A DNA stretch of 64,000 nt from Shinella sp. WSJ-2 (GTDB taxonomy: Bacteria; Pseudomonadota; Alphaproteobacteria; Rhizobiales; Rhizobiaceae): NCBI RefSeq assembly GCF_003432075.1, contig NZ_QWBU01000003.1:434001-498000 (forward strand), read 5' to 3'. The position numbers were made by a program, and so were the translations under genes. Shown piece after piece: positions 1 through 64,000 of this stretch (position 1 is its first letter; every line of letters begins with the position of its first letter). The notes beneath the pieces were generated by a model, which was not told where the DNA came from, did no database searches, and saw nothing but the letters and a program-made list of their open reading frames with translations.

Positions 1-319
1 GTCCCGCTTCCAGCGAGGCGAGCCGTTCTTCATAGGAAAGCGTGCGGTCGCGCAACCGGGCGCGAAAGACGTTTTGCAGGTCGGAAAATCCCTCGTAACC
101 GAGATGATGGGCGAGGCGCACCAGCGTCGAGGGCTGCACGTCGGCGGCGGTCGCGATGCTGGCGGCGGTGCCGAAGGCCATCTCATCGGGATTGGCCAGC
201 GCATAGGCCGCCACCTGCGCCAGCCGCTTCGGCATCGTTGCCTTCCGCTCGATGATGACGGAGCGCAGGCTGTCGAAATCGCGGGGCACGCGCGAAAGGG
301 CCGTATCGGTGTTGCTCAT
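1..319 (-). CDS. MurR/RpiR family regulator, N-terminal part (truncated by window edge)
   Basis: Reading leftward from an ATG at 319, the frame stays open to the window edge, giving the first 106 residues. The region from about residue 30 to 90 resembles the N-terminal helix-turn-helix of MurR/RpiR regulators, with KRLAQVAAYALANPDEMAFG, a TAADVQPSTLVRLAHHLGY recognition segment and a GFSDLQNVFR tail. In this family the DNA-binding part is followed by a SIS domain that binds a phosphosugar; that part lies outside the window. The gene is divergent from the Gfo/Idh/MocA dehydrogenase at 496, so it probably controls that sugar or polyol gene. The family call is good; the ligand is unknown. Confidence 0.85.
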   Translation of the reverse strand, partial: MSNTDTALSRVPRDFDSLRSVIIERKATMPKRLAQVAAYALANPDEMAFGTAASIATAADVQPSTLVRLAHHLGYEGFSDLQNVFRARLRDRTLSYEERLASLEAG

Positions 320-352
320 GTGTGTCTCCTCGGCGGCCATTCTGTGATGAAT

Positions 353-378
353 GAAATAAATATTCCATATTATGGGAA
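353..378. promoter_or_regulatory. AT-rich candidate operator between rpiR-type gene and dehydrogenase
   Basis: In GC-rich surroundings the divergent intergenic region holds a short AT-rich tract. It contains an imperfect inverted repeat, TTCC-N8-GGAA, at 363-378, directly after GAAATAAATATTCC. Its place between a regulator and its likely target suggests a shared promoter/operator. The symmetry is weak and no site motif is known to me for this regulator. Confidence 0.3.
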
Positions 379-495
379 AAGATAGTTTTCGTTCCAAATC
401 TTTCCCGCTATGGATGGCGCAAGAGGCGCCCGTGCGGCGAGATATAGCAATTCCTCTGCCGGTACGTAGCGGAATTCAGCGAAGGAGGAGGCATC

Positions 496-1617
496 ATGAA
501 AGCGCTTGGCATCGGATTGATCGGTACCGGCTATATGGGCAAGTGCCATGCGCTCGCCTGGAACAATGTCAGCACGGTCTTCGGCGATGTGGACCGTCCG
601 CGCCTCGTGCATCTGGCGGAGGCCAATCCCGAGCTTGCCGCCAGCCGCGCCCGCGAATTTGGCTTCGCGAAATCGACGGCCAACTGGCGCGACCTGCTTT
701 CAGATCCCGATGTCGACGTCATCTCCGTCACCACGCCGAACCAGTTCCACGCCGAAATGGCGGTCGCCGCCCTCGAGGCCGGAAAACACGTCTGGTGCGA
801 GAAGCCGATGGCGACAGCCTATGCCGATGCCGAACGCATGCTGGCTGCCCAGCGCGCCTCCGGCAAGGTCGCCGTGATGGGTTATAATTACATCCAAAAC
901 CCGCTGATGCGCCATATCCGCTCGCTGATCGACGAGGGTGCCATCGGCACGGTCAATCACGTCCGCGTCGAGATGGACGAGGATTTCATGGCCGACCCGG
1001 AAGCGGCGTTCTATTGGAAGAGCGAGGCATCCTCCGGTTATGGTGCGCTCGACGATTTCGCCGTGCATCCGCTCTCGCTGCTTTGGAGCCTGTTCGGCCA
1101 TGTCGAGGCGGTCATTGCATCGCTGGCCAAACCCTATGCCGACCGCCCCACGAAAGAGGGGAGCCGCCGCGCAGTCGAGAACCACGATATCGCCAGCGTT
1201 CTCATGCGCCTTCCCGGCGGCATTTCCGGCGTGCTGATGGCCAATCGCTCCGCCTGGGGCCGCAAGGGCCGCATCGCCTTGCAGGTCTATGGCTCGAAGG
1301 GCTCGATCCTCTACGACCAGGAGCGCATGAACGAGTTCCAGCTCTACACGACCGCCGGCCGTGGCACCGAACAGGGCTTTTCCACGGTGCTGACGGCGCC
1401 GCATCACAGGCCCTACGACCGCTTCGTTCCCGCCCCCGGCCATGGCCTCGGCTTCAATGATCTCAAGGTCATAGAATGCCGCGAGCTGATCGCCGCCATT
1501 GCCGGCGTGGCGTCGCATTCCATCGATTTCAGCCATGGCCTGCGCATCGAGAAGACGGTGCACGCCATGGCGCAATCGTTCCGCGAGGAGCGCTGGATTG
1601 AAATCGCTCCGGCATGA
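496..1617 (+). CDS. Gfo/Idh/MocA family NAD(P)-dependent oxidoreductase
   Basis: This 373-residue protein has the family's N-terminal Rossmann fold with GTGYMG at residues 10-15 and the EKP motif (CEKP, 101-104). It also has the C-terminal alpha/beta domain in which substrate binds. A segment around residue 185 (GALDDFAVHPLSLL) holds the usual catalytic Asp/His region. Members oxidise or epimerise sugars, inositols and related polyols; the substrate cannot be read from sequence. A strong ribosome binding site (GAAGGAGGAGG, 480-490) precedes the ATG. The gene is divergent from an RpiR-type regulator, which fits sugar-responsive control. No transporter or kinase genes lie alongside in the window. 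Confidence 0.9.
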   Translation: MKALGIGLIGTGYMGKCHALAWNNVSTVFGDVDRPRLVHLAEANPELAASRAREFGFAKSTANWRDLLSDPDVDVISVTTPNQFHAEMAVAALEAGKHVWCEKPMATAYADAERMLAAQRASGKVAVMGYNYIQNPLMRHIRSLIDEGAIGTVNHVRVEMDEDFMADPEAAFYWKSEASSGYGALDDFAVHPLSLLWSLFGHVEAVIASLAKPYADRPTKEGSRRAVENHDIASVLMRLPGGISGVLMANRSAWGRKGRIALQVYGSKGSILYDQERMNEFQLYTTAGRGTEQGFSTVLTAPHHRPYDRFVPAPGHGLGFNDLKVIECRELIAAIAGVASHSIDFSHGLRIEKTVHAMAQSFREERWIEIAPA

Positions 1618-1714
1618 TTTTTTGGCGACCCGGCCAAAAAAATCCACCGGCTTAGTCATTGAAACCGCTTATCCCATACGTAATACTGGCGGCAATAATG
1701 CCGGAGGGAAGGGC

Positions 1715-4700
1715 ATGTTCAAGCGAATACAAAAACGCTGGGCGCCGGTGTTCTTCGTGTCGATCGCCGTCGTCGTGTTCAACGCGGGTGCCGCTGAGGC
1801 CAAGCGCGTGGCACTGCTGATAGGCAATCAGAAATACGAAGAGACCGCCCAGCTGAACAATCCCGCCAACGATGTGGAGCTGATGCGCGCGTCGTTCGAG
1901 GCGGCTGGTTTCGACAGCGTGAAGACCGTCTTCGATCTCGATCGCTCCGCCATGGTGAAGGCATTGCGCGATTTCGAGGACGAATCCGTCGATGCGGATA
2001 TGGCGGTGGTCTATTATTCCGGCCATGCCATGGAAATGAACGGGGTCAACTACCTGATACCCGTCGATGCGGCGCTGAAAAGCGACCGCGACGTCGAGGA
2101 TGAAAGTGTCGCCATAGATCGCGTTCAGCGCTCGCTGGAAGGCGCCAAGAAGCTGAAGCTCTTCATCCTCGATGCTTGCCGCAACAATCCGTTCGCGGCC
2201 GCGATGACGCGTTCGATCGGCACCCGTGCCGTGACGCGCGGCCTTGCCCGTGTCGAGCCCGAATCCGCCGACACGCTTATCGCCTTCGCCTCGAAGGCCG
2301 GCACGGTGGCGCTCGACGGCCAGGGCAAGAACAGCCCGTTTGCCACGGCGCTCGCGAAATACCTGACGGAACCCGGTCTCGACGTGCGAATCGCGCTCGG
2401 CAAGGTGCGCGACGAGGTGGTGGAAGCCACCAACCGCGAGCAGGAGCCCTTCGTCTATGGTTCGCTCGGCGGCGCGCAGATCTTCCTGAACATCAAGGAA
2501 GTGAACATCAACGTCACCAACAGCGGCAACACGGAAGTCTCGCCGAACGGCCAGTCCGAAGCGGCGGCCGACTGGCAGAACATCCGCGACCTCGCCGACG
2601 AGGACCTGATCAACGCCTTCATCGCCAAGCACGGCAAGGATCCGGTTTACAAGATGCTGGCGGAGAAGAAGCTCGCCAGCCTCAAGGAAGCCACCCAGAA
2701 CGAGGGTCAGGATGCCGACGGCATTGCCTGGGACGCGCTGAAGGAATCGACCGATGCGGCCGCACTCCAGCGCTTCCTCGAGCGTTATCCCGACAGCAAG
2801 CACCGCAGCGATGCCGAACATCTCATCGCCGCCCTCGAGCCGAAGAAGGGCTTGAGCGTCGACGTCGCCTCGAAGGAAACGCCCGCCTCGCGCGATTGCT
2901 TCCTGCTGGCGGGCGAACCGCAGTCGCTGCCGGGCTTCATGGGCGTCAACTTCCTGAAGATCGATGCCAAGCGGGCGCTCACCGCCTGCGCGCAGGCCGT
3001 CAACGAAAACCCGTCCGACGGCATGCTCGTCAACCTGCTCGGCCGCTCGCATGATGCCGACCGCAACTATGTCGAAGCGCGCCGCAACTACGAAAAGGCC
3101 ATCGAGCTCGGCAACATGTACGCGCTCACCAACCTGGCCTGGTTCTCGATCTACGGCACGGATGGGCCGGTCGATGTGCCGAAGGGCCTGTCGATGTTCG
3201 AGAAGGCCGCGACGGCGGGCAATTCCTACGCCCAGGCCTCGCTCGGCTGGCTCTATCGCGAAGGCTATGGCGGCACGCGCCAGGATTATAACGAAGCCGT
3301 CAAATGGTATCAGCAGTCGGCCAACCAGGGCTATGCGAACGCCATGGCCACGATGGGCTGGTTCTACCGCGAAGGCCTCGGCGTCTCGCAGGATTACGTC
3401 CAGTCGCTGAACTGGTATCGCAAGGCTGCGGATGCCGGCGACGCCAATGCCATGTCCTCGCTTGGCTGGGCCTATCAGAACGGCCTCGGCACGGCGCAGG
3501 ACTATGCCGAAGCCAAGGTCTGGTACGAGAAGGCCGCCAATATGGGCGATTCCTACTCGATGGCCTCGCTTGCCTGGCTTTATGACGTCGGCAACGGCGT
3601 GAAGCAGGACTATGTCGAAGCCCGCTACTGGTATGAGAAGGCGGCCAATGCAGGCAGTTCCTATGCCATGGGCAACCTGTCGCGCCTCTATGACCAGGGG
3701 CTCGGCACGCCGGCAGACGCGAAGGAAGCCGTCCGCTGGGCTGCTGCCGCGGTCGAAAGCGGCGATCCCAACAAGTTGAAAGAGCTAAAGGAAACCCCGG
3801 CCAACTTCACCGTTGCCTTCCGCAAGGAACTGCAGGGCCTCCTGAAGGAGCGCGGCTATTACAGCGGTTCGTCCGACGGCGAATTCGGTGCGGCCACGCT
3901 CGCCGCCATCGACAAGCTCGCCGCCGGCCGCAATGACAGCACCTCGCTGTCGGGTTCCGGTTCGTCGACGGTCACCTCGACCGACCAGTCGACGTCGACG
4001 CTTAGCAGCGGCTCGGATGTCGACCAGTGCTATGAACTGGCGGGCGAACCGAACCTGCGTCCGGGCTTCCTCGGCACGCTCTTCGCCAATATCGACTACG
4101 GTCGTGCGATCTCCGTCTGCGAAGCGGCGCTCAACGCCAATCCGTCGGACAACTCGGTTCGCAACATGCTGGGCCGTGCCTACGATGCCGCGAAGAACTT
4201 CGCCAAGGCACGCGAACACTACCAGAAGGCGGCCGACGAGGGGAACCTCTACGCCCTGACCAACCTGGCCTGGTATTCGATTTACGGCACGGACGGCCCG
4301 GTCGATATGGCCAAGGGCACCCGCATGTTCGAGCAGGCCTCGAATGCCGGCAATCCCTATGCCCAAGCGTCGCTCGGCTGGCTCTATCGCGAAGGCTATA
4401 ATGGCACGCGCAAGGACTATGACGAGGCCTTCAAGTGGTACAGCAAGGCAGCCCAGCAGGGCTATGCCAATGCGCAGGCCACGATGGGCTGGTTCTACCG
4501 CGAAGGCCTCGGCACGCAGCGCGACTACAATGTCTCGCTCGACTGGTACAAGAAGGGCGCGGAAGGCGGCGACGTCAACGCCATGTCCTCGGTCGGCTAT
4601 GCCTATCAGTCCGGTCTCGGCGTTCCCGTCGATTATGTCGAAGCGCGCAACTGGTACGAAAAGGCCGCAGCCCAGAACGACTACTATTCGATGGCCTCGC

Positions 4701-5065
4701 TGGGCTGGCTCTACGACGTCGGCAACGGCGTGACGCAGGACTATGCCCAGGCGATCGACTGGTACGAGAAGGCGGCCAATGGCGGCAATACCTACGCCAT
4801 GGGCAACCTGTCGCGCCTCTACGATCAGGGTCTCGGCACGCGGTCCAATGCACGGGAGGCTGCCCGCTGGGCTGCCGCCAGCGTGGAAGGCGGCGACCAG
4901 GGCAAGCTGCAGGAACTCAAGGGCTCGCCGGCAAACTTCACGCCGCAGTTCCGCAAGGAGTTCCAGCAGATCCTGAAGGATCGCGGCTATTACAGCGGCC
5001 CGATCGACGGCGACTTCGGCACCTCGACGCAGAACGCGATCGATCGCTTGGCCGCCCGCACCTGA
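1715..5065 (+). CDS. Secreted caspase-family protein with duplicated Sel1/peptidoglycan-binding module
   Basis: The product is 1116 residues from the ATG at 1715, which follows CCGGAGGG; the frame stays open upstream, but only this start gives a signal peptide (hydrophobic core about 10-28, AEA before K30). Residues 30-255 form a caspase-like (peptidase C14) domain with the His/Cys pair H104 (SGHAM) and C155 (DACRNN). A spacer follows, then two copies of one module at residues 395-736 and 771-1116. Each has several Sel1 repeats and ends in a peptidoglycan-binding-like segment (RGYYSG..DG.FG). A Ser/Thr-rich linker joins the copies. Related caspase-Sel1 proteins are common in rhizobia but mostly uncharacterised. 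Activity is plausible since both catalytic residues are present; substrates are unknown. Confidence 0.85.
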   Translation: MFKRIQKRWAPVFFVSIAVVVFNAGAAEAKRVALLIGNQKYEETAQLNNPANDVELMRASFEAAGFDSVKTVFDLDRSAMVKALRDFEDESVDADMAVVYYSGHAMEMNGVNYLIPVDAALKSDRDVEDESVAIDRVQRSLEGAKKLKLFILDACRNNPFAAAMTRSIGTRAVTRGLARVEPESADTLIAFASKAGTVALDGQGKNSPFATALAKYLTEPGLDVRIALGKVRDEVVEATNREQEPFVYGSLGGAQIFLNIKEVNINVTNSGNTEVSPNGQSEAAADWQNIRDLADEDLINAFIAKHGKDPVYKMLAEKKLASLKEATQNEGQDADGIAWDALKESTDAAALQRFLERYPDSKHRSDAEHLIAALEPKKGLSVDVASKETPASRDCFLLAGEPQSLPGFMGVNFLKIDAKRALTACAQAVNENPSDGMLVNLLGRSHDADRNYVEARRNYEKAIELGNMYALTNLAWFSIYGTDGPVDVPKGLSMFEKAATAGNSYAQASLGWLYREGYGGTRQDYNEAVKWYQQSANQGYANAMATMGWFYREGLGVSQDYVQSLNWYRKAADAGDANAMSSLGWAYQNGLGTAQDYAEAKVWYEKAANMGDSYSMASLAWLYDVGNGVKQDYVEARYWYEKAANAGSSYAMGNLSRLYDQGLGTPADAKEAVRWAAAAVESGDPNKLKELKETPANFTVAFRKELQGLLKERGYYSGSSDGEFGAATLAAIDKLAAGRNDSTSLSGSGSSTVTSTDQSTSTLSSGSDVDQCYELAGEPNLRPGFLGTLFANIDYGRAISVCEAALNANPSDNSVRNMLGRAYDAAKNFAKAREHYQKAADEGNLYALTNLAWYSIYGTDGPVDMAKGTRMFEQASNAGNPYAQASLGWLYREGYNGTRKDYDEAFKWYSKAAQQGYANAQATMGWFYREGLGTQRDYNVSLDWYKKGAEGGDVNAMSSVGYAYQSGLGVPVDYVEARNWYEKAAAQNDYYSMASLGWLYDVGNGVTQDYAQAIDWYEKAANGGNTYAMGNLSRLYDQGLGTRSNAREAARWAAASVEGGDQGKLQELKGSPANFTPQFRKEFQQILKDRGYYSGPIDGDFGTSTQNAIDRLAART
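2897..5065 (+). repeat. Two-copy internal duplication inside the caspase-Sel1 gene
   Basis: The segment starting at 2897 (CFLLAGEP) recurs at 4028 (CYELAGEP), a shift of 1131 bases or 377 codons. Order and spacing of all Sel1 units and the terminal peptidoglycan-binding-like segment are kept. Several stretches are near identical, such as LYREGY, MGWFYREGLG, LYDVGNGV and YAMGNLSRLYDQGLGT. This is a duplication of a whole module, not just a run of single Sel1 repeats. Confidence 0.85.
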
Positions 5066-5091
5066 TCCCTCCGGACAGGTCTGAAACAGGG

Positions 5092-5131
5092 AACCGCTGG
5101 AAACGATCCGTTTCCAGCGGTTCTTCTTTTT
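5092..5131 (+). terminator. Rho-independent terminator after the caspase-Sel1 gene
   Basis: A perfect 13-bp stem (5092-5104 with 5110-5122, 5-base loop) is followed by a T-rich tract ending at 5131. It lies 26 bases after the stop codon, a textbook terminator for the rightward gene. Confidence 0.92.
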
Positions 5132-5141
5132 CGGGGGCCGG

Positions 5142-5825
5142 TCAGGCGGCTTGCTTCAGCAGCCAGGCATCATGCTGCTCCAAAAATGTTCTGAGGCGTG
5201 CCGGATAGTCTTCGGCAACCGCGTTCTTGACGCTCTGCCGCGTTGAAAGCGCTGCGCGCCAGCGGGCAACCTTAACAAGGCCATCGAAGATGCCGGTCGG
5301 CGCGATCATGTCGAATGTATCGAAGTAGCGGAAGATTGGTGCGAAGACCGCATCGACGAGGCTGAATTTTTCCCCGGCGAAAAACGGTCCGCCGCCAAGG
5401 GCCGCCTCGACGCGCGAAAACTTGTCGATCAGCGCCCTGCGCTTGGCCTCATAGGTCTCGGCGTCCTTCGCCGTCTCGAACCCCCAGAGGTCGCCGAGAA
5501 TCGAGGAACCGAATTCCATCCAGCCGCGATGCTGGGCGCGGGCGAGCGGGTCGGCCGGGTGAAGCGGCGTGCCGGTTTCCGTATCCTCGAGATATTCGCA
5601 GATGACGGCGCTTTCGAAGAGGACGACCTCGCTGCCGTCAGGTTGGCGGACGAGCAAAAGCGGCACCTTGCCGAGCGGCGAAAGAGCGAGGAACCAATCG
5701 GGCTTGGCGGCAAGGTCGATGGTGCGGCGCTCGAAGGGAACGCCCTTTTCGGCAAGCGCGATGGCGGCGCGCTGCACATAGGGGCAGAGATGGTGGCTGA
5801 CGAGGATCAGGCGGGCTTCGTTCAT
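5142..5825 (-). CDS. Glutathione S-transferase family protein
   Basis: This 227-residue protein has the thioredoxin-like N-terminal GST domain with a CPYVQR active-site motif at residues 14-19 and the cis-Pro/glutathione contact regions GKVPLLL and FESAVICEYLED. An all-helical C-terminal domain follows. The active-site Cys puts it closer to omega- or beta-type GSTs than to Tyr/Ser types, so thiol transfer or deglutathionylation is more likely than classical conjugation. The start is supported by AAGGAG eight bases upstream. The DoxX gene lies immediately upstream in the same direction, so the two may share a transcript under the adjacent MarR regulator. Confidence 0.88.
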   Translation of the reverse strand: MNEARLILVSHHLCPYVQRAAIALAEKGVPFERRTIDLAAKPDWFLALSPLGKVPLLLVRQPDGSEVVLFESAVICEYLEDTETGTPLHPADPLARAQHRGWMEFGSSILGDLWGFETAKDAETYEAKRRALIDKFSRVEAALGGGPFFAGEKFSLVDAVFAPIFRYFDTFDMIAPTGIFDGLVKVARWRAALSTRQSVKNAVAEDYPARLRTFLEQHDAWLLKQAA

Positions 5826-5845
5826 GGGATATCTCCTTGGATGTA

Positions 5846-6268
5846 TCAGCGCAGGCGGCGCGAAGGGCTGAGGGCATAATGTCCGTCGCCAAGCAGGGCC
5901 TGCGCGACGGAAAGCACGATGAGGTAAAGCGGATACTCCCAGCCGCCGCCGGGGGCGGTGAACACCCAGCCATTGGCGCCGTGCGCCCAGATGATGGCGC
6001 CTGCCAGGGCGGGGATGAGTGCCAGCGCCACCCAGCGGGCCTGAATGCCGAGCACCAGCATGACCCCGCCCGCCGCCTCGGCGGCGAAGGTCAGATAGGC
6101 GAGCCAGCCGGGCAGGCCGATGGAGGTGAAATAACCCGCCGTTCCGGCAAGGCCGAAGGTCAGCAGTTTCAGGACGACACTATGGGCGAGATACATCACG
6201 CCAAGGCTGACGCGCAGCAGGGTGACGCCGTAATCGGTAAAGTCGGTTCGGGTCTGGGAAAGGGGCAT
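5846..6268 (-). CDS. DoxX family inner-membrane protein
   Basis: This 140-residue protein has about four hydrophobic segments and the DoxX features LLRVSLGVMYLAHS near the N terminus and GGVMLVLGIQARW in the middle. DoxX proteins are small quinone-linked or redox-associated membrane proteins; some work with sulfur or oxidative stress systems, but the role of this one is open. It is divergent from a MarR regulator across an 80-base region holding two palindromes, and lies 20 bases upstream of the GST gene on the same strand. This suggests a small redox- or electrophile-responsive unit (inference). Confidence 0.85.
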   Translation of the reverse strand: MPLSQTRTDFTDYGVTLLRVSLGVMYLAHSVVLKLLTFGLAGTAGYFTSIGLPGWLAYLTFAAEAAGGVMLVLGIQARWVALALIPALAGAIIWAHGANGWVFTAPGGGWEYPLYLIVLSVAQALLGDGHYALSPSRRLR

Positions 6269-6285
6269 AGGAGGTCTCCGGATGA

Positions 6286-6348
6286 ATATAGATGCAATTG
6301 CATATATGTGGCCTTGCTATTTTCGTCAAGATGCATGTAATTGCATCT
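6286..6348. promoter_or_regulatory. Two palindromic candidate MarR operators
   Basis: The DoxX-marR intergenic region holds the perfect 12-mer ATGCAATTGCAT at 6292-6303. A second site at 6329-6348 has 7-bp arms AGATGCA / TGCATCT around a 6-base spacer. Both share the half-site ATTGCAT. The second site ends at the base before the marR ATG. Such twin palindromes between a MarR gene and its divergent target are typical autoregulated operators. Confidence 0.7.
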
Positions 6349-6813
6349 ATGTCCGACTCATCCAAAGAAGCCGCCAACAAGCCATCCGAAGCAACCACCC
6401 GGCTGTGGATCCGCCTCATGCGCGCCCAGCGCCTTCTGCTGGCTGCCATCGAGCAGGATCTCAAGGCTGCCGACATGCCGCCGCTCGCCTGGTACGATGT
6501 GCTGTGGGAACTGGTGCGCACGGAAAAGGGCAGGCTGCGCCCCTTCGAAATAGAAGAGCGCACGCTCTTGGCGCAGCACAATCTCTCGCGCCTGCTCGAC
6601 CGCATGGAAAGTGCAGGGCTCGTGTGCCGTGAAACCCTGCCCGAGGACGGCCGCGGCCGCTGGGTACTTGTGACGGAAGAAGGCCGCCGGGTGCAGGCGC
6701 GGATATGGACCGTCTATGCCGTCGCCATCGAGCGCCATCTTGGCGGGAAGATGGATGATGCCAGTGCGACGGCACTTGCCAACGCCTTGGAACGGCTCGC
6801 GCCTGGCGCATAA
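6349..6813 (+). CDS. MarR family transcriptional regulator
   Basis: The ATG at 6349 gives 154 residues with a winged helix typical of MarR. The visible segments are a dimerisation helix, LRPFEIEERTLLAQHNLSRLLDRMESAGLV as the recognition region (about residues 62-91), and a wing with DGRGRWVLVTEEGR. No Shine-Dalgarno sequence precedes the ATG, which abuts a palindrome, so translation may be leaderless. An in-frame ATG at 6292 would add 19 unlikely residues and run through both operators. It probably represses itself and the divergent doxX-GST pair. Phenolic or oxidant ligands are usual in the family; none can be named here. Confidence 0.85.
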   Translation: MSDSSKEAANKPSEATTRLWIRLMRAQRLLLAAIEQDLKAADMPPLAWYDVLWELVRTEKGRLRPFEIEERTLLAQHNLSRLLDRMESAGLVCRETLPEDGRGRWVLVTEEGRRVQARIWTVYAVAIERHLGGKMDDASATALANALERLAPGA

Positions 6814-6828
6814 GCCTCAAATGCAAAA

Positions 6829-6849
6829 CGCCGGGGCAGGGCCCCGGCG
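6829..6849. terminator. Hairpin terminator between convergent marR and RTX genes
   Basis: A 9-bp perfect GC-rich stem with a 3-base loop (6829-6837 with 6841-6849) lies between the two stops. On the minus strand it is followed by TTTTGCATTT, so it best serves the RTX gene, but it can act both ways. Confidence 0.75.
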
Positions 6850-6873
6850 CTGGATTGCCGCATAGATTTCCGC

Positions 6874-7989
6874 TTAGAGCAGGAAATCGCTCGCATAATA
6901 TTTCGTCAGGCCGGCATCGATCTGGAAGTCGGCGACACCGTCGCCATTCACGTCACCCGAAATGATCGTGCCCGAATAACGCAATTCGCCCGCGGTGCCG
7001 GAGAAGCCGGCCTTGCCGATGAAGGAGAACTTGTTGTCGGCCGACGTATTGATGTTGGCATCGATCGACCGAAGGTCGATTCGGTCGCCTTCGCTGCCGG
7101 GATTGAAATCATCGATGATGTCGCGCGGTGTGGAGCCGACCTTGCTGTCGGCAATGCTGGTGAAGCGGAACGTATCAGCCCCGGAACCACCAACCAGGAG
7201 ATCGCTGCCGGTCCCACCGACAAGCAGGTCGTTGCCCGAACCGCCGAACATGTCGTCCGCGCCCGAACCGCCGTAGAGACGGTCGTTGCCCGTGTCGCCA
7301 TAGAGGTCGTCATTTCCCGCATCGCCGTAAAGGATGTCGACTCCACTGCCGCCATAGAGCTTGTCGTTACCGCCTAGGCCTTCGAGTTGGTCGTTGCCGC
7401 TGCCGCCTTTGAGAATGTTGCTGCCGACGGTGCCGATCAGCGTGTCGGCATAGCTGGTGCCGGTGACGTTCTCGATGCTCTTCAGCGTCTCGAGGCGGCC
7501 GGAAACCGCCTTGGCATATCCCTTGTCGAGATCGACATAGATGCCGCGGCCTTCTTCGCTGCTCGAATCCTGCAGGGAGTAGTTGATCGTATCAACGCCG
7601 TCGCCGCCGTTGAAGGTGTTCTTGAAGCCGGCGGAATAGAAGGTGTCGTTGCCGGCGTCGCCGTTATAGACGCTCTGGTAGGACAGAACCTTGAAGACGT
7701 CGTTGCCGCTGCCACCATAGACCTTGTCATAATAGTCCGGGTCGTAGTCCTTGCCGCTGTGCGTATAATAGTCGTTGCCGGAGCCGAGATAGACGAGGTT
7801 GCCGCCCTCGAAGCTGTTGCGAACGATATCGTCGCCGCTGCCGGTGTTGACCTTGTTGAAGCCGCCATACGTGCCGATGAGGTTCAAAACGACTTCGTCG
7901 TCGCCGCCATAGGTGTAGACGTCCAGTTCGATCTTGGAATTCTGAACGATCAGATCGTCCCCATCCGTGCCATCAATAACGGTTGCCAT
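6874..7989 (-). CDS. RTX-type calcium-binding secreted protein
   Basis: From the ATG at 7989 (AAAGGAA lies 7-8 bases upstream) the protein has 371 residues, no N-terminal signal peptide, and many glycine/aspartate-rich RTX nonapeptides of the GGSGNDxLxG kind. These are densest at about residues 175-280. The C terminus (FNPGSEGDRIDLRSID, later YSGTIISGDVNGDGVADFQI) resembles the uncleaved type I secretion tail of serralysin-like proteins. The repeats fold on binding Ca2+ outside the cell. No enzymatic domain is visible, so it may be a surface or biofilm protein rather than a toxin. No type I exporter gene is in the window. In-frame starts further upstream (7995, 8032) are possible but less well placed. 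Confidence 0.85.
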   Translation of the reverse strand: MATVIDGTDGDDLIVQNSKIELDVYTYGGDDEVVLNLIGTYGGFNKVNTGSGDDIVRNSFEGGNLVYLGSGNDYYTHSGKDYDPDYYDKVYGGSGNDVFKVLSYQSVYNGDAGNDTFYSAGFKNTFNGGDGVDTINYSLQDSSSEEGRGIYVDLDKGYAKAVSGRLETLKSIENVTGTSYADTLIGTVGSNILKGGSGNDQLEGLGGNDKLYGGSGVDILYGDAGNDDLYGDTGNDRLYGGSGADDMFGGSGNDLLVGGTGSDLLVGGSGADTFRFTSIADSKVGSTPRDIIDDFNPGSEGDRIDLRSIDANINTSADNKFSFIGKAGFSGTAGELRYSGTIISGDVNGDGVADFQIDAGLTKYYASDFLL

Positions 7990-8367
7990 CTGCATATTCC
8001 TTTCCGCAACAACGGGTTTGTTGCACGACATGTAGCGCCGGCAAGCTGAACCGGTGTTGAACAAGACGGGAACCGCGCGGCGATTTCGAGGCGAATTTTC
8101 GGAGTTTTGCAGGCAGGCTTGCGATTTAAGCCGATGATCGATCTCGCCCTCTTTATATAGAAGGCTTGTCCATAGCCCTGCGTGCGGCAATCGTCCTGAG
8201 CCGCGTCATTTCGCGAAACATGGGAATCAGTGAATGATTCCCGCCATCCCCGGACGGCCCGTCGCTTGAATGCTTTCAGTCTTCAGGCGCTGCCCAAGAT
8301 ATTCCAACGGAAAAATCCGAAAAAGCGGCAAAGACGATTTCATTTCGCATTGCCCGTCAAAAAAGCC
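7990..8367. other. Intergenic stretch, no gene seen
   Basis: Between the RTX start and the tRNA-Ser promoter region I see no credible coding frame. It must hold the leftward RTX promoter. Base composition is somewhat lower in GC than the flanking genes. No repeat or strong hairpin was noticed. Confidence 0.5.
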
Positions 8368-8396
8368 TTGCAATCAAAAGCTCTGCCGCATAGTGA
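8368..8396 (+). promoter_or_regulatory. Possible sigma-70 promoter for tRNA-Ser
   Basis: TTGCAA at 8368-8373 and TAGTGA at 8391-8396 are 17 bases apart and end ten bases before the mature tRNA. The -10 box is a poor match, so the call rests mostly on spacing and position. Confidence 0.35.
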
Positions 8397-8406
8397 AACC
8401 GCGAGC

Positions 8407-8496
8407 GGAGAGGTGGCCGAGTGGTCGAAGGCGCTCCCCTGCTAAGGGAGTATACCGGAAACGGTATCGTGGGTTCGAATCCCATCTTCTCCGCCA
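8407..8496 (+). tRNA. tRNA-Ser (anticodon GCU)
   Basis: The 5' GGAGAGG pairs with CTTCTCC at the 3' end (one G-U pair), followed by discriminator G and an encoded CCA at 8494-8496. There is a D-arm with GGCCGAGTGGTCGAAGGC, an anticodon loop CTGCTAA reading GCT in DNA, a long variable arm (TATACCGGAAACGGTATC) diagnostic of tRNA-Ser, and a TTCGAAT T-loop. It decodes AGC/AGU serine codons. Confidence 0.97.
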
Positions 8497-9397
8497 GTTT
8501 CCCCTTTGATTATGAATGCGGCATTCAAAGAGACGAGGCGTAGACATCTCTCTTCCGTGCCATCGCTTTGTTGCGTTTAGGCAAGCCGGCCGTTCTCAAG
8601 CGACGTAACAGTTCGATCAAGGGCAATGCTGATGCCGATCGCTGACGTCAATATGCTCGCCTTCATTGTGTGGGTATTTGAGCTGTGGCGATGAGGCTTT
8701 CGTCCTCCGCAGGTGTCTAAGGCAATATCCTCCTCGGTAGAACTGTATCGAACCGTACCGCGGTGGCTGACGATAAGCATGCATTCACGAGTTCATAGAT
8801 TTCTTGAAAGCGGTTGCGGTCTCCAGGCGGAAAAGCCGCCTCGCTCTGGGCGATAGCAAGCTGGCAAAATCGACTCGGCTGCATGCGATGCTGAGACCCG
8901 CACCGGTTCCTCGCGTACTTGCCAAGACTAAGTCTTCGCTAGAATCACGACGAATCGAGTCTGCTGAAAGGGCGCCCAATCTCGTCCGTGGCATGAAAAT
9001 CAGTCTTGTATCGAGGCGGCGCGTGGTTTCGAAAAGACGCCGTCGCCATGTTTATGAAGGCGTTTTGCCGTCTTTTCGCCCTGTACGGGGCGGTGTCCGT
9101 TTACGGTTGCGACAAGCTAAGTGCTCGCTTCATAAGGGGTTTTGTTAAGAATCCATAAACTTTTAACGACCCTGTCCGCCATTTTGTGTCCTTTCCGCAA
9201 CAGCGTTGGGCGAAGGCAGTCACAAAGTCCGCCTCCTTTCAGTTTGGAGATTGCTTACGGAACCGCGTCGAGTATTTTCACTCTCGGAAGCAGGGGCGGT
9301 TGATCGTCCACTTCTTGAACTTGGGGATGGGGCAGGGAACGCTGTCCTTCAGCAAAAAACCCAGACCCGTTTGAAACTTTTTGACTGGAGGTCAGAA
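8497..9397. other. 900-base stretch without a recognisable gene, upstream of the porin
   Basis: Open frames here (for example 8577-8780 on the minus strand and 8804-9148 on the plus strand) have compositions unlike real proteins of this genome and lack good ribosome binding sites. GC is lower than in flanking genes. It contains one long hairpin (9030-9078) and must contain the porin promoter and leader. The part next to the tRNA could be a decayed insertion, but I found no integrase fragment or repeated tRNA end. Confidence 0.5.
9030..9078. other. Long inverted repeat upstream of porin
   Basis: CGAAAAGACG (9030-9039) pairs perfectly with CGTCTTTTCG (9069-9078). Inside, CGCC (9044-9047) can pair with GGCG (9059-9062). 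There is no T-tract after it on either strand, so it is not a classic terminator. It could be part of a small RNA, the porin leader or a protein-binding site. Confidence 0.5.
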
Positions 9398-10447
9398 ATG
9401 AACATCAAGAGCCTTCTTCTCGGCTCCGCTGCAGCTCTCGCAGCAGTATCCGGCGCACAGGCTGCCGACGCTATCGTCGCTGCTGAGCCCGAGCCCATGG
9501 AATACGTTCGCGTTTGCGACGCTTTCGGCACCGGCTTCTTCTACATCCCGGGCACGGAAACCTGCCTCAAGATCGGCGGCTACGTTCGTTTCGACGTTGG
9601 TGGCGGTGAGCTGCTCGGCGACGACGTAAACGGTGCTAACGGTGGCTTCGGCGACGAGTGGAACACGAAGTCGCGTCTGTCGCTCCAGATCGAAACCGCC
9701 TCGGACACCGAGTACGGCGCTCTGAAGACCTACACCGAGACGCGCTTCAACTGGAACAACGAAGGTGGTACGGACGTATCGCTGAACTTCGCCTACATCG
9801 ACCTCGCCGGCTTCCGCGTCGGTAAGACCGAAACGGCATTCTACACGTTCGTTGGCTACGCCGGCAACGTCATCAACGACGACCTGATCTCGGGCGGCAT
9901 CTATGACGCCAACGTTATCCAGTACAACTACGACAACGGCGCTGGCCTCACGGCAGTTCTGTCGCTCGAAGACACGAGCGGTTCTGATGCAGCTGCTATC
10001 GGTTCCTTCCGTGGCGACCGTGACTACATCCCGAACATCGTTGGCGGTATCGGCTACTCGGGCGGCGCCTTCGGCGTCAAGCTGGTCGGCGGTTACGACT
10101 CTGCTGTTGAAGAAGGCGCAATCAAGCTGCGCGCTGACGGCACCTTCGGTGGCGTTTCGGTCTTCGCAATGGGTGGCTGGAACACGGACGGCGATCGCAA
10201 GAACGTCTACGCTACCTGGGGTGGCGACTGGGCTGTCTGGCTCGGCGCATCTGCCGCTGTTACCGACCGCGTAACGCTGAACGCGCAGGTTTCGTTCGAC
10301 GATGCTGACGAACTGGCTGTTGTTGCTAACGCCAACTTCACGGTTGTTCCGGGCTTCGTCGTAACGCCGGAAGTTGCTTACTTCGACAACGGTCTGGACG
10401 GTGGCGACTCCTGGGGTGGTATGATCCGCTTCCAGCGTTCGTTCTAA
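9398..10447 (+). CDS. Rhizobiales outer-membrane porin (RopA/Omp2b-like)
   Basis: The ATG at 9398, preceded by CTGGAGGTCAG, gives 349 residues with a signal peptide ending GAQA at residue 22. The mature start has the Rhizobiales porin signature: a Cys pair around an aromatic stretch (VCDAFGTGFFYIPGTETC) then LKIGGYVRFDV. The rest alternates as beta strands and ends in the typical outer-membrane C-terminal Phe (FQRSF). Codon use is notably biased (GTT, GCT and CGT common), as expected of a very abundant protein. It forms a trimeric diffusion channel for small solutes. It stands alone, with a long leader upstream and its own terminator. Confidence 0.93.
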   Translation: MNIKSLLLGSAAALAAVSGAQAADAIVAAEPEPMEYVRVCDAFGTGFFYIPGTETCLKIGGYVRFDVGGGELLGDDVNGANGGFGDEWNTKSRLSLQIETASDTEYGALKTYTETRFNWNNEGGTDVSLNFAYIDLAGFRVGKTETAFYTFVGYAGNVINDDLISGGIYDANVIQYNYDNGAGLTAVLSLEDTSGSDAAAIGSFRGDRDYIPNIVGGIGYSGGAFGVKLVGGYDSAVEEGAIKLRADGTFGGVSVFAMGGWNTDGDRKNVYATWGGDWAVWLGASAAVTDRVTLNAQVSFDDADELAVVANANFTVVPGFVVTPEVAYFDNGLDGGDSWGGMIRFQRSF

Positions 10448-10470
10448 TCTGACCTAGGTTGGATTACTGA

Positions 10471-10501
10471 CCCGCAGCCCTGAAAAGGGCTGCGGGTTTT
10501 T
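10471..10501 (+). terminator. Rho-independent terminator of the porin gene
   Basis: A perfect 10-bp stem (CCCGCAGCCC at 10471 with GGGCTGCGGG ending 10496, 6-base loop) is followed by five Ts. It begins 24 bases after the porin stop. Confidence 0.93.
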
Positions 10502-10630
10502 GCGTTCTGGGCTTTTCGCAAAGCTCGCTGAGGCGCAACGCGTGACGGCCTTACGATTTGCTATCAATTTGATTGAAGCCTCAAAATAGATGCTCGGCGT
10601 AAAGCCAATCGCCCGCCTCTTAGGCGATCC

Positions 10631-11527
10631 TCAGAATTCTGAAATAAATGCCGAAAGCGACGGGAAAACATCCTTGTGATGGAGGAGGGGCGCGTGGCCC
10701 TGGCCGGATGCCATTCGGGTGGCGACTTTCGCTCGGTCCTGCGCCATCGCCTGAAGCGTTTGCGCGGAAAGGAGTGTTGAATGCGCGCCGCGGATAATCA
10801 GCATCGGCTTTTCAGCGAGAACTTCGAATTGCGGCCATAGCGTTGGCAGCGGCTTGCTGAAGTCGATGGCTTGGAGCTGGTCGTTCAAGGCGGGATCGTA
10901 GTCGGAAACGAGGGTGTCGTCGCGACTGATATAAAGTGCGTGGGCCATATCCAGCCAGTCAGCGGCGGCGAGGGCGGGGAAGGGTTTGCCGTGAAGCGCC
11001 GCCAAGGCGTCGGCAGCCTGCTCGAAGGACGAAAAGGTCGAGCGGCGGCCGAGATAATCCCGGATTTCGATCAGGCCCTCGGACTCGATCGCCGGTCCGA
11101 TGTCGTTCAGCACCGTCCCCGCGATGAGGTCCGGCCGCAAGGCTGCCAGAATATGCAGGATGAGCCCGCCGCGTGATGTGCCGATGAAGAGGCAATGCTT
11201 CAGGCCGAGCAGGTCGCAGAGCGCAATGATGTCCCTGCATTCCACCATCACATTATAATTGACGGGATTGGGATCGTATTGGGAAAGGCCGCGGCCGCGA
11301 TAATCCACGGCGATGACCCGGCGCGATTTTTCCGGATGATGGGCGAGCAGCAAGGCGAGCTGGTGAAAGTCACGGGCGTTGCGGCTGAGGCCGGGAAGAC
11401 AGATGACCGGCAGGCGATCCCTGCTCTCCTGTGCCGCTGTTGGCGGATAATCACGGGCATGGAGCCTCAGCTCGTCTTCGCTTGAGAAGAAGATGTCGCG
11501 GAATGCCGGTGCGTCCGAAGAGGTCAT
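10631..11527 (-). CDS. Alpha/beta hydrolase
   Basis: This 298-residue protein shows the alpha/beta-hydrolase fold: an oxyanion region with CLPGLSRNARDF, VDYRGRG, and the nucleophile elbow GTSRGG with Ser118. A late Asp region (LIIRGAHSTLLS) and a C-terminal His in GQGHAPLL follow. The family includes esterases, haloalkane dehalogenases and epoxide hydrolases; the substrate cannot be assigned. No signal peptide is seen, so it is cytoplasmic. It lies just downstream of the lytic transglycosylase gene on the same strand, with about 70 bases between. Confidence 0.88.
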   Translation of the reverse strand: MTSSDAPAFRDIFFSSEDELRLHARDYPPTAAQESRDRLPVICLPGLSRNARDFHQLALLLAHHPEKSRRVIAVDYRGRGLSQYDPNPVNYNVMVECRDIIALCDLLGLKHCLFIGTSRGGLILHILAALRPDLIAGTVLNDIGPAIESEGLIEIRDYLGRRSTFSSFEQAADALAALHGKPFPALAAADWLDMAHALYISRDDTLVSDYDPALNDQLQAIDFSKPLPTLWPQFEVLAEKPMLIIRGAHSTLLSAQTLQAMAQDRAKVATRMASGQGHAPLLHHKDVFPSLSAFISEF

Positions 11528-11598
11528 GCGCGTGCCTTGCCTGTCAAAGGGAAGCCATCATCGCCAATTCTGCCGGCAAGTCATCCTGAAATGTGGCC

Positions 11599-13662
11599 TC
11601 AGCGCCCGACGCTGAGATCGTGCTCGATATCGGCGGCCTGGCCGAGGCGGGTCTTGTATACCTGGTAGTTCTCCATCACGCGCTGCACATAGCCGCGGGT
11701 TTCGGAGAAGGGAATGCGCTCGATCCAGTCGACCACCTCGTCGACCGGCTTGCCGCGCGGATCGCCATAACGCTTGATCCATTGCGGCACGCGGCGCGGG
11801 CCGGCATTGTAGGCGATGAAGGTCAGCACGTAGGAGCCGCCGAAATCGCTGATCTGCTCGCCAAGATAGTGCGCGCCAAGCGTGGCATTATAGGCGGCGT
11901 CTGTCGTCAGCCGCTCCTTGGAATAGGCAAGGCCGTAGCGCTTGGCGACGCCCTGTGCGGTGCCCGGCATCAGCTGCAGCAGGCCCTGCGCATTGGCAGG
12001 CGAGATGGCGGCCGGGTTGAAGGCGCTTTCCTGGCGCGCGATCGCATAGGCGAGCGCCTTGCCAGAGCCGGAAATGTTGGCGCCGTCGGGAATGACGCCG
12101 ATGGGGAAGGCAAGCGCCGCGACATCGATGCCGCGACCGAAGGCGATCTTGCCGATCTGCAGAGAAAGCTGGTGATTGCCGCCCTTTTCCGCCTGCGCTG
12201 CCAGCAGCGCAAGCTCGCCGGGGCTCATCAATTCGCCGGCTAGGGCGCGATAAAGACTATCGCCGCGCCAACCATGGCCGGCGGCCTGGAGGCGGGCGAT
12301 GGCCTGCACGGCCTCGCGCTGGTTGAAACTCGCGCGCTCTTCCGCTGTCGGCGTGGGATAGGTGACGTTCAGCGTCTTGCGTCCGAGCCGCGCGCCGGCA
12401 AGCTGGCCGTAGAAGGTGCCGGGAAAATTCGCCGCCTTGGCGAAATAGTCCTTGGCATCACCCGGCCCGCCTTTTTCTGCGGCCCGGCCGAGCCAGTACC
12501 AGGCGCGGGAGACCGAAAGCGGCCGGTCGGAGGTCTGCAGGATGCGCTGGAAATGACCGGCGGCCGTCTTTGCGTCGCCGAGATCGCGCAGGGCATACCA
12601 GCCGGCATGAAATTCCGCCTCGACGATATCGGTCGGATCGTCCGCTCCGTGCCGGGCCGCGACATTATAGGCATCGCGATAATCGCCGAGATCGGCAAGG
12701 CCCCGGCTGACGATGCGCTGTTCGTTCCACCAGGCACCGGGATTGATGAGACGGGCGGGATCCTCCGGCATGGCGACAAAGAGTTTCGCCGCCGCGCGAT
12801 AGTCCTGCTTGCCGCGCAGGTTGCGGATGCGCAGGAACGTATAGGCCGGGTCCTTCTGCCAGCTGGCATCCACGGCCTTGATCAGATCGCCGGCATTCTT
12901 GTTCTTGCGGATGACTGCCGCCCAGGCGCGGTAGAGCGACTGCGCCTTGCCGAGATCGCCGAAACGCTGCGCCTGGTCGGCGCGGTCGCGGTACAGCAAC
13001 ATCTCCATGCGTGACTTGTGGTCCTCGACACTGAGCAGCGCGCCGAATTCGGCAAGAATCGTATCCTCGATATCCTTGGAAAGCGTGTCCTTCTGCCAGA
13101 ACGAGCGCAGGATGTTCGTCGCCCGCGGTGTGTCGCCCGTTGCGACGAGCGCACGCGACAGCACGATGGCGCCCTCCGCCGTCTCCGGCGTGGTGGTGCC
13201 GAAGGCGGCGAGCACATCTGCCGTCGCCGGGTTTTCCCGCGCCATCGCCTTTTCGGAATTGGCGCGCAGCACCGTCAGACCCGGCCAGCCTTTCAGTTCG
13301 CGCTGAGCCTTGGCGATCTCCCAGGAGGGCACGCCGCGCTGGCCGGAAACGGCGATCGCCCAGGTCAGGATATGGCGGTCGAGGCTGGAGGAGGGCAGGC
13401 GGTTGCGCGCGGCAATTGCCGCCGCGGCATCGCGATTGGAGAGGGCGTCGAGCCCTTCGCGCAATTCGGGGCTCACCGCCGGCACGCTGTCGGCGCGCGG
13501 AATGGCACTGGTGATGACCTCCTTCGAGGGCATCTCGGCGGCAAAGCCAAGCGGTTTGATGTCGGCGGTACTGTCGGCCTCGACGGGCGATGAGCGCAGC
13601 GCAAGCCCGGCTATACCGGCAAGCAGCAAGGCGCAAAGAGCGAAACTGTTTGTCGAGATCAT
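11599..13662 (-). CDS. slt: Soluble lytic murein transglycosylase
   Basis: The ATG at 13662 gives 687 residues beginning with a signal peptide (MISTNSFALCALLLAGIAG). A frame open to 13731 would add 23 residues and bury it. A long alpha-helical superhelix (about 60-500) precedes a C-terminal SLT domain with the catalytic Glu in ARQESAF and the signature ANAQGLLQLMPGTAQ. The enzyme cleaves the MurNAc-GlcNAc bond in peptidoglycan, releasing 1,6-anhydro products, in the periplasm. It is divergent from dapA across about 320 bases. Confidence 0.92.
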   Translation of the reverse strand: MISTNSFALCALLLAGIAGLALRSSPVEADSTADIKPLGFAAEMPSKEVITSAIPRADSVPAVSPELREGLDALSNRDAAAAIAARNRLPSSSLDRHILTWAIAVSGQRGVPSWEIAKAQRELKGWPGLTVLRANSEKAMARENPATADVLAAFGTTTPETAEGAIVLSRALVATGDTPRATNILRSFWQKDTLSKDIEDTILAEFGALLSVEDHKSRMEMLLYRDRADQAQRFGDLGKAQSLYRAWAAVIRKNKNAGDLIKAVDASWQKDPAYTFLRIRNLRGKQDYRAAAKLFVAMPEDPARLINPGAWWNEQRIVSRGLADLGDYRDAYNVAARHGADDPTDIVEAEFHAGWYALRDLGDAKTAAGHFQRILQTSDRPLSVSRAWYWLGRAAEKGGPGDAKDYFAKAANFPGTFYGQLAGARLGRKTLNVTYPTPTAEERASFNQREAVQAIARLQAAGHGWRGDSLYRALAGELMSPGELALLAAQAEKGGNHQLSLQIGKIAFGRGIDVAALAFPIGVIPDGANISGSGKALAYAIARQESAFNPAAISPANAQGLLQLMPGTAQGVAKRYGLAYSKERLTTDAAYNATLGAHYLGEQISDFGGSYVLTFIAYNAGPRRVPQWIKRYGDPRGKPVDEVVDWIERIPFSETRGYVQRVMENYQVYKTRLGQAADIEHDLSVGR

Positions 13663-13985
13663 GCTACATCCCGGATGCCGTGGCAGGCGACGCGTCGGTG
13701 CGTGATTTTCCGCCTGTTTGTGAACACTCATTAACCCTTTGTTGCCTTAACGAAACCTTAACCGCTCATCTCACTAAGCCGTGAAGGCAATTTCATCGAA
13801 GGCGACGGATCAGGTGAAACGAATATTCGTGTCCCAGAGCCAATTCCGCCTTGTTTGTGCATGAAAAACGCCCGTCGCGGCGCTTGCCGCATGACCGTCA
13901 CCCGACTATTGTGCCAGCGTTTTTAACCACGGAATACGGCCAAAGCATGTAAGCCCAAGGGCGGCTTTGGCCTCAGGAGTTCTGG
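13663..13985. other. Divergent slt-dapA intergenic region
   Basis: About 320 bases with no credible gene. It is AT-richer near 13730-13790 and should hold both promoters. No clear operator or riboswitch-like structure was noticed. Confidence 0.45.
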
Positions 13986-14870
13986 ATGTTCAAGGGATCC
14001 CTTCCCGCTCTCGTCACCCCCTTTACCGATGCCGGCGCCGTCGATGAAGACGCGTTCGCGGCTCATGTCGAATGGCAGATCGGTGAGGGCAGCCACGGTC
14101 TCGTTCCGGTGGGCACCACCGGCGAGTCGCCGACGCTGTCCCATGACGAGCACAAACGGGTGGTGGAACTCTGCATCAAGATCGTGAAGGGTCGCGTTCC
14201 GGTCATCGCAGGTGCGGGATCGAACAATACCAAGGAAGCGATCGATCTCGCACTGCATGCCGAAAAGGCTGGTGCGGACGCGGTTTTGGTAGTGACGCCC
14301 TATTACAACAAGCCGACGCAGAAGGGCCTGTTCGCGCACTATGCCGCGATTGCCGGCGCCGTGAAGCTGCCGATCGTCATCTACAACATTCCCGGCCGTT
14401 CCGTCGTCGACATGACGCCGGAAACGATGGGCGCGCTGCACAAGGCGCATCCCTCGATCATGGGCGTCAAGGATGCGACGGGCAAGATCGAGCGCGTGTC
14501 CGAACAGCGCATCACCTGCGGCAAGGATTTCGTCCAGCTTTCGGGCGAGGACGCAACCGCGCTCGGCTTCAACGCCCATGGCGGCGTCGGCTGCATCTCG
14601 GTCACGGCCAATGTCGCGCCGCGCCTTTGCGCCGAATTCCAGGAAGCGACGTTGGCGGGTGATTACGCCAAAGCACTGGAATACCAGGACAAGCTGATGC
14701 CGCTGCACAAGGCGATCTTCCTGGAGCCCGGCCTTTGCGGCGCGAAATATGCGCTGAACCGCACCCGCGGCATGAACCGCTTCGTGCGTTCGCCGCTTCT
14801 GCCCACTCTGGAGCCCGCCACGGAGGCTGCCATCGATGCGGCGCTGCGCCATGCCGGTCTGCTGAACTGA
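13986..14870 (+). CDS. dapA: 4-hydroxy-tetrahydrodipicolinate synthase
   Basis: This 294-residue cytosolic enzyme condenses pyruvate with aspartate semialdehyde, the first committed step to meso-diaminopimelate and lysine. The features match DapA: TTGE at 44-47, catalytic Tyr133 in VIYNIPGR, and Schiff-base Lys162 in GVKDATG. Length is normal. Translation starts at an ATG after a CAGGAG sequence. The smpB gene starts one base after its stop, so the two are one transcript, an arrangement familiar in Rhizobiales. Supply of diaminopimelate links it to the slt gene next door. Confidence 0.96.
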
Positions 14871-14871
14871 T

Positions 14872-15351
14872 ATGGCAACAAAAGCACGCCCAGCGACGGT
14901 CAAGAAGATTGTAGCGGAAAACCGCAAGGCCCGCTTCAACTACGAGATCATAGACACCTACGAGGCCGGTCTGGTTCTGACCGGCACGGAGGTCAAATCG
15001 CTGCGTGAAGGCAAGGCCAACATTGCGGAATCCTACGCCTCGGACGAGGGCGGCGAGATCTGGCTGATCAATTCCTACCTGCCGGAATATCTGCAGGCGA
15101 ATCGCTTCAATCACGAGACCCGCCGCCGCCGCAAACTGCTGCTCTCCAAGCGCGAGATCCATCGCCTCCGCGTTGCGATCAATCGCGAGGGCATGACGCT
15201 GGTGCCGTTGAAGGTCTATTTCAACGATGTCGGCCGGGCCAAGCTCGAACTCGCGCTCGCCAAGGGCAAGAAGCTGCACGACAAGCGCGAGACCGAGAAG
15301 GAACGCGACTGGAACCGCCAGAAGGGCCGCCTGCTGCGCGATCGCGGCTGA
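14872..15351 (+). CDS. smpB: SsrA-binding protein
   Basis: This 159-residue protein has the conserved SmpB beginning ([37 protein letters not shown]) and the middle [16 protein letters not shown]. It ends in a basic tail ([13 protein letters not shown]-like) that enters the mRNA channel. It binds tmRNA and brings it to stalled ribosomes for trans-translation. It starts one base after dapA. Confidence 0.97.
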
Positions 15352-15364
15352 CGCTGTTTCTCAA

Positions 15365-15386
15365 GCGCCGGCGATCAGGCCGGCGC
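15365..15386. terminator. Hairpin between convergent smpB and hypothetical gene
   Basis: A perfect 8-bp GC stem (GCGCCGGC at 15365 with GCCGGCGC ending 15386, 6-base loop) lies between the converging stops. No T-tract follows on either strand, so termination strength is uncertain. Confidence 0.5.
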
Positions 15387-15409
15387 GTATCCCGATTTCA
15401 AGATGAAAT

Positions 15410-15889
15410 TCAGAACTGCGCGTAAAGCTGCGCGATGACCGACTGTTGCGCGGCGCGGGCAAGCTCCGCACCGTTCGTCTCGGTCGGCACGTCCGGCGAG
15501 GGAGCCGGGTTGGCGCTCGGCGTGCGCGGAGCGAGGAAGGACGAGAGCAGGGCGTTGAGATCCGTGCTCTCGATCGCCAGACGCGCCGTCGGACTGCGCT
15601 CTGCGGAAATGCGCGCTTCGCCTGTCGCCTGGGCGGACGGCACCGCATAGACGGGGACGTTGGAAATACCCGGCTGGCCGTTCGGCGCGTAGAGGAAGCT
15701 TAGGTCGCCGATATCCTCGGCGGTCTCCGACGGTGTCGAGACCTGCGTGACGGGCTGCGGCACGGTGAGCGCGGCAAGGGCGGAAACAGCGGGACGGTTT
15801 TCTACCGCAGGCGTCGCCGCACGCATTTCGAGCGCGTTCGATACGGCCCGGTAGCTGTTGCCCGAAAGCGAGACTGCGTCCACCATGTT
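15410..15889 (-). CDS. Hypothetical protein, Pro/Ala-rich
   Basis: From an ATG at 15889 this is a 159-residue protein with no family I recognise. It is rich in Ala, Pro, Ser and Thr, with no signal peptide or membrane segment. The last 60 residues (LNALLSSFLAPRTPS, then a Pro-rich stretch, then ELARAAQQSVIAQLYAQF) may form one helix after a disordered linker. The frame is open to an ATG at 15982, which would add 31 residues. Neither start has a clear ribosome binding site. Codon-position composition looks genuine. Confidence 0.55.
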   Translation of the reverse strand, partial: NMVDAVSLSGNSYRAVSNALEMRAATPAVENRPAVSALAALTVPQPVTQVSTPSETAEDIGDLSFLYAPNGQPGISNVPVYAVPSAQATGEARISAERSPTARLAIESTDLNALLSSFLAPRTPSANPAPSPDVPTETNGAELARAAQQSVIAQLYAQF

Positions 15890-16069
15890 GTAAGATGTCC
15901 CAATGCGAAATGACTGTACGGCAATGGGGATATCAGGAGAGTCTTGCGGAACATTGATGGTCCGCAGGCGCATTTGAATCAATGTTTAACGGAACATGGA
16001 GACGCCTGGAATTTCAGGCTTGCCGTCTCGCGAAATCTCACAAAAATCGCGGGCACTGCCCTGAACGCA

Positions 16070-16094
16070 TTAACGTCCCGGAGCGGGACGTTAA
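16070..16094. terminator. Palindromic hairpin after the NYN gene
   Basis: A perfect 10-bp stem, TTAACGTCCC (16070-16079) with GGGACGTTAA (16085-16094), surrounds a 5-base loop, 21 bases past the NYN stop on the minus strand. There is no T-run, so it is either a weak terminator or a binding site. Confidence 0.45.
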
Positions 16095-16114
16095 GGACGA
16101 CGGCGAAAGAGGGT

Positions 16115-16693
16115 TTACTCGGCGACGTTGTCTGCCGCCGGCTCGACATTGCGCTGCGGGCGCTCGGACGGGTCGCGGCCGATTTCGGCCTTCAGCGTGC
16201 CGAGATCGATGAAATAGTCGGCCTGACGGCGCAGGTCGTCGGCGATCATCGGCGGCTGGGTCTGCATGGTGGATACTACGGAAACCTTGCGGCCCCGGCG
16301 CTGCAAAGCCTCGACGAGCGTGGTGAAATCGCCGTCGCCGGAGAAGATGACGAGATGGTCGACCGTCTCGGACTGCTCCATGGCATCGATCGCAAGCTCG
16401 ATGTCCATATTGCCCTTGATCTTGCGGCGGCCGAGCGAGTCGGTGAATTCCTTGGCGGGTTTGGTGACGACCTTGTAGCCGTTATAGTCGAGCCAGTCGA
16501 TCAGCGGGCGGATCGAGGAATACTCCTGGTCTTCGATGAGGGCGGTGTAGTAATAGGCGCGCAGCAGGTAGCCGCGTTTCTGAAAGGCCTTCAGAAGCTT
16601 CCTGTAGTCGATGTCGAAGCCGAGTGTTCTGGAAGCCGCATAGAGATTTGCACCGTCGATGAAGAGGGCGATTTTCTCGCGGGGGTCGAACAT
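16115..16693 (-). CDS. NYN-domain (LabA/DUF88-type) putative RNase
   Basis: This 192-residue protein has the NYN/PIN-like fold: FIDGANLY at residues 11-18, a GNMDIELAIDAM segment, and SGDGDF followed by RRGRKVSVVS. These Asp residues would coordinate a metal, as in PIN-type nucleases. The family contains RNA-processing or RNA-decay nucleases and LabA of cyanobacteria; the exact role in rhizobia is not established. A low-complexity tail follows about residue 170. It is divergent from rpoZ. Confidence 0.88.
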   Translation of the reverse strand: MFDPREKIALFIDGANLYAASRTLGFDIDYRKLLKAFQKRGYLLRAYYYTALIEDQEYSSIRPLIDWLDYNGYKVVTKPAKEFTDSLGRRKIKGNMDIELAIDAMEQSETVDHLVIFSGDGDFTTLVEALQRRGRKVSVVSTMQTQPPMIADDLRRQADYFIDLGTLKAEIGRDPSERPQRNVEPAADNVAE

Positions 16694-17103
16694 GTCGGGA
16701 AATCCTTTTAAGTAGAAGTTGAGTTAAACAGGTTAGTTTTGAACATGTTCCGGCCCTTTCGGATGCACTGGCCGGTTGAATTATCTCTTTTTCATATAAT
16801 CTTCATTTAGGGCAGCCGAAGACGCTTTCCAAGCAAACCTAGGTTGCGGATACGATTTTTGTCGCCGGCAACGTTTCCGCAAATTCAACGGCCTCGGAAT
16901 TGGAGAACAGTTCCCGCGCCTTATCTCATTTGTCGGATATTTAGACTTTCATCCTGACGTAACGTCAGGGCTCAACCGGAAATTACATGGGCAGGCTTAT
17001 GACACGCGAGCGGGCGGATAAAGAAGGAAAAACTTGAATTTTTCCTGCGTTGCCTGTATCGGGCATGCAAACTCCTGAAATTCTCGATCACAAAGGACAG
17101 GCA
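16694..17103. other. AT-rich divergent NYN-rpoZ intergenic region
   Basis: About 410 bases with no coding frame of quality. It holds AT-rich tracts suited to two divergent promoters and a perfect palindrome at 16953-16969. I do not recognise a structured RNA in it. Confidence 0.5.
16953..16969. promoter_or_regulatory. Perfect palindrome upstream of rpoZ
   Basis: CCTGACGT-A-ACGTCAGG is an uninterrupted 8+1+8 inverted repeat about 135 bases before the rpoZ start. Its short loop makes a transcription-factor site more likely than an RNA hairpin. Confidence 0.45.
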
Positions 17104-17508
17104 ATGGCCCGTGTCACCGTTGAAGATTGCATTGACAAGGTAGACAACCGCTTCGAGCTGGTTCTGCTTGCAAGCCATCGCGCCCGCCTCATCTCGCAGG
17201 GGGCCGCCATCACCATCGACCGCGACAACGACAAGAACCCCGTCGTTGCTCTGCGTGAAATCGCCGACGAAACACTGTCGCCCGACGACCTCAAGGAAGA
17301 CCTGATCCACTCGCTGCAGAAGCATGTCGAAGTGGATGAGCCCGAGCCCGATCCGGCAAGCCTCGTTGCCGACACGGCATCCACGACGGCAGCCGTCGAC
17401 GAGGACGAGGACCAGCCGGAAACCATCACCTTCGACCGCATGTCGGAAGAGGAACTGCTGGCCGGTATCGAAGGTCTCGTACCGCCGGAAAAGAGCGACG
17501 ATTACTGA
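17104..17508 (+). CDS. rpoZ: RNA polymerase omega subunit
   Basis: The ATG at 17104 follows AAAGGA and gives 134 residues, the usual length for rhizobial omega. [30 protein letters not shown] is the diagnostic beginning; an acidic, less conserved tail follows. Omega assists folding and assembly of beta-prime. In enterobacteria it also forms part of a (p)ppGpp site, which gives meaning to its position before rsh. A frame open from 17050 adds 18 residues but lacks a ribosome binding site. Confidence 0.96.
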
Positions 17509-17548
17509 TTTCGGTAACTTACCGAAACCTTTGATATTGCGAATGCCG

Positions 17549-17584
17549 GTGCGCCCCTCTTATGGTCGGGGCGCACTTTTTTTT
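17549..17584 (+). terminator. Strong rho-independent terminator between rpoZ and rsh
   Basis: A perfect 9-bp stem GTGCGCCCC (17549-17557) with GGGGCGCAC (17568-17576) is followed by eight Ts. It ends only 32 bases before the rsh start codon. Confidence 0.93.
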
Positions 17585-17616
17585 GCCCCGCCGCGCGGGG
17601 AGGGAGCCGATCGAGA

Positions 17617-19848
17617 ATGATGCGCCAATATGAACTCGTCGAACGGGTTCAGAAGTACAAGCCCGACGTCAACGAGGCCCTGCTGAACAGGGCCTATGTC
17701 TATGCGATGCAAAAGCATGGGCAGCAGAAGCGGGCGAGCGGCGACCCCTATATCTCCCATCCCCTCGAAGTCGCCGCCATCCTGACCGACATGCGCCTCG
17801 ACGAATCGACGATCGCGGTCGCCCTGCTGCACGATACGATCGAGGACACCAGCGCGACGCGCGGCGAGATCGACGAACTGTTCGGCGAGGATATCGGCGC
17901 GCTGGTCGAAGGTCTCACCAAGATCAAGAAGCTCGATCTGGTTTCCAAGAAGGCCAAGCAGGCGGAAAACCTGCGCAAGCTGCTGCTTGCCATTTCCGAT
18001 GACGTCCGTGTGCTGCTCGTCAAGCTCGCCGACCGGCTGCACAATATGCGCACGCTGGACCATATGACGCCGGAAAAGCGCGCCCGCATTTCCGAGGAGA
18101 CGATGGATATCTATGCGCCGCTCGCCGGCCGCATGGGCATGCAGGACATGCGCGAGGAGCTGGAAAACCTCTCCTTCCGCCATATCAATCCCGAAGCTTT
18201 CGAGACCGTCACGAAGAAGCTGGAGGAGCTTTCTCGCCGCAACGAAGGCCTGATCCGCAAGATCGAGGACGAGCTGCGCGAATTGCTCGTGGTCAACGGC
18301 CTCGACGACGCGCTCGTCAAGGGCCGGCAAAAGACGGTCTATTCGGTCTTCCGTAAGATGCAGTCGAAGTCGCTGTCCTTCGAGCAGCTCTCCGACGTCT
18401 ACGCCTTCCGCATCCTTGTCGACGATATTCCGGCCTGTTACGCCGCGCTTGGCATCGTGCACACGCGCTGGCGCGTCGTGCCAGGCCGCTTCAAGGACTA
18501 TATCTCGACACCGAAGCAGAACGACTACCAGTCGATCCACACCACGATCGTTGGCCCCTCACGCCAGCGCATCGAGCTGCAGATCCGCACCAAGCGCATG
18601 CACGAGATCGCCGAATACGGTATCGCGGCGCATTCGCTCTACAAGGACAAGGAAGTGGTGAACGGCGACGAGCGCACGACGTCGCCGCGCTCCAATGCCT
18701 ATGCCATGCTGCGCCGGACGATCGAGTCGCTGGCCGAGGGCGACAATCCGGAAGAGTTTCTTGAGCATACCAAGCTGGAACTGTTCCAGGACCAAGTCTT
18801 CACTTTCACGCCGAAGGGCCAGCTGATCACGCTGCCGCGCGGCGCTACCCCCATTGATTTCGCCTATGCGGTGCACACCAATGTCGGCGATACCTGCGTC
18901 GGCGCCAAGATCAACGGCCGTATCATGCCGCTCGTCACACGGCTCTCCAACGGCGACGAGGTGGAAATCATCCGCTCCGGCATTCAGGTGCCGCCGCCTG
19001 CCTGGGAAGAGATCGTCGTCACCGGCAAGGCGCGCGCCGCCATTCGCCGCGCCACCCGCGCCGCCGTGCGAAAACAATATGCCGGGCTCGGCTATCGCAT
19101 TCTGGAGCGCACGTTCGATCGTGCTGGAAAATCCTTCTCGCGGGACGGTCTGAAGCCGGTGCTGCACCGGCTCGGCCAGAAGGATGTCGAGGACGCCATC
19201 GCGTCCGTCGGCCGCGGTGAGCTGTCCTCGCTCGACGTGCTGCGCGCCGTCTTCCCGGATTATCAGGACGAGCGCGTGACGGTGAAGCCCAACACGGAGG
19301 AGGGCTGGTTCAATATGCGCAGCGCCGCCGGCATGGTCTTCAAGCTGCCCGGCAAGGCGAAATCCGCGCTGGAAGGCGCAGAGACGGAAACCGGTCCCGA
19401 AGCCCTGCCGATCCGCGGCCTCTCCGGCAACGCCGAGGTGCATTTCTCCGCCGGCGGCGCCGTGCCTGGCGATCGCATTGTCGGGATCATGGAAAAGGAC
19501 AAGGGCATCACGATCTATCCGATCCAGTCGCCGGCGCTGCAGAAGTTCGACGACGAGCCCGAACGCTGGATCGACGTGCGCTGGGATCTGGATGAGGCCA
19601 ACAACACCCGTTTTATGGCGCGCATCATGATCAACGCGCTGAACGAGCCGGGCACGCTTGCCGAAGTCACCCAGACGATCGCAACCAGCGACGTCAATAT
19701 CCGCTCCATGTCGATGACGCGGGTGGCGACGGACTTCACCGAAGTGCACATTGATCTCGAGGTCTGGGATCTGCGCCAGCTGAATCAGCTGATGGGCCAG
19801 CTCAAGGAGCTCCAGTGCGTTTCGACGATCAGTCGTGTGTTCACATGA
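17617..19848 (+). CDS. rsh: Bifunctional (p)ppGpp synthetase/hydrolase
   Basis: The 743-residue product has the four domains of long RSH enzymes in order. The HD hydrolase (about 25-190) shows ISHPLEVAAIL and LLHDTIEDT. The RelA/SpoT synthetase (about 235-350) shows SVFRKMQSK, YAFRILVDD and DYISTPKQNDYQSIHT. A TGS domain (about 390-450) and a C-terminal ACT domain (about 665-743) follow. The intact HD motif indicates hydrolysis as well as synthesis, the single-RSH state normal for alphaproteobacteria. A GGAGG lies before the ATG. It is the only stringent-response synthetase in the window and adjoins rpoZ. Confidence 0.96.
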   Translation: MMRQYELVERVQKYKPDVNEALLNRAYVYAMQKHGQQKRASGDPYISHPLEVAAILTDMRLDESTIAVALLHDTIEDTSATRGEIDELFGEDIGALVEGLTKIKKLDLVSKKAKQAENLRKLLLAISDDVRVLLVKLADRLHNMRTLDHMTPEKRARISEETMDIYAPLAGRMGMQDMREELENLSFRHINPEAFETVTKKLEELSRRNEGLIRKIEDELRELLVVNGLDDALVKGRQKTVYSVFRKMQSKSLSFEQLSDVYAFRILVDDIPACYAALGIVHTRWRVVPGRFKDYISTPKQNDYQSIHTTIVGPSRQRIELQIRTKRMHEIAEYGIAAHSLYKDKEVVNGDERTTSPRSNAYAMLRRTIESLAEGDNPEEFLEHTKLELFQDQVFTFTPKGQLITLPRGATPIDFAYAVHTNVGDTCVGAKINGRIMPLVTRLSNGDEVEIIRSGIQVPPPAWEEIVVTGKARAAIRRATRAAVRKQYAGLGYRILERTFDRAGKSFSRDGLKPVLHRLGQKDVEDAIASVGRGELSSLDVLRAVFPDYQDERVTVKPNTEEGWFNMRSAAGMVFKLPGKAKSALEGAETETGPEALPIRGLSGNAEVHFSAGGAVPGDRIVGIMEKDKGITIYPIQSPALQKFDDEPERWIDVRWDLDEANNTRFMARIMINALNEPGTLAEVTQTIATSDVNIRSMSMTRVATDFTEVHIDLEVWDLRQLNQLMGQLKELQCVSTISRVFT

Positions 19849-19873
19849 CGGTTCCCATGCAAAAATATGGCAT

Positions 19874-19896
19874 CCTGCCTTGAATGAGGCAGGTTT
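19874..19896 (+). terminator. Possible terminator after rsh
   Basis: A 7-bp stem, CCTGCCT with AGGCAGG (19874-19880, 19887-19893), a 6-base loop and three Ts lie 25 bases past the rsh stop. The T-tract is short. Confidence 0.55.
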
Positions 19897-20016
19897 GCCC
19901 AAGATTTGACCAGTCGTTATGCGCTTTACGCATGGCTGTATTGGAATAGTGTCGCTGGTGCCTTTGGGTGTCTCATCCTATCTTCTGCATCGGGAGGTAA
20001 CCGAAAGAGGTTTACC

Positions 20017-20169
20017 ATGTTGAAGCAGATCAAGAACTTCGCCCGCGCCCTGCGTGTACCGAACTCCGAAGAGCGCGAAATCGCCTATCTCAACGGTGCG
20101 ATCGACCGGATCGACCTGGAATATCGCCAGCGTCAGATCGACCGCGGCCTGTTCCGCAAGTCTTTCTAA
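20017..20169 (+). CDS. Small DUF3563-like protein
   Basis: The ATG at 20017, after AAGAGG, gives 50 residues. The sequence has a basic amphipathic start (MLKQIKNFARALRVP) and then EEREIAYLNGAIDRIDLEYRQRQIDRG, matching the short DUF3563-type proteins with conserved AYL...D..DLE.R. Function is unknown. Length and composition suggest a small helical cytoplasmic protein. It is a lone gene between rsh and the DUF2062 gene. Confidence 0.75.
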   Translation: MLKQIKNFARALRVPNSEEREIAYLNGAIDRIDLEYRQRQIDRGLFRKSF

Positions 20170-20289
20170 CTCTTGAGATCGAGTGGCGCACAGGGTGCGC
20201 CACGGCCGTCCGCGGCGCCGTGATGGCCGCCCGTCAGCGCCCCCTTGGCGCCATTGAAATGCCATTAACGGATCGGCTATGTCTTGGGC

Positions 20290-20886
20290 ATGTTGTTCAG
20301 ACGCCGAAAAAAGGCCTCGATGGCTGACCGGTTGCGCGAATTCTTCTGGCCGCGCAAAGGGTTGACGCGTCCGGCGCGTTATCTTGCCAAGCGAATCCTG
20401 CGTCTCTCCGCGTCACCGCACGCGGTGGCCGCAGGGGTTGCGGCCGGTACGTTTTCGGCTTTCACGCCGCTCATCGGATTCCATATCATCTTTGGCATGG
20501 CGCTCGCCTATCTTGTAGCCGGCAATCTGCTGGCCGCAGCGCTTGCCACGACCATCGCCAATCCGCTCACCATTCCGCTGATCGCCCTCGCGACCTTCCG
20601 TGTCGGCGAGGCCCTTCTCGGTATTACCTCCAGCGAAGCGGTGACGGCGGCTGAACTCTTCCATCGGCTGGAGCATCTGCAGCTTTCCGAACTCTGGCAG
20701 CCGGTCTTGAAGCCAATGCTCGCAGGCGCCGGCCTTCTCGGCCTTGTAACCGCCGCCATCGCCTATGGCGTGACACGCTTTGCCGTGCGCGCCTTCAAGG
20801 CGCGGCGTCACGCACGCCTTCTGGACCGCGCCGGCCTTTCCCCGACCCGCACAACACCACTTTCCCCCGGAGAAACGACCCTATGA
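20290..20886 (+). CDS. DUF2062 membrane protein
   Basis: From the ATG at 20290 the protein has 198 residues; an in-frame TTG lies six bases upstream. A basic N terminus (LFRRRKKAS) precedes the DUF2062 region with [30 protein letters not shown], an [11 protein letters not shown] segment, and a last transmembrane helix near residues 145-165. About three to four membrane helices are seen. The family's role is unknown. It overlaps acpS by ATGA, so it belongs to the acpS-lepB-rnc-era group. Confidence 0.85.
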
Positions 20887-21293
20887 TCATCGGTATCGGC
20901 AGCGACCTCATCGACATCCGCCGGGTGGAGAAGTCGCTGGAGCGGTTCGGCGAGCGCTTTACGGAGCGCTGCTTCACCGAGGTCGAACGGGCGAAATCCG
21001 ACGGGCGCAAGAACCGTGCGGCATCCTACGCCAAGCGCTTCGCCGCCAAGGAGGCCTGTTCCAAGGCGCTTGGCACGGGTCTGGCGCAGGGCGTGTTCTG
21101 GAAGGACATGGGCGTCGTCAATCTGCCGGGCGGCAAGCCGACGATGAAGCTGACGGGCGGGGCGCTGGAACGGCTGAAGCAGATGCTTCCCGCAGGCCAC
21201 GAGGCACGCATCCACATTACCATCACCGACGACTTTCCGCTGGCCCAGGCCTTCGTGATCATCGAGGCGCTGCCGCCGGTAACGCCCGGATAG
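20883..21293 (+). CDS. acpS: Holo-[acyl-carrier-protein] synthase
   Basis: This 136-residue enzyme transfers 4'-phosphopantetheine from CoA to a serine of apo-ACP, enabling fatty acid synthesis. It shows the two family motifs: [13 protein letters not shown] with the metal-binding Asp near residue 8, and [14 protein letters not shown] with the conserved Glu and Lys. It starts within the stop of the DUF2062 gene (ATGA) and lies 67 bases before lepB. Confidence 0.95.
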
Positions 21294-21360
21294 CCGGTAT
21301 TCCGCGTCTTTTTGACCGACGCGATTTCCAACAGACAACCTTTCCTCTATAGAGGGCCAA

Positions 21361-22131
21361 ATGTTCGCAAATAAGGAAAAGTCCGGCGTGGCAGAGAAGA
21401 CAGAAAAGGCCGAAGGCGGCCTGTGGGAAAACGTCAAGGTCATCATCCAGGCGCTGCTGCTCGCCGTGGTGATCCGAACCGTGCTCTTCCAGCCCTTCAC
21501 GATCCCTTCCGGCTCCATGATGCCGACGCTGCTGGTCGGCGACTACCTCTTCGTCAACAAGTTCTCCTACGGCTATTCGAAATATTCGCTGCCGTTCTCG
21601 CCGAATCTGTTCTCCGGCCGCATCTTCGCAAGCGAGCCGAAGCGCGGCGACATCGTCGTCTTCCGCTTCCCGCCGAACCCCGATATCGACTACATCAAGC
21701 GCCTCGTCGGCCTGCCGGGTGACCGCATCCAGGTCAAGGACAGCGAGCTTTACGTCAATGGTGTCGCTGTGCCGCGCGAGCACAACGGCTTCTTCCGCGC
21801 CGATGACCAGTACGACACCGGCGAAGACGTTCCGGTGTTCCGTGAGACGCTCGACAACGGCGTGACCTACGACACGCTCGACACGCGCCCTGGCACGGTC
21901 GGCGACAACACGCGCGAGTTCATCGTGCCCGAAGGCCACTATTTCATGATGGGCGACAACCGCGACAACTCGGCCGACAGCCGCTTCGACGTCGGTTTCG
22001 TGCCGGCGGAAAACCTGATCGGCCGCGCCAGCCTGATCTTCTTCTCGCTCGGCCATGACACGTCCTTCAGCGAAATCTGGAAGTGGCCGACGAATCTGCG
22101 CTGGGATCGCCTGTTCAAGGTCGTTGAATGA
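21361..22131 (+). CDS. lepB: Signal peptidase I
   Basis: This 256-residue inner-membrane protease removes signal peptides on the periplasmic side. After a cytosolic start, one membrane helix (about 25-43) leads to PSGSMMPTL with nucleophile Ser52. The general base is Lys113 in IKRLVGLPGDR, and the box MGDNRDNSADSR follows. It overlaps rnc by ATGA. Confidence 0.97.
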   Translation: MFANKEKSGVAEKTEKAEGGLWENVKVIIQALLLAVVIRTVLFQPFTIPSGSMMPTLLVGDYLFVNKFSYGYSKYSLPFSPNLFSGRIFASEPKRGDIVVFRFPPNPDIDYIKRLVGLPGDRIQVKDSELYVNGVAVPREHNGFFRADDQYDTGEDVPVFRETLDNGVTYDTLDTRPGTVGDNTREFIVPEGHYFMMGDNRDNSADSRFDVGFVPAENLIGRASLIFFSLGHDTSFSEIWKWPTNLRWDRLFKVVE

Positions 22132-22847
22132 AGGGCGCCATTCCGCTGAACGACGTCAACCGCAAGGCTCTCGAGGAGCTGATCGGCTACGCCTTCACCG
22201 ACAAGGACCGTCTCGACCGGGCGATCACGCATGCGAGCGCTCGGCCGGGAAAAGGCAGCAATTACGAACGGCTTGAATTCCTCGGCGACCGCGTGCTCGG
22301 GCTCTGCGTCGCCGAGATGCTGTTCCGCACCTTTCGCGATGCGAAGGAGGGCGAGCTTTCCGTTCGCCTGAACCAGCTGGTCAGTGCGGAAAGCTGTGCG
22401 GCGGTCTCCGACGACCTTGGCTTGCACCGCTTCATCCGCACCGGCGCGGATGTGAAAAAGCTCACCGGAAAAGCCATGCTGAATGTGCGCGCCGATGTGG
22501 TAGAGTCGCTGATCGCCGCGATCTATCTCGACGGCGGGTTGGAAGCCGCCCGCGGCTTCATCCTGCGCAACTGGGAGGGCAGGGCGGCCCGTGCGGAAGG
22601 CGCGCGGCGCGATGCCAAGACCGAATTGCAGGAATGGGCGCACGCCCGTTTCGGCCTGACGCCGAACTACAAGGTGGACGAGCGCTCCGGCCCGGACCAC
22701 GATCCCCGCTTCACCGTGACGGTGGAAATCAGGGGCGTGAAGCCGGAAACCGGCATCGACCGCTCGAAACGGGCCGCCGAACAGGCGGCCGCAACGAAGA
22801 TATTGGAACGCGAGGGCGTCTGGCCGAAGAGCCAGGGCGCGGATTAA
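22128..22847 (+). CDS. rnc: Ribonuclease III
   Basis: This 239-residue protein has an N-terminal RNase III domain with the signature ERLEFLGDRVLGL and the second catalytic cluster near DVVESLIAAIYLDGG. A C-terminal double-stranded RNA-binding domain contains KTELQEWAHARFG and AAEQAAATKILE. It cuts double-stranded RNA in rRNA precursors and many mRNAs. It overlaps lepB by four bases, and era starts nine bases after its stop, a common bacterial gene order. Confidence 0.97.
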   Translation: MKGAIPLNDVNRKALEELIGYAFTDKDRLDRAITHASARPGKGSNYERLEFLGDRVLGLCVAEMLFRTFRDAKEGELSVRLNQLVSAESCAAVSDDLGLHRFIRTGADVKKLTGKAMLNVRADVVESLIAAIYLDGGLEAARGFILRNWEGRAARAEGARRDAKTELQEWAHARFGLTPNYKVDERSGPDHDPRFTVTVEIRGVKPETGIDRSKRAAEQAAATKILEREGVWPKSQGAD

Positions 22848-22856
22848 ACGGACAAC

Positions 22857-23801
22857 ATGACCGAAGAACAGAACAACCCCGCCGAGACTGGCGCTGCCGT
22901 CGAAGGCCCGACCCGCTCGGGCTTCGTGGCGCTGATCGGTGCGACCAATGCCGGCAAATCGACGCTGGTCAACCGCCTCGTCGGCGCCAAGGTGTCGATC
23001 GTCAGCCATAAGGTGCAGACGACGCGCGCCATCGTGCGCGGCATCGCCATCCACAACAACGCCCAGATCGTTTTCATGGACACGCCCGGCATCTTCAAGC
23101 CGCGCCGAAGGCTGGACCGCGCCATGGTCACGACCGCCTGGGGTGGCGCCAAGGATGCCGACTTCATCATGTTCCTGATCGACAGCGAGCGCGGCCTGAA
23201 GGGAGATGCCGAGACGATCCTGGAAGGGCTGAAGGAAGTCCACCAGCCGAAGATCCTCGTCTTGAATAAGGTCGACCGCGTCAAGCCGGAGGACCTCCTG
23301 AAGCTGACGGCTGCCGTCAACGAGGTGGTCAAGTTCGAGCGCACCTTCATGATCTCGGCGCTGAACGGCTCGGGCTGCGAAGACGTGATGGATTACCTCG
23401 CCGCCGCGCTGCCGGAAGGCCCCTGGTACTATCCGGAGGACCAGATTTCCGACCTGCCGATGCGCCAGCTCGCGGCCGAAATCACGCGCGAAAAACTGTT
23501 CCTGCGCCTGCATCAGGAGCTTCCCTATTCCTCGCATGTCGAGACGGAGAAGTGGGAGGAGCGCAAGGACGGTTCGGTGCGCATCGAACAGGTCATCTAT
23601 GTCGAACGCGACAGCCAGAAGAAGATCGCACTCGGCAAGAACGGCGACGCGATCAAGGCGATCTCCACGGCGTCCCGCAAGGAGCTGTCGGAAATCCTCG
23701 AGCAGACCGTGCACCTCTTCCTCTTCGTGAAGGTGCGCGAAAACTGGGGCGACGACCCGGCCCGCTTCCGCGAAATGGGGCTGGATTTCCCGACGTCTTG
23801 A
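22857..23801 (+). CDS. era: GTPase Era
   Basis: This 314-residue protein has GTPase motifs GATNAGKST (G1), DTPG (G3) and NKVD (G4), then a C-terminal KH domain with EQVIYVERDSQKKIALGKNGDAIK. Era binds the 3' end of 16S rRNA and assists 30S assembly. It is the last gene of the acpS-lepB-rnc-era run; recO, often next in related genomes, lies 9.3 kb further on. Confidence 0.97.
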   Translation: MTEEQNNPAETGAAVEGPTRSGFVALIGATNAGKSTLVNRLVGAKVSIVSHKVQTTRAIVRGIAIHNNAQIVFMDTPGIFKPRRRLDRAMVTTAWGGAKDADFIMFLIDSERGLKGDAETILEGLKEVHQPKILVLNKVDRVKPEDLLKLTAAVNEVVKFERTFMISALNGSGCEDVMDYLAAALPEGPWYYPEDQISDLPMRQLAAEITREKLFLRLHQELPYSSHVETEKWEERKDGSVRIEQVIYVERDSQKKIALGKNGDAIKAISTASRKELSEILEQTVHLFLFVKVRENWGDDPARFREMGLDFPTS

Positions 23802-23810
23802 TTTTGAGAG

Positions 23811-23831
23811 TGGGGCTGCAACGCAGCCCCA
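23811..23831. terminator. Hairpin between convergent era and GGDEF-EAL genes
   Basis: A perfect 9-bp stem with a 3-base loop (TGGGGCTGC, GCAGCCCCA) lies between the two stops. T-tracts are weak on both strands. Confidence 0.6.
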
Positions 23832-23837
23832 TCTGCT

Positions 23838-26201
23838 TTACGCCCGCGCCCGACGCTCCGGGCTTTGCGCCGCATCGCGCGCCTTTTCCACCAGCCGCTG
23901 CATTGCCCAGATGCCAAGGTCTTCGAGTGGCTGCGGTTTGCAGATGAGATAGCCCTGGTAGAGGTCGCAACCGGCGGCGGCGAGCAGGCCCATCTTCTCC
24001 GTCGTATCGACACCTTCTGCGATCACCGACATATCCTGCGCATGGCAGAGGGCCACGAGGGCGCGCAGCGTCGGCAAGGCAGCCGAACGGGTGAGGCTTT
24101 CAACCAGTTCGCGGTCGAGCTTGATGGTCTCGGCGGGATATTCGATGATCTGCTGCACCGACGTATAGCCCGCTCCGAAATCGTCGATAGAGATGCGGAA
24201 GCCGCGGCTGCGCAGGATCTCGATATTGCGGCGCGACTGCTCGCCGAGCTTGACGGCGAAGGTCTCGGTCAGCTCGATCTCGATGAGACGCGGATCGACG
24301 CCATGCCGGTCCGCGCAATCGCAGAAATGATCGCTGATCGACTTGGTATAGAGCTCGGCCGAGGAGATGTTGATGCAGAGGATCGTTTCGGCGCCGAACA
24401 GCTTCTTGATCTGGCCGTATTCGGCCATCGCCCTGTCGATCACCCACCAGTCAATCTTGCTGAACAGGCCGGTCGTCTCGGCGATCGGGATGAATTCGTC
24501 GGGCGTGACGCGGCCGAGAACCGGCGAATTCCAGCGCAGCAACGCCTCGCAGCCCATCACCTTGCCGTGACCGTCGACGATCGGCATGTAGACGAGGTGG
24601 AATTCGCGGTCAGGATCGAGCACCCGCAGCTCTTCCTCGATGCGGCGCTGGCGGTTGCGCTTCTCGTGCAACGAACGGGAATAGCGCGCCGAGCCGTTCT
24701 TGCCCTGGGACTTCGCCTGGTACATGGCGGCATCCGCATTGGCGATGAGTTCGGGCAGGGTGCGGGCGTCCTCAGGATAGACGGCGATGCCGATGCTGGC
24801 GGTGACGGGATAGGCCTTGTCCAGCACCTCGAACCCTTCGCCGAACAGCGCCAGGATCTGGTTCGACGTCTCGGTAATCGTGCCGCTGCCCGGCTGGCAG
24901 CGCAGCATGATGGCGAATTCGTCGCCGGAAAGCCGCGCGAACAGACCATCCGGCAAGCCGCGTTCCGTGACGGCGCGCGCGACGATCGCCGAAATTCGGG
25001 CGGCGAGAACCTTCAGAAGCTCGTCGCCGATTTTGTGGCCGTGTTTGTCGTTGACGAACTTGAAGTTGTCGACGTCGATGAAGAGCAGGGTGCAGCCGAT
25101 ATCCTCGGCTTCTGCCTCTTCGAGGATCTGGGTGGAACGGATGTTGAAATATTCGCGGTTGGAAATGCCCGTCAGTGTGTCCGTCCAAGAGGCGTTGCGC
25201 ACGAGATCGAAGGATTGCATCGAATGGTCGTGCAGGCGCTTGACGTTGGCCGAGAGGCGGCCGATCTCGCCGGCCTCGTTCATGTCCGGCAATGCGCTGC
25301 GGCTGCCGGTCATGACGTCGGTGAGCTGTCGGTCGAGGCGGGCGATGGGATTGGTGATGTAGCGGCGCACAAGGCCGAGCACGAGCACGATGGTGCACAG
25401 GCTGAGCGCGATGGCGCCGAGCGCCAGCAGCGACTTCAGCGTCCAGAGCCGTTCATCGAGGAATGTAGGGTCAGGCGTCAGGCGTGCGAAGAGCGAGGGG
25501 CTGAGCGTCGCGGTGGCCGAAAGCGCGCCCTGGGCCAGAAGCTGGTGCTGGCCGATTTCGATCTCGGCGCCGTATTCCTTCTCCAGCGCGCGCTTCATGT
25601 CGAGGAAGAGCTTTGGCCTGACGGCCGTCTGCACGAGGATCGCGCCGTTCTTTGCGCTGGCGACGGGGCGGTTGAAGGTCAGCGGATCGATGAATTCCGA
25701 ATGCACGATCAGCGGCTCGATGCCCTCGACATTGAGGTAGCTCCAGGAGGACAGCCGCGGGCTCGCGATCACCTGGCGGGCATGCTCGACCTGCTGGCGC
25801 GTGATCTCGGCAAAGGGGTCGTCGCTGTTTTCATAATAGTAATCGACCGTCAGCGGCGGGCGGATGATGGCGACGGAGATGAATTTCTTGCCGTCTTCGG
25901 AGAGCGAGGTGATGCTCTGCTGCAAGCGCACGCCGAGCGCGTTCGAGCGATAGGCGGCGTCGGGCTCGTTGACGAAGAGACGCACGGCGCCGCCCTCGAC
26001 GAGCGAGTAGATCAGGCTGCGGTTCTGAGTCACCTCGTTCTGGAAGACGGCGGTCAGCAGGCCCATCTGCTGCCACAGGCGCGCGCGCTCCAGCCCGATG
26101 ACCGAGGCGCTCTGCACGTAATAGATCAGCGAGGCGGCAAGAACGTAGCCAGCCAGAATGACGGGGAAAATGAGGGAGAGGGCGCGTTTACCGAGCGTCA
26201 C
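23838..26201 (-). CDS. Membrane GGDEF-EAL c-di-GMP protein, MbaA-like
   Basis: This 787-residue protein has an N-terminal membrane helix (about 7-29), a periplasmic sensor of about 220 residues, a second helix (about 256-278), a HAMP segment (to about 330), a GGDEF domain (about 340-510) and an EAL domain (about 520-775). The GGDEF motif is SGDEF at 425-429. The EAL domain keeps EALLR (552-556), DDFGAGY, a following KLDRE and AEGVDT, so phosphodiesterase activity is likely; cyclase activity is uncertain. Its start overlaps the end of a PotD-like binding protein gene by 14 bases. Architecture, length, SGDEF variant and partner recall Vibrio cholerae MbaA. Confidence 0.9.
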   Translation of the reverse strand: MTLGKRALSLIFPVILAGYVLAASLIYYVQSASVIGLERARLWQQMGLLTAVFQNEVTQNRSLIYSLVEGGAVRLFVNEPDAAYRSNALGVRLQQSITSLSEDGKKFISVAIIRPPLTVDYYYENSDDPFAEITRQQVEHARQVIASPRLSSWSYLNVEGIEPLIVHSEFIDPLTFNRPVASAKNGAILVQTAVRPKLFLDMKRALEKEYGAEIEIGQHQLLAQGALSATATLSPSLFARLTPDPTFLDERLWTLKSLLALGAIALSLCTIVLVLGLVRRYITNPIARLDRQLTDVMTGSRSALPDMNEAGEIGRLSANVKRLHDHSMQSFDLVRNASWTDTLTGISNREYFNIRSTQILEEAEAEDIGCTLLFIDVDNFKFVNDKHGHKIGDELLKVLAARISAIVARAVTERGLPDGLFARLSGDEFAIMLRCQPGSGTITETSNQILALFGEGFEVLDKAYPVTASIGIAVYPEDARTLPELIANADAAMYQAKSQGKNGSARYSRSLHEKRNRQRRIEEELRVLDPDREFHLVYMPIVDGHGKVMGCEALLRWNSPVLGRVTPDEFIPIAETTGLFSKIDWWVIDRAMAEYGQIKKLFGAETILCINISSAELYTKSISDHFCDCADRHGVDPRLIEIELTETFAVKLGEQSRRNIEILRSRGFRISIDDFGAGYTSVQQIIEYPAETIKLDRELVESLTRSAALPTLRALVALCHAQDMSVIAEGVDTTEKMGLLAAAGCDLYQGYLICKPQPLEDLGIWAMQRLVEKARDAAQSPERRARA

Positions 26202-27237
26202 TGATCTTAGCCAGACTGCTGATGATGCGGCGGCGGGCCTGCACCGATTGCACGGTCAGTTCCTCCTGAAATTGGCTTTTGGCCAGGATTTCCGGTGCGG
26301 CATAGATTTCGGGATTGGAGCGCATGTCTTCCGGCAGCAGCGCCAAAGCGGCGGTGCTGGCGGTCGGCATGTTGAGTTTGACGGCGTTGCGGGCGCCGTT
26401 CGTGGCGTTGCTGATATAATCGACCAGCTTGAGCGCGAAATCCTTGTTCTGCGAGCGCGCGGTTATGGAAACGCAGTCGAGCCAGGAGAGCGTGCCCTCC
26501 TTCGGCACGACATAGCGCCAGAGACCGGGCGCGGAAACCTTGTCGTTCAGCGTGTACTGGTCGCCGCTGTAGCCGAGCGCCATCCAGATGTTCGGCCCCT
26601 TGTCGGCGCTCTGGATGGAGGTGATGACATAGTCGTAGGTGAGCACATAGGGCAGCTGCGCCTTCATCAGCTCATAGGCCGCCTTCAGCGTGTCGTTGTC
26701 ATTGGCATTGACCGACTTGCCGAGCAGCGCCAGGGGTGCGACGAAGGCCTCGGCATGGTCGTCATACATCGCGATGTGGCCGCGCAGGCTCTCGGCGGGC
26801 TTCATGATGTCCGCCCAGGAAGTGGGCGGCGTGGTGATTTTGTCCGAGCGGTAGAGGATGCCCATTGTGCCCCAGAAATAGGGCACGCCGAAGCCGCCGC
26901 AGCGTTTCGTCCAGCTGTCGGCATAGTCCTTCAGCGACGGCACATTCGTAGCGTCGATGGTCACGATGACGCCGCGATTGCCATAGAGCCGCGCGCCGTT
27001 CTCATTGGTGAGCACCACGTCGATATTGCTGTTGGGGTCGGCGAGGATTTCGTCGCGCGCGTCGCCGCTGTCGTAGAAGGTCTGGCGGACTTCGACACCC
27101 GTCTCGGCGGAGAAATCCTTGAGGATCTGCTCGTCGATATAGGATTCCCATATGAGCAGGTTGAGCGTGGTCGCGCTCACGGGGGCAGCCGCGGCGAAGG
27201 CCGTCAGTAAGACTGCTGCAAAGAGTGCGCCGCGCAT
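26188..27237 (-). CDS. Polyamine-type periplasmic binding protein, NspS/PotD-like
   Basis: This 349-residue protein has a signal peptide (cleavage near VSA at about 22) and the PotD/PotF-type start TLNLLIWESYIDEQILKDFSAETGVEV. Further segments are VVLTNENGARLY, PYFWGTMGILYRSDK and a late ITARSQNKDFALKLVDYI. PotD-family proteins bind spermidine, putrescine or similar cations. No permease or ATPase gene lies nearby. Instead the gene overlaps a membrane GGDEF-EAL gene, so signalling rather than import is the likely job, as for NspS. The ligand is not determinable here. Confidence 0.88.
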   Translation of the reverse strand: MRGALFAAVLLTAFAAAAPVSATTLNLLIWESYIDEQILKDFSAETGVEVRQTFYDSGDARDEILADPNSNIDVVLTNENGARLYGNRGVIVTIDATNVPSLKDYADSWTKRCGGFGVPYFWGTMGILYRSDKITTPPTSWADIMKPAESLRGHIAMYDDHAEAFVAPLALLGKSVNANDNDTLKAAYELMKAQLPYVLTYDYVITSIQSADKGPNIWMALGYSGDQYTLNDKVSAPGLWRYVVPKEGTLSWLDCVSITARSQNKDFALKLVDYISNATNGARNAVKLNMPTASTAALALLPEDMRSNPEIYAAPEILAKSQFQEELTVQSVQARRRIISSLAKISDAR

Positions 27238-27485
27238 GCCGAAGGCCCCGTTTCCCCTATGGGGGCAAGATAGGCGGCAAGACTTTATGAAGCGTTACAA
27301 CCGGTAAGCTCCTGTTATTGTCCATTCAACCCTGATGCGCTTCTGCGCAGCCGGGAAGGGCGTGATATATGTTGTGGACGTGGCGACGGCCCGCTCGCCG
27401 CGCGATTGGCCTGTTTACGGCCGCGCACTATGGTCGCCGCCCGCAAGGCACCTGCCTTCCAGAATGCCAGCCAGAGGAGTTCGCC

Positions 27486-29795
27486 ATGGCCCCGACACCG
27501 CAGAAGATCGCAAACCTGATCGCATCCGAGATCAAGGCGAGCGCCGCGCAGGTCTCCGCCGCTGTCGGGCTCTTGGACGAGGGCGCCACCGTGCCCTTCA
27601 TCGCGCGCTACCGCAAGGAGGTAACCGGCGGTCTCGACGATACGCAGCTGCGTACGCTCTCCGAGCGTCTGACCTATCTGCGCGAACTGGAAGCCCGCCG
27701 CGCCTCCATTCTCGAATCCATCGCGGGCCAGGGCAAGCTGACGGATGACCTTGCCGGCAAAATCGCCTCCGTCATGACGAAGGCTGAGCTCGAAGATATC
27801 TACCTGCCCTACAAGCCGAAGCGCCGGACCAAGGCGGAGATTGCCCGCGAGCGTGGCCTTGGCCCGCTTGCCGAGCAGATCCTTGCCGACCGCGCGCTGG
27901 TGCCGGCGGAACTCGCTGAAAAATTCCTGTCGGCCGAGGTGCCAGATGTGAAGACGGCGCTGGAAGGCGCGCGCGACATCGTCGCCGAGCAGCTGACGGA
28001 AAATGCCGATCTCCTGAAGCGCCTGCGCGGCTATATGAAAGACAATGCCTTTCTGCGCTCGCGCGTGGTCGAAGGCAAGCAGGAGGCTGGCGCGAAGTTT
28101 TCCGACTATTTCGACCACACCGAACGCTGGGCGACCGTTCCCGGCCACCGGGCGCTCGCCATGCTGCGCGGCTGGAACGAGGAATTCCTGTCGGTCGATA
28201 TCGTCGTCGACCAGGACAGTACCGAGCCGGTCAAGCCTGTCGAGCGCATCATCGCCTCTTTCTATGCGGTCGGCGTGAAGCCGGGCGACAAGTGGCTGGC
28301 CGAGGTCATCGGCTGGACGTGGCGCGTGAAGCTCTCCATGTCGCTGTCGCTCGACCTGATGCGCGAGATGCGCGAGCGTTCGGAAGAGGAGGCGATCCGC
28401 GTTTTCGCCCGCAATCTTAAGGATCTGCTGCTCGCAGCCCCCGCCGGTACGCGCGCCACGATGGGCCTCGATCCGGGCATTCGCACCGGCGTCAAGGTGG
28501 CGGTCGTCGACAATACCGGCAAGCTGCTCGAAACGACGACGGTCTATCCGTTCCCGCCGAAAAACGACGTGCGCGGCACGCAGGCCGAGCTCGCCTCGCT
28601 CATCCGCAAACACAAGGTCGAGCTGATCTCCATCGGTAACGGCACGGGCAGCCGCGAGACGGAAAAGCTGGTCGCCGACATGCTGGCGCAGCTGCCGGGC
28701 GCAAAGCCCACCAAGGTCATCGTCTCGGAGGCCGGCGCCTCGGTCTATTCGGCCTCGGAAACGGCGGCCGCCGAATTTCCGAATCTGGATGTTTCCCTGC
28801 GCGGCGCCGTCTCGATTGCGCGCCGCCTGCAGGATCCGTTGGCCGAACTGGTGAAGATCGAGCCGAAATCGATCGGCGTCGGCCAGTATCAGCACGATGT
28901 CGACCAAGGCAAACTCTCCCGCTCGCTCGATGCCGTCGTGGAAGACGCGGTGAACGCGGTGGGTGTGGATCTCAACACGGCGTCGGCGCCGCTGCTTGCC
29001 CGCGTCTCCGGCCTTGGTAAGTCCTCGGCGGAAGCGATCGTTGCGCATCGCGATGCCAATGGTCCCTTCGAAAGCCGCAAGGAGCTGATGAAGGTCTCCC
29101 GCCTCGGCGCGCGCACCTTCGAGCAATGCGCCGGCTTTCTGCGCATCCCGAACGGCAAGGAACCGCTCGACGCCTCCTCGGTGCATCCAGAAGCCTATGG
29201 TGTGGCGAAAAAGATCGTCGCCGCCTGCGGCCGCGATGTGCGCAGCCTTATGGGTGACAGCGCCGCGCTGAAGCAGCTTGATCCGAAGGTGTTCGTCGAC
29301 GAGCGCTTCGGCCTGCCGACCGTCAAGGACATCCTCGCCGAACTGGAAAAGCCCGGCCGCGACCCGCGCCCGGAATTCAAGACCGCGACCTTCGCCGATG
29401 GTATCGACGACATCAAGGATCTGAAGGTGGGGATGTTGCTGGAAGGCACCGTCACGAACGTCGCCGCCTTCGGTGCCTTCGTCGATATCGGCGTGCATCA
29501 GGATGGTCTCGTGCATGTCTCGCAGCTGGCCGACCGTTTCATCAAGGACCCGCATGAGGTGGTGAAGGCCGGCGATGTGGTGAAGGTGCGGGTGACGGAA
29601 GTCGATGTGCCGCGCAAACGCATCGGCCTCACCATGCGCAAGGATGGTGGTGCGCCTGCTGCACGCGACAACGGCCCGCGCAACGACCGAAATGCCCCCA
29701 TGAAGCCGAAGTTCAGCCAGGCGGCACCCAAGCAGCAGGCACCATCGCAGGGTGCCTTCGGTGCGGCCTTCGCCGAGGCGCTAAAAAAGAAATAA
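27486..29795 (+). CDS. tex: Tex family RNA-binding transcriptional accessory protein
   Basis: The ATG at 27486 follows AGAGGAG and gives 769 residues; a frame open from 27369 gives an unlikely extension. Tex order is present: N-terminal helical Tex region with [17 protein letters not shown], YqgF-like domain with [16 protein letters not shown], helix-hairpin-helix with [14 protein letters not shown], and an S1 domain near the C terminus ([17 protein letters not shown]). A disordered basic tail follows. Tex binds nucleic acids and affects transcription and stress fitness; its exact role is unsettled. It is divergent from the NspS-like gene. Confidence 0.95.
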
Positions 29796-29933
29796 GCCCC
29801 AGTTTTTCTAATGGCTGCCGGCAGAAATCGTCGTTTGTTTTGACCCGCCCTCTTGCGCATAGTCGCGCCATGGGCGGGCTCAAAGCGGGCCGGGCGCAAG
29901 GCGCTCGTTGCCTGAAAGACAGGAAAATTGACG

Positions 29934-30827
29934 ATGACAATGACGATTTCACGCCGGCAGGCGATTGCCGGCGCTCTCCTTGCGATACCCGCTGTGTCGG
30001 TCCTGGCCGGCGTGGCAGGGGCAGCCTCCGGCGGCACGCCGCAGGAGCAGCTTGCCGAACTGGAAGCGCGCCATAAGGGCCGCATCGGCGTTGCCATACA
30101 TAATCTCGCAACGAACGCCCGGCTCAGCCACCGCGCCGACGAGCGTTTCCTGATGTGCAGCACCTTCAAGGCCTTGCTGGCCGGGCATATCCTCGCCCGC
30201 GTCGATCGCAAGGAGGAGGCGCTGGACCGGCGCATCGTGGTCAAGAAATCGGATCTCGTCGAATGGGCGCCGGTCGTCGAAAAGCGGGTCGGCGGCAAGG
30301 GCATCACGATTGCCGAACTCTGCGAGGCGACGATCACGCTCAGCGACAACGCAGCCGCCAATCTGCTGCTCGGCGCGTCGGGCGGGCCCAAGGCAGTCAC
30401 GGCCTTCCTGCGCGGTTTCGGCGATAAGGTCACCCGCCTCGATCGCAGCGAGCCGGCGCTCAACTACCATGAAGCGCCTGACGACGAGCGCGACACGACC
30501 ACCCCGGTCGCGATGACGGAGACGCTGCGCAAGCTGCTCTTCACGGATGTGCTTTCGCCGCGCTCCAAGGCCCAGCTTGCCGCCTGGCTCGTCATGAACA
30601 AAACGGGCGATACGCGGCTGCGCGCCGGCTTCCCGGCCGACTGGATGACCGGCGACAAGACCGGCACGAATGGCGACAAGGCCGGCAATGCCAATGACGT
30701 GGCCGTCGCCTGGTCGCCGAACCGCGGCGCCATCGTCGTTACCGCCTTCGTGGAAATGCCCGGCATTTCCGGCGACGAGCGCAATGCCCTCATCGCCGAA
30801 ATCGGCCGCATCGCCGCCGCTGTCTGA
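29934..30827 (+). CDS. bla: Class A beta-lactamase, Tat-exported
   Basis: The ATG at 29934 (AGGAAAA upstream) gives 297 residues; a TTG two codons earlier is in frame. The signal has a twin-arginine motif (SRRQAIAG, 6-13) and a hydrophobic core. All class A motifs are present: S76-T-F-K79, SDN at 137-139, Glu173 in the omega loop (RSEPALN) and KTG at 242-244. It would hydrolyse beta-lactams in the periplasm; the spectrum cannot be read reliably. A Cys precedes the active Ser, but no partner Cys is seen after KTG, so it lacks the usual carbapenemase disulfide. No AmpR-type regulator is adjacent. Confidence 0.93.
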   Translation: MTMTISRRQAIAGALLAIPAVSVLAGVAGAASGGTPQEQLAELEARHKGRIGVAIHNLATNARLSHRADERFLMCSTFKALLAGHILARVDRKEEALDRRIVVKKSDLVEWAPVVEKRVGGKGITIAELCEATITLSDNAAANLLLGASGGPKAVTAFLRGFGDKVTRLDRSEPALNYHEAPDDERDTTTPVAMTETLRKLLFTDVLSPRSKAQLAAWLVMNKTGDTRLRAGFPADWMTGDKTGTNGDKAGNANDVAVAWSPNRGAIVVTAFVEMPGISGDERNALIAEIGRIAAAV

Positions 30828-30831
30828 TCTT

Positions 30832-30893
30832 AGAGCTTGCCAGGGAAAAGTGGGAACCGGTTTTCCCGAAAAGACAAACGAAAACAAAAAAAG
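30832..30893. repeat. Dispersed rhizobial intergenic element (single copy here)
   Basis: Just after bla, the segment around GAAAAGTGGGAACCGGTTTTCC resembles a short dispersed intergenic sequence I remember from many Rhizobiaceae genomes. It has internal dyad symmetry (GGGAACCGGTTTTCCC). The rest is purine-rich. Only one copy is seen in this window, so the assignment rests on memory. Confidence 0.5.
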
Positions 30894-30894
30894 C

Positions 30895-30933
30895 TAGAGT
30901 CTGTGTGGTTCAGTATGGACCTGACAGACTCTA
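30895..30933. terminator. Long hairpin between convergent bla and arsR-type genes
   Basis: TAGAGTCTGT (30895-30904) pairs perfectly with ACAGACTCTA (30924-30933). The 19-base loop can extend the stem through GGTTC and GGACC. It lies between converging stops and may terminate both transcripts, though T-tracts are absent. Confidence 0.45.
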
Positions 30934-30959
30934 CGAGGCGCTGCCGCAAGGGCGGCGCC

Positions 30960-31283
30960 TCAGCTCTCCAGTTCACCCTTCAGCGCCGAAAGCACGCTCA
31001 TCGCGTGGCCGGCATATTGGCTGATCCAACGGTCGTGGATGGCCTGGATGGGCAGCGCGTTGAGGTGGTTCCAGCGCTCGCGCCCCTCCTTGCGGGGAAT
31101 GATCAGGTCCGCTTCTTCCAGCACCTTCAGATGCTGCATCACCGTACAGCGATCCATTTCCGGAAACCTCTCGCACAGCGCGCCCGTGGTCAGCGGTGCA
31201 TGCTTGATCGCATCCAGCATCTGCCGCCGCTTTCCATTGGCGAGCGCCTTGAAAACGGCGTCCTCTGTCGATTCGCTTGACAT
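30960..31283 (-). CDS. ArsR/SmtB-family transcriptional regulator
   Basis: This 107-residue winged-helix protein has FKALANGKRRQMLDAIKHAPLTTGAL, recognition helix MDRCTVMQHLKVLEEADLI and a basic wing (RKEGRERWNHL). It lacks the metal-binding CxC motif of ArsR proper. It matches the subgroup that sits beside SRPBCC (AHSA1) genes and represses them. It is divergent from such a gene at 31354. A palindrome overlaps its own start codon, so autorepression is likely. Confidence 0.88.
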   Translation of the reverse strand: MSSESTEDAVFKALANGKRRQMLDAIKHAPLTTGALCERFPEMDRCTVMQHLKVLEEADLIIPRKEGRERWNHLNALPIQAIHDRWISQYAGHAMSVLSALKGELES

Positions 31284-31301
31284 GTTATATTTTTATAACA
31301 T
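31282..31301. promoter_or_regulatory. Palindromic operator between arsR-type and SRPBCC genes
   Basis: ATGTTATA-TTTT-TATAACAT is a perfect 8+4+8 inverted repeat in the 70-base divergent region. It covers the first base pairs of the regulator's start codon, so bound protein would block both directions. Confidence 0.7.
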
Positions 31302-31353
31302 ATTTTGGCCGGGTACAAGGCAGAGGAGGGCCGTGCGCCCCAAGGAGGACGGC

Positions 31354-31842
31354 ATGACGCTGGAATTTCGTGTGAATGGGCGGATTGGCAAGCCGGTCGC
31401 CGAAGTCTTCGACGCGGTGATCAATCCGAAGAAGCTGAGCGGTTATTTCACGACGATCGGCGGCGCGAGCGCGCCGCTTGTCGAGGGTACCACCGTGACC
31501 TGGTGGGGCATGGCGCCGGTCATCGTCGACAAGGTGGAGGAAAACACGCTGATCGTCTTCCGCTGGGATGCGATGGTCGACGAGGGGGAAGAAGCCTACA
31601 AGACACGCGTCGAGATGCGCTTCAAGCCGCTCGACGACGGCGGAACGATGGTGACCATCGCCGAGACCGGCTGGCGCGAAAACGACCGCGGCCAGAAATC
31701 CTCCTACATGAATTGCGAGGGCTGGTCGCAGATGTTGGCCTGCATGAAGGCTTATGTCGAATACGGCATCAACCTGCGCGACGGCTATTACCCCAGCGAA
31801 CTCAAGGGCGTCGTTACCGCCGAGCAGCAGGATTTCACATGA
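31354..31842 (+). CDS. SRPBCC (AHSA1-like) domain protein
   Basis: The ATG at 31354 follows AAGGAGG and gives 162 residues. It has the START/Bet v1-like pattern of AHSA1 proteins: an early IGKPVAEVFDAVINPKKLSGYF, TVTWWGMAPVIV, a FRWD strand, and a C-terminal amphipathic helix with GWSQMLACMKAYVEYGINL. The fold makes a hydrophobic cavity; ligands are unknown. It is followed ten bases later by a VOC-family gene and controlled with it by the divergent ArsR-type repressor (inference). Confidence 0.85.
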   Translation: MTLEFRVNGRIGKPVAEVFDAVINPKKLSGYFTTIGGASAPLVEGTTVTWWGMAPVIVDKVEENTLIVFRWDAMVDEGEEAYKTRVEMRFKPLDDGGTMVTIAETGWRENDRGQKSSYMNCEGWSQMLACMKAYVEYGINLRDGYYPSELKGVVTAEQQDFT

Positions 31843-31852
31843 GGAGGCCGCG

Positions 31853-32215
31853 ATGAGCGTGCAGATCAAAGGCGGCATCAACATCGCCATGAAAGTGCCG
31901 TCGCATCAATATGCGGCAACCATCGCCTTCTATCGCGATGTCGTCGGCTTGAAACCCTTCGAGGCAAAAGCGCCTGCCATCGGCTTTGAACTCGGCCCTA
32001 ACCGGCTGTGGATCGACGAGGCGCCGAATTACAGCCAGGCCGAAGTCTGGCTCGAGCTTTTCACGCCTGACCACGCGAATGCGCTAAGCCATCTGGAGAA
32101 GAGCGGCGCCGTGCGCTGCGACGCCGTCGAGGATTTGGGCGCGGGCTTCCGGGGTGGCTGGATCATGAACCCGGCCAATATCGTGCACATGGTGCGCGAG
32201 CCCGACGCCTGGTGA
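31853..32215 (+). CDS. VOC (glyoxalase/bleomycin-resistance) family protein
   Basis: The ATG at 31853, after GAGGAGG, gives 120 residues with one betaalphabetabetabeta repeat unit: MKVPSHQYAATIAFYRDVVGLKPFEAK, IGFELGPNRLWIDE and WIMNPANIVHMV. VOC proteins use metal-dependent chemistry or bind small molecules as dimers. Substrate is not assignable. It follows the SRPBCC gene by ten bases and is probably co-transcribed. Confidence 0.85.
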   Translation: MSVQIKGGINIAMKVPSHQYAATIAFYRDVVGLKPFEAKAPAIGFELGPNRLWIDEAPNYSQAEVWLELFTPDHANALSHLEKSGAVRCDAVEDLGAGFRGGWIMNPANIVHMVREPDAW

Positions 32216-32218
32216 TCC

Positions 32219-32929
32219 TTAAATCGCGGCTGGCGGCACGAGGCCGTTGGCGGCGGCCATCGGCGTCGCGTCGCTGGCCGGCGTCTGGTGCTGCAGCACG
32301 ACGACGCGGCTGCCGGCCGGCACGCGGCTGTAGAGATCGATGATATCCTGGTTGAACAGCCGGACGCAGCCGCTCGATACGGCCTTGCCGATCGACCACG
32401 GCTCGGATGTGCCGTGGATGCGGAAGAGCGTGTCCTTGCCGTCCTTGTAGAGATAGAGCGCACGCGGGCCGAGCGGGTTGGTCAGGCCCGGTTCCATGCC
32501 GCCGGCCCATTTCAGATTTCGCTCCGGCTCACGCGCGATCATGTTCGGCGTCGGCGTCCAGCGCGGCCATTCCGCCTTGCGGCCGATGCGCGCCGCGCCC
32601 TCGAATTCCAATCCCGCCTTGCCGACGCCGATGCCATAGCGCATCGCCATGCCGCCGTCCTGCACGAGATAGAGGAAGCGGTTCTGCGTATCGATAACGA
32701 TGGTGCCGGCCGGCTCCATCGTCTGATAGGCGACCTGCTGGCGGAAATATTTCGGATTGACCCGGCTGATATCCATCGCCGGCAGCGGGAAGCGCTCGTC
32801 GGGATGCGGCCCGTACATGGCGACATGCATGGGATCCGGCCCCTTCCTCTTCACCTCCATCGTGGTGGTGGCGCAGCCGGCCAACGTGGCGGCAAGGGCA
32901 AGAAGGGCAAGCGGGCGGAACACACACAT
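32219..32929 (-). CDS. L,D-transpeptidase lipoprotein (YkuD family)
   Basis: From the ATG at 32929 the protein has 236 residues, with a lipoprotein signal whose lipobox is LAGC (Cys at about residue 19). The YkuD domain spans about 75-215: [25 protein letters not shown], then HGT and the active-site box [11 protein letters not shown] with the nucleophilic Cys. These enzymes form 3-3 crosslinks in peptidoglycan or attach proteins to it. An in-frame ATG at 32947 is possible. The frame remains open much further upstream but without a signal sequence. It is divergent from recO. Confidence 0.92.
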
Positions 32930-33138
32930 CAAGACGGCACCTGTCATTTCGAATGTCACATCTGGCCTTTGCGGCCTTTGGCCGGTTCTTCGAGGGCAAA
33001 GCCGGCACGGGCAGGGCAAGAAAAAAGCGAAACTGTGGCAAGGGCTTAGGTGTGGCCAATGCGCCACGCGTCGTTCCGACGCGTAGGGCAGGGTGCCCCC
33101 GCTTGCGGCGAACCGGCGGACGGCGTAAGGCTTCCTGC

Positions 33139-33903
33139 ATGCAATGGAGTGACGAGGCCATCGTTCTGGGCGTGCGGCGCCACGGCGAGACATCCGTGAT
33201 CGTCGAGGTGATGACGCGCGAGCGCGGGCGCCATCTCGGCATGGTGCGTGGCGGCCGTTCACGGACCATGCAGCCGGTGCTCCAGCCGGGCAACTCCGTC
33301 GATGTCACCTGGCGGGCACGGCTCGACGAGCATCTCGGCGAGTTTCGCGTCGAGCCGCTCGAACTGCGCGCCGGCCGGCTGATGGAAACGGCGACCGCCG
33401 TCTATGGCGTTCAGGCCATGGCCGCACTCTTGCGCTTCCTGCCGGAACGCGATCCGCATCCGCATCTCTACGAAGCGCTCTCCGTCATCCTCGGCCATTT
33501 GCACGAGCCCGCGGATGCCGGCGAGCTGTTCATCCGCTTCGAGCTCGCCGTGCTGAACGATCTCGGCTTCGGCCTCGATCTGCTCGAATGCGTCGCGACG
33601 GGCGCGAAGGACGATCTTTGCTACGTCTCACCGAAATCCGGCCGCGCCGTGTCCCGTGCCGCGGGCGCGCCCTGGGCCGACAAGATGCTGGCCTTGCCCG
33701 CCTTCCTTGGCGATGAAAGCCGGCATGCGGCCGATGCCGCGGCCCTTGCCGATGGCTTCCGGCTGACGGCCTTTTTCCTCAACCGCCATGTCTGCGAACC
33801 GCGCGGGCTGGAGCTCGCCAATGCCCGCGAGGGCTTCGTGCAGGCGGCGCTGAAGGCGCTCGGCGGACCCAAAAACGATCAACCCGAAGAGGCGCATGCA
33901 TGA
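33139..33903 (+). CDS. recO: DNA repair protein RecO
   Basis: The ATG at 33139 gives 254 residues. The OB-fold N terminus [30 protein letters not shown] and the central LLECVATG...[14 protein letters not shown] are characteristic of alphaproteobacterial RecO. It helps load RecA on SSB-coated DNA with RecR. It overlaps a thioesterase gene by ATGA at its 3' end. Confidence 0.95.
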
Positions 33904-34409
33904 CGGTGGAAATCTATCCGGGGCTCACGGTCGGCGGCATCGGCACGCTGCCGCTCGACGTCGTGCAGCGTGACGGCGGCCTGAAGGTCCTGCAGGCGAT
34001 GCTGTCGGGCGAATTGCCCGCGCCGCCCATGTGCCGGACGCTCGCCTTCTCGATGCGGGAGGTGGAGGATGGCCGCGTCGTCTTTTCTGGCATGCCCTCG
34101 GCCGATCACCTCAACCCGCTCGGCACCGTGCATGGCGGCTGGACGGCGACGGTGATGGATTCAGCACTCGGCTGCGCGGTCTTCTCCGTCATCAAGCCGG
34201 GCGAGGCCTATACCACCATCGAATTCAAACTGAACCTCGTGCGCCCCGTATTGCCCGGCATGGGCGAGGTGTTCTGCGAGGGAAAGATCGTCCATCGCGG
34301 CCGCACCATTGCGACCTCGGAGGCCTGGCTGCGCGACAAGAACGGCAAGCTTCTGGCGCACGGTACGGAAACCTGCGCCATCTTCCCCATCGAAAATCTC
34401 ATGCGATAA
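33900..34409 (+). CDS. PaaI-type hotdog thioesterase
   Basis: This 169-residue protein has the hotdog fold features of PaaI-like thioesterases: [24 protein letters not shown] with the conserved HGG region, then [17 protein letters not shown] and [26 protein letters not shown]. It would hydrolyse acyl- or aryl-CoA thioesters. It starts inside the recO stop. Confidence 0.9.
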
Positions 34410-34505
34410 CCCCGAAGAGATTACTGCGCTGAAACGTAACCCCGTTTGGCGTTTGGATAAAACCGGGTAGTCTCGCCGCCCGGACTGTGCCGTGCTGGAG
34501 ACGCA

Positions 34506-37364
34506 ATGCTCGAAATACTCTCTTTGGTCGCGATTGGCCTCGCGCTCTATACCCTCAACGCCTCGCGCAACAGTGCGCAGAAAATCGGCGCCGAGGTGAT
34601 GCGGCTGAAGGGCGAGATCGAGGCGCTGAAGGCGAGCGGCGTCACGCTGCCGGCCGCGGAAGCCGAACCCGTTTCCGAAACGCTGGAAACCGCACGGGAA
34701 GAGGCGAAGGAGGAGGCGGCACCGACCGATTTCGCAAGCCCCTGGACGGCAAAGAGCGGCGAGGCGGATGCAGGCCGCGCGATTTTCGGTGGCGAGGCGC
34801 CTGCCGTGCCGGCCGAGACCGTTGCCGCAAGCGAAACGGTGGAGGAGGCGGTGCCCGCACCGGCCGCCACGCCGGCCAAGCCGAAAGAGAGTTTCGAAAG
34901 CCGCATCGGTGCACGGTGGGCCGTCTGGGTGGGTGGCATTGCCCTGGCGCTCGGCGGCATCTTCATGGTGAAATATTCCATCGAGGCCGGTCTGCTCAGC
35001 CCCGCCGTGCGCCTGTCGCTGGCCGCCACTTTCGGCCTGGTCCTGATGGCCGCGGGCGAATTCGTGCGCCGCCGCACCCAGCCGCTGATCGCCAATGCCT
35101 TCCAGAACGCCATGATCCCCGGCGTGCTGACGGCCGCCGGGGCCATCACGCTCTTCGCCGTCACCTATGTCTCTTACGAATTCTACAGCTATTTCGGCCC
35201 GGTCACGGCCTTCGTGCTGCTCGCCGCCGTCTCCTTCGCCACCATCGGCCTGTCGCTGCTGCACGGGCAGGCGCTCGCCGGCCTGGGCCTCCTGGCCTCC
35301 ATGCTCACACCGGCGCTGGTCGCGACGGAAGAGCCGAGTGCCTGGGGCCTGTTCGGCTTCCTCACCGTTGCCTGGCTTGCCAACTTTACCGCCTCGCGCA
35401 TTCGCCGCTGGCAGGTCGTGCCGGCGCTCGCCAATGCCGGCATGGCGCTGTGGTCGGTGCTCTATCTTTCGCAGGGAAGCACCCTCGATGTGGTGCCGGC
35501 CCTTGTCGCGCTGCTGGTGCTTGCCGTCGGGCATGGCGTGATCTGGCCGGGCAATGTCACGGCCGAAGACCTGCCACAGCCCGTCGATGCCAAGCCGGCC
35601 GATGCGCTGGATCGTCTGCTCGCCCCGCCGGCTGTTGCCGTCTCGCTCACCGGCGCGTTGGCCATGACCTTTTCGGCACTGGTGCTCGCCAGTGCGGTTC
35701 CGGCGCTTGCCCATGCCGACTATGCCTTCGTTATCGTCGTCCTTGCGCTCGCCATTCTCGGCGCGGTGCGCAGCTGGGCAATTTATCCGGCGATCCTGTC
35801 TGCTGTCGCCGCCTTTGTCGGCGTGGCGACGATGGTCGGCCTGCCGGATCAAGGGCTGATCGATGGTTTCGGCAGTCTCGCGCTGCCAGCGGTGGAGGGC
35901 GTTATCCCGGCGCCGCCGATGGCGGAAAGCGTCTTGCCCGTGCCTGTCCTCGCTTCGGTTCCGGTCAATCTGCTGCTGATCCTCGCGGTTGCCTATGCCG
36001 CCGTCGGCCTCGTGGCGATACGCCTGCGCATGGCAGGCTCCACCGCGTTCGCAGCCCTCTGGAGTGTGCTTGCGCCCACAGTGCCCTTCGCGATACTCGC
36101 TATCAGCTTCTTCAACTTCGGCAACCTCTCCTTCGACGCCAAACACGGCCTTCTCGCCGCGCTGCTCGGCCTCGTCTTCTTTGCCGCAGCGGAAGGCTTT
36201 TCCCGCGCAAAAGGAGAGGAGGAGGGCCTCTTCCTCCCGCAATGGACGCTGTCCGCTGGCGGGTTCGCCTTCCTCGTTCTTGCGCTGCAGGCCCTGACGG
36301 ATGGCCTCGTCACCACGCTCGGCATCATCCTGCTCGGCACCGTCGCCGTCTTCGCCACCCGTCTGCGCCGCTGGCCGGTGCTCCCCTGGCTGATGGCCGG
36401 TGCCGCAGCCGTCGTCGCCGGCCGCATCGCCTGGGAACCGACGATCGTCGGTGCCGCGAACCTCTCGAAGACCCCCGTCTTCAACCAGCTTCTCGCCGGC
36501 TACGGCATTCCCGCCGCACTTCTCGCGCTCTCGGCCTTCGAACTGCGCCACTGGCCGGGCGAGCGCATCCGCAATCTCCTGCAGGCCCTTGCGAGCCTCT
36601 TCCTGCTTCTGACGGCGGCGATCCTCGTGCGCCATGGCATGAATGGCGGCGTGCTCGACAGTTCTGTGCCGACGCTCGGCGAACAGGCGACCTACACGCT
36701 GCTCGTCATCGGCGCCTCCGCCGTCATGATGTCGCTCGACCTGAAATCGCCAAGCCCCGTCTTCCGCTACGGCTCGATGGTCGTCGGCGGTCTCTCGGTG
36801 CTTTCCGTGCTGAGCGCCCATTTCATCGGCCTCAACCCGTATTTCACCGGCGAACTGCTCGGCAAATGGCCGGTGCTCGATCTCCTGCTCGTCGGCTACC
36901 TGCTGCCCGGTATCGCCTATGGCGGCCTGGCCTGGTATGCGCGCGGCCGCCGGCCGATGCCCTATGTCATCCTGCTCGCGCTCTCCAGCGTCGCGCTGGT
37001 CTTCGCCTGGGTCACGCTGTCGGTGCGCCGCTACTGGCACGGCGAGGGCATCGCGGACTGGAAGGGTTTCCTCCAGTCGGAGACCTATACCTATTCGGTG
37101 GTCTGGCTGCTGCTCGGCGTGCTGCTTCTGGCGGTCGGCTCGAAGTTCGATTCCAAGAGCATCCGCCTAGCCTCCGCCGGCCTGGTGCTGATCGCGGTGG
37201 TCAAGGTGTTCCTGATCGACATGGCCAATCTAGAAGGCATTTTGCGCGCGCTGTCCTTCATCGGGCTCGGCGCGGTGCTGATCGGCATCGGCCTGTTCTA
37301 TCAGAAAATCCTCTCGGGAAAGTCCGGGGCGGGCGAAAAGCCGGAATTGAACGTCGAGACGTGA
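34506..37364 (+). CDS. DUF2339 polytopic membrane protein
   Basis: This 952-residue protein starts with one helix (MLEILSLVAIGLALYTL). A charged coiled-coil/linker part rich in Glu and Ala (to about 130) follows, then more than twenty hydrophobic segments from SRIGARWAVWVGGIALALGGIF onward, the DUF2339 signature. The family is widespread in proteobacteria and its function is unknown; size and topology suggest a structural or transport role in the inner membrane. The start at 34506 has a weak upstream GGAGA. No partner genes are obvious; recO and the thioesterase are upstream on the same strand about 100 bases away. Confidence 0.88.
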   Translation: MLEILSLVAIGLALYTLNASRNSAQKIGAEVMRLKGEIEALKASGVTLPAAEAEPVSETLETAREEAKEEAAPTDFASPWTAKSGEADAGRAIFGGEAPAVPAETVAASETVEEAVPAPAATPAKPKESFESRIGARWAVWVGGIALALGGIFMVKYSIEAGLLSPAVRLSLAATFGLVLMAAGEFVRRRTQPLIANAFQNAMIPGVLTAAGAITLFAVTYVSYEFYSYFGPVTAFVLLAAVSFATIGLSLLHGQALAGLGLLASMLTPALVATEEPSAWGLFGFLTVAWLANFTASRIRRWQVVPALANAGMALWSVLYLSQGSTLDVVPALVALLVLAVGHGVIWPGNVTAEDLPQPVDAKPADALDRLLAPPAVAVSLTGALAMTFSALVLASAVPALAHADYAFVIVVLALAILGAVRSWAIYPAILSAVAAFVGVATMVGLPDQGLIDGFGSLALPAVEGVIPAPPMAESVLPVPVLASVPVNLLLILAVAYAAVGLVAIRLRMAGSTAFAALWSVLAPTVPFAILAISFFNFGNLSFDAKHGLLAALLGLVFFAAAEGFSRAKGEEEGLFLPQWTLSAGGFAFLVLALQALTDGLVTTLGIILLGTVAVFATRLRRWPVLPWLMAGAAAVVAGRIAWEPTIVGAANLSKTPVFNQLLAGYGIPAALLALSAFELRHWPGERIRNLLQALASLFLLLTAAILVRHGMNGGVLDSSVPTLGEQATYTLLVIGASAVMMSLDLKSPSPVFRYGSMVVGGLSVLSVLSAHFIGLNPYFTGELLGKWPVLDLLLVGYLLPGIAYGGLAWYARGRRPMPYVILLALSSVALVFAWVTLSVRRYWHGEGIADWKGFLQSETYTYSVVWLLLGVLLLAVGSKFDSKSIRLASAGLVLIAVVKVFLIDMANLEGILRALSFIGLGAVLIGIGLFYQKILSGKSGAGEKPELNVET

Positions 37365-37399
37365 CGCGGTAGGTCTGCGGCGATCGAAACGGATTGCCC

Positions 37400-38053
37400 A
37401 TGTCCTTCACCTGCCTTGCGGCCGCCTTCACGCCCCTGGGACCGCTCGCCAAGCGCCTGCTGCCGCAGGCCTTCGCGGTCGATGACGGCTCGCATGACGC
37501 TGCCCATCTCATCCGCGTGTGGAAGAACGCCCGCCGCATCCAGGCGGAGGAGGGCGGCGATCCGCGTCTGCTCGCCGCCGCCGTGCTGTTGCACGATTGC
37601 GTGGCCGTGGAGAAGAATTCGCCGCTGCGCGCCGAGGCCTCGCGCCTTGCCGCCGAAAAGGCCGCCACGCTTCTCGCCGCCGAAGGCTGGAGCGATGCGG
37701 ATGTCGCCGCTGTCAGCCACGCCATCCTCACCCACAGCTTTTCCGCCAATATCGCGCCGGAGACGCTTGAGGCGAAGATCGTGCAGGATGCCGACCGGCT
37801 CGATGCCATCGGCATGGTGGGGGCTGCACGCTGCTTCTACATTGCCGGCCGCATGGGCAGCGGCCTCTACGATCCCATGGATCCGCTCGCCGAAAATCGC
37901 CCGCTCGACGACAAGGCCTTCGCTATCGATCATTTCGAGGTCAAGCTGTTCAAGCTGGCGGATGGTTTCCAGACGGCGGCGGGCGCCCGCATGGCGATGG
38001 AGCGCACGCAGCGCCTGCGCGCGATCCGCGACATGCTTCTGGATGAAATCTGA
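37400..38053 (+). CDS. HD-domain phosphohydrolase (YedJ-like)
   Basis: The ATG at 37400 gives 217 residues. HD motifs are present: GSHDAAHLIRVWKNA early, AAVLLHDCVAVE, and QDADRLDAIGMVGAARCF. The order fits stand-alone HD hydrolases such as YedJ, which act on phosphate esters or nucleotides with bound metal. Substrate is unknown. It starts 35 bases after the DUF2339 gene and could share its transcript. Confidence 0.88.
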   Translation: MSFTCLAAAFTPLGPLAKRLLPQAFAVDDGSHDAAHLIRVWKNARRIQAEEGGDPRLLAAAVLLHDCVAVEKNSPLRAEASRLAAEKAATLLAAEGWSDADVAAVSHAILTHSFSANIAPETLEAKIVQDADRLDAIGMVGAARCFYIAGRMGSGLYDPMDPLAENRPLDDKAFAIDHFEVKLFKLADGFQTAAGARMAMERTQRLRAIRDMLLDEI

Positions 38054-38132
38054 ACGAAAACATGCTTTTGTGCCGCCGGATTGAATCGTTTCGGCAGAGC
38101 GTTGAATCAAAGTTTGAAGGAAGGGACGTGCG

Positions 38133-38978
38133 ATGAAGATCGAGGGCCTCAACATTCACCCGCTGAAGAGCGGCCGGGCCATTCCCGTCGACAGCGCGAC
38201 GGTGCGCCTCGACGGTCTCGCCGGCGACCGCCGCTTCATGATCGTCGAGCCCGACGGCCGCTTCATCACCCAGCGCGAATTGCAGGCGCTCGCCCGTGTC
38301 GAGGCGACAATGGTGGGCGAAAGCCTGCATCTCGAAATGGAGGGCCGCCAGCTCTTCGCGAGCTTCGAGCCGGAAGACCGCCTCGATGTCACCGTCTGGG
38401 ACAGCCCCGTCAACGCCGCCGTCGCCGACGGGGCGGTGAACGACGTGCTGTCCGACTGGTTCGAGCGGCCGGTCAAGCTCGTCCACATGGATGCGCTGGC
38501 GCACCGCGCCGAAGGCGAGGACTGGGCCGGTCAGCCGGCGCCCGTCGGTTTCGCCGATGGTTTCCCTGTTCTCGTCACCACGACGGGCTCGCTGGCCGAT
38601 CTCAATCGCACGCTGGCCGCCAAGGGCCAGGAGCCCGTCGGCATGGACCGTTTCCGCACCAACATCCTCGTCTCCTGCGACGATCCCTGGGAAGAAGACC
38701 TCTGGGAAGCGATCGAGATCAACGGCATCGTCTTCGACTTCGTCAAACCCTGCGCGCGCTGCATCATGACCACGCAGGACCAGATGACCGGCGAACGCAT
38801 CGGCGGCAATCCCATCCAGGGGCTGGCCGAAAAGCGCATGTCCGCCGACCGCCGCGTGCCCGGCGTGCTCTTCGGCTGGAACGCCGTGCCGCGCGGCGAG
38901 GGCGAAATCCGCCTCGGTGATGCGGTGCGCGTGACGAAGACGCGCACCGAACGCTGGCCGATGAAGGTGCGGGCCTAA
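38133..38978 (+). CDS. MOSC domain protein with N-terminal beta-barrel
   Basis: This 281-residue protein has the MOSC N-terminal barrel (IEGLNIHPLKSGRAIPV, GLAGDRRFMIV) and a MOSC domain with DRFRTNILV and PCARCIMTTQDQMTG, whose Cys is the expected molybdenum or sulfur ligand. Relatives include YcbX and mARC-type N-hydroxylated-compound reductases. There is no ferredoxin domain, so a separate electron donor would be needed. Its end overlaps the convergent corA end by four bases. Confidence 0.9.
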   Translation: MKIEGLNIHPLKSGRAIPVDSATVRLDGLAGDRRFMIVEPDGRFITQRELQALARVEATMVGESLHLEMEGRQLFASFEPEDRLDVTVWDSPVNAAVADGAVNDVLSDWFERPVKLVHMDALAHRAEGEDWAGQPAPVGFADGFPVLVTTTGSLADLNRTLAAKGQEPVGMDRFRTNILVSCDDPWEEDLWEAIEINGIVFDFVKPCARCIMTTQDQMTGERIGGNPIQGLAEKRMSADRRVPGVLFGWNAVPRGEGEIRLGDAVRVTKTRTERWPMKVRA

Positions 38979-39967
38979 ACCCAGCCGCGCCGCTTGAAAT
39001 AGAGATAGGGCATCAGCGCGGAGATGATCATCAGGCCGACGGCGTAGGGATAGCCGAAGTGCCATTGCAGCTCGGGCATCAGCTCGAAGTTCATGCCATA
39101 GGCCGACGCGACCAGCGTCGGCGGCAGGAAGACCACCGAGGCGACTGTGAAGATCTTGATGATCTGGTTCTGCTCGAGATTGATCAGGCCGAGCGTCGCA
39201 TCGAGCAGGAAGTTGATCTTGCCCGACAGAAACGCGGCGTGGTCGCCAAGCGAAGCGGCATCGCGCTGCACAAGCTTTACCAGCTGGCGGATTTCCTTCG
39301 AGGGCTTGCGCGTCGGCGTCTCCAGCGCCGCATGATAGGCGACGAGGCGGGAGATGCTGACGAGGCTTTCGCGCACGCCGCTCAAAAAGTCGCCCTTGCG
39401 GCCGAGCTGTTCGATCAGTGCCTCTAGGTCACGCGTCTTCTTGGTGGATGACGCCTTCTTGCTGCGGAAGACTTCGCGCGAAATGCCGTCGATCTCGTTT
39501 CCCAGCCGCTCCAGCACATCCGCCATGCGATCGATCACGGCCTCGATGACGCCGAGCATGACATCCTCCCCGTTTTCGTAGCTGTGGCCGTTGCCGCGCA
39601 GCGCCCGCGCGCAGAAGGTGGCGAAGGGCTTTGCGTCGGCATGGCGCACCGTCACCAGGGTCGGGCCGCGCAGGATGAAGGTGATCGGCGTTTTGGCCGG
39701 CTCGTCGCTGTCGAGATTGGTCAGCGCCGTCATGGTCATGAAGGCGGCGCCATCCTCCTGGTAGAGGCGGGCGGAAAGCTCGATATCCTCCATCTCCTCG
39801 CGCGTCGGCATGGCAATATGCAGCGCGGCCTCGACGTCCTTTACCTCTTGTGTCGACGGGTTGAGGAGGTCGTACCAGAGGGCAGGCGCAATGGCCTGTT
39901 CGATGGCGGGATTGGAGATTTCGCGCAGGCAAAAACGGTCAGCCTTGCGGGCATAGATCTGCAGCAT
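38975..39967 (-). CDS. corA: CorA-family magnesium/divalent-cation transporter
   Basis: The ATG at 39967, with AAGGAGC upstream, gives 330 residues. A large cytoplasmic domain with long helices precedes two C-terminal membrane helices. The YGMNF signature lies at the end of the first helix, and the acidic loop between helices and a basic terminus (YFKRRGWV) complete the family pattern. It would form a pentameric Mg2+ channel. It converges on the MOSC gene. Confidence 0.93.
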   Translation of the reverse strand: MLQIYARKADRFCLREISNPAIEQAIAPALWYDLLNPSTQEVKDVEAALHIAMPTREEMEDIELSARLYQEDGAAFMTMTALTNLDSDEPAKTPITFILRGPTLVTVRHADAKPFATFCARALRGNGHSYENGEDVMLGVIEAVIDRMADVLERLGNEIDGISREVFRSKKASSTKKTRDLEALIEQLGRKGDFLSGVRESLVSISRLVAYHAALETPTRKPSKEIRQLVKLVQRDAASLGDHAAFLSGKINFLLDATLGLINLEQNQIIKIFTVASVVFLPPTLVASAYGMNFELMPELQWHFGYPYAVGLMIISALMPYLYFKRRGWV

Positions 39968-40198
39968 GCTTTGCTCCTTGGAGGGCGCTCTCGCCATCCG
40001 GAGCAAGCCGAAAAGCTGCTACCGGACGGGTCGCTTCATCGCTCTCGATAGTCGACTGTCGGGGTCCATTGATCTTATCCGGGTTCAATTGGCGTCCTAT
40101 GACACCTCAGGGTGGGATGCGCCCAAAATCGTTCCGCGTCAAGCACATCCGCGGGCCGCTTGAATCGAAATATTCCATCAACAGGGCTGATCGCTCGG

Positions 40199-40225
40199 TC
40201 AATTAAATTCGCTTTTGTTAATTGA
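40199..40225. promoter_or_regulatory. AT-rich inverted repeat upstream of MFS gene
   Basis: TCAATTAA (40199-40206) and TTAATTGA (40218-40225) form a perfect 8-bp inverted repeat with an 11-base spacer, 40 bases before the transporter start. Its AT-rich nature suits an operator over a promoter. Confidence 0.5.
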
Positions 40226-40265
40226 TGGCGCGACGTAGGTTTTGGCATTCGATCTGGAGACGACC

Positions 40266-41501
40266 ATGTCCGCCCCATCCACCGTTGCGGCGCCTGCCGC
40301 GAGCCGGCCCATGCCCTGGCTCATCATCATCGCCGGCTCGCTGATTGCGGTGCTGACTTTCGGCCCGCGCTCGGCGATGGGCTTTTTCCAGCTGCCCATG
40401 CTGCAGGATACCGGCTGGGACCGCACGACCTTCGGTCTCGCCATGGCCTTGCAGAACCTCGCCTGGGGCGTGAGCCAGCCGTTCTTCGGCGCCATCGCCG
40501 ACAAGTTCGGCACCTGGCGCGTGCTGCTGATCTCGGGTCTCGTCTATGCGCTCGGCCTGTTCCTCATGTCGCTCGGCACCTCGCCGCTCTGGCTGCATAT
40601 CGGCGGCGGCGTGCTGGTCGGCCTCGGGGTTGGCTCCGGCTCCTTCGGCATCCTGCTGTCGTCCTTCGCGCGCAATGTCACGCCCGAGCAGCGCTCCATG
40701 GCCTTCGGCATCTGCACGGCCGCTGGTTCGGCCGGCATGTTCCTGTTCGCGCCGCTGTCGCAGGGTCTGATCAGCGCCTATGGCTGGTCGGACAGCCTCG
40801 TCTATCTCGGCATGCTGATGCTGCTCGTGCCGCTGATCGCCATTCCGCTGCGCGGCAATTCCTCCTCCGGCATCACGTCGGCTACCGAATACAAGCAGAC
40901 GATCGGTGAGGCGCTGAAGGAAGCACTGGGGCATCGCAGCTATCTGCTGCTGGTGTCCGGCTTCTTCGTCTGCGGCTATCAGGTCGCCTTCATCACCGCG
41001 CATTTCCCGGCCTATCTCGGCGATCTCGGCATCGATGCGCGTTACGCTGTAATCGCGCTGGCGCTGATCGGCTTCTTCAACATCATTGGTTCGCTTGCCG
41101 CCGGCTTCATCGGCCAGCGTTATTCGAAGCCTTACTTCCTCGCCTATATCTATCTCGCCCGATCGGTTGCCGTTTCGGCCTTCATCCTGCTGCCGAAATC
41201 GCCGGCCTCCGTCATCATCTTCGCCATCGTCATGGGCCTGCTCTGGCTCTCCACGGTGCCGCCGACCAACGGCCTCGTCGCCATCATGTTCGGCACGAAG
41301 CATCTCGGTCTGCTCGGCGGCATCGTGTTTCTGTCGCACCAGATCGGCTCCTTCCTCGGCGTGTGGATGGGCGGCTATCTCTACGACCATTTCGGCACCT
41401 ACGATCCGGTGTGGTGGCTTGGCGTAGCACTCGGCATCTTCGCGGCCGTCGTCCACTGGCCGATCCAAGAGAAGAGCGTGCCGCGCCCGGCGATGGCCTG
41501 A
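40266..41501 (+). CDS. Major facilitator superfamily transporter
   Basis: The ATG at 40266 follows CTGGAGA and gives 411 residues with about twelve membrane helices. MFS landmarks include GFFQLPMLQDTGWDRTTFG, then GAIADKFGTWRVLL (loop 2-3 motif) and a repeat-like GFIGQRYSKPY in the second half. The profile is like small-solute importers of the OFA/monocarboxylate type, but substrate cannot be fixed. It has its own upstream inverted repeat and terminator, so it is a single-gene unit. Confidence 0.88.
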   Translation: MSAPSTVAAPAASRPMPWLIIIAGSLIAVLTFGPRSAMGFFQLPMLQDTGWDRTTFGLAMALQNLAWGVSQPFFGAIADKFGTWRVLLISGLVYALGLFLMSLGTSPLWLHIGGGVLVGLGVGSGSFGILLSSFARNVTPEQRSMAFGICTAAGSAGMFLFAPLSQGLISAYGWSDSLVYLGMLMLLVPLIAIPLRGNSSSGITSATEYKQTIGEALKEALGHRSYLLLVSGFFVCGYQVAFITAHFPAYLGDLGIDARYAVIALALIGFFNIIGSLAAGFIGQRYSKPYFLAYIYLARSVAVSAFILLPKSPASVIIFAIVMGLLWLSTVPPTNGLVAIMFGTKHLGLLGGIVFLSHQIGSFLGVWMGGYLYDHFGTYDPVWWLGVALGIFAAVVHWPIQEKSVPRPAMA

Positions 41502-41513
41502 TTGAAAACCATG

Positions 41514-41546
41514 GCGCCGCCCGAAGGAATTCCGGCGGCGCTTCTT
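41514..41546 (+). terminator. Terminator after MFS gene
   Basis: GCGCCGCC (41514-41521) pairs with GGCGGCGC (41534-41541) and is followed by TTCTT, twelve bases past the stop. Confidence 0.65.
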
Positions 41547-41609
41547 GCAAACCGTCACAAAAGTTTTTAAATCTAAACCACCGGCCAATGCCGGTTTTGT
41601 TTTGAAGCC

Positions 41610-41632
41610 ATTATGCTCAAACTGAGCAAAAT
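41610..41632. promoter_or_regulatory. Predicted NAD-regulator operator upstream of nadA
   Basis: The site has perfect TGCTCA-AAC-TGAGCA arms at 41614-41628, extending imperfectly to ATT...AAT on both sides. It lies about 40 bases before the nadA start, where a repressor would block the nadABC operon. A matching candidate regulator is encoded at 46875-47849. The link to that regulator is inference. Confidence 0.65.
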
Positions 41633-41672
41633 GGCTGACCCGCCAGAAACGGCGGAGGAGAAGGAGGGTTTC

Positions 41673-42752
41673 ATGACCATTCTGGCCCCGCATGCGGCGG
41701 AAGCCGAAAGCGCACGTTCGCTGACCGCAGCCGAGCGCTTTGGCGTACTGGAGAAGCCCGATCTCACCTTTACCCCGGAGATCGCCCGTGAGACGGAGCA
41801 TCTCTATGAGAAGGTGAAGCAGTTCATCCCCGCCTTTGAGTGGCCTGTCTATGCGCCCTATGTCGCCGCCATCAACCGGCTGAAGCGCGAGCGCGGCGCG
41901 GTCATTCTCGCGCACAATTACCAGACACCGGAAATCTTTCACTGCGTCGCCGATATCGTCGGCGATTCGCTGCAGCTCGCACGCGATGCCATGAAGGTGG
42001 ACGCCGAGATCATCATCCAGTGCGGCGTGCATTTCATGGCCGAGACCTCGAAGCTGCTGAACCCGGAAAAGACCGTGCTGATCCCGGACTCGCGCGCCGG
42101 CTGCTCGCTGTCGGAATCGATCACCGGCGAGGATGTGCGCCTCTTGAAGCAGCGCTATCCCGGCGTGCCCGTCGTCACCTATGTCAACACCTCGGCCGAC
42201 GTGAAGGCCGAGACGGACATCTGCTGCACCTCGTCCAATGTGCTTTCCGTAGTGGAAAGCCTGGAGAGCGACACCGTTCTCTGCATTCCCGACGAATATC
42301 TGGCGATGAACGTCGCCAAGCAGACCAACAAGAAGATCCTGACCTGGAAGGGCCATTGCGAGGTGCATGAGCGCTTCACGGCGGCCGAGCTGCTCTCCTA
42401 TAAGGAAGCCCATCCCGGCATCGAGATCATCGGCCATCCGGAATGCCACCCCGATGTCATCGCCGTCTGCGATTTCGCCGGTTCCACGTCGGGCATGATC
42501 AACTATGTGAAAGACAACCGTCCCTCGCGCGTGCTGCTCGTCACCGAATGCTCGATGGCGTCGAACATCCAGGCGGAACTGCCCGGGGTCGATTTCATAA
42601 AACCCTGCAATCTCTGTCCGCACATGAAGCGCATCACGCTGCCGAAGATCCTCGACAGCCTGGTGAACATGACGGAGGAGGTTCTGGTCGACCCGGCAAT
42701 CGCCGACCGTGCCCGCCTCGCCGTCGAGCGGATGGTGAATTTGAAGCAGTAG
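41673..42752 (+). CDS. nadA: Quinolinate synthase A
   Basis: The ATG at 41673 follows AAGGAGG and gives 359 residues; an ATG at 41613 lies inside the predicted operator and is rejected. It condenses iminoaspartate with dihydroxyacetone phosphate to quinolinate. Family features: [12 protein letters not shown], a DSLQLAR segment, [17 protein letters not shown] and PCNLCPHM, whose Cys residues bind the 4Fe-4S cluster. It is the first gene of nadA-nadB-nadC. Confidence 0.96.
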
Positions 42753-42842
42753 GTCTCCTCTCGTTTGGGGAGAAGGGGCGGGAGTGCCCCCGCAGCGCGC
42801 CTTCCAGACAGGAGGGTTAAGCGGCGTGTCGGAGGAAAGAGC

Positions 42843-44441
42843 ATGCCCATTGATAGTTTCCGCCCGCAATCCTGGAACGGCATCGACGATATCGTCATCG
42901 TCGGCGGCGGTCTCGCCGGCCTGTTCTGCGCCCTGAAACTCGCCCCGCGTCCCGTCACGATCCTCGCCGCCGCGCCCATCGGGCAAGGCGCGTCGTCGGC
43001 TTGGGCGCAAGGCGGCATCGCTGCGGCGATGAGCCCCGGCGATACGTTCGACAAGCATGTCGCCGACACGCTGGAAGCCGGTGCCGGCATCGTCGACGAA
43101 AAGATGGCGCGCTTCATGGTCTCGGAGGGACCTGCGCGCATTCACGATCTGCTCGATTACGGCGTGCCCTTCGACCGCGATCTCGAGGGCAAGCTGATGC
43201 TGTCGCGCGAGGCGGCCCATTCCGAGCGCCGCATCGTGCGTGTCAAGGGCGACATGGCCGGCAAGGCCATCATGGAGGCGCTCATTGCCGCCGTGCGCAA
43301 CACGCCGTCGATCCGCGTGCTGGAAGGCTATGTCGTCGAGGAACTGGTGAGCGAAGGCCGCTTCATCTCCGGTGTCATCGCGCGTCCCGATGCCGGTCAG
43401 GCGAAGAACCGCGTGCATTTCCCGGCCCGTGCCGTGGTGCTCTGCTCGGGCGGCGTCGGCCATCTCTTTGCCGTCACTACCAATCCGTGGCAGGCCTGCG
43501 GGCAGGGGGTCGGTATGGCGGCCCGCGCCGGCGCAATTATCGCCGATCCGGAATTCGTTCAGTTCCACCCGACCGCCATCAATATTGGCCGCGACCCCGC
43601 ACCTCTTGCCACCGAGGCCTTGCGTGGCGACGGCGCGCATCTCATCAACTCCACCGGCCACCGCTTCATGCTGGATATCCACGCCGATGCCGAACTCGCC
43701 CCGCGCGATATCGTCTCGCGCGGTGTTTTCGCCGAAGTGCAGGCCGGCCGTGGCGCGTTCCTCGATTGCACCAAGGCGGTGGGCGCGCATTTCGCGGAAA
43801 TGTTCCCGACGGTCTATGCCTCGTGCAAGGCAGCCGGCATCGATCCCGTCACCCAGCCGATCCCCGTTGTGCCCGCCGTACATTACCACATGGGCGGCGT
43901 GCTGACGGACGCCGAAGGCCGCACCTCGATTGACGGCCTCTGGGCCGCCGGTGAAGTCACCTCGACCGGCGTGCATGGCGCCAACCGGCTTGCCTCGAAC
44001 TCGTTGCTCGAAGCCGTCGTCTTCTCCGCCCGCATCGCGGAGAACATCAAGGGCATGCTGCCGGAGCCGAAGCTTAACGACTGGGGCAAGAATGCCGGCG
44101 AGAGCGACGACCTCGTGACCATCGAGGACAGCGCTGCGCTGAAGCGCCTGCGCCGCATCATGAGTGATTGTGTCGGCGTGATCCGGAGCCGTGACGGCCT
44201 CAAGGCGGCGATCCGCGAAATCGCGACGCTGGAGCGCGAAAACAGCCGCATGCGCTTCCACAACATCGTCACGACCGCCAAGCTCATCGCAACGGGTGCT
44301 TACCTGCGCGAAGAAAGCCGCGGCGGCCATTACCGCTCCGATTTTCCCGAGCAGAAGGCAAGCTGGAAACACCGCACCTTCATCACGCTTGCGGAGGCCG
44401 ACAAGGTGGTCGCGGAACTCTCGGAAACGGCGGCGGCGTGA
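42843..44441 (+). CDS. nadB: L-aspartate oxidase
   Basis: The ATG at 42843 follows GGAGGAAAG and gives 532 residues. FAD-binding [17 protein letters not shown] lies near the N terminus. Further signatures are [12 protein letters not shown] and the later [10 protein letters not shown] and [26 protein letters not shown]. It oxidises aspartate to iminoaspartate, handed to NadA. It lies 90 bases after nadA and 39 before nadC. Confidence 0.96.
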
Positions 44442-44480
44442 GCCTGCCGTCTTCCTCTCGAATTTGAACAGGACAAGCCC

Positions 44481-45386
44481 ATGACCACCTCCTATCTCCC
44501 CGTCCTCTCCCCTCTGATGGTGGAAGATCAGGTGCGCGCAGCCCTTGCCGAGGATCTGGGCCGGGCCGGCGATATCACCAGCCAGGCGACGATCGGGCCG
44601 GAGATGAAAGCGACGGCCGAGCTGAATGCGCGCGAGCATGGCGTCGTGGCGGGGCTCGATCTGGCGCGCGAGGCGTTCCGGCTGATGGACCCTTCGATCC
44701 GTTTCGAGGCCTTCGTGCAGGACGGAGACAAGTTGGCGCCCGGCACGATCATCGCGAAAGTCTCGGGGCCGGCCCGGGCGGTGCTGTCGGCCGAGCGGGT
44801 GGCGCTGAATTTCCTCATGCATCTCTGCGGCGTCGCGACCCATACGGCCCGTTTTGCCGAAGAGATCGCACATACGCCGGCAAAAGTCTGCTGCACGCGA
44901 AAAACCATCCCGGGGCTCAGGGCACTAGAGAAGTATGCCGTGCGCATGGGGGGCGGTTCCTCGCACCGCTACGGGCTCGACGATGCGATCCTCATCAAGG
45001 ACAACCACATCGCGGTGGCCGCCGGCGTCGAAGGCGCCATCCGCTCGGCACGCGCCTTTGCCGGCCATCTTGTGAAGGTGGAGGTCGAGGTGACGACACT
45101 GGAGGAGCTGGAGGAGGCGCTGGAGGCGCAACCGGACGTGATCCTGCTCGACAATATGGGGCCTGAACTCCTGCGCCGGGCCGTCGAGATCAACCGTGAT
45201 TGCGCGGGCCTGACGGACGAAGCCTATGTCGCCGACGCGCGCCGCGTAAAGCTCGAAGCTTCGGGCAATGTCAATCTCCAGACTGTCAAACTGATTGCCG
45301 AAACCGGCGTAGACTATATCTCGACTTCGAAGATCACCATGGCGGCGCCGACGCTCGACATCGGCCTCGACGTCGTGGTGCGCTGA
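44481..45386 (+). CDS. nadC: Nicotinate-nucleotide diphosphorylase (carboxylating)
   Basis: This 301-residue enzyme converts quinolinate and PRPP to nicotinate mononucleotide. Family features are ALAEDLGRAGDITS, TRKTIPGLRALEKYAVRMGGG, HRYGLDDAILIKDNHI, and the C-terminal LEASGNVNL and VDYISTSKIT. It completes the de novo NAD operon. Confidence 0.96.
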   Translation: MTTSYLPVLSPLMVEDQVRAALAEDLGRAGDITSQATIGPEMKATAELNAREHGVVAGLDLAREAFRLMDPSIRFEAFVQDGDKLAPGTIIAKVSGPARAVLSAERVALNFLMHLCGVATHTARFAEEIAHTPAKVCCTRKTIPGLRALEKYAVRMGGGSSHRYGLDDAILIKDNHIAVAAGVEGAIRSARAFAGHLVKVEVEVTTLEELEEALEAQPDVILLDNMGPELLRRAVEINRDCAGLTDEAYVADARRVKLEASGNVNLQTVKLIAETGVDYISTSKITMAAPTLDIGLDVVVR

Positions 45387-45446
45387 GCGGAACACCCAGG
45401 AGAACGATGCGTTCCGTTTCCATGTGCAAACCATGGAGGACGCATC

Positions 45447-45959
45447 ATGTGGAAGATTTTGACGCTCGCGACGATGGCCGGGGCTCTTGCAACGCCCGCG
45501 CTCGCCCAGCAGGCGAAGACCACGGCCGAGGCGAATTTTGTCGATCTCAAGGGCAAGGAAACAGGCCGGGCGCATCTGACGGCGGGCAATGACGGTGTCC
45601 TTTTCGAGGTTGAAATTTCCGGCCTCGAGCCGCGCAAGTGGGTGGCGCTGCACGTTCACGAAACCGGCAAGTGCGACCACGAGCACGGCAACAAGGCGGC
45701 CGGCGGCCATTTCAATCCGGACAAGAAGGAACACGGTTTCATCGCGGCCAATGGACCGCATGCCGGTGACTTGCCAAACCAGTATGTGGCTGATGACGGC
45801 GTGCTGCGGGCGCAGATCTATTCGACGATGGTGCGCCTCGACGATGCCGAACGCGGCATTCGCGGGCGTGCGCTGATTGCGCATGCCGGTTCGGACGATT
45901 ATCGCACCGACCCGGCCGGCGGCGCGGGCGACCGCATCGCCTGCGCCGTGATCAAGTAA
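45447..45959 (+). CDS. sodC: Superoxide dismutase [Cu-Zn], periplasmic
   Basis: This 170-residue protein has a signal peptide (MWKILTLATMAGALATPALA). All metal ligands are in place: HVHETGKC, GGHFNP, HGFIAANGPHAGDLPN and the late LIAHAGSDDY. The disulfide pair is the Cys of GKC and the Cys of RIACAVIK. It detoxifies superoxide in the periplasm. GGAGGA precedes the ATG. It follows nadC by 60 bases; the link to NAD synthesis is probably only positional. Its stop is one base from the convergent mscS-type stop. Confidence 0.95.
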   Translation: MWKILTLATMAGALATPALAQQAKTTAEANFVDLKGKETGRAHLTAGNDGVLFEVEISGLEPRKWVALHVHETGKCDHEHGNKAAGGHFNPDKKEHGFIAANGPHAGDLPNQYVADDGVLRAQIYSTMVRLDDAERGIRGRALIAHAGSDDYRTDPAGGAGDRIACAVIK

Positions 45960-45960
45960 G

Positions 45961-46791
45961 CTATTCGGCCGGGGCCGCATCCGGCCCCGGTCCGGCCAGA
46001 TTCTGGCCGAAGGCGATACGTACGCGCCGGTTCATGTCGCGTGTCGTCTTGAACCATTGTGGAGTCGAAACCCAATAACGCAGCGTCAGCGTGGCCGAAC
46101 TGTCGCCGAGGCTGTCGACGAAGACCTGCGGCGCAGGCACAGATTCGATGGTCGGGTCCTCGCGCGCGATCTCCATCAGGCGGTCGATCTCGTCGTCGAT
46201 ATCCTTGTTGTCGGGCACGGTGACTTGCAGGTCGTGCTTACGCGTGCGCTCGCGACTGTAATTGGTGACCGGTGTGTTCCAGAGCGTCGAATTCGGCGCG
46301 AGACGATAGAGGCCGTCGCTGGTCCTGAGTTCGGTGGCAAACAGGCCAACCTCGGTTATCGTGCCGGTCACATCCTTCGTCTCGATATATTCGCCGACGC
46401 GGAAGGGGCGCAGCACCAGAAGCATGATGCCGGCCGCGATGTTCTGCAGCGTGCCCTGTAGGGCGAGGCCAATGGCGAGGCCGGCGGCACCCAGCGCGGC
46501 GATGATCGACGCGGTCTGCACACCGAACTGGCCGAGCACCGTTACGAAGACGAGTATGAGCACGGCGTAACGCAGGATATTGGCGAAGAAATGCGCGAGT
46601 GTCACGTCGATACCGCGCACATGCGATAGGCCTGAGAGGGCCCAGCTGTGCAGCACCCGCGACAGAAACCAGCCGAGCAAGAGCAGGACCAGCGCGCCGA
46701 AAATGGAAAAGGAATATTGCACGGCGAGCGCACTCGCCTGGGTGAGCGCCGCGCGCGAAGCGACGATGATATCGGTGGCTTGTTGTTCCAT
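45961..46791 (-). CDS. MscS-family mechanosensitive channel
   Basis: The ATG at 46791 follows GGGGAAG and gives 276 residues. There are about three membrane helices. The pore-lining helix carries the Gly/Ala-rich pattern ALGAAGLAIGLALQGTLQNIAAGIMLL, then the MscS beta domain with RPFRVGEYIETKDVTGTITEVGLFAT and a C-terminal alpha/beta part. It opens under membrane tension to release solutes. Confidence 0.94.
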   Translation of the reverse strand: MEQQATDIIVASRAALTQASALAVQYSFSIFGALVLLLLGWFLSRVLHSWALSGLSHVRGIDVTLAHFFANILRYAVLILVFVTVLGQFGVQTASIIAALGAAGLAIGLALQGTLQNIAAGIMLLVLRPFRVGEYIETKDVTGTITEVGLFATELRTSDGLYRLAPNSTLWNTPVTNYSRERTRKHDLQVTVPDNKDIDDEIDRLMEIAREDPTIESVPAPQVFVDSLGDSSATLTLRYWVSTPQWFKTTRDMNRRVRIAFGQNLAGPGPDAAPAE

Positions 46792-46874
46792 AGATACTTC
46801 CCCATCTGTTGACGTCGATGGGGGAAAGGCAGGGATACCGGATAAGTTCCGGCTCAATGTCGCCAGTCCCTGCG

Positions 46875-47849
46875 CTACCGAGTCCCGACCTTGAGGCCAG
46901 GCGCTGGACGCTCCTCCAGAATGCGGCGGCGGAAGCGGAAGAGCGCGGCGGGGCGCCCGCCGGTCGCCGCCGTGGAGCCGCCGGTGGGTTCGACGAGTTC
47001 GGCGCCCTCGACCAGCCGGCGGAAATTCTGCTTGTGCAGGTGCCGGCCGGAGATCGCCTCGACGGTCGCCTGCAGCTCAGTGAGCGTGAATTCCGGCGCC
47101 ATCAGCTCAAAGATGACAGGGCGATATTTGATCTTGCCGCGCAGGCGCGCCATCGCGGTCGCGACGATGCGGCGGTGATCGTGCCGCATGGCGATGCCGG
47201 GCGAAGAGGTGCAGGGGCGGGTACGCCCGTCCGTCACCGCCTCTTCGGCGAGGCCCGCTTCATAGAGCAGCTCGTAGCGCTCCAGAACGCGCTCCTCGTC
47301 CCAAGGGAAATCGTCAAGGCCGAAGGCAAGCCGGATGCGCGTCAATGGCATCGGCGTCGTGTTGAGGCGCTCCTCGTGCATGTCGTCAACCGCCCACTTT
47401 TTGAGGGCGGGAATGATGAGCTGATCGATGACAGGCGGACGGCCCTGCCGCCAATCCTCCCATGGGAGGTAGGTATACCAGTTGCGCCAGGCCGCGCCGG
47501 CCTGCGCCAGCCGATCGTTGGCTTCGGCATCGGTGCGGGTCAGCGCCAGATAACCGACGGACACCATATGCGTGCCGGCCTCGTCCGGCAGCTTCTGGCG
47601 GCCGCGATCACCGAAGGTGTAGAGCTGCTCGATATAGCCGAGCTTCAGCGCCGTCTGCGCCTCCACGCTGGCACGCAGGCTGGTTTCGAAGGTGCGGTGC
47701 TGCTGCGGATCGAAAGGACCGAAGGGCAGGGCGTCGCGCTCAACAGCCGGGCCGCCGATCGCCAGAATGCAGGGACTGCGGCCAGAGATCGCGACCACCG
47801 CCGCATTGAGGCCGATTTCAACCGGGGGACGGGCGCGCTGTTCGGTCAT
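46875..47849 (-). CDS. NAD biosynthesis regulator, Nudix-like plus winged helix (NadQ/NrtR type)
   Basis: The ATG at 47849 gives 324 residues. The N-terminal half resembles a Nudix domain but lacks a proper Nudix box (region LRASVEAQTALKLGYIEQLYTFGD has no REUxEE), so it is probably a ligand sensor, not a hydrolase. The C-terminal winged helix (about 235-310) is like NrtR: KYRPVIFELMAPEFTLTELQATVE and HKQNFRRLVEGAELVEPTG. It probably represses nadABC 4-5 kb away. It is last in a leftward operon and overlaps the phosphatase gene by ATGA. Assignment to NadQ rests on remembered regulon work in alphaproteobacteria. Confidence 0.82.
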   Translation of the reverse strand: MTEQRARPPVEIGLNAAVVAISGRSPCILAIGGPAVERDALPFGPFDPQQHRTFETSLRASVEAQTALKLGYIEQLYTFGDRGRQKLPDEAGTHMVSVGYLALTRTDAEANDRLAQAGAAWRNWYTYLPWEDWRQGRPPVIDQLIIPALKKWAVDDMHEERLNTTPMPLTRIRLAFGLDDFPWDEERVLERYELLYEAGLAEEAVTDGRTRPCTSSPGIAMRHDHRRIVATAMARLRGKIKYRPVIFELMAPEFTLTELQATVEAISGRHLHKQNFRRLVEGAELVEPTGGSTAATGGRPAALFRFRRRILEERPAPGLKVGTR

Positions 47850-48373
47850 TGGTGCACCGGACTGGCGGAAAAGAGGAAGGGGCTGTCGCCGACATAGTCC
47901 GCCCCACGGCCGATGGCCTTCACGGCAGCGACGAGCCGGCCGCCTCGACCGAGAACGTAGTCGCCGATCTCGATCAGCCGCGCATTCGGCGTCGACTGCA
48001 CGGAGGCTTTTCGCAGGCGCTGCGCCAGGTCGTGTTCGTCCTGATCGGGTTCCACCGCAAGGGCAGAGATGAGCGCGGCGGCGGGCGAGCGGGAGACGCC
48101 CATCATGCAATGCACGAGCAGCGGCGACTGCCGGTCCCAGCCGCGCGCGAAATTGACGATGGCGGCGACATGCTCCTCGCCGGGCGCGACGAGGTTGCCC
48201 GTACCGGCAAAGGCGATGTCGTTGACGCCGACGATCAGATGACGCCCGACGTCGATGACGGCGGGGCGATGGAAATTCTGCTTGGGCGCGACGAGGCTCA
48301 GCATCTCGCGACAGCGGTGCCGGATGGCGAGTTCCGCGATCTTTCCAAGCGGCGCGACGACGATCGTGCCCAT
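47846..48373 (-). CDS. Dual-specificity/tyrosine phosphatase-like protein
   Basis: The ATG at 48373 gives 175 residues with the cysteine phosphatase loop HCMMGVSRSP (C-x5-R) at about residues 90-99 and an upstream general-acid region. The compact size fits rhizobial tyrosine/dual-specificity phosphatase-like proteins. Substrate may be phosphoprotein or another phosphate ester. It starts one base after the HD gene stop and overlaps the NAD regulator by ATGA. Confidence 0.85.
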   Translation of the reverse strand: MGTIVVAPLGKIAELAIRHRCREMLSLVAPKQNFHRPAVIDVGRHLIVGVNDIAFAGTGNLVAPGEEHVAAIVNFARGWDRQSPLLVHCMMGVSRSPAAALISALAVEPDQDEHDLAQRLRKASVQSTPNARLIEIGDYVLGRGGRLVAAVKAIGRGADYVGDSPFLFSASPVHQ

Positions 48374-48374
48374 G

Positions 48375-49004
48375 TTACACCGCCGCCGTGAGGGTGGCGC
48401 GCTCCCGTTCCAGCGTTGCGAAACGCTCGGCAAAACGCCGCTGCGCCTCGGCCGTGGGCACGGGGACGATCTCGATCATCTCGAGCGTGATGCCGCGCGG
48501 CGCACCGAAGAATTTTACGGCCTCGGCATGCGAGAAGCCGGCAAGCTCCGTCGCCTCGAAGAAGGCTGCGACCTGATCGGCTTTCTTGATCTTCGCCTTC
48601 AGCGTCGCAGGTGTCGCGGGCGGCAGGCCGAAGCGCAGGTGCACGGCGGTCTCCAGCCGCTTTTCCACCGTCTTGTAACCGCCGCCGACCACCGCCTTGA
48701 AGGGCGAGATCATGTCGCCGATCACATATTCCGGTGCGTCGTGCAGCAGGGCGATCAGGCATTCGTCCGCGTTGCAGCGGTTCTGCCGGCGGAAGATCGT
48801 CTCGACGATGAGGGAGTGCTGCGCCACCGAAAACGCGTGCTCGCCATGCGTCTGACCGTTCCAGCGCGCAACGCGGGCAAGACCGTGGGCGATGTCGGAG
48901 AGTTCGATGTCGAGCGGCGAGGGATTGAGCAGATCGAGGCGGCGGCCGGACAGCATGCGCTGCCAGGCGCGTGGGTCAGCCTTGGCGCGGGCCGTGCCGT
49001 TCAT
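48375..49004 (-). CDS. HD-domain hydrolase (YfbR-like)
   Basis: The ATG at 49004 overlaps the ygfZ stop and gives 209 residues. HD motifs: NGQTHGEHAFSVAQHSLIV, LLHDAPEYVIGDM and a later KKADQVAAFFEATEL. The layout RLDLLNPSPLDIELSDIAHGLARVARWNGQT resembles YfbR 5'-deoxynucleotidases. It may act on nucleotides, which would suit its neighbours in an NAD-related operon, but this is inference. Confidence 0.87.
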   Translation of the reverse strand: MNGTARAKADPRAWQRMLSGRRLDLLNPSPLDIELSDIAHGLARVARWNGQTHGEHAFSVAQHSLIVETIFRRQNRCNADECLIALLHDAPEYVIGDMISPFKAVVGGGYKTVEKRLETAVHLRFGLPPATPATLKAKIKKADQVAAFFEATELAGFSHAEAVKFFGAPRGITLEMIEIVPVPTAEAQRRFAERFATLERERATLTAAV

Positions 49005-49846
49005 TGCGCGGGCACCTCGGAGGCCTCTTCGGGGAAGGCAAGACCGGTCCAGCTGGGCAGGGCGACCGTGACGGTGACGCCGTCGGCCGTAATCGGCGTA
49101 CCGGCACGCATGGCGTCGGCCGCGCGGTCGATGCGTACGATGGCAAGTCCCTGTTTGCCCGAGACGCTGCCGAGCGTGCCGATCGGCTTGCCGCCGGCCA
49201 TCAGCTCCGTGCCGTTGGCGGGCAGCGCGCTTTCCCCCGTGACGGTGACCGGGCGCCGCCGGGCGGTGCCGCGGTGCTGCATGCGCGAGACCACCTCCTG
49301 GCCGACATAACATCCCTTGCGGAAAGACAGCCCGCCGCTCAGATCCAGGAGCACATCATGCGGGAAGGCATCGGAGAGGGGGTAATCGCGTCCGGCTTCC
49401 GGCAGGCCGGCGGCGATGCGCAGCGCATCGTAGAGGACGGGATCGTCGCTGCCGCCGTCACCCGGGCGGCGAGAAACCGCGATCCCGGCCTTGGCGAATC
49501 GGGCATCGCGGGCTGCGTCATCTTCTGCATCGTCCCAGGAGACTGTCGCTTCATTGCCTTCGACCACGGCAAGATCGACGGCGGCGCGCAGCTTGTACAT
49601 GGTCAGCCGCTTGAGGAGCGCATCGCGCTGGTCCTCGGTCGTTTCGAGGAGGAAGGCGTCCGCGCCGTCGCGGCGGATCAGGAAGTCGAAGAAGATCTTT
49701 CCCTGCGGCGTCAGCAGAGCACCCGGCCGGATTTCACCCGCAGTCAAGGAGGGCAGGTCGGTGGTGATCAGCGATTGCAGGAAGGGCTCGGCATCCTTGC
49801 CGGAAAGGCGGAGAAAGGCGCGGCCGGAAAGCGTGACGGAAGGCAT
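49001..49846 (-). CDS. ygfZ: YgfZ/GcvT-like folate-binding protein
   Basis: This 281-residue protein has the signature KGCYVGQEVVSRMQHRG and an N-terminal GcvT-like part (FLRLSGKDAEPFLQSLITTD). YgfZ uses tetrahydrofolate and its conserved Cys to help repair or assemble certain Fe-S enzymes. It is the first gene of the four-gene leftward operon ending in the NAD regulator. NadA, an Fe-S enzyme, is nearby. Confidence 0.93.
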   Translation of the reverse strand: MPSVTLSGRAFLRLSGKDAEPFLQSLITTDLPSLTAGEIRPGALLTPQGKIFFDFLIRRDGADAFLLETTEDQRDALLKRLTMYKLRAAVDLAVVEGNEATVSWDDAEDDAARDARFAKAGIAVSRRPGDGGSDDPVLYDALRIAAGLPEAGRDYPLSDAFPHDVLLDLSGGLSFRKGCYVGQEVVSRMQHRGTARRRPVTVTGESALPANGTELMAGGKPIGTLGSVSGKQGLAIVRIDRAADAMRAGTPITADGVTVTVALPSWTGLAFPEEASEVPAQ

Positions 49847-49972
49847 GTTTCGATCCAGATTTCATTGGCCGACGGTATGCGCCGACGCCTGGCGCATCAG
49901 CGCGCCTTTGAAACAGAGGTAGAACGCCGGAGGCGCTTTCGCAAGGTCGGGGAACCATCTGTCCGGATCGGC

Positions 49973-50761
49973 TCAGTCGCCAGTGATGAAGAACTTCCAC
50001 TGCCCGTCCGGCGTGATGCCGACGCGGTAGAAATTGTAGCTGCCGAATTCCTGCATGTCAGAGAAATCGCCGGCCGTCACGATGCGCAGCAGCTCGACCT
50101 TCTCCGGCGGCGTCAGACCCGCGAGCGGCTTTTCGGCGAAATAGGGCCACACATACATTTCGTCGGGCGTGCCCTGGCCGACATGCACGAAGCCGGTCGC
50201 CAGCACATCGAGCAGGATTGCCAGCACCTCGATGCCGTCGCTGTCGCCCGACTGGCCCTTCAGCGTCTCGACCGGGCCTTCCTCGGTCTCGACGATGGAG
50301 ACCTGGGTTTCCGTCACGCCCTTGCCGAGCAGCGGGCGCAAGCGCTCGATATCGCCGGAGGCGGCGGCCTCGACGATGAGCTGGCGCATACGGCGCACGG
50401 CTTCCGGTGCCTTGTTGATGTCGTAGAGCACTTCGACGGGCGTTTGCGGCTCGTCCGGTTTGTCGTCGGTGACGGCGGGCTCTTCGCCGGCGGGCTCGGT
50501 CACGGTCTCGCCCTTGCGAATCAGCGGATCGGGCAGCGGCAGTTCGAGCGGCGATGCGTCTTCCTGCTGTTCCTTTTCGACGGGGGCTGCCTTGTCGGCC
50601 TCGTCCGCCGGCTTTTGCGGCGTTTCGCCCGGCTGGTGCTTCAACTCGCTCAGCGCGAAAGCGGGGCGCGCGGGCGTGACGAGCGCCGTCGTTCCTGCAA
50701 GCACCGACAATACGATAAGGCTGCTGCGAAACAGCTTTTTGCCGTCAGCGGACGTCTGCAT
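49973..50761 (-). CDS. Secreted hypothetical protein
   Basis: This 262-residue protein has a signal peptide (hydrophobic LIVLSVLAGTTALV, cleavage near AFA at about 36). A low-complexity linker rich in Pro, Glu and Asp (about 40-108) follows, then a compact domain of about 150 residues. That domain contains RRMRQLIVEAAASGDIERLRPLLG and MYVWPYFAEKPLAGLTPPEKVELLRIV, ending YNFYRVGITPDGQWKFFITGD. I do not recognise a named family; it looks like a conserved periplasmic protein of Rhizobiales. Confidence 0.75.
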   Translation of the reverse strand: MQTSADGKKLFRSSLIVLSVLAGTTALVTPARPAFALSELKHQPGETPQKPADEADKAAPVEKEQQEDASPLELPLPDPLIRKGETVTEPAGEEPAVTDDKPDEPQTPVEVLYDINKAPEAVRRMRQLIVEAAASGDIERLRPLLGKGVTETQVSIVETEEGPVETLKGQSGDSDGIEVLAILLDVLATGFVHVGQGTPDEMYVWPYFAEKPLAGLTPPEKVELLRIVTAGDFSDMQEFGSYNFYRVGITPDGQWKFFITGD

Positions 50762-50838
50762 GACCTATGTCTTTCCAGCCTGGAGCAGTTGAACGCAATT
50801 CTGCACGCAGCACGGCTGCGCACTGTGGCGGAATTGCT

Positions 50839-51096
50839 TTATTGCAGGATGCGCTCGGGGGAGAATTCTCCAGCCAGCAGGCGCTCGCGTAGCGAATCAA
50901 GCATCGCCTCCGCACCCTTTTCTCCATGGACGCGGATGGTTTCGCGCAGAGCCAGCGCAATGGCGGCGTCGGCGATGATTTCGAGCTCGATGCCGTCGGC
51001 CATGCCGTCAGCCCAGGCTTCGTTCTGGTATTCCAGAGCGGCCTGCATCTTCTCGTGCACGATCATCTCGTCGATATCGTTGAGGCTAGGTTCCAT
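50839..51096 (-). CDS. Small hypothetical protein
   Basis: From the ATG at 51096 (GGAAGG six bases upstream) this is an 85-residue acidic, helical protein with no signal or membrane segment: NDIDEMIVHEKMQAALEYQNEAWADGM, then ELEIIADAAIALALRETIRVHG. ATGs at 51108 and 51117 are also in frame. Family not recognised. Confidence 0.65.
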   Translation of the reverse strand: MEPSLNDIDEMIVHEKMQAALEYQNEAWADGMADGIELEIIADAAIALALRETIRVHGEKGAEAMLDSLRERLLAGEFSPERILQ

Positions 51097-51200
51097 TGAG
51101 CCTTCCATACGCGGCATTCAGTTCTTACTGCACTGTTAACGACCTTAGCAGCCTTTTCCCAAAACGGCACTGGGTCATGAGAAAAGAGGTTAATTAACCG

Positions 51201-51626
51201 CTAATTTCCGAACCTTGCGGTAATTTCTGTGGCAAGTGTTGCACCTTCGTTACGGTATCTCTCTTCTGCGACAACAGCCGAGTCGGTGCAAGCGGTATAG
51301 ATGGCGGCAAAAGAGCGATATCCTCTGTTGAAGGCCGCCGTCAGCTTCTCCTGTCGCCCCGGTTCCTTGCCCGCCTCGAGCTGAATGAGCTGCTGCATCG
51401 AGGCCCGCCAGTTATCCTCGGCCTTGTGGGCGCAGAGGTTTCGCAGGTAATGCAAGGCGCCCAAAATCTCCGAAAGACGCTCTAGCCGCTCATCATAGGG
51501 CGCCGGCTTTTCCTCGATTGCGGTAGCAGACGGCGTTTCTTTCGCCTTGTCGACGGCTGCCTTCTGGGCGAAGGAGGGGGCGGCGAGCACAAGGCCGATT
51601 AGGAGTGCAGCGCGAATCACTCTCAT
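51201..51626 (-). CDS. TIGR02301 family secreted protein
   Basis: The ATG at 51626 gives 141 residues with a signal peptide (MRVIRAALLIGLVLAAPSFA). The mature part carries LERLSEILGALHYLRNLC, RASMQQLIQLEAG and FNRGYRSFAAIYTACTDSA, typical of the Rhizobiales family TIGR02301, function unknown. Two Cys residues may form a disulfide. It overlaps the Nudix gene by four bases, a pairing I associate with this family. Confidence 0.85.
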   Translation of the reverse strand: MRVIRAALLIGLVLAAPSFAQKAAVDKAKETPSATAIEEKPAPYDERLERLSEILGALHYLRNLCAHKAEDNWRASMQQLIQLEAGKEPGRQEKLTAAFNRGYRSFAAIYTACTDSAVVAEERYRNEGATLATEITARFGN

Positions 51627-52057
51627 GCCGAAAGCCTCGCCCGCTCGGCTTCCAGCCGCGCGATGCATTCGCGCACGCTGTCCGGTGCGGGCATTTTCGC
51701 GATCTCGTCGGCCGTGTACCAGCCGACGCTCGCCGCGTCGTCGGCGGCGACAGCAACCGCCGAGGTATCCGCCTTCACCTTGAAGACCGAGAGAAAGAAA
51801 GAAGGGCTGCCGGGGCCGTCCTCGCGGCCCGGCAAATCATAGGTCGCGAAAAGCATTGGCTTTTCGGCCCTTATGCCGGTTTCCTCGAAGAGTTCGCGCA
51901 ACGCCGTCTCGGCCGGGGTCTCGCCGTCCTCGCCGCGTCCGCCCGGAAAGGCATACATGGCGTCCGACGGCGGCTTGGTGCGCAGCACAAGCAGGTAGCG
52001 CCCGTCGCGCTCGATGATGGCGGAGGAGGCGGGCTGGGGCGTCTTCGACTTCTTCAT
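51623..52057 (-). CDS. Nudix hydrolase
   Basis: This 144-residue protein has a complete Nudix box, GEDGETPAETALRELFEETGI (G-x5-E-x7-RE-x2-EE-x-G), preceded by AFPGGRGEDG. It would hydrolyse nucleoside diphosphate derivatives or related pyrophosphates; substrate unknown. It is divergent from the YedK-type gene and overlaps the TIGR02301 gene at its end. Confidence 0.93.
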   Translation of the reverse strand: MKKSKTPQPASSAIIERDGRYLLVLRTKPPSDAMYAFPGGRGEDGETPAETALRELFEETGIRAEKPMLFATYDLPGREDGPGSPSFFLSVFKVKADTSAVAVAADDAASVGWYTADEIAKMPAPDSVRECIARLEAERARLSA

Positions 52058-52117
52058 CGTTCTCAGGTGTTCTCGCGCTTCATTGACCCCTTATAGGCAA
52101 AGTGCGATGACGGCGCC

Positions 52118-52891
52118 ATGTGTGGACGCTATGCATTGCTGGCCAGGACGGACCTGATGAAGGCGTTTCTCGATGTCCTTGATATCGAGGATACGCCGGC
52201 GCGCTACAATATCGCGCCGACCCAGCCGATCCTCGTTGTCGTCGCCGGCGAAAAGCAGGAGCCCGGCAGCAACCTGCCGGAGCGCAGGGCCATGCTGGTG
52301 CGCTGGGGCTTCATGCCCGGCTGGGTGAAAGATCCGCGCGATTTTCCGCTGCTGATCAATGCGCGCTCGGAAACGGCTATCGAGAAGGCGTCGTTCCGCG
52401 CCGCCATGCGCCACCGCCGTATTCTCGTGCCGGCCTCCGGCTTCTTCGAATGGCGCCGGCCGGAAGACAAGAGCGAGAAGGCGCAGGCCTATTTCATTCG
52501 CCCGAAGAAAGGCGAGATCGTCGCCTTCGCCGGTCTCATGGAGACGTGGTCTTCGGCTGACGGTTCCGAGGTCGATACCGGCGCGATCCTGACGACGAAG
52601 GCTAATGCCGACATTGCGCGTATTCATGACCGCATGCCCGTCGTCATCCGGCAGGAGGATTTTTCGCGCTGGCTGGACTGCAAGACGCAGGAGCCGCGCG
52701 ACATCGCCGACCTGATGAAGCCGATCGACGAGGGCTTCTTCGAAGCGATCCCGGTCTCCGATAAAGTCAACAAGGTTGCCAATATGGGGGCCGATATCCT
52801 CGAGCCCGTCGAGGAGCCGGCCGAATCGGCGCCGAAAAAGACAAAGGGCGGCGACGCGCCGCCATCTTCCGACCAGCTATCGCTGTTCTGA
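52118..52891 (+). CDS. SOS response-associated peptidase (YedK/HMCES family)
   Basis: This 257-residue protein begins MCGRYAL, where Cys2 becomes the N-terminal nucleophile that crosslinks to abasic sites in single-stranded DNA. NARSET in the middle, the Glu of SGFFEW and the His of RIHDRMPVV complete the SRAP active site. A disordered tail of about 40 residues (PVEEPAESAPKKTKGG) follows. It protects abasic sites during replication. Confidence 0.94.
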   Translation: MCGRYALLARTDLMKAFLDVLDIEDTPARYNIAPTQPILVVVAGEKQEPGSNLPERRAMLVRWGFMPGWVKDPRDFPLLINARSETAIEKASFRAAMRHRRILVPASGFFEWRRPEDKSEKAQAYFIRPKKGEIVAFAGLMETWSSADGSEVDTGAILTTKANADIARIHDRMPVVIRQEDFSRWLDCKTQEPRDIADLMKPIDEGFFEAIPVSDKVNKVANMGADILEPVEEPAESAPKKTKGGDAPPSSDQLSLF

Positions 52892-52945
52892 AGCAACTCC
52901 AGCAAAAATGTAAAACGGTTTGTGTCCGGAATTGCGTAAATAGTC

Positions 52946-53134
52946 TCAGTCGTGGAGCGGCTGAAGCACGGCCGGAATATCGCGCTCGCGGCGCGGCTTT
53001 TCGGACTTTGTCTCCGGCTTGCACTGGGTCGCGGCGACGACGGCGCGCAGGCCGATCGGCTTGTAGCGCGCCTGGAGGTTCTCGTTGGCAACGGCGGCGG
53101 GCTTTTGGGCCGGGTGTGTCTTGGCAGTCGACAT
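52946..53134 (-). CDS. Small hypothetical basic protein
   Basis: The ATG at 53134 lies eight bases after CAGGAG and gives 62 residues, Lys/Ala/Pro-rich with no membrane segment. The middle (ENLQARYKPIGLRAVVAATQC) looks ordered, the ends disordered. Good ribosome binding site and coding composition support a real gene; family not recognised. Confidence 0.65.
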   Translation of the reverse strand: MSTAKTHPAQKPAAVANENLQARYKPIGLRAVVAATQCKPETKSEKPRRERDIPAVLQPLHD

Positions 53135-53756
53135 TTTCATTCTCCTGAAGTGTTGCTCATCAGGCAGCCCCGTTTCCCCCGGTTGCTACCCCCATGAGCT
53201 ATGCGTTTAGGGAACCCTTTCGGCTAAATTCTGCTCAAACTTTGATCGCTCTGCGGCAAAGCGCGGAAAAGGCGGTTTTTCCCGGTCAAGATTTGTGACC
53301 GATGTAACATCACTTGGGGGGTGTCTGGCGTATCCTGATCTGCAGAAAGGCGGTGATGATGGCCCGCAGGCTGAAGGGATTGTCGCAACCCGTCTTGTCG
53401 GGGTGCGGGCGAGTGTTCTGGTCTTCGCAGTCCTCGTGTCTGGTGTTGCGCATCGTCGTTCCCCTTGGTGTGCGGCGGTTTCGACCGCTTCGATGCCCTC
53501 TTTTTCGCATGGCGCAGGGGGTGGCCGTGTCACCGTGGTAACAGGGTGCAAGGTCGGGGATTTTCGTCGGGAAAGGCTTTCGCCCGCTTGACCGGACGAG
53601 CGCGGAGCGCGATAAAGCGTGCCATGAAAACGGTACTCTGCATTCGCCGGAGCATTATTCGCTAGCGCTCGCGCTGGCCCGGCCGTTTTCGTCCCCCAAA
53701 ATCCCTGGATGACAAACGACCCGGCCAGCCGGGTTTATGCATTTTGGGAGAATTCC
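53135..53756. other. 620-base stretch with at most one small gene
   Basis: Between the small basic protein and cysS I see only a possible 47-residue frame on the minus strand (53310-53453). A short hairpin (53719-53734) lies just upstream of cysS. Other frames do not look like proteins. The cysS promoter must lie here. Confidence 0.45.
53310..53453 (-). CDS. Possible small protein, 47 residues
   Basis: An ATG at 53453 sits about eight bases after AAGGGG. The product starts polar and Asp/His/Cys-containing (MRNTRHEDCEDQNTRPHP) and ends with a short hydrophobic part (SLRAIITAFLQIRI). No family is recognised. The ribosome binding site is the only support beyond the open frame. Confidence 0.3.
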   Translation of the reverse strand: MRNTRHEDCEDQNTRPHPDKTGCDNPFSLRAIITAFLQIRIRQTPPK

Positions 53757-55190
53757 ATGGCCGAAAAGCCGGTCCTGACACTGTACAATACGCTCACGCG
53801 CTCGAAGGCGGCTTTCACGCCCATCGATCCTGAAAACGTGCGCATGTATGTCTGCGGCCCGACGGTCTATGACCTCGCCCATATTGGCAATGCCCGGCCC
53901 GTCATCGTCTTTGACGTTCTGTTCCGCCTGCTGCGACTCGTCCATGGCGAAAAACACGTCATTTACGCGCGCAACATCACGGACCTTGACGACAAGATCA
54001 ACGCCCGGGCGCTGCGTGATTTTGGCGCCGAGATCGAGAACGGCACGCTGTCGCTGAACGAGGCGATCCGCCGCGTGACGGAAAAGACCGCCAACCAGTT
54101 TCATTCAGACGTTGCGATGCTCGGCTGCCTTCCGCCGACACACGAGCCGCGCGCCACTGAATTCGTGCAGCCGCGCGAAGACGGAAAGGCGGACATGATC
54201 ACCTTGATTCAGCGCCTGATCGAACGCGGTCATGCCTATGAAACCAATGGGGAAGTTCTGTTCGATACCAGCTCGACGGCCGATTACGGCGAACTTTCGA
54301 AGCGTAACCTCGACGAGCAGCAGGCCGGTGCCCGCGTCGCCGTCGACATGCACAAGAAGAACCCGGGCGACTTCGTTCTGTGGAAGCTCTCTTCGTCCGA
54401 AGAGCCTGGCTGGACGTCACCCTGGGGTCGCGGCCGCCCCGGCTGGCATATCGAGTGCTCCGCCATGGCGGCGGCCTATCTCGGCGAAGTGTTCGACATC
54501 CACGGCGGTGGTCTCGATCTCATCTTCCCGCACCATGAAAACGAGATCGCCCAGTCGCGTTGCGCCCATGACACCAAGGTCATGGCGAATGTCTGGATGC
54601 ACAACGGCTTTGTGCAGGTCGAAGGACGCAAGATGTCGAAGTCCGAAGGCAATTTCGTCACGATCTACGAACTGCTGCACGAGGAAAAATTCGGTGGCCG
54701 TAAATGGCCGGGCGAGGTGCTGCGCCTCGCCATGCTGATGACGCACTACCGCGAGCCCATCGACTTCTCCGTCAAGCGCCTGGAGGAGGCCGAGCGCCTG
54801 TTGGCAAAATGGCCGGCCGGCGGCAATCCGAACGAAGGCCGCGTGGACGCGAGCGTGCTGACGCCGCTCTTCGACGACCTCAACACGGTCGGCGCTGTGC
54901 AGGCGCTGCACGCGCTCGCCCAATGCGCCAACAACGATCCGCTGATGATGCCCGTCTTCGCCGCGAGCGCCGAGCTTCTGGGCGTCCTGCCGAAGAAGGT
55001 CGAGGTTTCCAAGGCGCTGGAAGACAGCGTCGAAAGCCTCATCCAGCTGCGTCTGGAAATGCTGAAGGCGAAGAATTTCGACGAGGCCGACAAACTGCGC
55101 GATGACCTAGCCGCCAAAGGCATCCAGCTCAAGGACGGCAAGGACCCGGCAACGGGCGAGCGCGTGACGACGTGGGAGGTGAAAAGGTGA
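53757..55190 (+). CDS. cysS: Cysteine--tRNA ligase
   Basis: The ATG at 53757 gives 477 residues. Class I signature HIGN in [10 protein letters not shown], zinc ligand regions ([19 protein letters not shown]; the HHENE segment) and the KMSKS loop in [10 protein letters not shown] are all present. It charges tRNA-Cys. Its stop overlaps the GTG start of the first GFA gene (GTGA), beginning a series of coupled genes that runs to cimA. Confidence 0.97.
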
Positions 55191-55669
55191 GCACACCTTT
55201 CTACACCGGCGGATGCCAGTGCGGTGCAGTGCGCTTTCACGTCGAGGGTGCGCTGGGCGATGCATCGGTCTGTCATTGCCGCATGTGCCAGAAAGCGAGC
55301 GGCAATTTCTATCTGCCGCTGGTGTCCGTTCGTGAGGCCAAGCTCACCTGGACACGCGGCGAACCGAAGCGGTTCCAGTCGTCCAACCACGGGTTTCGCG
55401 GTTTCTGTGGCGACTGCGGCACGCCGCTGACCTACGAGGCGCCGGATGGCGTGGCGCTGACGATTGCCGCCTTCGACGATCCGGCCGAGATCGCTCCGCG
55501 TATCCAGTGGGGCATCGAGGCGAAGCTGCCCTATGTGGATGCGATACATGGCCTTCCGGGCGAGGACACGATGGCCGATCAAGATGCGTCCTCGTTCCTG
55601 GCCGATCTCGTCTCCTACCAGCACCCCGATCACGACACCGACACCTGGCCGCCGGAGCGCAAGCGATGA
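55187..55669 (+). CDS. GFA family protein, copy 1
   Basis: A GTG at 55187, overlapping the cysS stop and preceded by GGAGG (55176-55180), gives 160 residues. Zinc-binding Cys groups are [19 protein letters not shown] and CGDCGTPL. The GFA (glutathione-dependent formaldehyde-activating enzyme) fold has two zinc sites; most members are not shown to act on formaldehyde. It is the first of three adjacent paralogues and overlaps the next by ATGA. Confidence 0.88.
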
Positions 55670-56157
55670 GCATTTCGCGCATCTATACGGGCGGCTGCCA
55701 GTGCGGCGCGGTGCGCTACCGTGTCGAGGGCACGCTCGGCGATCCGCATCTCTGCCACTGCCGCATGTGCCAGAAGGCGGCCGGCAACTATTTTCTGCCG
55801 CTCGCCAATGCTCCGCGTGACAAATTCTCCGTCACGCGCGGCGAGCCCGGCTGGTTCCAGTCGTCGGAGATCGTGCGCCGCGGTTTCTGCCCGGCCTGCG
55901 GCACGCCGCTGTTCTACGATGCGCTCGGTGCCGACCATATCAATGTGACGCTCGGCTCGCTCGACGATCCCGATGACGTGCGCCCGATTGCCCAGACGGG
56001 CATCGAAGCGCGCGTCGTCTTTTTCCAGCAACTGCAGAAGCTGCCCGAGCACGAAAGCAACGAAGGCGAGGACGGCGCGGCACGGCACCGAACGATCCGC
56101 GACTCGAATCGCCAGCATCCCGACTACGACACAGACCATTGGCCGCCCGAAGATTGA
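55666..56157 (+). CDS. GFA family protein, copy 2
   Basis: The ATG at 55666 gives 163 residues with the same Cys groups ([27 protein letters not shown]). It differs mainly in the C-terminal half, where a HESNEGEDGAARHRTIRDSN insertion-like stretch occurs before HPDYDTDHWPPED. The shared ending HPD.DTD.WPPE with copy 1 supports a recent duplication. Confidence 0.88.
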   Translation: MSISRIYTGGCQCGAVRYRVEGTLGDPHLCHCRMCQKAAGNYFLPLANAPRDKFSVTRGEPGWFQSSEIVRRGFCPACGTPLFYDALGADHINVTLGSLDDPDDVRPIAQTGIEARVVFFQQLQKLPEHESNEGEDGAARHRTIRDSNRQHPDYDTDHWPPED

Positions 56158-56171
56158 GAAATGGGGACTGA

Positions 56172-57604
<1,433 letters not shown>

Positions 57605-57631
57605 GAGAGACCGTTCCCAGGGAGGGAACAC

Positions 57632-59248
57632 ATGCAAAAAGACCGTATCCACCTTTTCGACACTACGCTTCGGGATGGCCAGCAGACGCCCGGCATCGAC
57701 TTTTCCGTCGAGGACAAGATCGCGATTGCCGGCATGCTGGATGAATTCGGCCTCGATTACGTCGAGGGCGGTTATCCTGGCGCGAATCCGACGGATACGG
57801 CCTTCTTCGCCAAGAAACGCACCGGCCGCGCGAAATTCGTCGCCTTCGGCATGACGAAGCGCGCCGGCGTATCCGCGTCTAACGATCCGGGCCTCGCGGC
57901 ACTGCTCGATTCGCGCAGCGATGCGATCTGTCTCGTGGCGAAGAGCTGGGATTATCATGTGCGCGTGGCGCTCGGTTGTTCCAACGAGGAGAACCTCGAA
58001 AGCATCGAAGAATCCGTGAAGGCCGTGGTCGCCTCCGGACGCGAATCCATGGTCGATTGCGAGCATTTCTTCGATGGCTACAAGGCCAATCCCGACTATG
58101 CGCTCGCCTGTGCGAAAACCGCCTTTGGGGCGGGCGCGCGTTGGGTGGTGCTTTGCGACACCAATGGCGGCACGCAACCCTCGGAAGTTCAGGCCATCGT
58201 CAAGGCCGTCATCGCCGCCGGCGTGCCGGGCGACAATCTCGGCATCCACGCGCATAACGATACGGGACAGGCCGTTGCCAATTCGCTTGCCGCCGTCGAG
58301 GCCGGCGTGCGCCATATCCAGGGTACGCTGAACGGCATCGGCGAACGCTGTGGCAACGCCAACCTAGTGACACTCATCCCGACGCTGGCGCTGAAGGAGG
58401 CCTATAACGCTCGCTTCGAGATCGGCATCGATACGGAAAAACTCGCCGGCCTCACCAAGCTCGCCCACACCTTCGACGAGCTTCTCAACCGTTCGCCGGA
58501 TCATCAGGCGCCCTATGTCGGCGCTTCCGCCTTCGCCACCAAGGCCGGCATCCATGCCTCGGCGTTGCTGAAGGACCCGCGCACCTATGAGCATGTCACG
58601 CCCGAAAGCGTCGGCAATCTGCGCAAGGTCATGGTGTCGGACCAGGGCGGCAAGGCGAACTTCATCAATGCGCTGAAGCTGCGCGGCATCACGGTGCGCA
58701 AGGATGATCCGAAGCTCGACCAGCTCATCCAGATCGTCAAGGAGCGCGAGGCGACGGGCTATGCCTACGAGGGGGCGGATGCCAGTTTCGCGCTGCTCGC
58801 CTCCCGCACACTCGGCACGGTGCCGGATTTCTTCCATGTCGAGAGTTTTCGCGTGATGGTGGAGCGTCGCTATGACGCCAACGGTCAGCTGAAGACAGTC
58901 TCGGAAGCCGTTGTACGCGTCATCGTCGATGGCGAGACCATGATGTCGGTTGCCGAAGGGCACGGCCCGGTCAACGCGCTGGACCTCGCGCTTCGAAAGG
59001 ACCTCGGTAAGTACCAGACCGAGATCGCCGATCTGGAGCTGGCCGACTATAAGGTCCGTATCCTCAATGGCGGCACGGAAGCCATCACCCGCGTGCTGAT
59101 TGAATCGACCGATGCGTCCGGCGCCCGCTGGTGGACGGTCGGCGTCTCCGACAACATCATCGATGCTTCCTTCCAGGCGCTGATGGACTCGATCATCTAC
59201 AAGCTCCTGAAGAACCGCGGCGAGGCGGGCAGGGAGGCGGCAGAGTGA
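57632..59248 (+). CDS. cimA: Citramalate synthase
   Basis: This 538-residue enzyme starts with the HMGL-like barrel HLFDTTLRDGQQTPGIDFSVEDKI. It has LCDTNGGTQPSEV, HAHNDTGQAVANSL and GTLNGIGERCGNANL, then a C-terminal LeuA-type regulatory domain. It condenses pyruvate and acetyl-CoA to (R)-citramalate, a threonine-independent route to isoleucine. The length and C-terminal domain distinguish it from homocitrate synthase. GGGAGGGAACAC precedes the start. Confidence 0.93.
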   Translation: MQKDRIHLFDTTLRDGQQTPGIDFSVEDKIAIAGMLDEFGLDYVEGGYPGANPTDTAFFAKKRTGRAKFVAFGMTKRAGVSASNDPGLAALLDSRSDAICLVAKSWDYHVRVALGCSNEENLESIEESVKAVVASGRESMVDCEHFFDGYKANPDYALACAKTAFGAGARWVVLCDTNGGTQPSEVQAIVKAVIAAGVPGDNLGIHAHNDTGQAVANSLAAVEAGVRHIQGTLNGIGERCGNANLVTLIPTLALKEAYNARFEIGIDTEKLAGLTKLAHTFDELLNRSPDHQAPYVGASAFATKAGIHASALLKDPRTYEHVTPESVGNLRKVMVSDQGGKANFINALKLRGITVRKDDPKLDQLIQIVKEREATGYAYEGADASFALLASRTLGTVPDFFHVESFRVMVERRYDANGQLKTVSEAVVRVIVDGETMMSVAEGHGPVNALDLALRKDLGKYQTEIADLELADYKVRILNGGTEAITRVLIESTDASGARWWTVGVSDNIIDASFQALMDSIIYKLLKNRGEAGREAAE

Positions 59249-59358
59249 CGCGGAAGGTTCAGCACTGCTCAACCATCCCTTCACCCGAATGAACTGGTAT
59301 ATTCACGGTCCTTGGAGTATTCCGTCGGAAAATCCATAAATCGACGGGAAATGACACA

Positions 59359-60303
59359 ATGGCCGACGCAAATTCCACCAGCGCGCCTCAGACAGGCGAT
59401 TCGCCGCGCGGTTTCGCCTTCGCGCTGACGGCTTACGTGCTCTGGGGCTTCCTGCCTTTCTTCATGAAAGCGGTCGCCCATATTCCGGCTTCCGAGGTCG
59501 TCGCGCACCGTATCGTCTGGTCGGTGCCGCTAGCCGGCCTCGTGCTCATCTGGCTCGGCCGCACGTCGGAGATCAAGGTAGCGCTGCGTTCGCCGCGCAT
59601 GCTGGCCATGGCAACGCTGACGGCCACGCTCATCACGATCAACTGGGGCATCTATGTCTGGGCGATCGGCGCCGGCCGCGCTATCGAGACGGCACTCGGC
59701 TACTACATCAACCCGCTGTTCTCAATCTTCCTCGGTGCTGTTCTCCTGAAGGAGAAGCTGGACCGCGCGCAGATCGCGGCAATCGCGCTCGCCGCCATTG
59801 CCGTTGCCATCCTTGCCTTCGATGCGGGCGGCCTGCCTTGGGTGTCGCTTAGCCTTTGCATCTCCTGGGGCTTTTACGCCTTCTGCCGCAAGGCATTGCC
59901 GATCGGTCCCAACCAGGGCTTCTTCCTGGAGGTTCTGATCCTCAGCGTGCCAGCGATCGGCTACATCATCTGGCTGGAATCGACGGGGCAGGGCCATTTC
60001 GGCGATACGGGCATGGCGGACGTGTTGTGGCTGCTCTCATGCGGTCTCGTAACCGCAGTTCCGCTGATGATATATGCCAATGGCGCCAAGCTACTTCGGC
60101 TTTCCACCATTGGCATCATGCAATATATCGCGCCGACGATGATCTTCATCATCGCGGTCTTCGCCTTCGGCGAACCCTTCGGCACGACCAAGCTCATCGC
60201 CTTCGTCTTCATCTGGGCCGCCCTCTTCATCTATTCCGGCTCGATGCTGCGCAGCGCCCGTGCCCGCCGCATGGCGGCCGCCGAGCTGAAGCCGGCGGAA
60301 TAG
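59359..60303 (+). CDS. rarD: RarD-type EamA/DMT transporter
   Basis: This 314-residue protein has ten hydrophobic segments in two EamA repeats. The RarD landmarks are GFAFALTAYVLWGFLPFFMKAVAHIPASEVVAHRIVWSVP, NWGIYVWAIGAGRAIETALGYYINPL and PLMIYANGAKLLRLSTIGIMQYIAPT. RarD was linked to chloramphenicol sensitivity; substrates are unknown. It stops three bases from the convergent ion-channel gene. Confidence 0.92.
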   Translation: MADANSTSAPQTGDSPRGFAFALTAYVLWGFLPFFMKAVAHIPASEVVAHRIVWSVPLAGLVLIWLGRTSEIKVALRSPRMLAMATLTATLITINWGIYVWAIGAGRAIETALGYYINPLFSIFLGAVLLKEKLDRAQIAAIALAAIAVAILAFDAGGLPWVSLSLCISWGFYAFCRKALPIGPNQGFFLEVLILSVPAIGYIIWLESTGQGHFGDTGMADVLWLLSCGLVTAVPLMIYANGAKLLRLSTIGIMQYIAPTMIFIIAVFAFGEPFGTTKLIAFVFIWAALFIYSGSMLRSARARRMAAAELKPAE

Positions 60304-60306
60304 GCG

Positions 60307-61365
60307 TCAGCTCAGTGAGCGCAGGATCGTGCAGACGCAGACCGTGGTGAAGATCGCGGGAAGCGCGTAACGTGCATAGGCGCGCAGCTCGCCCGTCAGG
60401 GCCGGGTTGCGTGTCGCTCCGGGCAAGCGCCCGCTTTCCAGCACGAGATCCACCAGAAGCACGAAGATCAGGTAGAAATAGCCAAGCGAGATCATGAAGG
60501 CGATCGGCGAATTGACCGACATGCTTCCGGGAAAACTCGCCTCGAAGGTGAAGCTCAGCGCCGCCAGCGCCAGAAGCGCGCTGTAGGTGATGCCGATCGT
60601 ATCGGAAATCGTGCCTCTCGGCGTCCAGAGGATGAAAAGCGACACGGTGAGCACCGCCACGAAGGGCACGAAGATACGCAGGAAATAGCGTGGCCAGGCG
60701 CGTTCGACGGTCAATACGGCCTTCGTCCGCATGAACGGGCGCGCATTCCAGCCATAGAAGGTTTCCACGGCGAAGCGCAGCGAGGTTGCGGTCCAGTCCG
60801 ATGCGGTCAGGCGTTCGCCGTAGCTGGAGAGTTCGCGGTCCCGGTCGTCGACCACGAAAATCACCTCATCCGTGGAGTGGCGTTGCGACACGAAGGGGAA
60901 GGTCAGCATTTGCCGGTCGAATGGAAAGGCCGAGAGATCGACGGTGATCCGGAAATCCGCATCGAAGCGCTGGATCAGCACGACGCGCCCATCGGCGAAG
61001 ATCGACAGCGCCGTGGTTTGCGCCCGCGGATCGCTGATCCTGTTTTCCAGCGAAATGTCCGGCGTCCAGATCCGGTCGATCTCCTTCGCCGCATCGTCGC
61101 CGGTGAAATCGCGGCGGGCAGAGCCGAATTTTATCGGATCGAAGGCAAGGGTCGGGTCGCGCCAGCGCGCGGTATATTCAAGCGAGGCCGCGGTCTCGCC
61201 CGATGTCTCGGCGATCTTCACGATATCGATGACGCGCAGCGCCAGATTGACCCGGACGGGCAGCGACATGCCCGCCGACATATCGGTCTGCGCCCATGCG
61301 GGAGAGGCGGCGAGGCTGGCGACGAGAAGCATTACCGCGCCAAGAAGCGTTGCTATGCGTCTCAC
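60307..61365 (-). CDS. Prokaryotic pentameric ligand-gated ion channel
   Basis: This 352-residue protein has a signal peptide (1-25, AWA). Its beta-rich extracellular domain carries the family marks W100-T-P-D103 and the Pro-loop FPFD at 147-150, without the flanking Cys pair of animal receptors. Four membrane helices follow: M1 about 227-247, M2 252-274 (pore lining), M3 286-309 and M4 330-350, with a short M3-M4 loop as in GLIC and ELIC. The start codon lies in the stop of a Cache sensor gene (ATGA, 61362-61365), so the two are translationally coupled. Ligand and ion selectivity are unknown. Confidence 0.92.
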   Translation of the reverse strand: MRRIATLLGAVMLLVASLAASPAWAQTDMSAGMSLPVRVNLALRVIDIVKIAETSGETAASLEYTARWRDPTLAFDPIKFGSARRDFTGDDAAKEIDRIWTPDISLENRISDPRAQTTALSIFADGRVVLIQRFDADFRITVDLSAFPFDRQMLTFPFVSQRHSTDEVIFVVDDRDRELSSYGERLTASDWTATSLRFAVETFYGWNARPFMRTKAVLTVERAWPRYFLRIFVPFVAVLTVSLFILWTPRGTISDTIGITYSALLALAALSFTFEASFPGSMSVNSPIAFMISLGYFYLIFVLLVDLVLESGRLPGATRNPALTGELRAYARYALPAIFTTVCVCTILRSLS

Positions 61366-62444
61366 GACGGCTGCTCCAGGTTTTTCTGCGCAACGACGGC
61401 CTTTTGCAGGGCAAGAAATTCCGGCAGGCTCGACAGGGTCTCGGTCTCATCGGCCGTGTTGGCTTTCACCTGCTCCGTCAGGGTCTCCAGCGGGCGCAGC
61501 ACGAGGCTGCGCAGCGTCACCATGATCAGCGAGAAGGTGATGAGAAAGCCGACGATGACCACGGCGGCGATGGTGACGAGCGAGCGCGACAGATGCCCTT
61601 CCAGGCCGGTGAAATCACGCGTGACGACGATGGTGCCGATTATGCGGCCGCTGAAATCGAGCAGGGGGCGCCCCATGATCCCGAGCGTGCGTCCGTCGAC
61701 CCTCACCTTGTCCAGATAGGCGGCGCGCGACAGCCGGATGCTGCCGGTCTGCTGGAGGGCCTGGAAGAGGCCGGCATCGGTTGCCGCTTCGATCTTCAGG
61801 CCGGTCTCCGGGCTCGGTTCGCCCTTGTCGGTGATGCCGGCGGCGGCATCGAGAAAGAAGGCATAGTCGGCGCCGGTTGCCGCCTTCGACAGTTCGGTCA
61901 GCGATTTGAGGTCGACACCCACCTCGATGGTCCCGATCAGGTTTTCTTCGTCCACGACGGCCGAGACGGCGCGCAGGCTGAGGCCCCGCACGCCTAGTTC
62001 CAGCCCCTTGCGCACCCGCCGGTCATGGTTGGCGGCAACAATCATGGGACGGAAGCGTGACAGATCCTGGCCGAAATTCTCGGGCTCCCAGACACGCAGG
62101 AAGGAATGCATGTCCGCACTGTGGAAATGCAGGACATCCACGCCGCCAAGTTCACGCAACCGCTCGAAAACCGGCTTGGCATAGGCCTGAAGTCCGGCGC
62201 GGTCGCCGGCCTTGAGACGCATGATGATCGCGGGATCGCGGGCAAGGCCTTCTGCGTGGGTGGCCGAGAGTGTGGCGGCCTGATCCATGGCGGTGGAAAG
62301 AACGAGGCTCGTGGCGTCGATCTCCTGTTCTTCAGCCTGTGTCAGCAGGGCGCGCGTATCCAGTTGCAGCACCCATCCGCCGACGCAGAGCGTCAACGCA
62401 AGCGTAGCGGCCGCGACGAGCGAAAGTGTTTTGTCGAGTGTCAT
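61362..62444 (-). CDS. dCache-type membrane sensor without output domain
   Basis: The ATG at 62444 gives 360 residues. There is a membrane helix at about 6-27, a periplasmic domain of about 260 residues resembling double Cache type 3 (SFLRVWEPENFGQDLSRFRPMI, KGLELGVRGLSLRAV, LIGTIEVG), a second helix at about 289-310 and a HAMP-like helix pair to the end (RPLETLTEQVKA). No kinase, methyl-accepting, GGDEF or cyclase domain follows; the gene simply ends in the channel start codon. It probably passes ligand state to the channel or another partner. Frame upstream to 62489 adds 15 residues. The start lacks a strong ribosome binding site. Confidence 0.85.
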   Translation of the reverse strand: MTLDKTLSLVAAATLALTLCVGGWVLQLDTRALLTQAEEQEIDATSLVLSTAMDQAATLSATHAEGLARDPAIIMRLKAGDRAGLQAYAKPVFERLRELGGVDVLHFHSADMHSFLRVWEPENFGQDLSRFRPMIVAANHDRRVRKGLELGVRGLSLRAVSAVVDEENLIGTIEVGVDLKSLTELSKAATGADYAFFLDAAAGITDKGEPSPETGLKIEAATDAGLFQALQQTGSIRLSRAAYLDKVRVDGRTLGIMGRPLLDFSGRIIGTIVVTRDFTGLEGHLSRSLVTIAAVVIVGFLITFSLIMVTLRSLVLRPLETLTEQVKANTADETETLSSLPEFLALQKAVVAQKNLEQPS

Positions 62445-62583
62445 GAAACGGTCCGGGATGACGTGTGGCAGGGACCTGCCGCCGGACACGATAGCAATGC
62501 CTTCCGTTTCCGTAAACCGTCAGCGAAGGCAGATGGCTCAAGGAATAGTACTTTCGCTTCAACGACATGAAGACGGCGGAACG

Positions 62584-62613
62584 AAAAAGCGGAGCGCTGC
62601 GATAGCGCTCCGC
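62584..62613 (-). terminator. Rho-independent terminator of the LOG gene
   Basis: On the minus strand a perfect 10-bp stem (GCGGAGCGCT / AGCGCTCCGC, 5-base loop) is followed by five Ts, about 28 bases after the LOG stop. It separates that gene from the sensor-channel operon. Confidence 0.9.
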
Positions 62614-62640
62614 TCAGGCCTTTTCAAATGACAGGCACGC

Positions 62641-63261
62641 CTAGAGACGGGCGATGATTTCCGATTCGCCCTCGCGGTCCACTTCGCTGGCCCAATGGTT
62701 CAGAAGCGCTGCGACGATCTCGTCGGGGTCGTCGATGACGAGCGGTTGGACGAGATGGGCGGTGTGGATGAAGCCTTCGTCGGCCATGTGGCGGATGAGC
62801 TTCAGCATGGGATCCCAGAAGCCGCCGATATTGGCGAAAACCATCGGTTTGCGGTGGCGGCCGAGCTGCGCCCAGGTCATCACCTCGACGATCTCTTCCA
62901 GGGTGCCGATGCCGCCCGGCAGCGCCACGAAGGCATCGGCGCGATCGAACATCTTGTGTTTACGCTCATGCATGTCGGGCGTGATGATCAGCTCGCTGAG
63001 CTGCCCGAGGGAATGACGGGTGGCCTCCATATCCACGAGGAATTGCGGTATAATGCCGGTGACGCGCCCGCCATGCGAGAGCACGCCGCTGGCGACGGCG
63101 CCCATGATGCCTTTGGTGCCGCCACCATAGACGAGGCGCAGGTGATTTTCCGCCATCGCCTTGCCGAGGCTTCGCCCGGCATTGATGTAGGCAGAATCAC
63201 GTCCGGGCTGGGAGCCGCAATAGACGCAGACGGATCGAATCGGAAGATTTTGTTCGCTCAT
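62641..63261 (-). CDS. LOG family protein (putative cytokinin riboside phosphate phosphoribohydrolase)
   Basis: The ATG at 63261 gives 206 residues. The Rossmann-like fold carries VCVYCGSQPGRD, YGGGTKGIMG, ERKHKMF and the signature PGGIGTLEE. LOG enzymes release free cytokinin-type bases from nucleoside monophosphates; in bacteria many act as general nucleotide phosphoribohydrolases. A plant-associated host would make cytokinin activation meaningful, but activity is inferred. An upstream extension of 41 residues is open but lacks support. Confidence 0.9.
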   Translation of the reverse strand: MSEQNLPIRSVCVYCGSQPGRDSAYINAGRSLGKAMAENHLRLVYGGGTKGIMGAVASGVLSHGGRVTGIIPQFLVDMEATRHSLGQLSELIITPDMHERKHKMFDRADAFVALPGGIGTLEEIVEVMTWAQLGRHRKPMVFANIGGFWDPMLKLIRHMADEGFIHTAHLVQPLVIDDPDEIVAALLNHWASEVDREGESEIIARL

Positions 63262-63421
63262 GGCGGGATTCAGCCACCCGCCCGGATGCCCGTCAAGGAT
63301 AATGACGGAAAAAGAGAGGGTCTGACACCCCGGAATGTCCCCGAAAGCTTGTGGAAGGCATTGGGAATCGATAGCAATTTCCACAGGGGACTCCCGGGAA
63401 ACCGGGACAGAGAGAGATTAG

Positions 63422-64000
63422 ATGATGAAGAACAAGACCGGCTTGGTGGCCTTAATCGTGCTGGCGGTGGCGACACTGTTCATGGTTTTCTTCGTGCTGC
63501 CCAGTGTGAACAAGGACAAGCCGGCCGAAACGCCGGTCGCCAAGCTGGCTGAAACGCCGGCTCAGGACGGCGAAACGACGACGGCCGACGGAAAACAGGC
63601 GCGCGCCACGACCGAGACCGGCGTGGCGGCGACAGGCGAGGTTGTGACCGGCGACAAGGCCGCCGCGACGGGTGACCAGCCCGCCGCCGGCACCGAAGCG
63701 GCCGCTACGCAGGAAACGGCCTCTGCCGAAGCGACGCCCACAGATCCGACCGCAGGCTGGGTCACGCCCGCGTTCGATCTCCTGCGTGTCGAGCCCGACG
63801 GCTCGACCGTGATTGCCGGTCGCGGCCAGCCGAACACCAAGCTGGAAATCAAGAACGGTGAGACTGTTGTCGCGACGGCCGATATCGGTCCCACCGGCGA
63901 TTTCGCCGCCGTCTTCGACCAGCCGCTCGCGGCCGGCGATTACCAGCTGACGCTCAACGTCAAGGACGACAAGGGCGACAGCAAGGTTTCCGAGGAAGTC
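63422..64000 (+). CDS. Membrane-anchored protein with Ala/Thr-rich linker, truncated at window end
   Basis: From an ATG at 63422 the frame is open to the window end, giving 193 residues. One hydrophobic anchor or uncleaved signal (LVALIVLAVATLFMVFFVLP, about 8-27) leads into a low-complexity Ala/Thr/Glu/Pro-rich linker to about 115, then a beta-sandwich-like segment (FDLLRVEPDGSTVIAGRGQP, GDFAAVFDQPLAAGDYQL). In rhizobia proteins of this build next to LOG genes often end in a LysM domain; that part lies outside the window. Confidence 0.7.
   Translation, partial: MMKNKTGLVALIVLAVATLFMVFFVLPSVNKDKPAETPVAKLAETPAQDGETTTADGKQARATTETGVAATGEVVTGDKAAATGDQPAAGTEAAATQETASAEATPTDPTAGWVTPAFDLLRVEPDGSTVIAGRGQPNTKLEIKNGETVVATADIGPTGDFAAVFDQPLAAGDYQLTLNVKDDKGDSKVSEEV

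Follow-up and report, generated by a model that had tools for sequence, protein, structure and literature searches.

To our knowledge, the cellular role of the bacterial relatives of nerve receptors is largely open. At the locus described here, the gene of such a predicted channel overlaps that of a predicted solute sensor without an output domain. Both genes are located on the minus strand of a 64,000-nucleotide stretch of DNA (hereafter the window). The sensor gene (61362-62444) codes for a protein of 360 aa consisting of a transmembrane (TM) helix, a dCache_3 double Cache, a second TM helix and a short tail, and the channel gene (60307-61365) codes for a predicted pentameric ligand-gated ion channel subunit of 352 aa. 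Both frames are open at these coordinates, and their matches to dCache_3 and Neur_chan_LBD bear out the two leftward, overlapping genes described in the first-pass annotation. The overlap at 61362-61365 (minus strand), where the sensor stop meets the channel start, is indeed four bases long. However, it reads GTGA in the sequence and not ATGA as had been stated, and the start codon of the channel within it is GTG.

The surroundings of the pair also largely agree with the earlier description. The convergent gene is present as an EamA-family gene in the Pfam scan (59359-60303), ending three bases short of the channel's end, while the name rarD comes only from the first-pass annotation. A terminator claimed at 62584-62613 is represented in our scan by a terminator-like stem-loop of 12 pairs at 62587-62615 on the minus strand, and eight such terminator-like sites were found in the window against 2.8 in shuffles. 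The stem-loop lies between the sensor and a LOG-type gene (lysine decarboxylase-like family, 62641-63384) on the 5' side of the pair. The promoter scan gave no site, against 0.6 in shuffles.

The channel protein matches Neur_chan_LBD with an E-value of 1.6e-19 (70.6 bits, cut-off 26). Its signal-peptide-like start (residues 1-26; 61288-61365, minus strand), delimited by eye from the sequence, is followed by an extracellular domain (residues 37-222; 60700-61257, minus strand) carrying an FPFD Pro-loop at residues 147-150; the WTPD motif is also present. The AlphaFold2 model, built on an alignment of 60 sequences (mean pLDDT 90.4), has four long C-terminal helices at residues 225-247, 256-277, 287-311 and 322-351, which are assigned to M1-M4 (residues 225-351; 60313-60693, minus strand). 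Among solved structures the best profile match is to chains of the proton-gated channel GLIC (5e-31), and Foldseek superposes the model on GLIC with a TM score of 0.84 by target and an E-value of about 3e-22; GABA-A receptors, DeCLIC, glycine receptors and sTeLIC are matched as well. The Pfam model of the channel membrane part has no match at E<=1, although the GLIC fold match spans that part. By domain, Pro-loop, helices and modelled GLIC fold, the protein is a predicted pentameric ligand-gated ion channel, in keeping with the complete GLIC/ELIC-type channel proposed earlier.

The sensor matches dCache_3 with an E-value of 2e-26 (93.5 bits, cut-off 25.7), and its AlphaFold2 model (alignment of 60 sequences, mean pLDDT 91.7) shows two Cache subdomains flanked by long helices, the second of which leads into a short tail. 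TM1 (residues ~6-30; 62355-62429, minus strand) is a hydrophobic stretch within a helix that spans residues 2-68 of the model, and TM2 (residues ~289-313, including G299; 61506-61580, minus strand) lies within the helix of residues 279-327, the bounds of both being set by eye. Between them are the membrane-distal Cache subdomain (residues 69-178; 61911-62240, minus strand) and the membrane-proximal one (residues 179-278; 61611-61910, minus strand). The cytoplasmic tail (residues 314-360; 61365-61505, minus strand) is partly helical in the model and nearly missing in half of the relatives. The architecture of helix, double Cache and helix without output thus stands as first described; however, the tail, which had been called HAMP-like, has no HAMP match at E<=1 in Pfam.

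The same holds for the family. All 60 members of the sensor alignment contain the dCache_3 domain, none matches HAMP at E<=1e-3, and the MCP signalling domain is missing from the window sensor and from all 60. After TM2 there are 5-17 residues in 30 of the 60 sensors and 47-63 in the other 30, with no output domain in any (0/60); a sensor frame running on into such a domain in relatives had been put forward as evidence that would speak against the first-pass reading. With just 5-17 residues following TM2 in half of the sensors, signal relay through the cytoplasm is not common to them all. Three other Pfam families were each matched by one sensor of the 60, just under an E-value of 1e-3, and we took these matches as chance.

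Is the pair of genes more than a chance neighbourhood? Within the window's own genome each protein has one further match, and the two matches are again adjacent and in the same order, about 153 kb off on the same contig, with 34% (sensor) and 26% (channel) identity to the window pair; one other genome, G065, also has two pairs. Among 297 genomes of the window's order, the channel family occurs in 19, with 23 channels in total. Eleven of these channels (9 genomes) have a dCache_3 sensor directly upstream, and the other 12, which have no sensor within 1.5 kb, show the lowest scores against the linked channels. The scores separate cleanly: linked channels reach at least 290 bits in all surveys taken together (at least 416 in the order), whereas unlinked ones reach at most 126. 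A survey of 398 genomes of the phylum found the channel family in 7, with 9 channels; pairs are present in the window's genome, G327 and G567, and the other five channels are unlinked. In the order of G327 (48 genomes), 9 genomes have a channel match at E<=1e-8, of which one is linked.

A named genome collection was further scanned with the 11 linked channels, and 60 of the 131 matched stretches encode a relative. At all 60 loci the sensor immediately precedes the channel on the same strand, in a separate frame at 59 of them and in one frame with the channel at L086; the query alignment consisted of linked channels only, and this count is therefore biased towards the linked clade. The co-occurrence in the same order that the first-pass annotation had proposed as a test is thus seen at 60 of 60 loci and for 11 of the 23 channels of the order, from which the remaining 12 are distant. 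Close channel relatives lacking the sensor, which would have counted against that annotation, are not found among the 60 loci. According to their titles the hosts are mostly Hyphomicrobiales, together with two Reyranella, one Acidovorax, one uncultured delta-proteobacterium and a few unplaced bins, and the pair is retained down to 24% identity to the window's proteins.

The two genes overlap or nearly do so throughout. In all 59 separate pairs a channel start codon lies -41 to +20 bases from the sensor stop; a four-base overlap is possible in 45 of the 59 and a one-base overlap in 5 more. No flanking gene family, counted as stop-to-stop frames of at least 150 residues in flanks of up to 5 kb, is common to more than 12 of the 59 loci. 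The adjacency is therefore not mere synteny, which we rule out, and the pair looks like a free-standing two-gene unit. L086, which we left out of the gap counts, the flank count and alignments A3 and A4, is an observation apart: in this Shinella sp. CPCC 101442 locus (3753-6014) a single open frame of 754 residues covers both sensor and channel. A small indel shortly ahead of the sensor end sets the locus apart from its near twin L085; the frame may be a real fusion or an assembly error, and we give it no weight as evidence.

Carriage of the channel by plasmids or viruses was rejected on the collections searched, as none of 72,556 plasmid records matched the channel at E<=1e-5 and none of 110 pattern matches in viral contigs was confirmed. 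The sensor has five weak matches (H1-H5) among the plasmid records, all below 60% identity. H2 and H5 are annotated as chemotaxis proteins, and the two strongest, H3 and H4, lie in frames of 655 and 665 residues; from these lengths they are not output-less.

In the channel tree (93 rows), the 73 linked channels are separated from the 20 unlinked ones by a single change on one branch with a support of 100. This tree and the partner trees were built with a quick method, gave long-branch warnings and are unrooted. Nineteen loci were omitted from the channel tree as repeats of others or, for L123, as incomplete, and the 73 linked rows include 5 identical twins from two collections, leaving 68 different ones. 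Partner trees of the 73 sensors and 73 channels contain 34 and 36 strong splits with no conflict between them, and the distances of the partners correlate at 0.96 (Spearman) and 0.79 (Pearson); such congruence shows joint inheritance, not binding. The channel of the second pair in the window's genome groups with two Shinella channels on short branches, and the window's clade includes three pairs from Rhodopseudomonas (L054, L056 and L065). The 60 of 60 loci, the linkage counts of sensors and channels in the order and the single change in the channel tree indicate that the pairing is more than chance. The pair itself is real and well conserved, and very probably forms one functional system.

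The origin of the sensor half can be approached from the other direction. Searching the 297 genomes of the order with a sensor profile (E<=1e-20, six candidates scored per genome) gave at least 68 matches, 11 above 400 bits and 57 below 200, a gap widened by the fact that the profile was built from linked sensors. All 11 of the high-scoring sensors adjoin a channel. Of the 57 lower-scoring matches, 55 lie in open frames of 583-797 residues and the two shorter ones (288 and 221) at contig ends; none of the 21 that we examined has a channel within 1.5 kb. Ten of these 21 were scanned with Pfam, and all ten have the order dCache_3-HAMP-MCPsignal. The sensor tree separates the 73 sensors from the 21 full-length relatives on one branch with a support of 99. 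By their domains, the next relatives of the sensor look like chemoreceptors, and it is likely that the input half of a chemoreceptor was joined to a GLIC-type channel in a single event and that the two have stayed together since.

In the sensor, R117, D127, R132, G147, G154, E174, G176 and K187 are identical in all 60 sensors, and R158 is found in 57, with F in the other three. Eight residues of the distal Cache (R82, R117, D127, R132, N139, E149, R158 and E174) are conserved both in linked sensors and in the chemoreceptor relatives; G147, G154 and G176 are also common to the latter, but K187 is not. Since the invariant residues are shared in this way, the class of solute is probably the same for the linked sensors and their chemoreceptor relatives.

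What this solute might be is suggested by structural comparison. The top crystal structures in Foldseek are double-Cache proteins such as succinate-bound DctB and amino acid chemoreceptors, with rmsd values of 5-9. The single Cache of the histidine kinase CitA (1p0z) appears at rank 41, with an rmsd of 1.7 over 126 columns that presumably correspond to the distal subdomain. Given this good superposition and the arginines, an organic acid anion is our first guess for the putative ligand. However, DctB and the amino acid receptors outrank CitA by fold, so that the ligand class is not fixed by the fold, and only one pocket arginine of CitA is aligned, with R158 and through weak alignments (E 0.02-0.05).

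A different set of residues separates the linked sensors from the chemoreceptors. Eleven positions are conserved in channel-linked sensors and not in chemoreceptor relatives: five in the proximal Cache (T222, L226, F227, R240 and L261), three in the distal Cache (P133, M134 and Q145, the last being R in the window sensor), E65 in the first helix, R287 just before TM2 and G299 in TM2. T222, L226, F227, R240, L261, R287 and G299 are the first candidates for contact with the channel, though P133, M134, Q145 and E65 mean that the set does not all point to a contact near the membrane. Mean conservation of the TM helices is only slightly higher in linked sensors than in chemoreceptors (1.33 against 1.26 for TM1; 1.60 against 1.38 for TM2), and the 68 different sensors have an effective weight of only about 39. 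In the channel, the residues specific to linked members occupy many positions over the whole chain with no single patch, and we base no conclusion on them; six distant channels were left out of this comparison.

We consider it rather probable, from the sequences and their distribution, that the two genes form one sensory ion-channel system in which the sensor is an auxiliary subunit acting on the predicted channel. The sensor would correspond to a dCache_3 chemoreceptor reduced to its input half, a double Cache between two membrane helices, with neither HAMP domain nor signalling rod; it would be co-produced with the channel and most likely be seated beside it. The pocket of the membrane-distal Cache would bind a small solute, which may be a carboxylate such as an organic acid anion or an amino acid. 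The proximal Cache and TM2 would then shift slightly, as is usual, and this movement would act on the adjacent channel through its periplasmic domain or its membrane helices and so change its open probability, and with it the flow of ions. TM2 of CitA is drawn in a piston-like movement when the ligand binds (PMC11754779), and a similar movement of TM2 next to a channel could gate it. Because half of the 60 sensors end within 17 residues after TM2, the signal most likely goes sideways, from sensor to channel. With the tails short in half of the sensors and neither HAMP nor output domain in any, action on the adjacent channel is the simplest reading, and a direct gating mechanism appears likely.

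Other roles for the sensor have to be weighed against this one. It might help the channel to assemble, fold or reach the membrane, with a Cache that takes no part in gating, and such a helper would equally produce obligate pairing, overlapping genes and the absence of an output domain. We regard it as unlikely, since the chemoreceptor pocket residues (R117, D127, R132 and E174 in 60 of 60 sensors, R158 in 57) are kept where a pure helper would not need them, and since unlinked relatives of the channel exist without any sensor. Slightly less likely again is that the sensor catches or concentrates a periplasmic solute, which then binds at the channel's own ligand site. This was suggested in the passage of Tasneem et al. 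that treats such genes (PMC549065), and some other channels adjoin, or appear fused to, solute-binding proteins; however, the modelled sensor is anchored by two membrane helices and is a receptor domain and no free carrier, and linked-specific residues are also found at or near TM2.

In another reading, the sensor passes its signal to some other protein in the cytoplasm, for instance as the partner of a full-length chemoreceptor, and the channel is only co-expressed. This would suit the sensor's close relatives (chemoreceptors in all ten scanned) and the half of the sensors with a tail of 47-63 residues. The other half, with 5-17 residues and no domain after TM2, does not fit, and the gene kept alongside is the channel at 60 of 60 loci, with no third gene at more than 12 of 59, so that we find this improbable. 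The sensor is about half as long as a chemoreceptor, as a broken chemoreceptor or a sequencing error beside a channel would be. As all 60 alignment members end without an output domain and the pair is retained to 24% identity, truncation and sequencing error are excluded, and we give an artefact practically no weight.

Action of the sensor on the channel, the reading we prefer, also has a wider form, to which we give an even chance: the pair would be a widespread natural two-protein receptor, in which the input half of a chemoreceptor, parted from its signalling rod perhaps once, has become the obligate auxiliary subunit of a nicotinic-type channel and gates it by way of the periplasm or the membrane. 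If this is true, the flagellar motor and the membrane potential are alternative outputs of the same kind of solute sensor. The presence of an obligate solute sensor next to a channel points to the likely binding place of the natural ligand, and the two proteins lend themselves to expression as a simple pair. Should the sensor gate the channel, it would be a bacterial counterpart of the auxiliary subunits known from animal channels and an example of how a chemoreceptor's input can come to have an electrical output.

Novelty of the two-protein form, which the first-pass annotation had assumed in stating that no such system was described, does not hold. The pertinent section of Tasneem et al. 2004 (PMC549065) already gives a predicted operon of a channel gene (ART-LGIC) and a stand-alone Cache gene in Rhodopseudomonas and suggests that the two proteins cooperate. 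These are the same two kinds of gene as in the window, again in one predicted operon; our comparison rests on the pairs of L054, L056 and L065, not on the strain of the 2004 paper itself. However, that section concerns one bacterium and does not give the Cache family, the extent, the gene overlap or the chemoreceptor origin. The two-protein form is therefore already in print as a prediction, while its extent, the obligate pairing and the chemoreceptor kinship come from the present analysis, and the first-pass reading as a whole is partly supported. In the parts concerned, neither an ion channel nor a solved dCache_3 structure is listed in a survey of Cache domains from 2016 (PMC4822843), and by term search the word Cache is not in the main text of a 2016 channel survey (PMC4795631). 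No experiment on such a channel-sensor pair was among the matches listed in the literature searched, which covers few subscription papers.

The window channel shares its fold with GLIC at 19-20% identity in structural alignments, but GLIC is alone in the solved entries. DeCLIC, whose core fold is matched at 21-22% identity, has an extra periplasmic part like the present system; however, the part of its description that deals with this region (PMC9897478) makes it two jelly-roll lobes in the same chain, whereas in the window it is a Cache protein in a separate chain. An extra domain in the channel's own chain, as in DeCLIC, is not seen in the window or at 59 of the 60 loci, where the frames are separate, L086 alone having one frame. 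Chemoreceptors of the dCache_3-HAMP-MCPsignal type have the same input half and pocket residues as the window sensor, which in contrast has no HAMP or signalling domain and is followed by a channel gene instead. The alpha2-delta subunit of animal voltage-gated calcium channels is also a Cache-bearing regulatory channel subunit. It belongs with a different channel family; the same parallel is drawn for fused bacterial forms in the corresponding passage of the 2004 paper (PMC549065).

The unlinked channels keep other company. A Pfam scan covered ten frames next to the channel at 9 of the 20 unlinked loci, and eight of these frames are enzymes, transport or unknown proteins. At L121/L134 (G305), a distant channel is followed on the same strand by a gene for a phosphonate-type periplasmic binding protein, and at L022 a dCache_1 protein, another Cache type, lies downstream of the channel. 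The unlinked channels of L128, L130, L131 and L132 have a long N-terminal part in the same chain whose sequence resembles a type I periplasmic binding protein. These neighbours and apparent fusions fit themes listed in the relevant part of the 2004 paper (PMC549065). At L133 (1944-6950, G149), a distant channel lies between a PLP-dependent decarboxylase and a 462-residue protein with a Cache-like start, and the gene after the latter reads, by eye, like a transporter; judged from these gene types, the cluster could make and sense an amine. At L006 (518-1189), a carbonic-anhydrase-like gene is located just upstream of the unlinked channel on the same strand. In Rhodomicrobium (L088, 4557-6005), a proline-rich stretch of ~100 residues is present between the signal peptide and the ligand-binding domain of the channel.
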